Source: Natrarchaeobius oligotrophus (lineage in GTDB: Archaea > Halobacteriota > Halobacteria > Halobacteriales > Natrialbaceae). Taken from it: 43,121 bases of DNA. Both the position numbers and the translations under genes were made by a program. How positions within the stretch are numbered: the stretch's first letter is position 1; every line of letters begins with the position of its first letter. The stretch lies in assembly GCF_003841465.1 (NCBI RefSeq), contig NZ_REFZ01000022.1, positions 1 to 43,121 of the forward strand, written 5' to 3'. The notes below the pieces were generated by a model, which worked only from the letters and a program-made list of their open reading frames with translations, was not told where the DNA came from and did no database searches. This document shows, piece by piece, positions 1-43,121 of this stretch.

Positions 1-473
1 CCCTCGAGGAGGACCTGCTGCCGGGACGATCGATCGAAGGCGTCGCCACCTCGGCGCTGTACGCCGCCGCCCGCCAGGCCGGCACCCCCCGCAGCCTCGA
101 CGAGATCTCCGCCGTCTCCCGCGTCGAGAAGGACGAGATCGCCCGCACGTACCGGTACGTGATCCGCGAACTCGGCCTCGAGGTCCAGCCCGCAGACCCC
201 GAGAGCTACGTCCCGCGGTTTGCGAGCGACCTCGATCTCTCGGACGAGACCGAACGACGCGCTCGGCGGCTGCTCAAGACGGCCAAGGAGACGGGGATCC
301 ACAGCGGCAAGTCACCGGTCGGCCTCGCCGCCGCGGCGGTGTACGCCGCCGCCCTGCTGACCAACGAGAAGGTCACCCAGAACGAGGTCAGCGAGGTCGC
401 GAGCATCTCCGAGGTCACCATCCGCAACCGGTATCACGAACTGCTCGAGGCCGAAGGCGGCGCGCCGGCGTGA
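1..473 (+). CDS. tfb: Transcription initiation factor IIB, C-terminal part (5' cut by window edge)
   Basis: TFB bridges TBP on the promoter and RNA polymerase. The reading frame is open from base 3, before the first possible internal start at 159, so the gene begins outside the window. The visible 156 residues contain two cyclin-fold-like segments. The first has SLDEISAVSRVEKDEIARTY; the second has NEVSEVASISEVTIRNRY, the classical second-repeat helix-turn-helix that reads the BRE next to the TATA box. The motif GVAAxxLYAAAR is typical of TFB core repeats. Haloarchaea carry several TFB paralogues, so which one this is cannot be told from the fragment. It is followed by about 180 bases without a gene. 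Confidence 0.95.
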   Translation, partial: LEEDLLPGRSIEGVATSALYAAARQAGTPRSLDEISAVSRVEKDEIARTYRYVIRELGLEVQPADPESYVPRFASDLDLSDETERRARRLLKTAKETGIHSGKSPVGLAAAAVYAAALLTNEKVTQNEVSEVASISEVTIRNRYHELLEAEGGAPA

Positions 474-651
474 CCCGAACGTGAGATCGGCTGCGACCGC
501 GCGTCGTCGGATGTGGAGTCGTCGCGTCCGTCGTTTCGATTCAGTTTCGTCTTTCCAATTCGGTATTGATCCGCGTTAGTGTCGACTTTCCCGGCGCGGA
601 ACCGTTCTAACCGGGGCATACTGAAGGGGGTAGTCGGTGCCTTCGATCGAT

Positions 652-828
652 ATGTACGCCGATACGCCCGCCAACGCTGGCCGCGGAGAGTGCGTCGACG
701 CGACCTGTGACAACTGCGAGTCCGACGACGAGATTGCCTACACGCTCCGGACGTACGTCGACGGCGGATCGGGCGAGCAGGTCGACCTCCACTTCTGCTC
801 GAACGATTGCTTGCGCGTCTGGACGTGA
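652..828 (+). CDS. Small zinc-finger-like protein (58 aa), function unknown
   Basis: A 58-residue acidic protein with cysteines arranged as C-x4-C-x2-C near the N-terminus (CVDATCDNC) and C-x3-C near the C-terminus (CSNDC), which suggests a single zinc site. Many such mini-proteins occur in haloarchaea; their roles are mostly unknown. ATG at 652 is preferred; an in-frame GTG at 637 would add five residues. It stands alone between the TFB gene and convergent nirK. The stretch 829-1069 holds no convincing gene. Confidence 0.7.
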   Translation: MYADTPANAGRGECVDATCDNCESDDEIAYTLRTYVDGGSGEQVDLHFCSNDCLRVWT

Positions 829-1069
829 GAGATCGGTCGCGAGGCGACGTCCCGTTGCCCTCACGCCAATTCGTCGGAGCGACGGGAGCGACCGTCGACG
901 ACGACGGCTCAGTACACGGCTATCTGTGCTACAACAGTACGAAATTTCGAACGAGGGTGTATGAAATACTCGGTTGGAACGGGAGTGCTCGGCGTCTCTC
1001 GAGTCGAGCCGGGGAGCTGTGCAACGAGAGCTGCCGGCGGGAAAAGCCGCGGCGTCGGGCCGTGACGGA

Positions 1070-2170
1070 TCACGGCTCGTCGTAGACGTCCGGGTTCGGG
1101 TCTCCCTGGACGTCGATCACCGCGAGCGCGCCCTTGTTTACGACCCGCGAGAGCGCGTGGTCGACGATCTTGATCGGGCCGGGAACGGGGAGTTCCATCT
1201 CGCCCGCGACGACGGTGCCGGGTGCGATCGGCGACGTCTCCACGTTTCGCGCCGGCTCCGAGAGCAGGTCGCCGTCGCGGTAGAACCGCGACCAGACGTT
1301 GCCGATCGGGTGGAGCGCGCTGGTGAAGTTCGGGCCGCCGTTGGCGAAGTACACTCGAACCGTCTCGCCGACTTCGGCCTCGACGGGACCGTGCTGGCCG
1401 TCCTCGGTGAAGCCGTAGGCCTCGCCGTTCATGAGGACGTACGTCGGGTCCTCGTCGGCCGAGGCGTCGAAGTCGAAGTGGTGGTGGCCGTCCTCGCCCG
1501 TATCGCCGTTGGTGTACAGCTCGTGCTGGCCGAAGTAGAACTCCCGGTCGACTTCCGGGAGCCCTTCTTTGGGTTCGACGAGGATCGCGCCGAACATCCC
1601 CAGGCTGATGTGTTGGTCCATGTTCGGGACCGCACAGTGGTAGATGTGCACGCCGGGGTACTTCGTCTTGAACCGGAGTCTGGCCGGCTCGTCACCGGGT
1701 GCGATCGTCGTCGCGACGGCGCCGCCGCCGGGTCCGTACACCGCGTGGAAGTCCACGTTGTGGGTGTCCCTGTTGTGTTCGTCGGGCACCTCGAAGGTGA
1801 GGTCGATCGTGTCGCCTTCGCGGACCCGGATCATCGGGCCGGGGATCTGGCCGTCGTAGGTCATGTACTCGACGGTGACGTCGGGTTCGACCTCCGCGAC
1901 CACCTCGATCGTCTCGAGGGTGATCTCGTGCGTCCGCGGCTCGTCCCAGTCGACCGGCGGCGGAACGTCGGTCGGGTCAGCCGCGATGTGGCCGACGCCG
2001 ACCTCCTCGGCCGGCGGCAGTCCCTGGTCGCCGTCGTCGGCGTCGGCGTTCCCGTTCCCCCCCGCCTCGCTCGGCGGAGCGTCGGTAGTGAGACAGCCGG
2101 CGACCGCGACGGCACCGGTCGCGCCGGCAGCCTGGATGAACGATCGTCGGTTAATGGTAGTTGTAGTCAT
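1070..2170 (-). CDS. nirK: Copper-containing nitrite reductase, Tat lipoprotein
   Basis: NirK reduces nitrite to nitric oxide outside the membrane during denitrification. The 366-residue protein begins with a twin-arginine motif (R8-R9, NRRSFIQAAG) and a lipobox cysteine (C26, VAGC), so it is probably exported folded and lipid-anchored. The two cupredoxin domains carry the full copper set: type 1 ligands H137, C179, H187 and M192; type 2 ligands H142, H178 and H338; catalytic D140 (HNVDFHA) and H287 (LHPIG). Length is normal. The His-rich loop after about residue 226 (DGHHHFDFD) lies where other NirKs are variable. A perfect CGAA-N4-TTCG palindrome lies 78 bases upstream of the start. No nar, nor or nos gene is in this window. 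Its electron donor is probably a halocyanin, not seen here. Confidence 0.95.
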   Translation of the reverse strand: MTTTTINRRSFIQAAGATGAVAVAGCLTTDAPPSEAGGNGNADADDGDQGLPPAEEVGVGHIAADPTDVPPPVDWDEPRTHEITLETIEVVAEVEPDVTVEYMTYDGQIPGPMIRVREGDTIDLTFEVPDEHNRDTHNVDFHAVYGPGGGAVATTIAPGDEPARLRFKTKYPGVHIYHCAVPNMDQHISLGMFGAILVEPKEGLPEVDREFYFGQHELYTNGDTGEDGHHHFDFDASADEDPTYVLMNGEAYGFTEDGQHGPVEAEVGETVRVYFANGGPNFTSALHPIGNVWSRFYRDGDLLSEPARNVETSPIAPGTVVAGEMELPVPGPIKIVDHALSRVVNKGALAVIDVQGDPNPDVYDEP

Positions 2171-2248
2171 TTTCCTTAACCTCTATCCCCATATTTGCCA
2201 TACACACGTTCACCTCTGTCGCAAATTCTTGAACGGGGAGAAACTGAG

Positions 2249-2260
2249 CGAACATGTTCG
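2249..2260. promoter_or_regulatory. CGAA-N4-TTCG palindrome upstream of nirK
   Basis: CGAACATGTTCG is a perfect 12-base palindrome 78 bases upstream of the nirK start. A CGAA-N4-TTCG motif has been described at promoters controlled by the anaerobic regulator NarO in Haloferax volcanii. I recall this from the literature and cannot verify it here. NarO itself is not encoded in the window. Confidence 0.65.
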
Positions 2261-2339
2261 TGTCAGTGGTGGGACGAATCGGAGAAGAACGGCCGTCAGG
2301 CTGGATCGACGCGGTTCGACGTCCGTGGCGCGTCGACGA

Positions 2340-2603
2340 CTACGGCCGCCAGATTACGGTGACGACCTCCGTCCCGCCGTCGACCGTCTCGTAGGCGTAC
2401 CCCCTCTCCTCGAGTTTCGGAAAGAGAAACCGCGGCACGCGATCGTTTCGCTGGATCAGCACGGTCTCGTCGGGGAGGTCGACGAGCCGCTCGAGCGTGC
2501 GCTGTAGCGGCTCCGGGGGGCCGAGCGTTCGGACGTCGATCGTTTCGCGCGGTCGGTCCGACGGTGCGTCGGTTCGGTCGACGATCGATGCGAGCGACTG
2601 CAT
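2340..2603 (-). CDS. DUF2249 domain protein A (87 aa)
   Basis: A short protein of the DUF2249 family, a small alpha/beta fold related to TusA/SirA. The core is recognisable: DVRTLGPPEPLQRTLERL, then DETVLIQRNDRVPRFLFPKLEERG, then a last beta strand (TEVVTVIWRP). The first 20 residues form a polar extension that the other two copies lack. No cysteine is present, so TusA-like sulfur relay is not supported. DUF2249 genes recur beside nitrite and nitric oxide metabolism genes in haloarchaea; the biochemical role is unknown. Transcribed towards nirK, starting 170 bases upstream of the nirK palindrome region. Confidence 0.8.
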   Translation of the reverse strand: MQSLASIVDRTDAPSDRPRETIDVRTLGPPEPLQRTLERLVDLPDETVLIQRNDRVPRFLFPKLEERGYAYETVDGGTEVVTVIWRP

Positions 2604-2733
2604 ACGGGACCGATCGGCCCGCAGTCACCTCTCTCTCGTGCCGTACGTGTTCGCGACCCGACGGTCGACGACGGCGTTCGGCCACGCGGCTGTCGGGCGT
2701 CGGTACCGTGACGGACGGGGGCCGCGGCGCGTC

Positions 2734-2844
2734 TCACGGGGATCCGAGGTGGTGTGTCGCGTGCGTCCCGCAGTCCGCAAAAGCCGGCGGGTTGCAAACG
2801 AACGTATTCCCGGCTAGATCAGCGGGTATCTGCGGACCACGCAC
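2734..2844 (-). CDS. Possible 36-aa Cys/His-rich mini-ORF
   Basis: On the minus strand a GTG-started frame encodes about 36 residues ending CNPPAFADCGTHATHHLGSP. The cluster C-x7-C-x2-H-x2-HH looks like a small metal site. This is the only coding-like signal in the 283-base gap between two DUF2249 genes. A near-palindrome lies inside it, so it may instead be leader sequence. I do not recognise a family and the length gives no statistical support. Confidence 0.2.
   Translation of the reverse strand: MRGPQIPADLAGNTFVCNPPAFADCGTHATHHLGSP
2799..2810. promoter_or_regulatory. Near-match CGAA-N4-TTCC upstream of DUF2249 protein A
   Basis: CGAACGTATTCC differs at one position from the perfect palindromes at 2249, 3161, 3503 and 4411. 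It lies 195 bases upstream of DUF2249 protein A, further than the other boxes are from their genes, so assignment is weak. Confidence 0.35.
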
Positions 2845-2886
2845 CCGTGTGGCGGTCGGAGAATCCGTCTCTCGCCGAACGATCGA

Positions 2887-3120
2887 TCAGCGCTCGCGTT
2901 TCGGGAACCGCGCCACGAACTCCTCGGGACCGACGCGTTCGACCTCGTAGCCGTCGGCGTCGAAGCTCTCGACTTCGGCCTGGAACTCGTAGAACAGCGG
3001 CTTGGGCTCGTGGTCGTTGACGATGGTTAGCGTCTCGCCGGGCTCGAGCGCGTCGAACTGCTCGTGGATGGTCGGATGGCGGTTCACCGGCGGGACGTCC
3101 CTGACGTCGAGTCTCGTCAT
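2887..3120 (-). CDS. DUF2249 domain protein B (77 aa)
   Basis: The most typical of the three DUF2249 proteins: LDVRDVPPVNRHPTIHEQFD, then LEPGETLTIVNDHEPKPLFY, then EFQAEVESFDADGYEVERV. The NDHEPKPLFY stretch is the family signature. It has no cysteine. The ATG at 3118-3120 sits 40 bases downstream of a perfect CGAA-N4-TTCG palindrome. It has its own promoter-sized gap on either side and is probably transcribed separately from its paralogues. Confidence 0.85.
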   Translation of the reverse strand: MTRLDVRDVPPVNRHPTIHEQFDALEPGETLTIVNDHEPKPLFYEFQAEVESFDADGYEVERVGPEEFVARFPKRER

Positions 3121-3160
3121 GCGAACGGAGGTCGACGCCCCGGACGGATCGGTGTTCGTG

Positions 3161-3172
3161 CGAACCGGTTCG
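3161..3172. promoter_or_regulatory. CGAA-N4-TTCG palindrome upstream of DUF2249 protein B
   Basis: CGAACCGGTTCG is a fully symmetrical 12-mer 40 bases upstream of the ATG of DUF2249 protein B, matching the boxes at nirK and the other cluster promoters. Confidence 0.6.
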
Positions 3173-3195
3173 GCCGCCCCGCTTCGTCGGCACCC

Positions 3196-3423
3196 TCAGG
3201 CGCGTTCGATGAACACGCGCCAGACGCCGTCGTCGCGTCGTTCGCTCTCGTGAGCGAAGCCGCGCGCCTCGAGTACCTCGTACAGCGGAGCCGGTTCGAA
3301 GGGCGCGAGCAGCCGAAGCCGGTCGTCGGACTCGAGTTGCTCGAGTGCGGTCACGATGTCGTCGAACGGTGGGCCGTCGATCTCCCGGACGTCGAGCGTC
3401 CGGTCGGCTGGTTCGGATGCCAT
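3196..3423 (-). CDS. DUF2249 domain protein C (75 aa)
   Basis: Third DUF2249 paralogue: RTLDVREIDGPPFDDIVTAL, then LESDDRLRLLAPFEPAPLYE, then VLEARGFAHESERRDDGVWR. The ATG at 3423 is chosen because the domain begins eight residues later; a GTG at 3462 would add 13 Pro/Arg-rich residues with no family match. With the ATG start, the upstream palindrome at 3503 lies 79 bases away, nearly the same spacing as at nirK. The palindrome is shared with the divergent Bat-type regulator. No cysteine. Confidence 0.8.
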   Translation of the reverse strand: MASEPADRTLDVREIDGPPFDDIVTALEQLESDDRLRLLAPFEPAPLYEVLEARGFAHESERRDDGVWRVFIERA

Positions 3424-3502
3424 GGATCGCCGTTCGGGAGGTGGGCTGTTGGGCGTTGGCACGAATCAGTTCGGCACTCATTCCCAGTCGGTAGGAATCG
3501 GG

Positions 3503-3514
3503 CGAATATATTCG
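3503..3514. promoter_or_regulatory. CGAA-N4-TTCG palindrome between DUF2249 protein C and the HTH regulator
   Basis: CGAATATATTCG is symmetrical over all 12 bases and contains a TATATA core. It lies 38 bases upstream of the regulator start at 3553 and 79 bases upstream of DUF2249 protein C on the other strand, so one site could serve two divergent promoters. Its core may itself be the TATA element of the regulator. Confidence 0.65.
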
Positions 3515-3552
3515 TCACCACGGGTTCGTACTGACGATTAGAAGGTGATTAC

Positions 3553-4227
3553 ATGGCCCAGGCGACACTCACGGTGACGATGCCGGAGCAGGTGTGGATT
3601 CAGCAGGTCTCGACGGAGTACCCCGAGGCGACCTTCCGCGTGCTGGCCGCGGTTCCCGGTGCGGAGTCGGGGTTCGCGCTCGTTCGCGTCACCGGACCGG
3701 ACGTTCCGGAAGTCGTCAGCGACGTCGAGGCCCACCCACAGATCACGGAACTCACGCTCGTCCAGTGGACCGACGACGAGGCGACGATCCACTTCGAGAC
3801 GACGGCTCCGCTGTTGCTGTTTTCCTCGCGCGAGTCCGGAATGCCGATCGAACTCCCCGTCGAAATTCGCGACGGCGAGGCGACGGTCGAGGTGGCCGGC
3901 TCGCGAGAACGGCTCGCGGAACTGGCCGAACAGCTCGAGCAGTTCGGGCTCAGGTACCGCATCGACAACGTCACCGAACGCCTCCACGAGAGTCAACTCC
4001 TCTCGGATCGCCAGCTCGAGGTCGTCGCCGCCGCGGTCGAGCAGGGGTACTACGACACGCCCCGCCGGTGTTCGCTGACCGAACTCGCGGATCACCTCGA
4101 CATCGCCAAATCGACCTGCAGCGAGACGCTCCACCGCGCCGAGGAGGCGATCGTCAAGCGATTCGTCGAGGACGTTCCGGGCCTCGACGACCAAGACCCG
4201 CTCGTCGAACAGTTCGCGACCGGTTGA
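3553..4227 (+). CDS. Bat-type (HTH-10) transcriptional regulator
   Basis: A 224-residue regulator of the bacterio-opsin-activator type. Residues 1-155 are the N-terminal Bat-associated sensor region, opening with the beta strand ATLTVTMPEQVWI. Residues 165-220 are the HTH: LSDRQLEVVAAAVEQGYYDT, then SLTELADHLDIAKSTCSETL and HRAEEAIVKRFV. This HTH-10 architecture is shared with DmsR-like regulators of anaerobic respiration. There is no N-terminal multi-cysteine cluster, so it is not NarO-like. A good ribosome-binding site (GAAGGTGAT) precedes the ATG. Its position between nirK/DUF2249 genes and the Fe-S/NrfD operon suggests it controls one or both; this is inference. Confidence 0.85.
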   Translation: MAQATLTVTMPEQVWIQQVSTEYPEATFRVLAAVPGAESGFALVRVTGPDVPEVVSDVEAHPQITELTLVQWTDDEATIHFETTAPLLLFSSRESGMPIELPVEIRDGEATVEVAGSRERLAELAEQLEQFGLRYRIDNVTERLHESQLLSDRQLEVVAAAVEQGYYDTPRRCSLTELADHLDIAKSTCSETLHRAEEAIVKRFVEDVPGLDDQDPLVEQFATG

Positions 4228-4400
4228 GGTCGTTTCTCGTCGATCGGCGACGTCGCGTCGGTACTGATCCCCCACGCCGGCGGCCGATCTAGACTCCGTC
4301 CACCCGAGACGGACCGCTTCGTCCGTCTCGGATCGCTTCGTTTCCTCGCCGTCGGACGGTTTCCGGCCGGATCGTACTCGGGCCGTCGACGCGGGCACCG

Positions 4401-4422
4401 TATATAACACCGAACAAGTTCG
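4401..4422 (+). promoter_or_regulatory. TATA box and CGAA-N4-TTCG palindrome of the Fe-S/NrfD operon
   Basis: The 347-base gap 4228-4574 has no gene. It holds a strong TATA-like element (TATATAAC, 4401-4408) and, two bases later, the perfect palindrome CGAACAAGTTCG (4411-4422). A second, related palindrome (TGAACGTATTCA, 4501-4512) lies nearer the gene. If transcription starts about 25 bases after the TATA box, the operon has an untranslated leader of about 140 bases, long for a haloarchaeon. Confidence 0.6.
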
Positions 4423-4574
4423 CACCGGTTCTCACGAGTTGGAAATCGGCTCGATACTTCAATCGTATCTAGTTGTGACTCCGCACCAGTGGAGCACAAA
4501 TGAACGTATTCAAGTATCTGTCGCTGAGTATCCACTCCGTGAGAGAAACAACATGCCAGGGGTGTTCTGAGTAG

Positions 4575-6179
4575 ATGAGTACAGACGACGAGTCATTCCA
4601 CCCGCTCGGCGAGGAGTGGGAGAACGATCTCGAGGCCATGCTCGACGATACCGAGTACGACAGCGATCTCGGGATGGACATGGCCAGAGACGCGATGCGC
4701 GTCACCAAAGGCGAACTGTCCGAGGCCGAGTTCCACGAGAAGTACCACGAGGACGTCATGGAGGAGTTCGGCGTCGACGACCGTCCCACCGAGGAGGCCT
4801 ACGAGGAGCTGAAGGCCGCCGAGGAGGGGACGTTCTCCCGCGTGCTCTCGACGTTCGAGGGCGACGGCGAGGACGGTCGCCGCGACGTGATGAAAAAGAT
4901 GGGGGCGGGAGCCGCGTTCGTCGGACTCGGTGCCTGGGGAACCGCCGACGCCGGCGAACCGGAGCCGAACGTCGCCGCCCAGGAGGACGACGACGGCGAG
5001 GACGGCATCCAGTGGGGGATGGCGATCGATCTCGAGCGCTGTGACGGCTGTCTCTCCTGCGTGACCGCCTGCTCCCAGGAGAACGACCTGGACCAGGGGG
5101 TCAACTGGATGTACGTCCTCGACTACGAGGAGCCCCGAGGCGGCGCGGACACGAGCCGAAACCGGCTCGTCCGACCGTGCCAGCACTGCACCGACGCGCC
5201 GTGTGAGAAGGTGTGCCCGACGACGGCCCGTCACACCCGCGACAGCGACGGTCTCGTCCTGACCGACTACGACGTCTGCATCGGCTGTCGGTACTGTCAG
5301 GTCGCCTGTCCCTACGGCGTCAACTACTTCCAGTGGGACGAACCCGACGCGAGCATCGACGAAGTTCGCGAGCACGCCGAACAGATGGGCGCGGAGAACG
5401 ACCACCTGTACGACGAGCGCGGCCGGTGGACCGACAGCCGCGCGCCTCGCGGCGTCATGAGCAAGTGTACGATGTGTCCGACCCGCCAGGACGGGTTCAA
5501 AGGCGACGAGTACGTCGGGACGACGGCCTGCGAAGAAGCGTGTCCGCCGGACGCGATCCAGTTCGGAAACATGAACGATCCCGACAGCGACCCACAGACG
5601 TACATCGACAACCCGAGCCGGGGACGCGCGCTCGTCCGGATGGACGTCAGCGCACCCTCGGCCGACACGCTCGAGGAGCAACTCGACGGCGCCGACGACG
5701 ACCTCGAGTCCGTCCTCGACGCGTCCGAGGACCTCGACGAGGAGATGCTCCGGATCCTCCTTGCGATCGACATCGTCACCGAGGAGATGGGCGTCGGCGA
5801 CTCCGAGTACGTCGAGTACGAACAGAACATTCTGGAGATCTTCGACGTGCTCGAGTCTCACGGCCTCGACCTCGCGAGCGAGGACGTCCTCGTCCCGCTC
5901 CGTCTGGCGGACGAGCCGGGCGAAGACGACGAGTTCGACGGGCCGAGCGAAAGCGACGCGCAGGCCGCACTCGAGGCCTACGCCGGTTCGCCCGAGTCGA
6001 ACTTCCGGCTGCTCGAGGACATCGGGACCAACCCGAACATCGTCTACCTGGGTAACGAACCTGGTCCGAACGCACAGCAGGTCGACGGTCCGGTCGCCTA
6101 CGACGACGTGGGCCTGACGGACAACCGCAAGGACGTGCTCGACGAGAAGACGGTCGGTGACGCAGGGGTGTCGCTATGA
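4575..6179 (+). CDS. Four-cluster [4Fe-4S] protein (DmsB/PsrB/NrfC type) with internal Tat motif
   Basis: An electron-transfer subunit with 16 cluster cysteines in four groups: C156-C159-C162-C166, C202-C205-C210-C214, C235-C238-C241-C245 and C298-C301-C319-C323. This is the DmsB/PsrB/NrfC pattern. Two things are unusual. A twin-arginine stretch (GRRDVMKKMGAGAAFVGLGA) begins only at residue 101, after 100 acidic residues with no Fe-S motif. Between the last cysteines and the usual C-terminal tail (NFRLLEDIGTNPNIVYLG, from about 476) lies an acidic helical insert of about 120 residues (355-474). Length 534 against about 200-300 for relatives. The stop overlaps the next start by four bases. The family passes electrons between quinone and a redox partner. 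No molybdopterin subunit is encoded nearby. Confidence 0.88.
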   Translation: MSTDDESFHPLGEEWENDLEAMLDDTEYDSDLGMDMARDAMRVTKGELSEAEFHEKYHEDVMEEFGVDDRPTEEAYEELKAAEEGTFSRVLSTFEGDGEDGRRDVMKKMGAGAAFVGLGAWGTADAGEPEPNVAAQEDDDGEDGIQWGMAIDLERCDGCLSCVTACSQENDLDQGVNWMYVLDYEEPRGGADTSRNRLVRPCQHCTDAPCEKVCPTTARHTRDSDGLVLTDYDVCIGCRYCQVACPYGVNYFQWDEPDASIDEVREHAEQMGAENDHLYDERGRWTDSRAPRGVMSKCTMCPTRQDGFKGDEYVGTTACEEACPPDAIQFGNMNDPDSDPQTYIDNPSRGRALVRMDVSAPSADTLEEQLDGADDDLESVLDASEDLDEEMLRILLAIDIVTEEMGVGDSEYVEYEQNILEIFDVLESHGLDLASEDVLVPLRLADEPGEDDEFDGPSESDAQAALEAYAGSPESNFRLLEDIGTNPNIVYLGNEPGPNAQQVDGPVAYDDVGLTDNRKDVLDEKTVGDAGVSL

Positions 6180-7585
6180 GCACGAAGACGCCGACCAAGG
6201 AGGACATCCTCCGTCCGACCAACACGTTCACGAAGAAGTACGTCGCGCTCTTTGGCGTCTGCGCCCTCGTGTTCGGTGCGTTCCTGGTCGGCTGGCTGTA
6301 CCAGCTACAGCAGGGGCTGGCCGTCACCGGCCTCTCCGACTGGGGCTCGGGCGGCGGCGTCACGTGGGGACTGTACATCGGCGCGTTCATCTGGTGGGTC
6401 GGCATCGCCCACGGCGGTATCATCCTCTCGGCCGCGGTCAGGCTGCTCGGGATGGACCGATACATGCCGGTCGCTCGACTCGCGGAACTGCTGACGATCG
6501 CCGGCCTCTCCGCGGCCGGTTTCTACATTCTCGTCCACATGGGCCGTCCGGACCGGATGGTCACGAGCGTGCTCGGCCACTACCACATCACGGTCAACAA
6601 CTCGCCGCTGGTGTGGGACGTCACCGTCATCACGGCCTACTTCGTGCTGACGGCGACCTACCTCGGCCTCACGCTTCGATACGACATCTCGCGGCTTCGC
6701 GATCAGCTTCCCTCGTTCGCGCCGGAAGTCGGCGGCAAACAGCTTCCCGACGTGTATGGACTGGTCTACGACGCGATGACGGTCGGCTACAGCGAGAAAG
6801 AAGACGAGATCATCGAGCGGATGGTCTGGTGGGTCGCGCTGGCGATCATCATCATGGCTCCGCTGTTGCTCCACGGCGGGGTCATCCCGTGGCTGTTCGC
6901 CGTCCTGCCGAACTATCCGGGCTGGTTCGGTGCGATCCAGGGGCCGCAGTTCCTGACGATCGCGCTGACGTCCGCGATCAGCGGCGTCATCCTCGTTTCC
7001 TACGCGTTCCGTCGCGCGTACGACTGGGATCACATCATCACCGACGACATCTTCCGCGGACTCCTGCTGTGGCTCGGCTTCTTCAGCCTGCTGTTCCTGT
7101 GGCTGCAGCTCCAGCAGCTCACCGCGGGTAGCTTCGCGCCGACGGTCGACCACGCGGACGCGACCGCCTCCAAGTTCTCGCACCCGATGTACATCGTTCC
7201 GATTCTGATGGTACTCGGCGTCCTCGCGTACATCTTCGCGACGACGCTTCGGCCGTCGCTGTTCAGCAAGAAGCGGGCGATCGTCGCCGGCGTGTTCGTG
7301 CTGTTCGCGACGCTCGTCGAGAAGACCTACTTCGTCATCTCGGGCTTTTGGTATCCGACGTTCAGCATCTACGAGGGAACGCCCGGCGAGTACTTCCCGA
7401 GCGCGATCGAGCTGATGTCGGTGTTCGGTACGATCGGGATGGTCACGCTGATCTTCCTGGTCGTTTCGAAGCTGGTTCCGGTCGTCGAACTCCACGCGGT
7501 CGAGCACCTTCGCGGTGATCACGGCCACGACGGCGATCACGAGTCAGCCCACGACGCCGCGACCGAACCGGAGGTGGAAGCATGA
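6176..7585 (+). CDS. NrfD/PsrC-type quinone-site membrane subunit
   Basis: A 469-residue integral membrane protein with about ten hydrophobic helices, as expected for the long NrfD/PsrC/ActC branch that binds (mena)quinol and works with the Fe-S protein encoded just upstream. Landmarks are WGLYIGAFIWWVGIAHGG in the second helix, GFYILVHMGRPDRM after the third, and LLHGGVIPW in the fifth. The C-terminus is His/Asp-rich (RGDHGHDGDHESAHD) and could bind metal. The start codon overlaps the previous stop (ATGA), and its own stop overlaps the start of the small subunit, implying translational coupling and a shared complex. Confidence 0.88.
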   Translation: MSTKTPTKEDILRPTNTFTKKYVALFGVCALVFGAFLVGWLYQLQQGLAVTGLSDWGSGGGVTWGLYIGAFIWWVGIAHGGIILSAAVRLLGMDRYMPVARLAELLTIAGLSAAGFYILVHMGRPDRMVTSVLGHYHITVNNSPLVWDVTVITAYFVLTATYLGLTLRYDISRLRDQLPSFAPEVGGKQLPDVYGLVYDAMTVGYSEKEDEIIERMVWWVALAIIIMAPLLLHGGVIPWLFAVLPNYPGWFGAIQGPQFLTIALTSAISGVILVSYAFRRAYDWDHIITDDIFRGLLLWLGFFSLLFLWLQLQQLTAGSFAPTVDHADATASKFSHPMYIVPILMVLGVLAYIFATTLRPSLFSKKRAIVAGVFVLFATLVEKTYFVISGFWYPTFSIYEGTPGEYFPSAIELMSVFGTIGMVTLIFLVVSKLVPVVELHAVEHLRGDHGHDGDHESAHDAATEPEVEA

Positions 7586-7899
7586 TCGCGCCGGCATCGA
7601 TCGCGTCCGCCCTCTCGTTCGTCCTCTATCACGGCTACGAAGGAACGGAAGGGCTGACCGGCTTCCCGAACATCGGAACCTACCTCATCTTCGGGGTCAT
7701 CCTGGTTCCCGTCTACGTGATGGTGATCGCGTGGTTCGTCGGCGAACCGCGCGACTCCAAGACCGGCCTGATGGGCGTCACCTACCTCGTCGGGATCACC
7801 GCACAGATGTGGATCGGAATGTTCTTCCTGACGATGATCATCGGCATCGTCTTCTACGGTGGGCTGCCCGAACCGTTCGGTTCGGTCGGCCCGCCGTAA
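7582..7899 (+). CDS. Small membrane subunit of the Fe-S/NrfD operon (105 aa), copy 1
   Basis: A 105-residue protein with two long hydrophobic segments (IFGVILVPVYVMVIAWFVG and a second of about 30 residues ending MIIGIVFYGG) and a conserved N-terminal patch LYHGYEGTEGLTGFPN. It overlaps the NrfD stop by four bases and so is probably part of the complex. I do not recognise a named family. It is clearly paralogous to the next gene. A T-rich run after its stop (bases 7919-7936) may attenuate or end transcription. Confidence 0.75.
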   Translation: MIAPASIASALSFVLYHGYEGTEGLTGFPNIGTYLIFGVILVPVYVMVIAWFVGEPRDSKTGLMGVTYLVGITAQMWIGMFFLTMIIGIVFYGGLPEPFGSVGPP

Positions 7900-8007
7900 T
7901 CGGATCGATCGCGGTTCGATTTTCGCGTTTTTCGTCGCCCCGTACGTATCGCTTGCACGTGCAGGCCGTACCACGACTCCGTCGGGGATGGTTACGGTAG
8001 GCGAGCG

Positions 8008-8310
8008 ATGATTCCACACCGCCTGCTCGCGTCCGTTCTCTACCACGGCTACGGACCGACCGAAGGGCTGACCGGATTTCCGAACACCGGAACGTGGCTC
8101 ATCTTCGGCGTCGTGTTGGTTCCGATCTACGCGATGGTCGTCGCCTGGTTCGTCGGCGTCCCTCGAGACACGAAGACGGGGCTACTCGGCGTCACCTACC
8201 TCGTCGGGTTGACGACGACGATGTGGGTTTCGATGCTGGTGTTGACGGTGATGCTCGGGATCGTCTTCTTCGGCGGTGCGCCCGAGCCGTTCTCCCCACG
8301 CGGACCGTAG
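8008..8310 (+). CDS. Small membrane subunit, copy 2 (100 aa)
   Basis: Paralogue of the preceding gene, alignable end to end without gaps after the first few residues: LYHGYGPTEGLTGFPN, IFGVVLVPIYAMVVAWFVG, GVTYLVGLTTTMW. Roughly two thirds of residues match by eye. It starts 108 bases after copy 1, with a gap long enough for its own promoter. Either both copies sit in one complex, or they are alternatives used under different conditions; the sequence does not decide. Confidence 0.72.
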   Translation: MIPHRLLASVLYHGYGPTEGLTGFPNTGTWLIFGVVLVPIYAMVVAWFVGVPRDTKTGLLGVTYLVGLTTTMWVSMLVLTVMLGIVFFGGAPEPFSPRGP

Positions 8311-8478
8311 CGAGGGCGTCCGCTCGCGCACGCGGGTCGTCTCATCACCTCGAGTCCGATCCCGATTTCGGTGACCCACCGCGCCTCTCGACGTCGGTCC
8401 CGTGGGACGGTTCGGTAGCCGAACCATCACACGTATCCCGTTCGGTCCCGTTCGTCCGCTCAGAGTATACGACGCACT

Positions 8479-9570
8479 ATGAGTATCACCGAACACGAAC
8501 TCAAAATCGAACTCGAGGGGATCGAGGACCCGGACATCGGCGAGGACATCGTCTCGCTCGGACTCGTCAACGACGTCACCATCGAGGACGAGACCGCCCG
8601 GATCTCGCTCGCGTTCAACGCACCCTACGCGCCCTCCGAGATGGAGATCGGCAACCGCATCCGAGAGGTCTGTGACGAAGCCGGCCTCGAGGCCGACCTG
8701 CGCGCACACGTCGGTCAGGAACACGGTTTCGACGACGAAGTGTTGCCCCGCGTGCGAAACGTGATCGCCGTCGCCTCCGGGAAAGGCGGCGTCGGGAAGA
8801 CGACGGTCGCCGCGAACCTCGCCGCCGGCCTCGAGAAACGCGGCGCGATGGTGGGCATCCTCGATGCGGACATCCACGGCCCGAACGTTCCCCGCATCCT
8901 GCCGGTCGAGAGCGAACCCGGCGTCACGCCCAACGAGGAGATCGTTCCGCCCCGGTCCGACGGCGTCCGCGTCATCAGCATGGGCTTCATGATGGAAGAG
9001 GAGGACGATCCCGCGATCCTCCGCGGTCCGATGGTGAACAAGTTCATGATGAAGTTTCTCGAGGGCGTCGAGTGGGGTCGACTCGACTACCTCGTCGTCG
9101 ACCTGCCGCCGGGAACCGGCGACGCGACGCTGAACCTGCTGCAGTCGATGCCGGTGACGGGCTCGGTCGTCGTCACGACGCCCCAGGAGATGGCGCTCGA
9201 CGACACCCGCAAGGGCATCCAGATGTTCAACAAACACGACACGCCCGTCCTCGGCGTCGTCGAGAACATGAGTTCGTTCATCTGTCCGAGCTGTGGCGAC
9301 CAGCACGGCCTGTTCGGCACCGAAGGCGCCGACAGCATCGTCGACAGGTACGACGTCCCGCTGCTCGGGCGGATCCCGATCCATCCGGACTTCGGCGCGG
9401 ACGGCAGCGACGGCGCGATCGTCAAAAACGACGAGAGCCCCGTCCAGGAGCCGGTCGAGGAACTCGTCGCGGAGATCTCGAACCGGATCGGCGAGATCAA
9501 CCGCCGCACGGTCGACGAGCACACCGCCGATACGCCCGACGACGCCCTGCCGACCGAACTCGAGGACTGA
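8479..9570 (+). CDS. Mrp/NBP35-type Fe-S cluster carrier ATPase with N-terminal MIP18 (DUF59) domain
   Basis: A cytosolic P-loop protein thought to hold and deliver [4Fe-4S] clusters to apoproteins. Residues 1-85 form the DUF59/MIP18 domain (GIEDPDIGEDIVSLGLVNDV). Residues 94-350 are the deviant Walker ATPase: SGKGGVGKTT (100-109), switch region DADIHGPNVP, and DLPPGTGD. The paired cysteines C269 and C272 (FICPSCGD) are the bridging cluster ligands of Mrp/ApbC. All key residues are present. The preceding 168 bases carry no gene. Haloarchaea often have several Mrp paralogues. Proximity to the 16-cysteine Fe-S protein is suggestive but there is no overlap or shared operon. Confidence 0.92.
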   Translation: MSITEHELKIELEGIEDPDIGEDIVSLGLVNDVTIEDETARISLAFNAPYAPSEMEIGNRIREVCDEAGLEADLRAHVGQEHGFDDEVLPRVRNVIAVASGKGGVGKTTVAANLAAGLEKRGAMVGILDADIHGPNVPRILPVESEPGVTPNEEIVPPRSDGVRVISMGFMMEEEDDPAILRGPMVNKFMMKFLEGVEWGRLDYLVVDLPPGTGDATLNLLQSMPVTGSVVVTTPQEMALDDTRKGIQMFNKHDTPVLGVVENMSSFICPSCGDQHGLFGTEGADSIVDRYDVPLLGRIPIHPDFGADGSDGAIVKNDESPVQEPVEELVAEISNRIGEINRRTVDEHTADTPDDALPTELED

Positions 9571-9729
9571 CGCTTCTACTGCGGTCACCGTTTCCGACGC
9601 GCTCGAGATCCGCGGCAGTTACTGCCGTCGCGATCGCTCGAGGGGACGACGGCGCAGCCAGCACCGATCCCCGCGGCAGCCGCCCGTCAGGGACAGCGAT
9701 TATTGTGCTCGTCCGCGAACTGTCGGCCG

Positions 9730-10059
9730 ATGACGCTCGACAGGTACACCGACGCGCTCGCCGACCTCGAGCCGGCCGACGGCGAGGTCGAAAGCACCGA
9801 ACTGGTCGTCACCGACGACATCCTCGTGAAGGCGTTCGCGCTCGGACCCGACGCCGAACTCGAGCCCCACGAACACGGCGACAGCACCAACGTCTTTCAC
9901 GTGCTCGAAGGGACGGTAACGGTACTGCAGGACGGCGAGAACGAACGAATCGACGCGCCGGGCGTCGTCCTCCACGAGCGAGGGGTCGAACACGGGGCGA
10001 GAAACGACACCGACGAGACGGTCATCTTCACGGCGAGTCTCTGTCCGCTCCCGTCCTGA
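9730..10059 (+). CDS. Single-domain cupin protein (109 aa)
   Basis: A small beta-barrel protein with the cupin motif 1 pattern (ELEPHEHGDSTNVFHVLEGT: two histidines, then Glu-Gly) and a weaker motif 2 (GVEHGARNDTDE). These residues usually bind a divalent metal. The substrate cannot be inferred. ATG at 9730 is preferred because the in-frame TTG at 9703 adds nine residues unlike the family. It is convergent with the asparagine-synthase-like gene, with only 29 bases between them. Confidence 0.8.
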   Translation: MTLDRYTDALADLEPADGEVESTELVVTDDILVKAFALGPDAELEPHEHGDSTNVFHVLEGTVTVLQDGENERIDAPGVVLHERGVEHGARNDTDETVIFTASLCPLPS

Positions 10060-10088
10060 ACCGGACGGCACCGGCACCGCCATCGCCG

Positions 10089-11234
10089 TCAGTCGATCCC
10101 GTCCGCATTCTCGAGCAACGACGCGACGTACCGCGAGACGTGGTCGTCCATCCGCCGTTTGTAGCCCGCCTGCCGGGCCAGCCGGTCGAGTTCGCGGGCG
10201 ACGAGGCTGCCGTACTGGACCGCCTTCTTGTCCCTGGCGGCGACCTCGGCGGGGAGATACCGCGATGCGACGCGCCGGAGGCCCCGCTTGCGGATCTCCT
10301 CGTCGGCCAGCAACTCGTCGGGCAGCCCCAGCGCCGCGTCGACGACGGCGTCGTGAAGAAACGGAGCGACCGGCTCGAGGCCGGTCGCCTCGATCGCGAG
10401 CACGTCGCGGGGAAGCTGGTCGGGGAGGCTCCGTATCTGTTCTCGCACCGCAGCGCGGGTCGTCTCGGCGTCGACGCGGTGATCGAGGCGAACGACCTTC
10501 TCGTAGCCTCCGAACAGTTCGTCAGCGCCCTGGCCGACCGCGAGGGCCTCGTAGCCCTCCGCGGCGACGCGTTCGCCCACGAGAAACAGCGGCAGAGCGA
10601 TCTGGACGTCCATCGCGTTCGTCCGGCCGATGGCTCGCGCGACGCGCGGAACCGCCCGCTCGAGGTCCGCCGGCTCGAGTTCGACTACGGTGAGGTCGCG
10701 TCCCATCGCCGCGGCCGCCGTACGGGCGGCTTCGACGTCGTGGCTGTCCGGAAAGCCGACGACGAAAAGCGGCACGTCGAGGAGTTCCGCGACGAGCGCC
10801 GAGTCGACGCCGCCGGAGAAGGCAACCGCGACGTCGCCCTCGACGGCCCGGGCGGCATCCGCCCCCGTCCGGATCGCGCCGTCGAGGCGCTCGAGCGCGA
10901 CCCCCTCGTCGTCCGGTTCCGGATCGGGGAGCGTCCAGCGGTGGTCGACGGCCGACTCGAGATCTGCGGCGGCCGACGGACCGGACTCGAGGTCGAGAAC
11001 GCCGCCCGCGGGAACGAGGACGGGATCGGCGAGCGGCGTCGGTTCGAACGACCAGGCCGGCGCGTCGGTCGGGCGATCGGCGTCGCCCTCGAGAAAGAGC
11101 GGAACGCGCCCGAGGACGTCGCGGACGAGCCGGCCGTCGACCTCGCCCGCAAAGCCCGCGGTTCCCGGTAGCGCCTCGTCGCGTTCGATGGCGCGGCGAA
11201 CGAGCCGCGGATCCCCGCCGCAGAGGTCGGTCAC
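10089..11234 (-). CDS. Asparagine-synthase-family ATP pyrophosphatase without glutaminase domain
   Basis: A 381-residue protein with the AsnB synthetase fold: PP-loop AFSGGVDSALVAEL and the downstream motif GQGADELFGGYEKV, both intact. The N-terminal 100 residues do not contain the class II glutaminase nucleophile (Cys at position 2), so ammonia or another amine is the likely donor. The true product is uncertain. The start is GTG, overlapping the stop of the PHP gene by four bases (GTGA), so the two are probably co-translated. Confidence 0.82.
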   Translation of the reverse strand: MTDLCGGDPRLVRRAIERDEALPGTAGFAGEVDGRLVRDVLGRVPLFLEGDADRPTDAPAWSFEPTPLADPVLVPAGGVLDLESGPSAAADLESAVDHRWTLPDPEPDDEGVALERLDGAIRTGADAARAVEGDVAVAFSGGVDSALVAELLDVPLFVVGFPDSHDVEAARTAAAAMGRDLTVVELEPADLERAVPRVARAIGRTNAMDVQIALPLFLVGERVAAEGYEALAVGQGADELFGGYEKVVRLDHRVDAETTRAAVREQIRSLPDQLPRDVLAIEATGLEPVAPFLHDAVVDAALGLPDELLADEEIRKRGLRRVASRYLPAEVAARDKKAVQYGSLVARELDRLARQAGYKRRMDDHVSRYVASLLENADGID

Positions 11235-11917
11235 CGGAACAACCCCACGACGCCGTTTCGCACCCGGCGACGGACGCCGCCGGCGGCCTGTCTGAAACTG
11301 ATGTGCCAGGGCGTTCGTTTTCCCTCGACGGACGTCTTTCCCTCGCGAATCGCCTCGAGAATCGCGTCGACGGAGCGCTCGTCGGCGTCGACGCGGGTGA
11401 CGGCCTGCCCGACCATCTCGCTGATGTGGGCGTCGCTGCCGGCGGTCATCGGCAGTCCGTGCGAGCGGGCGAACCGCTTTGCCTGTCGGTTCGCCCGCCC
11501 GGTCAGCAGCCGCGAGTTGTACACTTCGATGGCGTCGCCGGTCGCGAGCTGGTCGCGAGAGATCCGGGCCATGACGCCGTGACGGGATTCCTGAAAGGGA
11601 TGAGGGATGACGGCGAGGCCGTCCTGGGCGTGAATCTCCTCGATCGTCGACTCGAAAGAGAGGCCGGGCGGAATCGCCTCCGTGACGCCCAGCCCCAGAA
11701 CGTGACCGGCTTTGCTCGAGATCTCCATTCCGGGAATGCCGACGAGCCCGTACTCCGGCGCTCGGTCGGCGGCCTCGAGGCTGGCGTCGATCTCGTCGTG
11801 ATCCGTGATCGCGATCGCGTCCAGGCCGATCCCCTCGGCCTGCTCGAGGATGAGATCGACGGGGTCGCGACCGTCGTAGGACAGCGCCGAGTGCACGTGG
11901 AGTTCGACCGACAGCAC
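11231..11917 (-). CDS. PHP-domain metal-dependent phosphoesterase (228 aa)
   Basis: Belongs to the PHP superfamily related to RNase AM/TrpH. Metal-binding motifs are in order: ELHVHSALSYDG at residues 5-16, AITDHDEID, then IPHPFQ and GSDAHISE. The frame stays open far upstream, but the protein is taken to start at the GTG (11915-11917), because the family begins directly with its first HxH motif; a longer version would add about 160 Arg/Ser-rich residues antisense to purL. It likely acts on a phosphodiester or nucleotide. It is the first gene of a pair with the asparagine-synthase-like protein. Confidence 0.85.
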   Translation of the reverse strand: MLSVELHVHSALSYDGRDPVDLILEQAEGIGLDAIAITDHDEIDASLEAADRAPEYGLVGIPGMEISSKAGHVLGLGVTEAIPPGLSFESTIEEIHAQDGLAVIPHPFQESRHGVMARISRDQLATGDAIEVYNSRLLTGRANRQAKRFARSHGLPMTAGSDAHISEMVGQAVTRVDADERSVDAILEAIREGKTSVEGKRTPWHISFRQAAGGVRRRVRNGVVGLFR

Positions 11918-12125
11918 GGATATGCGTTTACGTTGCCTGATGAAAAGCCCCTCGGTCCGGCCCAGCGGCTGCGAGCACGCCGTCGAGTGCAAGCCGCCGA
12001 GCGCTCGAGAGCCGCGGCTGGATTCTCGTCGGTCGCGTCGAGACCGGCGAGGTCGGACCCGACGACCGTTACACGAACGTGCACATAGAAACCCCTTTAC
12101 TGCCCCACTTCCACCACCGACATGA

Positions 12126-14306
12126 ATGAGTCTTGCCGATTCGGACCGCGAACTCGTCGTCTCGGAGCTGGGCCGCGAACCGACCCCGGCGGAGGCGGCG
12201 CTGTTCGAGAACCTCTGGAGCGAGCACTGCGCGTACCGCTCCTCGAGACCCCTCCTCTCGGCGTTCGAAAGCGACGGCGAACAGGTCGTCGTCGGACCCG
12301 GAGACGACGCGGCGGTGGTCGCACTCCCCGAGAGCGACGGCGAGGGCGAAGGTGACGAGCGAACGTACGTGACGATGGGAATCGAGAGCCACAACCACCC
12401 CTCCTACGTCGATCCGTTCGACGGCGCCGCCACGGGCGTCGGCGGCATCGTTCGCGACACGCTCTCGATGGGGGCGTACCCGATCGCGCTCACCGATTCG
12501 CTGTACTTCGGCGAGTTCGATCGCGAGCACTCGAAGTACCTCTTCGAGGGCGTCGTCGAGGGAATCAGCCACTACGGCAACTGCATCGGCGTCCCGACGG
12601 TCGGAGGGAGCGTCGACTTCCACCCCGACTACGAGGGGAATCCGCTGGTCAACGTCGCCTGCGTGGGCCTGACGAACGAGGAGCGACTCGTTACCGCCGA
12701 AGCCCAGGAGCCCGGGAACAAACTGGTGCTCGTTGGCAACGCGACCGGCCGCGACGGCCTCGGCGGCGCGAGCTTCGCGAGCGAGGATCTGGCCGAGGAC
12801 GCGGAAACCGAGGATCGACCCGCGGTCCAGGTCGGCGACCCCTACGCCGAGAAGCTGCTCATCGAGGCCAACGAGGTTCTCGTCGAGGAGGGACTGGTCG
12901 AGTCCGCACGCGATCTGGGTGCGGCCGGTCTCGGCGGTGCCTCGAGCGAGATGGTCGCGAAAGGCGGCCTCGGCGCGCACATCGAACTCGAGCGAGTCCA
13001 CCAGCGCGAGCCGAACATGAACGCCCTGGAGATCCTGCTCGCGGAGTCCCAGGAGCGGATGTGTTACGAGATCGAACCCGACAACGTCGACCGCGTCCGC
13101 GAGATCGCAGAACGGTTCGACCTCGGCTGTTCGGTCATCGGCGAGGTCACCGACGGCAACTACGTCTGTACGTTCGAGGACGAACCGGGCGACCGCGAGA
13201 CCGTCGTCGACGTCGACGCGCACTTCCTCGGGGAGGGTGCGCCGATGAACGATCTGGCGGTCGACGAACCGGCTCAGCCCGACACCGACCTGCCGGACGT
13301 CGATCCCGAGGCGGCCGTCGACGCGGTGCTCTCGAGTCCGAACACGGCCTCGAAGCGGTGGGTCTACCGCCAGTACGACCACGAGGTCGGCGTCCGGACG
13401 AGCGTCGGACCGGGCGACGACGCGGCGATCGTCGCGATCCGCGAGAGCGGCCAGGGGCTGGCCATCTCCGCGGGTGCGGCCCCGAACTGGACCAGCGTCG
13501 CGCCGCGCGAGGGCGCGCGAGCGATCGCACTCGAGAACGCGACGAACGTCGCGGCCAAGGGGGCGACGCCGCTGGCCGCTGTCGACTGTCTCAACGGCGG
13601 CAACCCCGAGAAGCCGGACGTCTACGGCGGGTTCACGGCGATCGTCGACGGGCTCGCCGAGATGTGCGAGACGCTGTCGACGCCCGTCGTCGGCGGGAAC
13701 GTCTCGCTGTACAACGACTCCGCGACCGGCCCGATTCCGCCGACGCCGACGCTCGCGCTCGTCGGCGTCAAAGACGGCTACGACGCCCCGCCGCTTTCGG
13801 TCGACGCCGACGCGGGCGGTGAACTTCTGCTGGTCGGCGACCTCGGCCTCGAGTCGAGCGACGCTCGCCTCGGCGGGTCGGAGTACCTCGCGCGGTTCGA
13901 CGGCAGCGATCGATTCCCTGCGTTGCCCGACGATCCCGCCGCGTTCGTCGAGACGCTCGCGACCGTCGCGAACGCGGACGCCACGGCCGCGGTCCACGAC
14001 GTCAGCCACGGCGGTCTCGCCGTTTCCCTCGCGGAGATGGTGACAGACGACGCCGGCCTCGCGGTCACCCTCGAGGCGGACGACCCCGCAGGCGCGCTGT
14101 TTCACGAACAGCCGGGGCGCGCGCTGATCCAGACCGGCGCTCCCGAGGACGTCCGCGAGGCGTTCGCGGGGGTCGCGCCGGTCGTCTCGCTCGGAACGGT
14201 CACCGACGACGGGACGCTCGCCGCGTCCGTCGGCGACCGAACGATCTCGCTGGAGGCGGCGGAGATTCGCGACCTCCGATCGACGATCGACGCCGAACTC
14301 GAGTAG
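12126..14306 (+). CDS. purL: Phosphoribosylformylglycinamidine synthase, PurL subunit
   Basis: PurL carries out the ATP-dependent amidation of FGAR in the fourth step of purine synthesis, with PurS and PurQ as partners (not in this window). The 726-residue length fits the small, three-subunit form. Hallmarks are [15 protein letters not shown] near residue 35, [20 protein letters not shown] (substrate and metal site), and the second-half motif [17 protein letters not shown]. Both AIRS-like repeats are complete. The start lies about 25 bases after an A/T-richer promoter stretch (12084-12104). It is divergent from the PHP gene across 208 bases. Confidence 0.96.
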
Positions 14307-14398
14307 GTCGTTCCCGTTCGGTCGTCTTCCGTTCTCGGTCCCGGTACGTTGATGTATTCTCGGTGCGCACGGCGAACCAACGACCAGGAGACCGGAGG

Positions 14399-14986
14399 AT
14401 GTCGATCGACCGCCCGTCAGTGCTGATCGTAGAAGACGAACCGGAGCTCGCACAGCTGTACGCATCCCGGCTCGGGAGAGCGTACGACGTCGAGACCGCA
14501 TACGACGGCAACGAGGCGCTCGAATCGATCGACGAGAACGTCGACGTCGTCCTGCTCGATCGGCGGATACCCGGCCTGCCCGGGGAGACGGTTCTCGAGA
14601 CGATTCGCGATCGAAATCTCGACTGTCGGGTCGCCATGGTGACCGCGATCGAACCGGATTTCGACATCGTCAGCATGGGATTCGACGATTACCTCGTCAA
14701 GCCGGTCGCCAGGGAGAAACTGACCGACGTCATCGAACAACTCCTGTTACGATCGACGTACGACGAGCAGTTACAGGAATTTTTCGCCGTCGCGTCGAAG
14801 AAGGTACTCCTCGACGGACGAAAGACCGAAGCCGAGCGAAAATCCAGCCAGGAGTACGCCAGACTCGAGGATCGCCTCGCGGTGTTGCGTGCTCGCGTCG
14901 ACGAGACGGTGTCGGAGCTGCTCGAGGGCGACAGCTACCGACAGCTCTGTCGAGACATCACGCGGGAGTCGCTACTCGACGAGTAA
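14399..14986 (+). CDS. Response regulator with HalX output domain (195 aa)
   Basis: Residues 7-120 are a receiver domain: acidic pair E13-D14 (VEDEPEL), phospho-acceptor Asp in VVLLDRRIPGLPG, T/S in AMVTAIEP and conserved Lys in YLVKPV. Residues about 125-190 match the HalX domain (ASKKVLLDGRKTEAERKSSQ, a helical output module found in haloarchaea). No DNA-binding HTH is visible. ATG at 14399 is chosen because a GGAGG stretch touches it and the receiver begins at once. It ends two bases before the stop of a convergent sensor kinase-like gene. Confidence 0.9.
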   Translation: MSIDRPSVLIVEDEPELAQLYASRLGRAYDVETAYDGNEALESIDENVDVVLLDRRIPGLPGETVLETIRDRNLDCRVAMVTAIEPDFDIVSMGFDDYLVKPVAREKLTDVIEQLLLRSTYDEQLQEFFAVASKKVLLDGRKTEAERKSSQEYARLEDRLAVLRARVDETVSELLEGDSYRQLCRDITRESLLDE

Positions 14987-14987
14987 A

Positions 14988-16913
14988 CTACGCCGTTCGG
15001 CTTCGGTTTCGCGACCGATCGTTCCGACGAGTCGACTCCTCGTCTTCGTCGGTCGTCGCGGGCTCGAGCGTCATCACGCCACGAATCTCGATCCGCGAGC
15101 CGGTTTCGCAGTCGGTCTCGACCGAGAGCGTCCAGTCGTGGGCCTCCGCGATCGCTCGCACGAGCGTGAGGCCGAGGCCGTCGATCGCCGCGTCGTCTTC
15201 GGTCGTGGGATCGAGCAGGCGGTCGATCGTCGACGGCGGCGCTTCCCGCGCGTCGTCGGCGAGGTAGAACCCGCGGGGCTGATCGGCGTCGTCGACGCCG
15301 GTGAGACCGATCCGAACCGAGACGTCGTCGTCAGCGCGCGACGCGACGTCGTCGAACGCCGTCTCGAGCAGGTAGACGAGCCGATCGGCGTCCGCCCTCA
15401 GCGTCGCCGCGCGGTCGACGGCGACGGCGTTCTCGTCGAGGCGGGACGCCTCCGCCGCTTCGGCGACGATCCGATCGAGCCGGACGCGACTGCGCGTCCG
15501 CACGGTCGAGGCGTTTCGAGCGAACTCGCGGACGTCGTCGACCAGCCGCTCGGCGCGGTCGAGCGTCGGCTCGACCGAATCCTCCGCGAGCGGAAACTCC
15601 CAGTGCTCGTCCCCGTCAGTCTCGAGCGCGTCGGCGACGGCCTCGAGCTGCCGTTTGAGATCGTTCGAGAGGACGTTCGCGACGCCCTCGAGGCGCTCGG
15701 TTCGGCGCTGAAGCTCGGTGGTCTGTTCCCGAAGGAGCCGTTCTCGATCGGCACGATCGAGCGCCGCGCGGGTGTTTTCCGTGAGCGTCGAGAGCAACTC
15801 GACGTCCGTCTCGTCGAAGCGGTGTGGCTCGAGCGATCCCGTCATGAGCACGCCGTGGGTTCCGATCGGCGCGATGATCTCCGAACGGATCGGCGTCTCC
15901 GGGTTGTAGAGGCCGTCGACCGCCTCGAGGTCGTCGAATCGCTCGACACCACCGGCCTCGAACACGTCCCAAACGAGCCCCTCGTTCGGATGAAAGCGCG
16001 GGAGACCGCCGAACTCGTCGTGTGCGCCGGCCGTTCCGGCGACGGGTTCGAGATAGCCGTGTTCCTCGTCGAGCAGCCACGCGCCGCTGATCGGCAGGTC
16101 GAGGAGGTCGCTGCCCGCGTGGACCGCGATCGCACAGATCTCGTTCGGATCGTCCGACTCGAGCAGCCAGCGAGTGATCTCGTGCAACGAGGCAGCGACG
16201 CGTTCGTACTCGTGCTGGTCGGTGACGTCGCGAACGACGGCCGCGACGGTGGCCGTGTCGTCTTCGATCGGGACGAAGCGGAACTCGCCCATCCGATCGA
16301 CGCCGTCGGCGTCGGTAAACGGCACCTCGAGCTGGCGTCTGTCCGCGGTGCCGATGTCGACGTCGGTGATCGCCCGGCCGATCTCGACGGCGTCTTCGTT
16401 CGCGATCGACGCTAGCTCGGGGATGATTTCGACGTGTTCGCCACACAGCTCCCGGCGATCGGCCCCGAGAAACTCCTCCATCGCGGCGTTGACGGTAACG
16501 ATCTCTCGGTTCCGGTCGAGCGTGACCACGCCGTCGTGGACGGCTTCGACGACGGCCGCGTGCTGGGCGATCGTCGTCTCCTTGCTCTTTCGGTCCGTGA
16601 CGTCGCGCATGTACACCGAGAGACCGTCTTCGGAGGGGTACGCCTGCGCTTCGAACCAGGTCTCGAGCTGGGCGTGGTAGATCTCGAACGCCACCGGAAC
16701 CTGTTCTTCCATCGCCCGGTGGAACCCGTCGGGAAACTGCGTCTCGACGGTCTGGGGAAACTCGTCCCACATCACCCGACCGATCAGTTCGTCGCGGGAG
16801 CGTTTCAACAGCGTCTCGGCGCGGTCGTTGAGGTAGGTGAATCGAAAGTCCGTATCGAGCGCGAAAAAGGCGTCCGTCACGCGATCGACGATCGGAACCG
16901 ACCGGCGCGTCAC
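14988..16913 (-). CDS. PAS-PAS-GAF histidine-kinase-like protein lacking the phospho-histidine
   Basis: A 641-residue cytoplasmic sensor with no membrane segment. Approximate order: PAS 8-108, PAS 112-235, GAF 236-390, a coiled stretch, then the kinase-like region 405-615. In haloarchaeal kinases the H-box reads LSHDLRNPL; here it is LSNDLKRQL (415-423) with Asn417 in place of His. The N-box stretch (510-526, DRLVYLLETAFDDVASR) lacks the usual Asn. The G1 stretch reads GFYLADDAREAPP instead of an ADDGPGIP-like motif. Only the G2 stretch (DGLGLTLVRAIAEAH) looks normal. It is therefore probably a catalytically dead or signal-only kinase. The C-terminal 25 residues are Arg/Ser-rich. Confidence 0.88.
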   Translation of the reverse strand: MTRRSVPIVDRVTDAFFALDTDFRFTYLNDRAETLLKRSRDELIGRVMWDEFPQTVETQFPDGFHRAMEEQVPVAFEIYHAQLETWFEAQAYPSEDGLSVYMRDVTDRKSKETTIAQHAAVVEAVHDGVVTLDRNREIVTVNAAMEEFLGADRRELCGEHVEIIPELASIANEDAVEIGRAITDVDIGTADRRQLEVPFTDADGVDRMGEFRFVPIEDDTATVAAVVRDVTDQHEYERVAASLHEITRWLLESDDPNEICAIAVHAGSDLLDLPISGAWLLDEEHGYLEPVAGTAGAHDEFGGLPRFHPNEGLVWDVFEAGGVERFDDLEAVDGLYNPETPIRSEIIAPIGTHGVLMTGSLEPHRFDETDVELLSTLTENTRAALDRADRERLLREQTTELQRRTERLEGVANVLSNDLKRQLEAVADALETDGDEHWEFPLAEDSVEPTLDRAERLVDDVREFARNASTVRTRSRVRLDRIVAEAAEASRLDENAVAVDRAATLRADADRLVYLLETAFDDVASRADDDVSVRIGLTGVDDADQPRGFYLADDAREAPPSTIDRLLDPTTEDDAAIDGLGLTLVRAIAEAHDWTLSVETDCETGSRIEIRGVMTLEPATTDEDEESTRRNDRSRNRSRTA

Positions 16914-17091
16914 CGTTGCTCACCCGCCACCAGCGCCGCGGCCGCACGTTCCTCCCCCACGGAGAAATCGGCGTTCGTTGAAAGCATCGACGGACAGTCA
17001 GGAATTACTAGGCGAAGCTCGTATTTCAGTGTCGTGGCCAACTGTTACGGTACGCGTCCGGACGATCGGTTTCCGTTCTCTGGGGGCCGAT

Positions 17092-18078
17092 CTACAATAA
17101 AACCGTCGTTCCGAGATTCGTCTCGAGCGCGCGCTCGAAGACGAATTCGGCGGTCGCGGCATCCAGCACCGCCGAGCCGACGCTCTCGAGGACGATTATC
17201 TCGTCCGATGATCGCCGTCCCCGTCCGTCGGCGAGCGCGTCGCCGAACCGGCGAACTTCACGGTCGCGATGACCGCGAAGGTCTCCCGTCTCGACCGCCT
17301 CCGTCGGCACGTCCGCGAAGATTCGAGCCGCCCGATCGATCGTCTCGTCGTCCAGTTCTCGCATCTCGGCCGTGTACGCGCCGACGGCGATCACCAGCGT
17401 TCCGGCCGCGAGCGCCTCGCCCGGAACCACCGGTTCGGTGCTCGTCGTCACCGTAACGACGACCGTCGCGCCGTCGACGGCCTCGCGGGGACTCGAGACC
17501 GCACGCACCCGAGCCTCGAGTTCGGCGTCGAGGGCCGTCGCACACTCGAATCTGGACTCGCTCGGCGAGTGGATGCGGACCGACTCGAGATCGTCGCCGA
17601 CCGCGGCCGCGATCGCTCTGGCCTGCCAGCGGGCCTGCGTTCCCGCGCCGATCACCGCCAGCTCGACTGGGCCGTCGGCCGCGAGCTCGCGCGCACCCAG
17701 ACCCCCGATGCAGCCGGTCCGCGCGTTCGTGATCCGGTTTCCCGCGAGATAGCCGACGGGCTGGCCGGTTTCGGCGTCCGTCAGACAGATCTGTGCGGTG
17801 ACGGTCGGCAATCCGCGATCCGGGTTCCCCTCACAGACCGTGGCGAGTTTGGTCGCGACGTAGGCGGCTCCGTGGACGTACGCCGGCATGCAGAGCGCGG
17901 TCCCCGTCTCGCGCTCCGGTGAGTCGGGATCGAGTCCGACTCCGATCGGGTAGTGCGGGCGGTCGGGCCGTTCGATCGCGCCCGTTCGCTGCTTTTCGAA
18001 CGCGTCGGCCACGACCGGAAGCAGCGCCTCGAGGTCGAGCACCGACGCGACGTCCTCGTCTGCGAGCACGCGGAGCAT
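17092..18078 (-). CDS. Ornithine cyclodeaminase / mu-crystallin family NAD(P)-dependent enzyme
   Basis: A 328-residue Rossmann-fold protein of the OCD/alanine dehydrogenase (archaeal Ala dehydrogenase) family. Family marks are KLATVCEGNPDRGLPTVTAQ, then the dinucleotide motif VIGAGTQARWQARAI, VVVTVTTSTEPVVPG and VIAVGAYTAEMREL. These enzymes act on amino acids or imino acids; ornithine cyclodeaminase, alanine dehydrogenase and ketimine reductase activities cannot be separated by eye. The ATG at 18076-18078 starts the domain exactly. The open frame extends upstream but encodes only Arg-rich shadow sequence over the decayed vapBC copy. Confidence 0.85.
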   Translation of the reverse strand: MLRVLADEDVASVLDLEALLPVVADAFEKQRTGAIERPDRPHYPIGVGLDPDSPERETGTALCMPAYVHGAAYVATKLATVCEGNPDRGLPTVTAQICLTDAETGQPVGYLAGNRITNARTGCIGGLGARELAADGPVELAVIGAGTQARWQARAIAAAVGDDLESVRIHSPSESRFECATALDAELEARVRAVSSPREAVDGATVVVTVTTSTEPVVPGEALAAGTLVIAVGAYTAEMRELDDETIDRAARIFADVPTEAVETGDLRGHRDREVRRFGDALADGRGRRSSDEIIVLESVGSAVLDAATAEFVFERALETNLGTTVLL

Positions 18079-18241
18079 GCCTCGAGCGTCGTCGGCCGGA
18101 CACTTGTACGTACGCTCGCGGGCCGGCCGGGAGCGGACGCGCCCCCGTCGGCGATCGCTCTCCGTCGAGAGACGCAGACAGCGCCACGAGGGCGGGCCGA
18201 TGTCGCTCACGACGCGAAACGATCGGACGAGTACCGGTCGC

Positions 18242-18348
18242 GGCGATCCGCTCGAAGCGCTCGGAGGCGGGTTCGAAGAAGTCGACAGGTCTACGGCGAT
18301 CTTCTCGAGGAGGCGCGGACGGAAGCGCTCAAGGAAGCCGGTCGGTAA
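18242..18348 (+). pseudogene. Remnant of a vapB antitoxin gene (3' part, frameshifted)
   Basis: This stretch aligns base by base with the 3' end of the intact vapB (18769-18876) with a single-base deletion. One frame reads DPLEALGGGFEEVDR; the next reads YGDLLEEARTEALKEAGR and then stops. The intact protein has DPLEALRDEFADVEKSADEL and ends REDARKAALDEAGR. The 5' half is unrecognisable apart from a VPVA-like trace just upstream. It lies in the 567-base stretch 18079-18645 that has no intact gene. Confidence 0.72.
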
Positions 18349-18387
18349 CGCTCGTCCGTGAGGACGCGAACGCGAACGTCGCGTCCG

Positions 18388-18441
18388 GTCTCGACCGAAG
18401 GCGACTCCAGTTTCGACTGGAAGACGGTCGCCGAGGAGTGA
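18388..18441 (+). pseudogene. Remnant of a vapC toxin gene (last 17 codons)
   Basis: In the same frame as the vapB remnant stop, this reads VSTEGDSSFDWKTVAEE and a stop, against VSSDDTYEDVTPRLDLKTVDAE in the intact VapC. Between the two remnant stops there are 93 bases; an intact vapC has 375, so 282 bases have been lost. The PIN catalytic residues are gone. Confidence 0.62.
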
Positions 18442-18502
18442 CGCTCCGCAACCACTGCACGCGGCTCGCACCAACCACCACGCAGTAAGCGACTGGACCG
18501 AG
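18421..18502 (+). repeat. Direct repeat copy 1: vapC 3' end plus rfcL 5' end
   Basis: An 82-base segment that matches 19231-19312 without gaps and with nine mismatches (about 89%). It covers the last codons of vapC, the 43-base vapC-rfcL spacer and the first six codons of rfcL (S-D-W-T-E). The rfcL start ATG is changed here to GTA. The match ends abruptly after GACTGGACCGAGA. Confidence 0.85.
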
Positions 18503-18645
18503 ACGTCGGGACGATGTGATGGGGCCGTCGAATGCCTATCGTCGTTTACTCGTGGACACGAACACGAACTCCCACTAAATAATTTGAGGTGGGCATTTCC
18601 ACATATCGGGGAACATTTTTATTTTCACCCACCGTACGCCGAGGT

Positions 18646-18876
18646 ATGTCAGACGTCGCACTGGACGACCGCGGCCGCCTCACGCTCCCGAAGGAGGTCA
18701 GAGAGCGATACGGGGACCGATATCACGTCGTTCAACTTCCCGACGGAATCAAACTGGTTCCGATCGCCGACGACCCGCTCGAGGCGCTCAGAGACGAGTT
18801 CGCGGACGTCGAGAAGTCGGCCGACGAACTTCGTGAAGACGCACGAAAAGCAGCCCTCGACGAGGCCGGGCGATAA
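18646..18876 (+). CDS. vapB: AbrB/MazE-fold antitoxin of a vapBC pair
   Basis: A 76-residue protein. Residues 1-45 are an AbrB/SpoVT swapped-hairpin DNA-binding domain (VALDDRGRLTLPKEVRERYG, then YHVVQLPDGIKLVPI). The charged helical tail (DVEKSADELREDARKAALDE) is the part that normally wraps the toxin. ATG at 18646 is supported by a TATA-like element (TTTTATTTT, about 18616-18625) 20-30 bases upstream, giving an almost leaderless message. The stop TAA abuts the vapC ATG without a gap. Confidence 0.88.
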   Translation: MSDVALDDRGRLTLPKEVRERYGDRYHVVQLPDGIKLVPIADDPLEALRDEFADVEKSADELREDARKAALDEAGR

Positions 18877-19251
18877 ATGTACGCGGAGACCGATTTTCTG
18901 CTCGCGCTCATCAAGGACGACGACTGGCTCGGCGAGGCCGCCGAGTCGGTGTACCGAGAGCACCGCGACGAGTTGTGGACGTCGCAGTTCACGCTCATCG
19001 AACTCCTGATGGTCGCCTACCGCGAGGAACGTGATACCGAACGCGTCGTCTCGAACGCCGCCAACCTCGTCGAGGTACGCGGTGACGTGGAGACGGTCGT
19101 TACGGCGGCGACGTACGTGGAGGACCACGAATTCACGCCGTTCGACGCGCTTCACCTCGTCGAATCTAACGGCGATACCGTGGTCTCGAGCGACGACACG
19201 TACGAGGACGTCACTCCCCGTCTGGACCTGAAGACAGTCGACGCCGAGTAA
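18877..19251 (+). CDS. vapC: PIN-domain toxin ribonuclease VapC
   Basis: A 124-residue PIN domain. The acidic catalytic set is in place: D6 (MYAETDFLLALI), E42 (QFTLIELLMVAY), D90 (TPFDALHLV) and D106/D107 (VSSDDTYEDV). PIN toxins cut RNA when freed from their antitoxin. The gene directly follows vapB. The boundary with rfcL is only 43 bases, which makes read-through into the essential clamp-loader gene likely. Intact and apparently functional, unlike the copy upstream. Confidence 0.88.
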   Translation: MYAETDFLLALIKDDDWLGEAAESVYREHRDELWTSQFTLIELLMVAYREERDTERVVSNAANLVEVRGDVETVVTAATYVEDHEFTPFDALHLVESNGDTVVSSDDTYEDVTPRLDLKTVDAE

Positions 19252-19312
19252 CGCTCCGCAACCACTAAACGCGGCTCGCACCAACCACCACGCAATGAGC
19301 GACTGGACCGAG
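19231..19312 (+). repeat. Direct repeat copy 2 at the vapC/rfcL junction
   Basis: The functional counterpart of the repeat at 18421-18502, exactly 810 bases downstream. It includes the true vapC stop (19249-19251) and rfcL start (19295-19297). Confidence 0.85.
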
Positions 19313-20818
19313 AAGTACCGCCCGACGACGCTGTCGGAGGTGCGCGGCAACAACAAGGCCCGCGACAAACTCGAGGAGTGGGCCGAAAGCTGGGACGACC
19401 ACCGGGACGCGGTGATCGTCCACGGCAGCCCCGGCGTGGGGAAGACGTCGGCGGCTCACGCCCTCGCCAACGACATGGACTGGCCCGTGATGGAGCTCAA
19501 CGCAAGCGACGACCGGCAGGCGGACGTGATCGAACGGGTCGCGGGCGAGGCCGCAAAGAGCGGCACCCTGACCGCCGGCGGGGCGGGCCGGCGGCTGGTG
19601 ATCCTCGACGAGGCCGACAACTTCCACGGCAACGCGGACTACGGCGGCTCCCGGGAAGTTACCCGCGTCGTCAAAAACGCCAGCCAGCCGATCGTGCTCG
19701 TCGCAAACGAGTTCTACGACATGAGCCAGTCGCTGCGAAGCAGCTGCGAGACGATCGAGTTTCGCGACGTCTCCAAGCGCTCGATCGTCCCGGTGTTGCG
19801 GGACATCTGTCGCCGGGAGGAAATCGAGTACGACGAGGCGGCCCTCGAGAAGATCGCGGAGTCGACGAGCGGCGACCTCCGATCCGCGGTCAACGACCTG
19901 CAGGCCGTCGCGGAGGAGGCCAACCGCCTGACCGTCGACGACGTGGTTACGAGCGCGCGCGACCGAACCGAGGGTATCTTCGACTTTCTCGACGCGCTGA
20001 TCAAAGAGGAAGACGCCGAGGGGGCGCTTCGGGCGTCCTACGACGTCGACGAAACGCCCGACGAACTCCTCAACTGGATCGAGGACAACGTCCCGAAGGA
20101 TTACGAGGGTCCAGAGCTCGCCGACGCCTACGGCTTTCTCTCGAACGCCGATCGGTGGCTCGGCCGGGTCCGGGCGACGCAGGATTACTCGTTCTGGCGG
20201 TACGCGACGGACAACATGACCGCCGGCGTCGCCGCCTCCCGGCGCGAGAGCAAGGGCGGCTGGACCCGGTACGGCCCGCCGAGTTACTGGTCGAAACTCG
20301 GCCGAACCAAGGGGACGCGCAACACGCGCGACGCCATCGCGGGGCGCATCGCCGAGCGCGAGGGAACGAGCGTCGCGACGGCTCGCCGGGAGATCATGCC
20401 GTTTCTCGCCGCGATGACCCACCACTGTCGAAACCGCGAGCTGACCGTTCGGATGGCCGCCGCCTACGACCTCGACGAGGGCGAGGTTTCGTTCGTCACC
20501 GGGAGCGGAAAAGACACCAACAAGGTTCAGTCGGTCGTCGAGGACGCCGAGGAGCTCATCGAGGAGGCGACGGTCGAACACTCGGGGTCGGCGTTCTTCG
20601 CGCCGGCAGACTCGAGCGACGGGGCCGGAGCCGACGCGGGCGGTGAGTCGGAAGACGTGGACGTGACCGCGACGGACGGCGACAGCGAGGACGGCCAGCA
20701 AACGCTCGCCTCGCCGAACGGCGGGGACGCGGGCGAGTCCGACGACGGCTCGAGCGCCGACGCGTCGGACGAGCGTGACCAGGACGACGACCAGTCCGGC
20801 CTGAGCGACTTTCTCTGA
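19295..20818 (+). CDS. rfcL: Replication factor C large subunit
   Basis: RfcL, with RfcS, loads the PCNA sliding clamp. The 507-residue protein starts MSDWTEKYRPTTLSEVRGNN, carries Walker A GSPGVGKT at residues 44-51, Walker B LVILDEAD near 101-108, sensor and arginine-finger regions, and the C-terminal collar (TRYGPPSYWSKLGRTKG). A low-complexity acidic tail of about 90 residues ends in QSGLSDFL, which fits the PIP box consensus QxxLxxF for binding PCNA. Lies downstream of vapBC; no separate promoter is obvious in the 43-base gap. Confidence 0.96.
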   Translation: MSDWTEKYRPTTLSEVRGNNKARDKLEEWAESWDDHRDAVIVHGSPGVGKTSAAHALANDMDWPVMELNASDDRQADVIERVAGEAAKSGTLTAGGAGRRLVILDEADNFHGNADYGGSREVTRVVKNASQPIVLVANEFYDMSQSLRSSCETIEFRDVSKRSIVPVLRDICRREEIEYDEAALEKIAESTSGDLRSAVNDLQAVAEEANRLTVDDVVTSARDRTEGIFDFLDALIKEEDAEGALRASYDVDETPDELLNWIEDNVPKDYEGPELADAYGFLSNADRWLGRVRATQDYSFWRYATDNMTAGVAASRRESKGGWTRYGPPSYWSKLGRTKGTRNTRDAIAGRIAEREGTSVATARREIMPFLAAMTHHCRNRELTVRMAAAYDLDEGEVSFVTGSGKDTNKVQSVVEDAEELIEEATVEHSGSAFFAPADSSDGAGADAGGESEDVDVTATDGDSEDGQQTLASPNGGDAGESDDGSSADASDERDQDDDQSGLSDFL

Positions 20819-20983
20819 TCTGCCAACCGGCCGTCCGCCAGCGGGCGCTCCGGCGAGCGCCGTCCCGGGTCGGGTGCGACCGGTCGTCGACGCCGGCGTT
20901 CTCGGCACTCGATCCGTCGGATCGAGAACTGGCGGTACAATTACGTCGATGAACGTCGTTACTAGACGACGGTGAGTAGCGAA

Positions 20984-21181
20984 ATGACCGACCAGCACGG
21001 CTGCCCCTTCTGTCCACACTCGTACGACGAGCGCACGGACCTGCGCGTCCACCTCGAGGTCGAACACCGAAAGTCGGAGATCGTCTCCGCGTTCGTCAAC
21101 GTACTCGAGTCGGATACCCCGACCCACGACGGGAAGACGGCGGCTCCCGAAGACGAGATCCGGTCCGCCCCGTCGCCGTGA
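20984..21181 (+). CDS. Small C2H2-type zinc-finger protein (65 aa)
   Basis: An isolated short gene. The pattern C-P-F-C (CPFCPHSYDE) followed 14 residues later by H-x4-H (RVHLEVEHRKSE) is a C2H2 finger. The rest is acidic and probably disordered. ATG at 20984 is preferred; a GTG at 20972 would add four residues. Such proteins are common in haloarchaea and one (Brz) regulates bacteriorhodopsin genes, but there is no evidence for the target here. Confidence 0.72.
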   Translation: MTDQHGCPFCPHSYDERTDLRVHLEVEHRKSEIVSAFVNVLESDTPTHDGKTAAPEDEIRSAPSP

Positions 21182-21323
21182 GCGGCGGATTTCGACTTCG
21201 AGCCGGTACCCGACTGACCGCGAGCCCGGTTCCGATGGTCGACCGAACTCGATAGCCGTCGGTCTGCAATCGTCGCTCGAGCGAGACGATCGGTCGGGAC
21301 GAACCGCCGCTCGAGCGCGACCG

Positions 21324-22055
21324 TCACTCGATCGATTTCGCGTCGACGTCGGAGAGACGCTCGAGAAACGAAGGTGAGAGCGCGTCGACGACGCCCGTCG
21401 CGAGCGTTCGCGGCGACCCGTCGGCGTCGACGGACGGAACCGTCTCGACCGGGCGTCCGGTCATCCGCTCGAGTTCGGCGGGATTCGTCCGCTTGGCGAC
21501 CGTCGCCCCGTCGAACTCGTTGCAGACGATCCCCCGGACGTCGACGCCGCGGCGTTCGAGCGCCGCGACCGAGAGCGCGGTGTGGTTGAGCGTTCCCAAC
21601 CCCGAGCGCGCGACGACCACCGCGGTCGCCTCGAGATCGGCGACGAGGTCGATCACCTCGCGGTCGCCGGCGAGGGGAACCCGGAGCCCGCCGATCCCCT
21701 CGACCAGTGCGAGTTCCGCGCGGTCGACCTGGCGCTCGCAGTCGGCGAGGATCGCGTCGTAAGAGAGCCGGTCGCCGACGCGCTCGGCGGCGACCCGCGG
21801 CGCGAGCGGCGGCTCGAGGGCGCGCAGTCGAACCGCCGCGTCGGGATCGCCGCAGGCGTCCGCGACGAACGCCGCGTCGTCGTCCGGCGGACAGCCGGTC
21901 TGGGCCGGCTTGATCGCTCGAGCGGCTTTCCCTCGTTCGCGGTAGTAGCGGGTGAGGCCGGCGGTGATCGCGGTCTTTCCGACGCCGGTGTCGGTGCCGA
22001 CGATCGCGAGCGGACGCGACGTCGATCCGTTCGGCCGATCGCCGTCCGTCGTCAC
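21324..22055 (-). CDS. bioD: Dethiobiotin synthetase
   Basis: BioD closes the ureido ring of dethiobiotin with CO2 and ATP. The 243-residue protein shows the P-loop GTDTGVGKT near its start, AIKPAQTGC (substrate lysine region), LVEGIGGLRVPL and VVARSGLGTLNHT. The start is a GTG at 22053-22055; another GTG at 22065-22067 is possible. Further upstream the open frame only shadows bioF. It is the last gene of the minus-strand biotin operon, 28 bases after bioF. Confidence 0.9.
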   Translation of the reverse strand: MTTDGDRPNGSTSRPLAIVGTDTGVGKTAITAGLTRYYRERGKAARAIKPAQTGCPPDDDAAFVADACGDPDAAVRLRALEPPLAPRVAAERVGDRLSYDAILADCERQVDRAELALVEGIGGLRVPLAGDREVIDLVADLEATAVVVARSGLGTLNHTALSVAALERRGVDVRGIVCNEFDGATVAKRTNPAELERMTGRPVETVPSVDADGSPRTLATGVVDALSPSFLERLSDVDAKSIE

Positions 22056-22083
22056 GCTTCGGTACACCTCGCCCGACAGCGGC

Positions 22084-23454
22084 TCACAGGAGACCGACCT
22101 CCTCGCTCGCTTCCCGGACGGCCTCGAGACAGGCGACGACGTCCGCCTGCTCGTGGGTCGCCATCGGCGCGAACCGGAGGCGGCTCTCGCCGTCGGGGAC
22201 CGTCGGCGGTCGGATCGCCGGAACGACGACGTTCCGATCGCGAAGCGCGGCCTCGAGCGCGAGCGCGTCGCGACGGTCGCCGACGACGACCGGGAGGATC
22301 TGGGAGTCACCGGGAACGTCGAATCCCATCGTCTCGAGGCCGTCGCGGAGGTGGGCGACGTTCTCCCAGAGGCGTTCCCGCGCGTCGCCGTGGCGCGCGA
22401 GGTGGAGCGCCTCGCTGGCGGCCGCCGCGGCCGGCGGCGTCAATCCCGTCGAGAAGACGAACGACCGCGCGTCGTTGACGAGACACGAGATCAACGCGTC
22501 GCTGCCGGCGACGTAGCCGCCCTGGCTCGCAAGCGCCTTCGAGAGCGTCCCCATCTGGACGTGGACGCGATCCTCGAGTCCTTCCGCCTGGACGACGCCG
22601 CCCCCGTCGACGTACAGCCCCGTCGCGTGAGCTTCGTCGACCATGACCCACGCGCCGAACTCCTCGGCGACGTCGCAGAGCGCAGAAAGCGGCGCGACGG
22701 TGCCGTCCATGCTGAAGACGCTGTCGGTGACGATCAGCCACGATTCGGTTCCGTCGGGCGAACTCGAGTCGGAACTCGCGCTCGCACTCGAGTCGGAACC
22801 GGAGCACGCGTCGGCGTTCGGGTCGGAAGCCGAATCAGCATCGACGGGCGCGTCGTCCCGGTCGGCCCGCGCCGCCAGTTTCGCTCGGAGGTCCTCGACG
22901 TCGCGGTGGTCGTAGACCACCGTCTCGCAGTCGACCAGTCGACAGCCGTCGATGATGCTCGCGTGGTTGAGTTCGTCCGAGAAGATCACGTCGGGCTCGA
23001 GCGCCGCGATCGTCCCGACGTTCGCGGCGTATCCCGACGAGAACGTCAGGGCGCGGTCGGTTCCTTTCGTCTCGGCCAGCAGCCGCTCTACGTCGCGGTG
23101 GACCATCGTATCGCCGGTGACGAGTCGACTGGCTCCGGAGCCGGTGCCGACGGTCGCGGCGGCGCGACGGGCCGCGTCCTGGACGCGCTGATCGTCGGTC
23201 AGCCCGAGGTAGTTGTTGGAGGCAAACACCAGCGCCTCGTCGGCGTCGAGGACCGGGAGTTCGCCTCCGCAGGACTGTGCGAAGTAACCCCGCTCGGCGA
23301 CGCGGTCGACGGGCGACAACGTCCGGTTCAGCTCGTTCTCCTCGAGCGTCGCGAGACGCGCCTCGAGGTCGAACCCGCGGTCTTCCATTCGGATGAAGGG
23401 AGTCATCGCCACGGTTTCACTGTCACGGTTCCGTTCCGACGTGTCATCGTCCAC
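22084..23454 (-). CDS. bioF: 8-amino-7-oxononanoate (KAPA) synthase
   Basis: A PLP enzyme that condenses pimeloyl thioester and alanine to KAPA. Key sites: FASNNYLGLT, SSGYAANVG, DEAHATGLYV and the PLP lysine K306 (HVQMGTLSKALASQGGY). The full length of 456 is more than the usual ~390. The excess is partly a Ser/Asp/Ala-rich insert at residues 199-236, between the AKLAARADR helix and the WLIVTDSVFSMDG strand, and partly the N-terminus. The GTG at 23454 follows the bioU stop by three bases; ATG at 23406 or 23388 would shorten the protein by 16 or 22 residues and may be the real start. Confidence 0.9.
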   Translation of the reverse strand: MDDDTSERNRDSETVAMTPFIRMEDRGFDLEARLATLEENELNRTLSPVDRVAERGYFAQSCGGELPVLDADEALVFASNNYLGLTDDQRVQDAARRAAATVGTGSGASRLVTGDTMVHRDVERLLAETKGTDRALTFSSGYAANVGTIAALEPDVIFSDELNHASIIDGCRLVDCETVVYDHRDVEDLRAKLAARADRDDAPVDADSASDPNADACSGSDSSASASSDSSSPDGTESWLIVTDSVFSMDGTVAPLSALCDVAEEFGAWVMVDEAHATGLYVDGGGVVQAEGLEDRVHVQMGTLSKALASQGGYVAGSDALISCLVNDARSFVFSTGLTPPAAAAASEALHLARHGDARERLWENVAHLRDGLETMGFDVPGDSQILPVVVGDRRDALALEAALRDRNVVVPAIRPPTVPDGESRLRFAPMATHEQADVVACLEAVREASEEVGLL

Positions 23455-23457
23455 CCA

Positions 23458-24513
23458 TCAAATGCGAGGCATCAGCTCCGCCGGTCCGAAGACGCCGTAC
23501 TCGCCGGCGCGATTGCGCCGGACGCCCGCTTTCAGGTAGCCGAGCGCCGGCCCGTTCACGTTGGCCGCCATGCTCGTCTCGTCGCCGAGCTGGACGGTGT
23601 TCGTCGCCCGCTCGCCATCGAACGTCGTCCCCGTCACGGTGACGGTCGTCGTCATCGGCTTCTCGTCGCGCCGAAGATCGAGTACCCCGCCGACGGTGAC
23701 GTCCGCGGCCTCGCAGACGCCCGCGCGCTCGAGCAGGACGTCGTCGGCGTGTTCCATGTCCTCGAACTCGATGACGCCGTCGCGGTCGTCGACGATCGCC
23801 TCGATCTCGTCGTCGGAGAGGTCGCGCACGGTCTCGAGGTCGTAGTCCGGCAGATGTGCGATGTCTTCGCGGACGGTGCCGCGATTGTCCTCGTACCCCG
23901 ACGCGAGTCCGACGCCCCACCGGATGTCGACCGAGTCGACCTCGACGAACGACTGGGCGACGAGCGCGGCCGCGCCCGTGAGGAAGCCGGGGGTCGCACC
24001 CGCGCCACAGACGAAGGTGACGCCGGCGTCCTCGAAAGCGACGCTCCGGTCGTCGAGCATGCCGATCACGCGCGAGCGCTTCAGGACGTCGACGAGGACG
24101 CCGTCGTAGCCAGCGTCGACGAACCGGTCCGCCGTCCGCGGGATGAAGTCGTGTTCGTAGTTCGGGAGCGCGAGCAAAACGGCGTCGAGGTCGTCGCCTC
24201 GATCGACGATCGACCGGATCGGATCGTCGGTTTCGTTCCCCTGTGCCGACGCGAGGACGCCCGCGCGCTCGCCGTGGCGCGTGACGTCATCGTTGCCTGC
24301 AGCGTCGGAACCGGAACCGGTGGCGGCGTCACCACCGATGTTGCCCTCGGTCGCCGCGAGCAGTTCGTCGACGTCGAGTCCGTCGGGATCGATCGCGACG
24401 CCGCGTCGGTCGCAGGCCGCGACGGGAGTGAGGTCGTCTTTGTGCTGGCTAACCTCGAGCGCTCGTCTGCCGATACCACCGGTTCCAAGGACTGCAAACG
24501 TGATTTCTTCCAT
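23458..24513 (-). CDS. bioU: BioU, suicide (S)-DAPA synthase replacing BioA
   Basis: Between bioB and bioF stands a saccharopine-dehydrogenase-like oxidoreductase instead of the PLP aminotransferase BioA. The Rossmann motif is AVLGTGGIGRRAL at residues 7-19. In cyanobacteria BioU converts KAPA to DAPA by giving up the amine of one of its own lysines (K124 in Synechocystis) and then becoming inactive. Here K145, in VDVLKRSRVIGML after the GYDGVLVDV strand, is the best candidate for that residue. Further marks are CGAGATPGFLTGAAAL and ANVNGPALGYLKAGV. An acidic Gly/Ser/Asp insert (about 55-98) interrupts the N-terminal domain. Assignment by context and motif, from memory of the family; no alignment was run. 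Confidence 0.82.
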   Translation of the reverse strand: MEEITFAVLGTGGIGRRALEVSQHKDDLTPVAACDRRGVAIDPDGLDVDELLAATEGNIGGDAATGSGSDAAGNDDVTRHGERAGVLASAQGNETDDPIRSIVDRGDDLDAVLLALPNYEHDFIPRTADRFVDAGYDGVLVDVLKRSRVIGMLDDRSVAFEDAGVTFVCGAGATPGFLTGAAALVAQSFVEVDSVDIRWGVGLASGYEDNRGTVREDIAHLPDYDLETVRDLSDDEIEAIVDDRDGVIEFEDMEHADDVLLERAGVCEAADVTVGGVLDLRRDEKPMTTTVTVTGTTFDGERATNTVQLGDETSMAANVNGPALGYLKAGVRRNRAGEYGVFGPAELMPRI

Positions 24514-24545
24514 CGTGTGTCGGTGATCGGTCGTCTCGTCGTCGT

Positions 24546-25664
24546 TCAGTCGTCGTCGCTTTCGGCAGCCGCGTCCGTCGCCGACCCGTCGCTCGAGCGC
24601 ACGGCCGGTTCCGTCCCGGCGTCGTGGCGGGCTTTGACCGTCTCCGGATCGAACTCGTTCGTCTCCCGGTTCGGTTCGAGGCCGGCGCGCTCGACGATCC
24701 GGACGTCCTCGGCGGGCGACTGGCCCTCGGTCGTGAGGTAGTCCCCGATGAGGATGCCGTCCGCGCCCGCCTCGAGCGGGCGATGCTGTTCGTCGGGGGT
24801 GAGATTGACCTCGCGCCCGCCCGTGAGTCGAATCCGCGCCTCGGGGTGGAGGAGTTTGTAGACGGCGACGGTCGCGACGATCTCGTCGGTCGTGATCTCG
24901 ACGCCGCGTTCCGCCAGCGGCGTCCCCTCGATCGGGTTCAGGACGTTCACCGGCAGCGACGAGACGCCGATCTCCTGGAGTGCAACGGCCGCCTCGATTC
25001 GATCGGTCGGCGTCTCACCCATGCCGAGGATAACGCCCGCACAGAGGTCCATGCCGGCTTCCTTCGCCACCTCGAGCGTCCGGACGCGGTCTTCGAAACT
25101 GTGCGTGTCGACGATCTCGGGGAAGTACCGCGGAGACGTTTCGATGTTGTGATTGTAGTGGTTGATGCCCGTTTCGGCCAGAATGTCGGCTTCCTCGCGG
25201 GTGAGGATGCCGAGCGAGGCGTCGACTTCGAGGTCGCACTCGTCGCGGACGAGCCCGATCGCCTCGAGGACCTCCTCCCACTCGTCGGGGCGGCGATCCT
25301 TCGAGACGCCTTTCTCCGCGAGGACGATGCCGAAACGCTGGGCGCCGTCGCGCTCCGCTCGTTTGGCCGCCTCGAGGACGCGCTCCGGTCCGAGGAAGTC
25401 GTACGTGTCGATGCCGGTGTCGAAGTGAACCGACTGGGCGCAGAAACCGCAATCTTCCGCGCAGTTGCCGGCTTTCGCGTTGACGATCGAGCAGGCGTCG
25501 ACCGTTCCGTCCCCGAAGCGGTCGCGAACCACCGCGCCGGCGTCGGCGAGCTGGTCGACCGGCTGGGCGATCAGGGCGAGCCCGTCCGTTCGATCGAGGC
25601 GTTCGCCGGCGAACACTCGCTCGAGGGCGTCGTCGATCGTTTCGTTTCCGGTCTCGTAAACCAC
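24546..25664 (-). CDS. bioB: Biotin synthase
   Basis: A radical-SAM enzyme that inserts sulfur into dethiobiotin. The radical-SAM cysteines are C68, C72 and C75 (GNCAEDCGFCAQS). NHNIETSPRYF, GMGETPTDRIE and NPIEGTPLA, plus the late GADGILIGDYLTTEGQ, are typical BioB motifs. The C-terminal ~40 residues are Ser/Asp/Ala-rich and probably disordered. The start is GTG at 25662-25664. It is the first gene of the operon bioB-bioU-bioF-bioD. Confidence 0.95.
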   Translation of the reverse strand: MVYETGNETIDDALERVFAGERLDRTDGLALIAQPVDQLADAGAVVRDRFGDGTVDACSIVNAKAGNCAEDCGFCAQSVHFDTGIDTYDFLGPERVLEAAKRAERDGAQRFGIVLAEKGVSKDRRPDEWEEVLEAIGLVRDECDLEVDASLGILTREEADILAETGINHYNHNIETSPRYFPEIVDTHSFEDRVRTLEVAKEAGMDLCAGVILGMGETPTDRIEAAVALQEIGVSSLPVNVLNPIEGTPLAERGVEITTDEIVATVAVYKLLHPEARIRLTGGREVNLTPDEQHRPLEAGADGILIGDYLTTEGQSPAEDVRIVERAGLEPNRETNEFDPETVKARHDAGTEPAVRSSDGSATDAAAESDDD

Positions 25665-25681
25665 AGGAAAAGAGATGGTTG

Positions 25682-25700
25682 ACGAGAATATAATTCTTGT
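25682..25700 (-). promoter_or_regulatory. Dyad over the TATA box of the biotin operon
   Basis: A 19-base dyad with one mismatched pair centres on AGAATATAATTCT (25685-25697, perfect arms AGAAT/ATTCT around ATA), with outer ACG and TGT arms. It covers the likely TATA element of bioB, whose start lies 17 bases away. This is where an archaeal repressor could block TBP. A biotin-responsive regulator is inferred; no birA is in the window. Confidence 0.55.
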
Positions 25701-25793
25701 GACTCTCCGGCGACAGGTCGCTCGACGAACGGCGCTCCGGGGACGGCGATCGACGAGGGACGGCCCGAAGCGTCGATCACCGACCCGGACGGC

Positions 25794-26036
25794 TCACTTC
25801 TCGAGTTCCGCGTCGACACCGCGTACGTCTCCCCGTCGAACTCGTAGTGGCCGTCGGACCGACTGCCGAAATGGGGTGAGTTCCGTCGTACTCCTCGAGG
25901 CGAACTCGATCGGCGTCGCGCAGTCGGTCGTCGCGAAGGAGCGTCTCGATGAGCAGCGGCGTTGCCTCGACGTCGTCGTCGGTTCCGCTCGAGTCGTCTC
26001 CCGTCCCGTCGGAGCCGGAACGCCAGCGGTGGGGCC
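25794..26036 (-). pseudogene. Degenerate small gene downstream of rbcL
   Basis: The 374-base gap 25665-26038 has no intact gene. On the minus strand, however, a coding-like stretch runs DDDVEATPLLIETLLRDDRL, continues to EEYDGTH, then in a second frame FGSRSDGHYEFDGETYAV and finally in a third frame DAELEK and stop. Acidic codon use persists through two frame changes, so this is probably a small haloarchaeal gene broken by two indels. I do not recognise the family. Chance is possible. Confidence 0.35.
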
Positions 26037-26038
26037 CG

Positions 26039-27289
26039 CTATCGCGGCGTCTCGGCACCCCACTTCTCGAGCGCGGTCGCGAGTTCCTCGTGGTCTTCGG
26101 CGTAGGTCCCGAGCGGGACGCCCTCGAGGCTGGCCTCGACGGACTGGCGGAGCGCCTTCGCGCCGGCGTGGGTGCCGTCGGGGTGACCGTGGATGCCACC
26201 GCCGGCCTGGATGCAGATCTCCGTCCCGAGCGCGTCGATCAACTGGTCGACGACGCCCGGATGGAGCCCGCCGGAAGCGACGGGCAGGACCGGCGTCAGG
26301 CCGTGACAGTCGCCGGCCAGCCAGGCGTTGATCCCGGGCGTGTCCTCGTTCTCGAGTTTGCCGAGACCCGCCGTGCCGGTGTGGATGTGGTCGACGCCAC
26401 AGAGGCGCGCGATCTGTGCGAGCACGCGCATCGAGACGCCGTGGTGGTCCGTGCGGTCGAAGGCGGCGTGCATCGCGCGGTGGGCGTGGATCGCGAGGCC
26501 GTGGTCCCCACAGCGCTCGCGGACGGACTGGACGGCGGCCCAGCCGCAGGTGATGACGTCGACCATGACGAACCCGCCGCCGTGTTCGGCCACGAGGTCG
26601 ACCCGCTCGAGCATCTCCGTCGTCTCCGCCGTGACGTTGACGAGGTAGTCCTTGCGCTCGCCGACGTCCTCCTGGACGCGGTCGCGAGCCGCGAGGCTCT
26701 CCGCGAGGCGGTCTTCGAAGGGGTTGAACGCCTGGTCGGTGAGGTTCTCGTCGTCTTTCAACAGATCGATGCCGCCGCGCCAGGCGGCTTCACCGACGCC
26801 GACGTGGGCAGACGTCGAGAGGCCGACCTTGGGTTTCGGCACCGTCGCGAGCACCGGTCGGTCGCCCGCGTCGAGTTTCTCGGTCGCGACGGCCGGGCCG
26901 AACTGCGGCCCCGGAAACCCGTCGACGATCGACGCCGGCCAGGTGCAGTCCTCGAGCCGGATCGAGTCGACGGCTTTCATCCCCATGATGTTGCCGGCGA
27001 TACACGAGAGGATCTGAGCCATGCTCCCCTCCTCGAAAAGGCCGACCGGATAGGCGACGGCGATCCGGTTCCCGTCGATTTCGCACGCGACCGCACCGAG
27101 GTGGGTTAGCTCGTCCTCGTCGACGTGCAACGCCGCCCAGGTCCCGTTCGAGGATTCCGAGGCGACACGACTGGCCGCCGCTTCCGTCGACATCCCCGCC
27201 GCCGGATCTATCGTAAACTCACAGACGAGGTCCGTCGCCGACGGCTCGTACTCGAGGTCCAGAAAGTCGTCGTACTCGATTCCAGTCAT
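26039..27289 (-). CDS. rbcL: Form III RuBisCO large subunit
   Basis: Archaeal form III RuBisCO, which turns ribulose-1,5-bisphosphate from nucleotide (AMP) breakdown plus CO2 into two 3-phosphoglycerates. All catalytic residues are visible: PKPKVGLS (K152, K154), carbamylated lysine site GGIDLLKDDE (K178, D180, E181), IHAHRAMHAAF (H268 and H270), loop-6 GLGKLE (K311) and SGGLHPG (S339). The 416-residue length is normal for form III. A TATA-like run (CCTTATTAC on the minus strand, about 30 bases upstream) suggests a very short leader. Neither AMP phosphorylase nor the R15P isomerase is in the window. No Calvin-cycle phosphoribulokinase is seen. Confidence 0.95.
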   Translation of the reverse strand: MTGIEYDDFLDLEYEPSATDLVCEFTIDPAAGMSTEAAASRVASESSNGTWAALHVDEDELTHLGAVACEIDGNRIAVAYPVGLFEEGSMAQILSCIAGNIMGMKAVDSIRLEDCTWPASIVDGFPGPQFGPAVATEKLDAGDRPVLATVPKPKVGLSTSAHVGVGEAAWRGGIDLLKDDENLTDQAFNPFEDRLAESLAARDRVQEDVGERKDYLVNVTAETTEMLERVDLVAEHGGGFVMVDVITCGWAAVQSVRERCGDHGLAIHAHRAMHAAFDRTDHHGVSMRVLAQIARLCGVDHIHTGTAGLGKLENEDTPGINAWLAGDCHGLTPVLPVASGGLHPGVVDQLIDALGTEICIQAGGGIHGHPDGTHAGAKALRQSVEASLEGVPLGTYAEDHEELATALEKWGAETPR

Positions 27290-27640
27290 GGCAACTCGCG
27301 ACCTTCTCCGCCTCGAGTAATAAGGGTTGGCGTCGCGTTCACGCGCTGGAACGGGCTCCCCGCCGGGCCACGCATCCCGCGTGCTACGGCGCGTCCAGCG
27401 GTCTTCGAATCCGGACGACGTGACGTCCTCGAGCGAGTTCGAACGGTGCGTCGATCGCGCGCCGATCGATCAGTTCGTTCGTTCACCGAACGAAATTATC
27501 GGTGGACGATCCGACAGACTGGTGCGACACCAAATTGTTGAATCACAGATACTCTGTGGCGCGTCTCCCGTCCTGACTCCCGTCTAGAAAAATTCCAAAA
27601 CTTAATTATCTGTGATAATGTAGTAGTACAAAGCGAGTTC
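27290..27640. promoter_or_regulatory. Dyad-rich spacer between rbcL and the acidic-protein gene
   Basis: A 351-base divergent spacer with no gene but at least four perfect dyads: TTCGTTCG/CGAACGAA (27474-27494, 5-base loop), TGGTG/CACCA (27520-27532), CACAGA/TCTGTG (27544-27558) and ATTATC/GATAAT (27605-27619); the last three each have three-base centres. The last dyad overlaps the TATA-like CTTAATTAT before the gene at 27641. A weaker one (CACCGA/TCGGTG, 27484-27504) overlaps the first. Confidence 0.5.
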
Positions 27641-28579
27641 ATGACCGATAGTACGATCGACGAAAAACCGGGTGACGGCGGGTTCGACGTCGGCTCGAGC
27701 GCCGACGAGCTGTTCGGGGAGATCACGGAGGAGCCACTCGAGGCGGACGTCGATCGAGAAGACCCAACCGAAAGCGACGACACAGCAGAGACCGGCGACG
27801 ACGGCATCGAGGATCGGACCGCCGCGTCGGTGTTCGGCCAGCTCAAAGACGAGGTCGGCGATTCGGGCACCGACGAGCTACTCGAAGACGAGACGCCGGA
27901 CGAAATCATCGCGAGTGCAGACGAGCCGGATCCGGAGCCGGAAGACCCCATCGACGACGACCTGCTCGCCGACGACGACGAACTGGCCGACCTCCTGCTC
28001 ACCGGTCGAACGAAAGGCGAAGAGTTCCTCTGGATCGACGCGGACGACTCGTCGACGCCGACGGACAGCGCCGACCCGGACGACGCCGACGTCGAATCCG
28101 ACTCGAGCGCGCGTCTGGAACGGGCTGACGACGTAGCGGCGGAGTCGGCGGACGCCCCGTCGGCGCTCGAGTCTGACGAAACGCGGGAGACCGAGTCGGA
28201 GACTGACGAAACGCCGGCACTCGAAACGGACGACGCCGACGAATCGTCCACGCTCGAGGTCCCGTCCGGGGCCGAGAGCGACGAGTCGGTTTCGGCCGAA
28301 ACGGACTCGACGGCTGCGGACGGACCGGCCGACTCCGAACCGACGGCGAACCCGGACGCTGTGGGCCCGAGTGACGAATTCGACGACGCCGAACGCGAGT
28401 CCGAGCCGACCGAGCGCGACGCCGGAGACGGATCCGACGAACGCGATGCCACGAGCCGTGACGCCGAACGCGATGCCACGGACAGCGAGGCCGAACGCGA
28501 CGACGAGCGAGCGTCCGAAAGCGAGCGTTCGCCCGGTCTCTTCGCTCGCATCCGGGCGAAAATCGCGGGCATCTTCTAG
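27641..28579 (+). CDS. Very acidic low-complexity protein with basic amphipathic tail (312 aa), function unknown
   Basis: No family recognised. Residues 1-140 contain some order-like segments ([42 protein letters not shown]); residues 140-295 are almost only Asp, Glu, Ser, Thr and Ala. The last 16 residues ([16 protein letters not shown]) turn abruptly basic and hydrophobic and could form an amphipathic membrane- or partner-binding helix. There is no signal peptide or cysteine. The TATA-like CTTAATTAT 32-40 bases before the ATG indicates its own promoter. Repeated ERDA-type units near residue 265-290 look like recent expansion. Confidence 0.7.
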
Positions 28580-28801
28580 CTGGACGTCACACCGATCGAT
28601 CGGTCGTGGACGCCGCCGGTGGGACGACCGCCGCTCGAATATCTCCGAAGGCGACGACGGTGTCCTCGCGTTCGCCTCGATCCTCGACCGTCGTCGAGAG
28701 ACGGTATCCTCTCGGTGGAAAGCGGACACCCTCGAGTCGACGATCCCGGGTTCCGAAATCGGTCCGAAAAGCAAAATGATGCGAGATAACGGAGACGCGA
28801 G

Positions 28802-29674
28802 TTAGGCGAGGAACTCTTCGATGTGATCCGCGACTTCCTCGGGCGTGTCTCCGACGGGGACGCCGGCGTCGTTGAGCGCGTTGATCTTGCTCTCTGCGGT
28901 GCCGGTTCCCGAGCCCGAGACGATCGCGCCGGCGTGGCCCATGCGCTTGCCCGGCGGCGCGGTTCGACCGGCGATGAAGCCGGCGACCGGCGTGTCGACG
29001 TGGTCGTCGATGAACGCGGCCGCTTCCTCCTCGTCCTCGCCGCCGATCTCGCCGCACATGACGATGGCCTCGGTCTCGTCGTCGTTCTCGAACAGCTCGA
29101 GGGCGTCGACGAAGTCCGTGCCGATGATCGGGTCGCCCCCGATGCCGATGGCGGTCGTCTGCCCGATGCCGCGGTTGGTGAGGTTATCGACGACCTGGTA
29201 GGTCAGCGTCCCCGACCGGGAGACGAGCCCGACGTTGCCGTCCGAGAAGATGTTGCCCGGCAGGATTCCGAGTTTGGCCTCGCCGGGGGTGATGAGACCG
29301 GGACAGTTCGGACCGATGAGTCGCGTATCCGTCTCCGAGAGGCGCTTGTTCACCCGCGCCATGTCCTGGGTCGGGATGCCCTCGGTGATCGCGACCGCAA
29401 GCTCGAGGTCCGAGTCGAGCGCTTCGAAGATGGCGTCGCCCGCGAACGCGGGCGGGACGAAGATGACGGAGGTGTCGGCGTCTTCCTCCTCGACGGCCTC
29501 GTGGACCGTGTCGTAGACGGGAACGCCGGCGGACTCCTGGCCGCCTTTGCCCGGCACCGCGCCGGCGACGACGTTGGTGCCGTACTCGATCATCTGTTCG
29601 GCGTGGAAGTTACCCTCCCCGCCGGTGATACCCTGTACCACGACGCGCGTGTCGTCGTCGACCAGTACGCTCAT
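28802..29674 (-). CDS. sucD: Succinyl-CoA synthetase (ADP-forming), alpha subunit
   Basis: The alpha subunit carries the phospho-histidine that relays phosphate between succinyl phosphate and ADP in the TCA cycle. The CoA-binding N-terminal domain has [18 protein letters not shown] and [16 protein letters not shown]; the ligase domain has [17 protein letters not shown] and [13 protein letters not shown], whose His is the active-site residue. The 290-residue length is standard. Its start overlaps the sucC stop by four bases, so the subunits are coupled. Downstream bases 28580-28801 hold nothing I can name. Confidence 0.96.
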
Positions 29675-30822
29675 TGTTCGTTCACCTCCTCAGCGTACGC
29701 CACGGCACGCTGAACCGCATCCTCGAGGGTCTGTTCGACCGTCACGAGGTCTTCGTTCAGTATCTCCATTCCTTCCTCCCAGTTGGTGCCGGCGAGTCGG
29801 ACGACGACCGGCTTGGGAATCTCGTCGAACTGCTCGAGAGCCTCGTTGATCCCCTTTGCGACCTCGTCGCCGCGGGTGATGCCCCCGAAGATGTTGAAGA
29901 CGACGCTGTCGACGTTGTCGTCGGAGAATACCATGTCGAGCGCGTTCGCGATTCGGTCGGCTTTCGCCCCGCCACCGACGTCGAGGAAGTTGGCGGGCCG
30001 GCCGCCGTAGTGGTCGACGAGGTCGAGCGTCGTCATCACGAGGCCGGCTCCGTTGCCGATGATACCCGTGTTACCTTCGAGACGGACGTAGTCGAAGTTG
30101 TACTCGTCGGCCTTCTGCTCGAGTTCGTCGCCCGCGGCGGCCTCGTCTTCCATTTCGGCCAGTTCGGGCTGACGGAACAGCGCGTCCTCGTCGATGTTCA
30201 TCACGGCGTCGGCCGCGATCACGTCGTCGTCGGCCGTGACCATCAGCGGGTTGATCTCGGCGTCGGAGCCGTCTCGGCTCTCCCAGAGATCGTAGAGCGT
30301 CATGAGAACGGTCGAGACGTCGCGCGCGACGGCGCGGTCGACGCCCGCGTCGTAGACGGCCTTGCGGGCCTGGTAGGGATGCATTCCGAAGGAGGGATCG
30401 ACGTGTTCGCGGGCGATCGCGTCGGGGTCTTCCTCGGCGACCTCCTCGATGTTGACGCCGCCGCGGGTCGAGACCATCGCGACGGGTTTGCCCTCGCCGC
30501 GGTCCATCGTGATCCCGACGTAGAGTTCGTTCGTGAAGTCGACGGCCTCCTCGACCAGCACGCGGTCGACGTGGTAGCCCTTGAGATCCATTCCGAGGAT
30601 CGAATCGGCCGCCTCGCGGGCCTCGTCCTCGTTTTCGACGAGTTTGATACCGCCGGCTTTCCCACGGCCGCCGACCTGTACCTGCGCTTTGACTGCCACC
30701 GGATACCCGATCTCCTCGGCCGCGGCGAGTACGCCGTCGGCGTCGGAGGCGAGTTGTGACGCCGGCGTCGGAATCCCGGCGTCGGCGAAGACCTGCTTCG
30801 CCTGGTATTCGTGGAGTTTCAT
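29671..30822 (-). CDS. sucC: Succinyl-CoA synthetase (ADP-forming), beta subunit
   Basis: The ATP-grasp subunit of succinyl-CoA synthetase. It opens [20 protein letters not shown], the usual SucC start, so ATG 30822 is chosen over the ATG two codons earlier at 30828. Other marks: [20 protein letters not shown] (nucleotide-binding region), [22 protein letters not shown] and [17 protein letters not shown]. Complete. A TATA-like GATTTAAGC about 30 bases upstream suggests a short leader. First gene of the two-gene operon. Confidence 0.96.
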
Positions 30823-31058
30823 AGGCATTCGAACGGGCGTGCTGGCCTTGCTTAAATCCTGTTAGTTTCCACTCGCGCCGGTGATCCGCCGGATAGTATC
30901 AACCCACAACGCCGCACACGTTCACGCTCTGATCACTCGAGGTCGTTTTTTGTGAGGAACACAACAGCGGTGAAGAGATGGCGTCGTCGATCGCGGTCGG
31001 GCGACGACGTCGGATCGCCGCGACGGGGGGAGACGTCGTCGCCGGTCGGGCGGAGAGC

Positions 31059-31580
31059 CTACGACGCGGACGACGCCTCGAGTTGCATGACGTCGAGCAG
31101 AATCAGGTTCTTCGTGGGTTCGACCGCCTCGATAACCCCGGCGAGGAGGAGTTCCGCGTTGGGCTGGACGCCGATCGCGATCGGATCCCCCTGTGCCAGT
31201 CGTTGGACGGACTCGCCGAACCGGATCCGAGCCTGGCAGGTTTCCGGGTGGTGGACGTTGGTGAACGTGATGCTGTCGACGACTGCGTCGACGCGATCGA
31301 AATCGCGAGCGAGAACCGCCATCTCGGGGTCGTCGACGGGGTGGCGATCGAGCACCTCGTATGCGGCCTCGGTGGGTTGGTATCCGCCCCGCGGTCCGGA
31401 GACGCTCTCTACGAGACCGAGATCGACCAGATTCGACATCTGGTTTCGGACGGTTCGGGGTTGGCGGTCGACGTGACTCGCGATGGTTCGTGCGGGGACC
31501 GGGCGCTCGTCATCCCGCGCGTTGTTGATGAGCACGGAAAGAATAGTTCGCTGACTCGTCGTCAACTCGATCTCGACCAT
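31059..31580 (-). CDS. Winged-helix transcriptional regulator with unknown C-terminal domain (173 aa)
   Basis: Residues 1-75 form a winged HTH (LTTSQRTILSVLINNARDDE, then ARTIASHVDRQPRTVRNQMS and LGLVESVSGPRGGYQPTEAA). Residues 90-165 form a beta-rich domain with FGESVQRLAQGDPIAIGVQP and LLLAGVIEAVEPTKNLILLDV, perhaps a ligand-binding or PilZ-like barrel; I cannot name it. ATG at 31580 is preferred over 31604 since the HTH begins right after. The gene stands alone between sucCD and ubiA. Confidence 0.75.
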   Translation of the reverse strand: MVEIELTTSQRTILSVLINNARDDERPVPARTIASHVDRQPRTVRNQMSNLVDLGLVESVSGPRGGYQPTEAAYEVLDRHPVDDPEMAVLARDFDRVDAVVDSITFTNVHHPETCQARIRFGESVQRLAQGDPIAIGVQPNAELLLAGVIEAVEPTKNLILLDVMQLEASSAS

Positions 31581-31815
31581 GTTCGATATAGTTCCCGTTC
31601 GCACTTTATACCAGTCGGTGTCTTCGGTCGGCGAGGAACTGATCGATCGACGCGAGCGAGAAACCGACGTCGCTCCACAACGCCCAAGGCCGTCCGGACC
31701 CTTCCACCGCTAGAGACGACTCGACTCGCGCGTCGACTTCCTCGAGCGCGCCGCGTTCCGGCCGTTCGCGGGGTCGACCGCGACGGCCGATCCGTCCACC
31801 GGAGGCAGACCCGCC

Positions 31816-32688
31816 GTGTCCAACACCACACCCACGCGCAGCCGGCGACGGTGGCTCTCGTCGGTCACGTCGGGGCTTCGGACGCTGGTGCACACCAACC
31901 TCTTCATCTCGCTGGCGACGGTGAGCGTCGCGGTCACGACCGTGACGCTAGCCGGACTTCCCCTCGAGGCGCTCCCGCTGTTCATCGTCTTCGCCGCCAC
32001 GATGTTCGTCTACACCGTCAACCGGTTCACCGACCTCGAGGAAGACGAACGGAACGTCCCGCGTCGAGCGGCGCACACGCGCCGCTACGGTCGGTTCTGG
32101 CTGGCTCTCGGCGTGGTGCTCTATCTGGCTGCGGTCGCCGTCGCGGTCGTACTCGGACTTCCCGGCGCGCTCTACCTGTCGCTCCCGCTGGTGGCGGCGC
32201 TTTTGTACTCGGTGGTCGGCGTCAAGCGACTCTTTCTCGTGAAGAACGTCTTCGTCGGGCTCGCGTGGGGAGCCATCCCGCTCGGCGTCGGCTACTACTA
32301 CGGTCAGCTTCTGAGCCTCGAGATTCTGTTTCTGTTCGGCTACGTGACCGCGATGATCACCATCGCTGCGGTCGTCTTCGACGTCAAGGACATCGAGGGC
32401 GACCGCGCGGAGGGGATCGCGACGGTTCCCAACACGCTCGGCCCGCGTCGAACCAGACGCTTCTCGCTCGTGGCGACCGTCGTCGTCGCGCTCGTGGTCG
32501 TCGCCCTCGTACAGATCAGCGCGCTCGGCGGCGAGTTTTTCGTCGTGCTCGCGATGAACGGCTACGTCGCCTGCTACGTTCCGTTCGCGACGCCGGACCG
32601 CGGACCGCTGTTCTACGGGTTCGTCGTCGACGGCGAACACGTGTTTCTCGCCGCGGTCGTTCTCGCCGCCGAGTGGCTCGTCTGGTGA
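31816..32688 (+). CDS. UbiA-family membrane prenyltransferase
   Basis: A 290-residue protein with about eight to nine hydrophobic helices. The two Asp-rich prenyl-diphosphate/Mg motifs are N69RFTDLEED77 and D189VKDIEGD196, both close to UbiA consensus. Members transfer prenyl chains to quinone precursors, lipid head groups, tetrapyrroles or lycopene; the acceptor is not clear here and no pathway gene adjoins it. The start is a GTG. The N-terminal ~20 residues are basic and cytoplasmic. Confidence 0.88.
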   Translation: MSNTTPTRSRRRWLSSVTSGLRTLVHTNLFISLATVSVAVTTVTLAGLPLEALPLFIVFAATMFVYTVNRFTDLEEDERNVPRRAAHTRRYGRFWLALGVVLYLAAVAVAVVLGLPGALYLSLPLVAALLYSVVGVKRLFLVKNVFVGLAWGAIPLGVGYYYGQLLSLEILFLFGYVTAMITIAAVVFDVKDIEGDRAEGIATVPNTLGPRRTRRFSLVATVVVALVVVALVQISALGGEFFVVLAMNGYVACYVPFATPDRGPLFYGFVVDGEHVFLAAVVLAAEWLVW

Positions 32689-32836
32689 TGGGCGGTTCTC
32701 GACACTGCGGGTCGCACGCGACACCACGGACCCGAGCGGCGTTCGGACGGGGCTCTCGTCGGTCCGCTCGCAGTCGCCTCGAGCAATCGCGACGACCGAT
32801 TCCGGCACGTACCGTCCTCCGTCACGCCGAGCGCGG

Positions 32837-33064
32837 TCAGTCCCCGTCAGTCTCGCTCCAGTCGCAGTCCTGGCACTTGCGTCCGACGACGAACTCGGTG
32901 ACCGAGGGCATGTAGCCGACCTCGAGAACGGAGCCGCCGCAGTCGGGACAGGCCCGGTCCGCCTCCTCGATCGACTCCGCTTCCATCACGGACTCGCCCT
33001 CGATTAGCTCCGCCAGCGTCTCCGCCGTGACCATTCGTCCCTGAACGACGCGGTTCTCACTCAC
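32837..33064 (-). CDS. Small zinc-ribbon protein (DUF5795-like, 75 aa)
   Basis: Two CxxC knuckles (ACPDCGG and RKCQDCDW) form a zinc ribbon in the C-terminal half; the N-terminal half is MSENRVVQGRMVTAETLAEL, a sequence start I associate with haloarchaeal DUF5795. The GTG at 33062-33064 is chosen on that basis; the frame stays open further upstream with no family resemblance. Role unknown; perhaps nucleic-acid binding. Confidence 0.75.
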   Translation of the reverse strand: MSENRVVQGRMVTAETLAELIEGESVMEAESIEEADRACPDCGGSVLEVGYMPSVTEFVVGRKCQDCDWSETDGD

Positions 33065-33258
33065 ACTCGTGGGTGCGGACTCGACCGCCCTAAGCGTTCG
33101 GGACGGTTCCGCGGGTCGTCGCTCGGACCGATAGTGCGCACCCGGCAAATTGCCCGACGGATTCGCCTGCGGGATATTCCCGAACGAGGACCTGTAACCG
33201 GACCGAGCCGGTAGCTGCGGGCACAAGGGTATAAGGGCGGACTCGCCTACGGATCGGT

Positions 33259-33582
33259 ATGGAGACGCGATGGGCGACGATCGACGGTGTTCACCTCGAG
33301 ATTCCGACTGACTGCACCGTCGACCAGCTCCGCACTGTCCTGCACAAGCCCGAGAACGCGGTTCTGATCGCGGTGACCGGCGACCTCGTGTCCGTCGTTC
33401 ACGACGAGGAACGCCCCTTATCCGAGCTGGTCGCCGGCTGTGGCGACACCTACTACTTCAGAAGCGAAGACGAGTACGATCCCGGGCGCAACGAGATCCT
33501 CTCGGCACCCGAGATCGAGAACGCGCTGAAGATGCCAAGCGGCGAAGAGACGACGTTCCAGCGGCCGGGAATCGACCACTGA
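33259..33582 (+). CDS. Hypothetical protein (107 aa)
   Basis: Codon use and acidity are those of a real haloarchaeal gene. Beta-strand-like pieces (TRWATIDGVHLEIPTDCTVD, NAVLIAVTGDLVSVVHD, DTYYFRSEDE) suggest a small beta-grasp or ubiquitin-like fold, but I do not recognise the family. It has two isolated cysteines and no signal or membrane segment. The ATG at 33259 follows an A/T-containing promoter stretch (GGGTATAAGG, 33227-33236), giving a short leader. It is convergent with thrS. Confidence 0.65.
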   Translation: METRWATIDGVHLEIPTDCTVDQLRTVLHKPENAVLIAVTGDLVSVVHDEERPLSELVAGCGDTYYFRSEDEYDPGRNEILSAPEIENALKMPSGEETTFQRPGIDH

Positions 33583-33734
33583 GCGCGACGTCGCGGCGGC
33601 GAGTATTCGAACTCGGTCTCGAGTCGGGTGTTCGACCCGATCCCGTTTCAGGCGTCGACTGGTGGACGAAACCGAACCCTACCACACGATTTCGCTCGGC
33701 AGTTCGGGCCCGGAAAACCGCTAGCGAAAACGGA

Positions 33735-35585
33735 TCACGTGAAGTTCGGGTGATCGCTGACGTGACGCGGGAGATAGCGGGCCTTGTTCGGTTTCTCCCC
33801 GACGTCTTCGAGCACGGCCGCCGTCAGCGTCTCGAGATCCATGTCGCGTTCGTCGTCCTCGTGACGGAGGTTCACGCCGAAGACCGGCTCTGCGACCTCG
33901 TCGTCGCCGACGACGGCATAGTACGGAACCCAGTCGGTTTCCGCCTTCGCGATGCGTTTACCGACCGACTCGTTTCGGTCGTCGACGTCGGCGCGAACGC
34001 CTGCCTCCTCGAGTTCGTCGACGAGGTCGTCGCAGTACTCGACGTGCTCGTCGCCGACGGGAATGAACCGAACCTGCGTCGGCGAGAGCCAGGTGGGTAG
34101 GCTCGCGGTCTCCTGACGGGCGGCCTGCTCGAGCAACGCGGCCATCACGCGCTCGATCCCCCCGCTGGGCGAGTAGTGGAGGATGATCGGATTGTGCGAG
34201 GACTCGCCGGTGTTGTACGTGATGTCGAATCGCTCGGCGCTCTCGACGTCGATCTGAACGGTCGGGTTCTCGATCGGCCGACCCAGCGCGTCGATGGCGG
34301 CGAGGTCGATCTTGGCCGACCAGTAGTGGTGGCGATCCGGCAGCACCTCGAGCAACACCGGTTCGTCGACGTCGGCCGCGACCGTCTCGATCCACTCGCG
34401 ATGCTCGTCGAAAAAGTCCTGGGTGACCCGAAGGGCCGCGACGTAGTTGAGTCCGAGGTCCGAACTCGACTCGAGCGAGAGGTTCGTCTGGGCCCGGAAC
34501 TCGTCTTTTGCCTGTTCGATGTCGGCCGTCGCGGTGTGCATGTCGGGCATGGTGAACGCGCGCTGGCGCTTGAGTCCCATGACCTCGCCCTTCTGTTCGC
34601 GCCGGAACGAGTACGTGCTCATCTCGTAGACGCGAAGCGGGAGATCGGTTTCGGAGATGAACATGTCACGCATGATCGAAAACTGACCGAAACAGGCCGC
34701 AAAGCGCAGCATCATCTTCCGATTGCCGCTCTCGAAGCGATACTGGCGCTCGCCGAACTTGCCCGCGTGTTCGTCGATCGCGCGCACGCCGAGGTCGTAC
34801 ATGATCGGCGTCTCGACGGGCATCCCGCCGTAGTCGACGACGAGGTCGTTGACGTACTCCATCAGCGAGTCGCGGACGAACTTGCCCCGCGGGTAGTACC
34901 GCAGGTTGCCCACGTCCGAGAGCGGATCGTAGTCGACGAGCTCTTTTTCCTGCATCAGCGAGAGGTGGGCCGGCTCCTCGCCCTTGCTCGCGGTGATCTC
35001 TTCGACCTCGTCCTCGACGAACGCCCGCATGTCCTCGCTCAGCGCCGACTTTCGCTCGACCGGATCCCGAAGCTCGCCGTCGGGCGTGAGGAGGTACCAG
35101 TCGCTCGGTTCGCGCTCTTCGGATTCGTCCTCGTCGGACTCCTCGGCGTCGCCGTGGTGACTCGTGACGTGACGCGACAGCTCCGACAGCGGGTGTCCCT
35201 TACAGGAGATCTCGAAAGACTTGTACCAGCCGAACGGCGCGCGGAGTATCTCGTAGTTCTCGGCCTCGAGTTCCGACTCGAGTGAGCGCATGACCGTCTT
35301 CGCCGCGTCCGGGCTCGCCAGATCCTCGCTCAGGTGCGCGTAGGGGTAGAGAACGATGCTGCGGGTGTTGAGCTGACCGGTGACGTCCTCGAGTTCGTCG
35401 ACCGCGTTCGCGACGACGCCGTCGAGGTCTTCCTCGTCGTCGGACTCGACGGTGATGAACGCCGTCACGCACTCTTCCATCTCCCCCGCCATCGGTACGC
35501 CCTCGGTCTCCGCGAGGTCGTCCGGCCCCGCCTTGTCGGTCGTCTCAAACGTTAGATGATCCGAATGAATGAACAGCAGTCGCAT
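33735..35585 (-). CDS. thrS: Threonyl-tRNA synthetase, archaeal type with DTD-like editing domain
   Basis: Charges tRNA-Thr. Residues 1-145 are the archaeal editing domain related to D-aminoacyl-tRNA deacylase (MRLLFIHSDHLTFE, RSIVLYPYAHLS, RAPFGWYKSFEISCKGHPL) that removes mischarged serine. A short acidic linker (SDEDESEEREP) joins it to the class II core: motif 2 MSTYSFRREQKGE, motif 3 GGIERVMAALLE, zinc ligands in FAACFGQF, MPDMHTATAD and ILHYSPSGG. The anticodon-binding domain follows (VRFIPVGDEHVEYCDDLVDE). ATG at 35585 is taken; two codons more are possible. Confidence 0.96.
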   Translation of the reverse strand: MRLLFIHSDHLTFETTDKAGPDDLAETEGVPMAGEMEECVTAFITVESDDEEDLDGVVANAVDELEDVTGQLNTRSIVLYPYAHLSEDLASPDAAKTVMRSLESELEAENYEILRAPFGWYKSFEISCKGHPLSELSRHVTSHHGDAEESDEDESEEREPSDWYLLTPDGELRDPVERKSALSEDMRAFVEDEVEEITASKGEEPAHLSLMQEKELVDYDPLSDVGNLRYYPRGKFVRDSLMEYVNDLVVDYGGMPVETPIMYDLGVRAIDEHAGKFGERQYRFESGNRKMMLRFAACFGQFSIMRDMFISETDLPLRVYEMSTYSFRREQKGEVMGLKRQRAFTMPDMHTATADIEQAKDEFRAQTNLSLESSSDLGLNYVAALRVTQDFFDEHREWIETVAADVDEPVLLEVLPDRHHYWSAKIDLAAIDALGRPIENPTVQIDVESAERFDITYNTGESSHNPIILHYSPSGGIERVMAALLEQAARQETASLPTWLSPTQVRFIPVGDEHVEYCDDLVDELEEAGVRADVDDRNESVGKRIAKAETDWVPYYAVVGDDEVAEPVFGVNLRHEDDERDMDLETLTAAVLEDVGEKPNKARYLPRHVSDHPNFT

Positions 35586-35911
35586 GTGCAATAGATGGAC
35601 TCACGGGCTAGATAAATACCGTGGTTCGCCGGCCGGACGCCCTCGAGAACGCGCGATCCGTACTCGACGCGCGACGGCCGGGTGAGTCGTCCAGAGCGGT
35701 CCGCTCGGACGCGTTTCGTCGATCACACTCGAACGGGGTGGACGCGTCGGTCGGCGCTGACCGACGACGAGCGTTCGACGAAACGCTCGAGCACTACGTA
35801 ATCAAATGTGGTTTCGAGAGGGTCGGGAGTGCGAATATACGTGCGCTGAACGGGGCAGTGAAAAGGAAACTCTGTCGTCGACAACCAGTTTCAGTTACGT
35901 TCGAATCCAAA

Positions 35912-35919
35912 GCTATTTT
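35912..35919 (+). promoter_or_regulatory. TATA-like element of the tupABC operon
   Basis: GCTATTTT sits 25-32 bases before the tupA ATG, fitting a leaderless transcript. The remaining part of the 358-base thrS-tupA spacer (35586-35943) shows no gene, RNA or clear repeat. Confidence 0.45.
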
Positions 35920-35943
35920 GTCCCGGCACGGGTCGTAGTATCT

Positions 35944-36882
35944 ATGCCGATACAACGCCGAGAGGTCGTCGCCGCGCTCGGAAGCACCCTCGCGGTCGGC
36001 CTGGCCGGGTGCACGGTTCTCGGCGACGGTGGCAACGGCGACGCCGGTCCGGAGATCAGCGGCGAAACGCTGACGCTCACCACCACGACGAGCACGTACG
36101 ACACCGGCCTGCTCGACGAACTGAACGCGCCGTTTCAAGAACGGTACGGCGTCACCGTCGACGCCGTCGGACAGGGGACCGGTGCGGCACTCGAGACCGG
36201 GCGAAACGGCGACTCCGACGTCGTGATGGTCCACGCGCGCAGACTCGAGGACGAGTTCGTGGCGGACGGCTACGGGGTCAACCGGCGCAACGTGATGTTC
36301 AACGACTTCGTCGTCGTCGGCCCCGCGGACGATCCCGCCTCGATCGCCGGGAGCGGCGGGGTGACGGGGGCCGTCGACGCCGTCGCGGAATCGGAGTCGA
36401 CGTTCGTCTCCCGCGGCGACGACTCCGGCACGCACGCGAAGGAACTCGAGGTCTGGGAGGCGGCGGGACTCGACGTCGCCGACTTCGGCGAGTGGTACGT
36501 CGACGGCGGGGATGGGATGGGAGCGATCCTGGTCCAGGCCGACCAGCAGGGCGGATACACGCTGGCCGACCGCGGAACGTACCTCTCGATGCGAGACGAG
36601 ATCGACCTCGAAATCCACGTCGAGGGTCCGGTCGAGGGCGGCCCCGAACTGCTGGCGAACCCGTACGGGATCGTCGCCGTCAACCCCGCGGTTCACGACC
36701 ACGTCGCCTACGACCTCGCGATGGCCTACATCGGCTACGTCACGAGCGTCGAGGGCCAGGAGATCGTCGAGCGGTACACGATCGACGGCGAACAGTTGTT
36801 CTTCTCGCAGGCGCTGGCCGAGGAGCCGAACTTCGAGCAGTACGTCCCCGAGGGGTGGGAGGGGGCGAGCGACGCCGAGTGA
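35944..36882 (+). CDS. tupA: Tungstate ABC transporter, substrate-binding lipoprotein
   Basis: Captures tungstate (possibly molybdate) outside the cell. The signal has a twin arginine (R5-R6) and lipobox LAGC (C23), so a Tat-exported lipid-anchored protein. The mature part shows the TupA patterns [54 protein letters not shown] and [10 protein letters not shown], plus [16 protein letters not shown]. These separate TupA from ModA/WtpA. The frame is open upstream but ATG 35944 begins the signal directly. First gene of the operon. Confidence 0.93.
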
Positions 36883-36889
36883 GCGAGCG

Positions 36890-37606
36890 ATGACGGTCGA
36901 ATCCAGCCTGGTGACGCCGCTGTTGCTCGAGTTTCCCTTCGAGTGGACGTACCTCCGGAGCATCGTCCGCGTCTCGCTGTACGTGAGCCTCGTCGCGGTC
37001 GCACTGAGCACGCTGTGTAGCCTGCCGATCGCACTCGCCGTCGGGTTCACAGAGTTTCGCGGGAAGACGCTGCTCACGTCGGTCATCAACACCGGAATGG
37101 GGTTTCCGAGCGTCGTCGTCGGCCTGGTCGTGCTGTTTGCCGTCTCCAACCAAGGACCGCTCGGATCGTTCGACCTCGTGTTCACGGCCGAGGCGATGAT
37201 CGTGTCCCAGTTCGTGCTCGCGACACCGGTCATCACCGGCGTGAGCCTCGCCGCCGTGAGCAGCGTCGAACGGACCGTCCGCGACGCCGCGTTCGCGATG
37301 GGCGGAACGAGAGTCGACGTCGCGCTCGTGACGATCAAGGAGGCCCGCTACGGAATCGCCACGGCGGTGCTCGCGGGGTTCGGACGGGCCATCAGCGAGG
37401 TCGGCTCCGTTCTGATCGTCGGCGGCAACATCGTCGGCCCGGACGGCACCTCGAAGACGCGAACGCTCACGACCGCGATCCAGCTCGAGGCGAGACAGGG
37501 ACGGTTCGAAACGGCGATGATGCTCGGAGCGATCCTGGTGGTGCTCGTGTTGGTCGTCAACGCGTTCGTCGTCCGACTGGGACGCGGTGACGGGGGGTAC
37601 CGATGA
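36890..37606 (+). CDS. tupB: Tungstate ABC transporter, permease
   Basis: A 238-residue inner-membrane permease with five to six helices. The loop that docks the ATPase is present ([20 protein letters not shown], an EAA-type motif) and is followed by [19 protein letters not shown], typical of TupB/ModB. ATG at 36890 lies seven bases after the tupA stop; the longer open frame upstream is only a tupA shadow. Its stop overlaps tupC by four bases. Confidence 0.93.
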
Positions 37607-38370
37607 CGCTCGCCGCGAGAGACGTCCACCACGGCTACGGCGACGACCCCGTCTTCGACGGCACGTCACTGTCGGTTTCCCCCGGCGAGGTCGTCGCGAT
37701 CATCGGTCCGTCCGGGGTCGGCAAATCCACCCTGCTCCGACTGCTCGCGCTGTTCGACCGACCAGACGGGGGCACCGTCGAGTACGACGGCGAGGACGTC
37801 TGGAACGCGTCGGAACGGAGGCGGCTCGCGTACCGACGCCGGATCGGCATGGTGTTCCAGGAGACGAGCCTCTTCGACGCGAGCGTGCGTCGCAACGCCG
37901 AGTACGGACTCAGGGTTCGAAAGTCCTGGCCGGATCGACTCCGCGACGAACTCCGGGGTTTCCTGGGTCGAACCAACGGCACCGTCGACGCGGTCGAAGC
38001 GCTCGAGACCGTGGGGTTGGCTGAAAAAGTCGATCAGGACGCCGCGTCGCTGTCCGGCGGGGAGGCACAGCGGGTCGCGTTCGCTCGCGCGCTCGCGTAC
38101 GATCCCGAGGTGCTTTTGCTCGACGAACCGACGTCGGATCTCGATCCGCGAAACACCGCGGTGCTCGAAGACGCCGTTCTCCAGGCCAAAAACAGCGGAA
38201 TCGGCGTCGCGATCGCGACTCACGACATGCACCAGGCCGAGCGGGTCGCTGATCGAGTAGCGGTGCTGCTCGGAACCGGGATCATCGAGATCGGCGAGAC
38301 TGAGACGGTCTTCGACGATCCCGCCGACGACCGAACCCGGAAGTTTATCGACGGCGAGTTGGTATACTGA
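37603..38370 (+). CDS. tupC: Tungstate ABC transporter, ATPase
   Basis: Powers tungstate import. Walker [10 protein letters not shown] (35-43), Q-loop [10 protein letters not shown], signature [16 protein letters not shown], Walker [13 protein letters not shown] and switch histidine IATHDMHQ are all intact. The 255-residue length lacks a C-terminal regulatory TOBE domain, which is instead on the adjacent regulator. Between Q-loop and signature is a longer helical stretch ([20 protein letters not shown]). Start overlaps tupB (ATGA). Confidence 0.94.
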
Positions 38371-38411
38371 CGGTAGTCGCCGCGACGTCACCATCCGCTC
38401 GAGGCCCAACG

Positions 38412-39107
38412 ATGACGATCGAAAAGGAATACAGCACGAAGCTCTCGATCGACGGCGTCACCGTCGATCGCCGCGACGTCGAGATGCTCGCGGCGATCGA
38501 CCGCCGTGGATCGATGCACGCCGCGGCCGACGATCTGGGGCGGTCGTACGCGCGTCTGCAAAATCGCGTCGTCGAGATCGAGGAGGCCGTCGGGCCGATC
38601 ACCGAGCGACGCCGCGGCGGTCCCGGCGGCGGCGGGACCGAACTGACCGAGACCGCCCGCGATCTGTGTCGGCAGTTCGACCGCCACGACGCCGAACTCG
38701 ACGGCGTCGCGCGGGTGACGGAGTCCGTGTTCTCCGGTACCGTCCGGGAGCGAACCGGCGAGCTCGCGACCGTCGACTCGGCGGTCGGCTCGATCCTGGC
38801 GCTGGTTCCCGACGGAGCGAGCGAGGTACAGGTCTCGGTTCGCTCCGACGCGGTCGTCCTGACCGACCCGGACGAGACGCCGCGGGCGGACGGAACGAGC
38901 CTGCGAAACCGGTTTACGGGAACCGTCGACCGACTCGAGTCGGGCGACGCGATCACCAGAGTGACCGTCGAACTCGAAGCCGACCGGCCGATCCAGGCGT
39001 TGATCACGAACGCCAGCGCGGATCGGCTGACGCTCGAGCCCGGTCGGTCGATCGCCGCGTCGTTCAAAGCAACGGCGGCTCGAGCGATCGCGGTCGATTC
39101 CCCGTAG
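38412..39107 (+). CDS. ModE-like oxyanion-responsive regulator (LysR-type HTH plus Mop/TOBE-like region)
   Basis: Residues 15-75 are a ModE/LysR-type winged HTH (DVEMLAAIDRRGSMHAAADD, YARLQNRVVEIEEAVG, then ERRRGGPGGGGTELTETARD, the ModE wing). Residues 115-225 contain one or two short beta-barrel Mop/TOBE units (LRNRFTGTVDRLESGD, TRVTVELEAD, LEPGRSIAASFKATAARAIA) that bind molybdate or tungstate. It lies 41 bases after tupC, so it probably senses tungstate and controls tupABC. No separate promoter is evident. Confidence 0.85.
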   Translation: MTIEKEYSTKLSIDGVTVDRRDVEMLAAIDRRGSMHAAADDLGRSYARLQNRVVEIEEAVGPITERRRGGPGGGGTELTETARDLCRQFDRHDAELDGVARVTESVFSGTVRERTGELATVDSAVGSILALVPDGASEVQVSVRSDAVVLTDPDETPRADGTSLRNRFTGTVDRLESGDAITRVTVELEADRPIQALITNASADRLTLEPGRSIAASFKATAARAIAVDSP

Positions 39108-39312
39108 CACGTCCGAGCGGCGTCACTGGACGGGTCGGGGAGCGTTCGGAGTACTACTCCAGTCGAGAGACGTTCGGTATCGAAGCGCGCTCCGGACGCC
39201 GTCCTGCTGACCGCCGCGAACGGCCGTGGCCCGCCCGCGCATCGCTACTCGGCCATCCTCCGCGGTCCGATCCACCCCACCTATTCAACCGGCCACGTGT
39301 TATCGGAGTAGT

Positions 39313-39861
39313 ATGACCGCCGAACGAACGGCGGCCGACGCGTTCGCCCTGCTCTCCGACGAGAGCCGGGTGGAGATCATCCGAGCGATCGCCATCGCCC
39401 ACTCCGAGCAGGAGCCGTCGAACTCGGGACCCGCGCCGCTTTCGTTCTCGGAGGTCTACGAGCGCGTCGGTGTCGACAACACCTCGAAACTGTCGTACCA
39501 CCTCGGGGAGCTCACGGGAACGTACCTCAGGAAACGCGAGGGGGGCTACTCGTTCACCCACGCCGGCGATCGGATCGCTCGGTTCATCCTCGCGGAGAAT
39601 TTCCGCCGGCCGGCCGACGTCGGCCCCATCGAGACGGACGGGAGCTGTCCGTACTGCGGGGAAACGACTCTCGAGGCGGGAGTGGACGACCAGTACTTCG
39701 CGGTTCGGTGTTCGGCCTGTGACCGGCCCGTGACCGGCTACACCATCACGCCGGCTCAGACGCGCGCCCGCTCGGGGAACACGCTGCTCGAGGTGCGATT
39801 ATTCCCTGGAGATACGACGAAAATGGGAACGTTGCCGACCAGTGGGTTGAGGCAGAAATGA
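39313..39861 (+). CDS. HTH/zinc-ribbon regulator with foreign C-terminal end (182 aa)
   Basis: Residues 1-90 are an ArsR-like winged HTH (FALLSDESRVEIIRAIAIAH, LSFSEVYERVGVDNTSKLSY, GYSFTHAGDRIARFIL), followed by a zinc ribbon (CPYCG and CSACD). The haloarchaeal family usually continues well beyond the ribbon; here it runs, from about base 39798, into sequence that in another frame encodes the fragment of an EEP nuclease. The last 20 or so residues (LFPGDTTKMGTLPTSGLRQK) are thus out-of-frame sequence. The protein is probably truncated and may not work normally. Confidence 0.75.
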   Translation: MTAERTAADAFALLSDESRVEIIRAIAIAHSEQEPSNSGPAPLSFSEVYERVGVDNTSKLSYHLGELTGTYLRKREGGYSFTHAGDRIARFILAENFRRPADVGPIETDGSCPYCGETTLEAGVDDQYFAVRCSACDRPVTGYTITPAQTRARSGNTLLEVRLFPGDTTKMGTLPTSGLRQK

Positions 39862-40121
39862 GTGTTCTCCGCGGACTAGAAGAGGGAGGGATGATAGATG
39901 TGTTTCGAGAGCTGCACGGCTACGGCGAACTCGACGTTCTCGATGTGAGTCACGCGACGCAAACGGATACCCCGTTGGCGGTTCCAGCAACAGAAGTTGA
40001 GGGGAAACGATTCGACCACACGATCGTGACACAAACACTGGATCCCCGAGAGCGTTATTACGATCAAGATCGCTTTCGCTGCAGTGATCACGCGCCTCTT
40101 ATTGCGGTATTTCGGCCGTAA
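39798..40121 (+). pseudogene. 3' fragment of an endonuclease/exonuclease/phosphatase (EEP) family gene
   Basis: A frame without start reads IIPWRYDENGNVADQWVEAE, then LRGLEEGGMIDVFRELHGYG, KRFDHTIVTQTLDPRERYY and ends CSDHAPLIAVFRP. The SDHAPL motif is the catalytic Ser-Asp-His of EEP enzymes, normally at the very C-terminus. Some 107 codons remain; the N-terminal two thirds with the other catalytic residues are missing. An ATG at 39858 could start an 87-residue peptide but with no expected activity. The fragment is more AT-rich than its left neighbour. Confidence 0.75.
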
Positions 40122-40159
40122 ATCTGCGTGTGTCCGCGGTTACTGACTCTGGATTTATT

Positions 40160-41551
40160 TCATGCGGGTGAAAAAATCTGTGCGAGGTCGTCTAATTCGA
40201 ACAGCGACCAGCTATCGTCAAGTTCCGCAGCGAGGCCGTCAACAAATCCGCTTCTCGAGAACAGGGCAAAGCGTTCGGATCGATTTCCTGGCCCCCATCG
40301 GACGTTCTCAGCCGTTTCTCGAAGGTCATCGACGAGTCCGTAGCCAACTGGATCACTGGTCCACTTGCATTCGGCGAGGAGGATTCGGTTATCAGCGGGT
40401 GCGAGCCCGACGATGTCGATTTCGTGTTCCCCATACCACCATCGGCCCACTTCGGAATATGGCTCCAGTTCTTCGCGTCTGATCAGCTCCCAGACGGCTT
40501 CGTTGCAGATATCTTCGAACGTTGTTGCAACATGCGTCGGCAAATCCGGCTCGATCGTCCCCTCGAACACGACGGACGGGGCTTCTTCGATGCTGGATCG
40601 GTTCGGCTCGACGTAGCGAAACCAAAACCGGAGGAACTCATCGGCGACGCGGTACCGGGAGCGTTTGGACTTCTGCCCGGCTGCCGTGACCGGCACTTCG
40701 CGATCGAGGAGTCGAAGTTGGCGAAGCGTCTGGAGGTACTTCGAAAGCGGTCCTGAATCGATGCCAGTGGCACCCGAAATTTCGTTCGGTGTCGTGTGTC
40801 CCAGTGCGACTGCCTCGAGGATACTCAGGTAACGGGCCGGATTTCGAAGTTCCGTTCGAAGCAGGAACTCCGGCTCGTTGTACAGCATTGCTGTCGGCGA
40901 GAGGATGTGTGTCCGGATGTTTTCGGATAGCGGCCGCTCGTAGTCGAAGAGTGTGAGATACATGGGCGTCCCTCCCGTAACCGAGTACGACCGGATCGCG
41001 TCTGCAATGTCGTACGAGATGACGTCACGAGCCTGTTGAAACGAAAACGGTTGGAGGTCGATCTGTCCGGTTCGACGACCGTACAGGGGACTTTCGTGGC
41101 CGAGCACCGCTGATTCCATCGTGCTCACGCTCGAGCCACACAGTACGAGCATCGACTCGCTGCCCTGGAGTTGCTCGTCGACGAACGCCTGGATATAGGA
41201 CGGGAGTGAGTCATTTTCCTCGACTAAATACGGAAACTCGTCGATTACGACGATCCGATCGTCCGTTTTGAGTTTCTCTCCGAGATACTCGAACGCGTCG
41301 TCCCAGCCGTCGATTCGTGGAACACGCTCATCGAACGTTTCAGCGACTTGCTCCACGAATTTCTCACGTTGACGATCTTCTGCTTCTTGCGCAGCGAGAT
41401 AGTAGAGATGGGGGCGATCAACACAGAACTCTTTGAGAAGCGCGGTCTTTCCCACGCGCCGACGCCCGTAGACTACGTAGAACGCGTGGCCGGGCGATGA
41501 ATATGCCGTTTCGAGTGAAGCGAGTTCGTCCTCCCGATCGTAGAATGTCAT
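40160..41551 (-). CDS. Archaeal AAA ATPase with C-terminal nuclease-like (DUF234) domain
   Basis: A 463-residue STAND/AAA-type ATPase of the archaeal ATPase-DUF234 family, common on mobile islands. Walker A is GRRRVGKT (29-36), Walker B IVVIDEFPYL (100-109), sensor LCGSSVSTME. A winged-helix region (TPNEISGATGIDSGPLSKYL) follows. The C-terminus contains D379 (HEIDIVGL) and E394-x-K396 (LLAECKWT), a PD-(D/E)xK nuclease pattern. Function in cells is unproven; defence or plasmid maintenance are the usual guesses. Base composition is visibly more AT-rich than the rest of the window. Confidence 0.87.
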   Translation of the reverse strand: MTFYDREDELASLETAYSSPGHAFYVVYGRRRVGKTALLKEFCVDRPHLYYLAAQEAEDRQREKFVEQVAETFDERVPRIDGWDDAFEYLGEKLKTDDRIVVIDEFPYLVEENDSLPSYIQAFVDEQLQGSESMLVLCGSSVSTMESAVLGHESPLYGRRTGQIDLQPFSFQQARDVISYDIADAIRSYSVTGGTPMYLTLFDYERPLSENIRTHILSPTAMLYNEPEFLLRTELRNPARYLSILEAVALGHTTPNEISGATGIDSGPLSKYLQTLRQLRLLDREVPVTAAGQKSKRSRYRVADEFLRFWFRYVEPNRSSIEEAPSVVFEGTIEPDLPTHVATTFEDICNEAVWELIRREELEPYSEVGRWWYGEHEIDIVGLAPADNRILLAECKWTSDPVGYGLVDDLRETAENVRWGPGNRSERFALFSRSGFVDGLAAELDDSWSLFELDDLAQIFSPA

Positions 41552-41758
41552 ACTTTGGCTAATGATTACTGCGATAATGACTTGGTCGTTTTGGTCGATC
41601 TGGGTGAACGGAGTCTACCGCACGCAATCTAGATGAGGATAGCTTTATCTTACCGAGTAGTTGAACGATCAGAGCAAACAGTACAGGAACAACTATGCAA
41701 CATGTGAACCGAGAGAGTACGGGCAAAGTGACCTTTTGAGTCATTTGCCCGCGAATCT

Positions 41759-41783
41759 AGTGCTCCGTCTGGGATTTGAACCC
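41759..41783 (-). repeat. Attachment-like repeat: copy of the tRNA-Glu 3' end
   Basis: These 25 bases are identical to 41865-41889, which hold the last 23 bases of tRNA-Glu (half of the T-arm and the 3' acceptor strand) and two flanking bases. Such duplications mark integrase target sites (att). The copy is 106 bases away on the 3' side of the tRNA, where integrated elements would lie. Bases 41772-41780 also pair with 41818-41826 as a 9-bp inverted repeat. Confidence 0.75.
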
Positions 41784-41836
41784 GATGCAAATCCTCGCTT
41801 CACTCGGATTTCCGTGATTCAAATCCAGCGGTCGCA

Positions 41837-41865
41837 TTTGCTGCTCACGGTTTGTTCGCAGCAAA
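41837..41865 (-). other. Stem-loop directly after tRNA-Glu
   Basis: TTTGCTGC and GCAGCAAA form a perfect 8-bp stem with a 13-base loop, one base beyond the 3' end of tRNA-Glu. It could help end transcription or shape the att region. The 315-base stretch 41552-41866 contains no gene. Confidence 0.5.
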
Positions 41866-41866
41866 G

Positions 41867-41941
41867 TGCTCCGTCTGGGATTTGAACCCAGGTCATCGGC
41901 TCGAAAGGCCGAAATGATTGGCCGGACTACACCAACGGAGC
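41867..41941 (-). tRNA. tRNA-Glu (anticodon UUC)
   Basis: Folds as a cloverleaf: acceptor GCTCCGT pairs with ACGGAGC, discriminator A, anticodon stem TCGGC/GCCGA around loop CTTTCGA (anticodon TTC), T-arm TGGGTTCAAATCCCA. The CCA end is not encoded. It has no intron. Its 3' end is the source of the repeat at 41759. Confidence 0.95.
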
Positions 41942-42157
41942 CCCGTACGCACTCAGTGGTTGCCGAGGCCTAGTAAAAAGCGTTCCGTTCCGCGTCCGTC
42001 GTGGCACGACCTGACACTCGAGCGCTCGCCCGCGTTCGGTTCGCCCTCGTCCGGTTGAGTTCCCGCCTCGAGATCGACGTTCCCGGACGGAGCCGAGACG
42101 CCGTCGGATCGCAGCTTCGCCCGCATCTCAACGCTTTTGACCGTACGATTCGACTCG

Positions 42158-42901
42158 ATGCGTATGAAATACGTTCGATTTCGCGACCCGGCCGGCGCGG
42201 TCCGTCGCGGCGAGTACGAGAGCGGTCACGTCCACTTCGCGAACGAGAGCTACGCGCTCGCGGACGACGCCATCGACGTTCTCCCGCCGTGTGAGCCGTC
42301 GAAGGTCGTCTGCGTCGGACGAAACTACGCCGCTCACGCCGACGAGATGGGATCGGACCTTCCCGACCGCCCGCTGTTGTTTCTGAAACCGCCGAATTCG
42401 GTCGCCGGCCACGGCGACACTGTCACCGCCCCCGCAGGCAAGGACCGGATCGACTACGAGGCGGAACTCGGGATCGTGATCGGCAGGCAGTGTCGCCACG
42501 TCCCCGAAGCGGACGCGATGGACGTCGTCGAGGGCTTCACCTGCGTCGACGACGTCACCAACCGCGACGATCAGGAAGAGGAGGTGAACTGGATCCGCGC
42601 GAAGGCCTTCGACGGCTCCGCACCGATCGGCCCCGTGCTCGCGACGCCCGACGAAGTCCCGGACGACGCGGCCGTCCGCTCGCGGGTCAACGGGACGGTG
42701 AAACAGGACGGCTCGCTCGAGCAGCTCATCTTCTCGATTCCCGAGTTGATCGCCGAGATCACCACCTACCTCACCCTCGAGCCCGGCGACGTGATCGCCA
42801 CCGGCACGCCCGAGGGCGTCGGCCCGCTCGAGGACGGCGACCGCGTCGAGATCGACGTCGAGGGGATCGGCACGCTCGAGCACTCGATCCGAATCCCCTG
42901 A
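42158..42901 (+). CDS. Fumarylacetoacetate hydrolase (FAH) family enzyme
   Basis: A 247-residue metal-dependent enzyme of the FAH superfamily (isomerase, hydrolase or decarboxylase of 2-oxo acids). Core motifs are VVCVGRNYAAHADEMG, LLFLKPPNSVAGHGD, DYEAELGIVIGR (metal ExE), FTCVDDVTNRDDQ, KAFDGSAPIGP and GDVIATGTPEGVG. The N-terminal ~45 residues are the small lid domain. Either ATG 42158 or ATG 42164 may be used. Substrate cannot be told. An IS-type element begins shortly after its stop. Confidence 0.88.
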   Translation: MRMKYVRFRDPAGAVRRGEYESGHVHFANESYALADDAIDVLPPCEPSKVVCVGRNYAAHADEMGSDLPDRPLLFLKPPNSVAGHGDTVTAPAGKDRIDYEAELGIVIGRQCRHVPEADAMDVVEGFTCVDDVTNRDDQEEEVNWIRAKAFDGSAPIGPVLATPDEVPDDAAVRSRVNGTVKQDGSLEQLIFSIPELIAEITTYLTLEPGDVIATGTPEGVGPLEDGDRVEIDVEGIGTLEHSIRIP

Positions 42902-42968
42902 GACGGGTTACTGGAAGTCATAGGGATCAGTAGGCTAGTTCATATCTTCTGGACGCGTAGAGAGTCCC

Positions 42969-43121
42969 ATGACGACGTGGGGCGGAAAGTTGGGTGATGT
43001 TGATGAGGAGCAGTTGCGCCAGCAACTGCGCACGGAAACTGATGCGAAGGCGATCAAACGCCTCACGTGTGCGCTGCTGTACCGACAAGGTAAATCACCG
43101 GCAGAGATCGAGCAGTTGCTC
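42969..43121 (+). mobile_element. IS630-type transposase, N-terminal part (cut by window edge)
   Basis: The frame is open from ATG 42969 to the window end (51 codons). The visible sequence ends IKRLTCALLYRQGKSPAEIE, the helix-turn-helix seen at the N-terminus of haloarchaeal IS630-family transposases. The DDE domain is beyond the edge. The IS left end probably lies between the FAH stop (42901) and the ATG, perhaps at the TA at 42909-42910 (IS630 elements target TA), but no terminal repeat can be proved without the right end. Confidence 0.7.

Follow-up and report, generated by a model that had tools for sequence, protein, structure and literature searches.

A conserved CGAA-N4-TTCG palindrome at a haloarchaeal nirK locus and a Bat-type regulator as its candidate reader

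Which genes are governed by the palindrome of haloarchaeal denitrification promoters, and which protein reads it, are the questions raised by the nirK locus described here. In Haloferax mediterranei, denitrification promoters carry the palindrome CGAAYATDKTYG, located 79 nt before nirK (PMC10062603 and PMC11218638, both citing Hattori 2016), and the reader protein of the haloarchaeal motif was stated to be unknown (PMC11218638). We analyzed the window, i.e., the whole 43-kb stretch of contig C22 from a haloarchaeal genome of 4.61 Mb, which its closest named relatives place in Natrialbaceae. The initial annotation of this DNA had linked CGAA-N4-TTCG (hereafter E1) to the NarO regulon of Haloferax volcanii, and E1 matches the motif of both papers.

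The locus contains nirK (1070–2170, minus strand), which encodes a TAT-exported copper nitrite reductase of 366 aa (NCBIfam TIGR02376, 361 bits, above the cut-off). PF10006 matches on the same strand revealed three DUF2249 genes, where two had been counted initially: A (2340–2603, 52.6 bits), B (2887–3120, 87 bits), and C (3196–3423, 67 bits). No others were found elsewhere in the genome. For DUF2249-C, the ATG at 3423 was favored over the GTG at 3462, because the ATG start is kept in relatives. On the plus strand, a Bat-type regulator of 224 aa (3553–4227), a member of a haloarchaea-wide orthologue clade, contains a BAT domain and HTH_10 and exceeded the Pfam gathering scores (PF15915, 27.3 against a cut-off of 25.8; PF04967, 68.9 against 23.1). 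The remaining features, all on the plus strand, are a conserved upstream ORF of 24 codons (4501–4574) with its stop immediately 5′ of the next ATG; a DsrO/QrcC-like Fe-S protein with Ferredoxin_N and 4Fe-4S domains (4575–6179); an NrfD-type membrane subunit (6176–7585; PF03916, 77.7 bits); two small proteins related to each other, the first of 105 aa without a family match (7582–7899) and the second of 100 aa (8008–8310); and an Mrp/ApbC-type Fe-S carrier P-loop NTPase (8479–9570; PF10609, 305 bits), the last of the gene set, as indicated by synteny.

Perfect E1 copies were located at 2249, 3161, 3462, 3503, and 4411, that is, five copies in 2.17 kb. All four perfect palindromes of the initial annotation were present, and a fifth, at 3462–3473, had been overlooked. 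The initial expectation of about 0.7 copies in 43 kb was too low, as dinucleotide shuffling gave a mean of 2.66; the whole window contains 7 perfect copies, a number reached in 3 of 100 shuffles. Genome-wide, CGAA-N4-TTCG occurs 395 times, corresponding to 0.19 expected in the block and a Poisson P(≥5) of 1.6e-6. The form CGAAYNNRTTCG, common to all five block copies, occurs 135 times (0.064 expected, P = 8e-9); since the block was chosen after the fact, multiplying by the approximately 2,100 such windows raises P to about 2e-5. The strict core CGAAYATRTTCG is present only twice in the genome, in the nirK promoter and in the Bat-type regulator promoter.

The 395 genomic copies and the location of most sampled background sites (12 of 15) within ORFs would suit the view that these palindromes merely reflect the CGA/TCG richness of haloarchaeal DNA. 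However, the local density, the exact spacing, the conservation across families, and the complete absence of E1 from gene-body and paralogue controls make this extremely improbable. We confirmed that the E1 palindrome is real, clustered locally far above chance, and conserved. Because background copies mostly lie within ORFs, the motif alone is not diagnostic of the regulon, whereas density, position, and conservation are, and calling a genome-wide regulon from E1 alone was dropped.

The positions of the copies are regular. In the nirK promoter, CGAACATGTTCG (2249–2260), one of the two strict-core sites, is 78 nt 5′ of the ATG; in other families, most nirK loci have the start of this copy at −90 to −93, and one genus has it at about −115. 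DUF2249-A has an E1-like site with one mismatch, CGAACACGTACG (2642–2653, minus strand), 38 nt 5′ of its ATG, which is kept as CGAACNNGTNCGG at the matching place in most relatives. This site is the conserved counterpart, and the single-mismatch site reported initially at 2799 is not conserved in position. The copy of DUF2249-B, CGAACCGGTTCG (3161–3172), lies 40 nt 5′ of the ATG and is perfect with equal spacing in eight of the nine relatives shown. DUF2249-C and the Bat-type regulator share a promoter with two copies: CGAATCAGTTCG (3462–3473) is 38 nt 5′ of DUF2249-C and 79 nt 5′ of the regulator, and CGAATATATTCG (3503–3514) is 38 nt 5′ of the regulator ATG and 79 nt 5′ of DUF2249-C, so that each gene has one E1 at 38 nt and one at 79 nt. 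The distance to the ATG is 38–40 nt for the three DUF2249 genes and the regulator, and about 152 nt for the Fe-S/NrfD operon, whose copy, CGAACAAGTTCG (4411–4422), has no mismatch in 21 of the 23 promoters of operon orthologues. The spacings of 78 nt (nirK) and 79 nt (DUF2249-C) given initially were correct. The accompanying proposal that the Fe-S/NrfD and DUF2249 genes join the set of nirK was likewise supported, as E1 is common to all of them with spacing conserved in many relatives. On this comparative evidence, the predicted membership of all these genes and of the regulator in one E1 regulon is strongly supported.

This arrangement resembles that of H. mediterranei, in which the same palindrome is found 79 nt (78 nt here) from nirK and E1 likewise accompanies nirK, DUF2249 genes, and a Bat-type gene. 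In that species, mutation of E1 lowers the activity of the nos and nor promoters (PMC10062603), and E1-bearing genes, including Bat-type and DUF2249 genes, go up under denitrification (PMC11218638). A cluster of H. larsenii has E1 before nor, Bat-type, multicopper oxidase (nirK), and halocyanin genes. The present locus differs from H. mediterranei in that a second, phased palindrome is present and the regulon takes in the Fe-S/NrfD/Mrp operon; NrfD is absent from the main text of PMC10062603 and PMC11218638. A further difference is that no nor was found in this genome: the haem-copper oxidase matches inspected, a weak one on contig C7 aside, resemble oxygen reductases and were for this reason not called nor. 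Upstream of nosZ (L254), a one-mismatch E1, CGAACACGTTCA, was located 133 nt 5′ of the ATG, and the corresponding change of the last E1 base made no significant difference in H. mediterranei (PMC10062603).

When 293 genomes from the order were sampled, 256 contained relatives of the Bat-type regulator, and the weakest of these relatives may be paralogues. We scanned the 200 nt 5′ of 40 distant regulator orthologues with all 256 four-base half-sites at a spacer of 4. CGAA-N4-TTCG ranked at the top, occurring in 32 of the 40 promoters, while the runner-up occurred in 7. When spacers of 0–11 were compared, every spacer other than 4 gave at most 2, and gene-body control windows contained no CGAA-N4-TTCG (0/40). 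In a phylogenetic tree, 67 regulator orthologues grouped as a single clade with a support of 0.86, and 29 HTH_10 paralogues from the genome of the window fell outside it. E1 was found near the start of 51 of the 67 orthologues and none of the 29 paralogues. The other 16 orthologues, 8 of them from Natrialbaceae, have no perfect E1, indicating that autoregulation is not universal.

The nirK promoters follow the same distribution. E1 with at most one mismatch was present in 38 of 43 loci from regulator-bearing genomes (background 6%) and in one of six loci from genomes in which no close regulator orthologue was found; these six loci come from five genomes, three of which belong to one genus and two of which are incomplete. 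As the counted nirK sequences are related, the Fisher value of 7e-4 overstates their independence. The regulator is also kept in genomes without nirK, which counts against this reading. These findings suggest that the Bat-type HTH_10 gene most likely encodes the E1 reader, with its own promoter among the targets, an assignment that is new here. The bacterio-opsin activator Bat has the same combination of BAT domain and HTH_10, but the window regulator has no PAS or GAF match and a different gene neighborhood. Its AlphaFold model (pLDDT 82, pTM 0.57) gave no meaningful PDB match.

The initial annotation had named NarO as the regulator. Under this explanation, E1 would be the target of NarO, or of some other general anaerobic regulator with its gene at another locus, and the Bat-type gene would be only a member of the regulon. 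According to PMC10062603, denitrification in Haloferax volcanii is under the control of NarO, the gene for which lies upstream of the nar operon; Hattori 2016 is cited there for a similar motif in several genera. The present genome has 47 HTH_10 matches, one of which is separated from a NarGH-like operon by some 4 kb, and HTH_10 is common to NarO and the window regulator. However, the H. mediterranei motif works without any NarO homologue (PMC10062603), E1 follows the Bat-type clade and occupies the clade's own promoter across families, and no perfect E1 was found in the NarGH-like promoter on contig C7. The naming of NarO was thus unsupported, and we consider this explanation unlikely. The absence of NarO from H. 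mediterranei, together with the half-site scan, the tree, and the co-occurrence with nirK, all of which are associations, favors the Bat-type protein over NarO.

NarO has an N-terminal cysteine motif, whereas the only cysteines of the window regulator, 173 and 189, are in the DNA-binding region, and no N-terminal cysteine was found among the conserved columns of its 67 orthologues. The NarGH-like genes are on another contig than the window regulator (L236, 8301–13351); they belong to the type II DMSO-reductase family with scores below the equivalog cut-offs. Separate control of nar is consistent with H. mediterranei (PMC10062603). An HTH_10 gene at 4126–4803 of L236, about 4 kb from the NarGH-like operon, has cysteines 31 and 69 and is possibly the counterpart of NarO/DmsR.

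Alignment of promoters revealed the second palindrome, E2 (TTCYCA-N4/5-TRRGAA), which was scored as TTCYCA-N4/5-TGRGAA with at most two mismatches. No earlier description of it was found in a limited literature search. In the window, TTCCCAGTCGGTAGGAA (3481–3497) lies between both E1 copies of the DUF2249-C/regulator promoter and is the sole TTCYCA-N5-TRRGAA in the genome, and TTCTCACGAGTTGGAA (4429–4444) lies 6 nt 3′ of the Fe-S E1. The E2 of the window nirK is weak, with three mismatches (TTCTCCCCGTTCAAGAA). E2 was present in 68% of 37 nirK promoters, those of distant haloarchaea among them, compared to 0.2% of gene-body windows, and in all 22 Fe-S promoters of relatives. E1 and E2 were separated by 6 nt in all 21 Fe-S promoters compared and in 17 of 31 nirK promoters; 9 further nirK promoters had a gap of 26 nt, longer by two turns. 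Measured between centers, the distance was 20 or 20.5 bp in each of the 21 Fe-S promoters, and at nirK it was mostly 20.5 or 40.5 bp. This spacing corresponds to about two or four helical turns and suggests that the phased E1–E2 composite, new here, is a two-input operator in Fe-S and most nirK promoters. E2-like sequences were also observed after the one-mismatch E1 of nosZ and at 13166 of L236 in the NarGH-like locus.

Alternatively, the Bat-type regulator may bind E2, with another factor at E1. Among Natrialbaceae, E2 was detected in front of the regulator in 21 of 24 cases, and the regulator promoters of L182 and L186 carry a perfect E2 and no E1, which means that the regulator could bind E2. 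However, only 2 of the 40 distant regulator promoters have E2 compared to 32 with E1, and the nirK promoters of a regulator-negative genus (L257–L259) carry E2 and no E1. We regard this assignment as quite unlikely and retain E1 as the predicted site of the Bat-type regulator.

At the named Natrialbaceae loci, the Fe-S/NrfD operon is 3′ of the regulator in nearly all cases, and many of these loci lack nirK and the DUF2249 genes. With its perfect E1 in 21 of 23 promoters, the operon is a constant member of the predicted regulon in Natrialbaceae, even at loci without nirK and DUF2249 genes, which is also new here. E1 also precedes this operon outside Natrialbaceae, in L232 and L233, which represent two genomes of a different family. 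In NCBIfam, the Fe-S and NrfD proteins came closest to the DsrOP/QrcCD modules, but all scores are below the curated cut-offs and the operon has no catalytic or cytochrome subunit. A second NrfD paralogue (L216, 4422–5720, contig C3) is 76% identical to the window NrfD, and most Natrialbaceae carry both. No Fe-S or Mrp relatives were detected beside this paralogue, and no CGAAYNNRTTCG was found near it in 14 genomes. In H. mediterranei, the nar operon encodes a P-loop NTPase Fe-S carrier with a DUF2249 domain (PMC11218638), a fusion hinting that Mrp-type carriers, such as the product of the final gene of the set, and DUF2249 proteins may be functionally linked.

Approximately 150 nt 5′ of the Fe-S gene (4423–4574) are strongly conserved in 23 relatives. 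An upstream ORF of 16–26 codons was present in 23 of 23 leader sequences, and its stop, usually ≤4 nt from the Fe-S start, suggests translational coupling. Coding constraint on this ORF was rejected, as substitutions showed little codon periodicity. The window leader folds well alone (z = −3.2); a structured RNA leader was set aside, because the 23-sequence alignment backs only a weak short hairpin, and comparison of the leader with Rfam gave nothing credible. A TATA-like box immediately upstream of the Fe-S E1 means that the protein at this promoter may be a repressor rather than an activator, but the E1–E2 geometry is the same as that of nirK.

From the observed cluster, positions, conservation, phasing, and co-occurrence, we infer that E1 is bound, which protein binds it, that the outcome is activation and not repression, and which signal is involved. 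We consider it probable that E1 is an anaerobic/denitrification operator with a Bat-type activator at E1 and a second factor at E2. A dimer of the Bat-type regulator would sit on E1 at fixed distances from the ATG and activate nirK, the three DUF2249 genes, and the Fe-S/NrfD/Mrp operon, and binding to its own promoter would result in autoregulation. Activation is suggested by the position of E1 just upstream of probable promoters and by the loss of activity on E1 mutation in H. mediterranei. E2, centered 20–20.5 bp from E1 in the Fe-S and most nirK promoters, would place the second factor on the same helix face, forming a two-input switch. The signal may be low oxygen or N-oxides, possibly acting through the DUF2249 proteins. 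A passage of PMC11218638 describes such proteins as proposed nitrate sensors in Thermus, and, speculatively, they could feed the signal to the regulator here.

The motif itself was already known; this analysis contributes a candidate for its reader and a second, phased operator that the Fe-S/NrfD operon also carries. In a tentative, wider form of this proposal, the Bat-type protein would be the haloarchaea-wide reader, working with the second factor at phased E1–E2 sites on N-oxide and low-oxygen inputs, and the Fe-S/NrfD/Mrp operon would be a core respiratory branch in Natrialbaceae independent of nirK. The analysis gives exact sites to mutate, adds an electron-transfer operon to the predicted regulon, and, by way of E2, predicts a second regulator. 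How nitrite reduction is controlled in hypersaline settings thereby becomes directly testable in genetically tractable haloarchaea.
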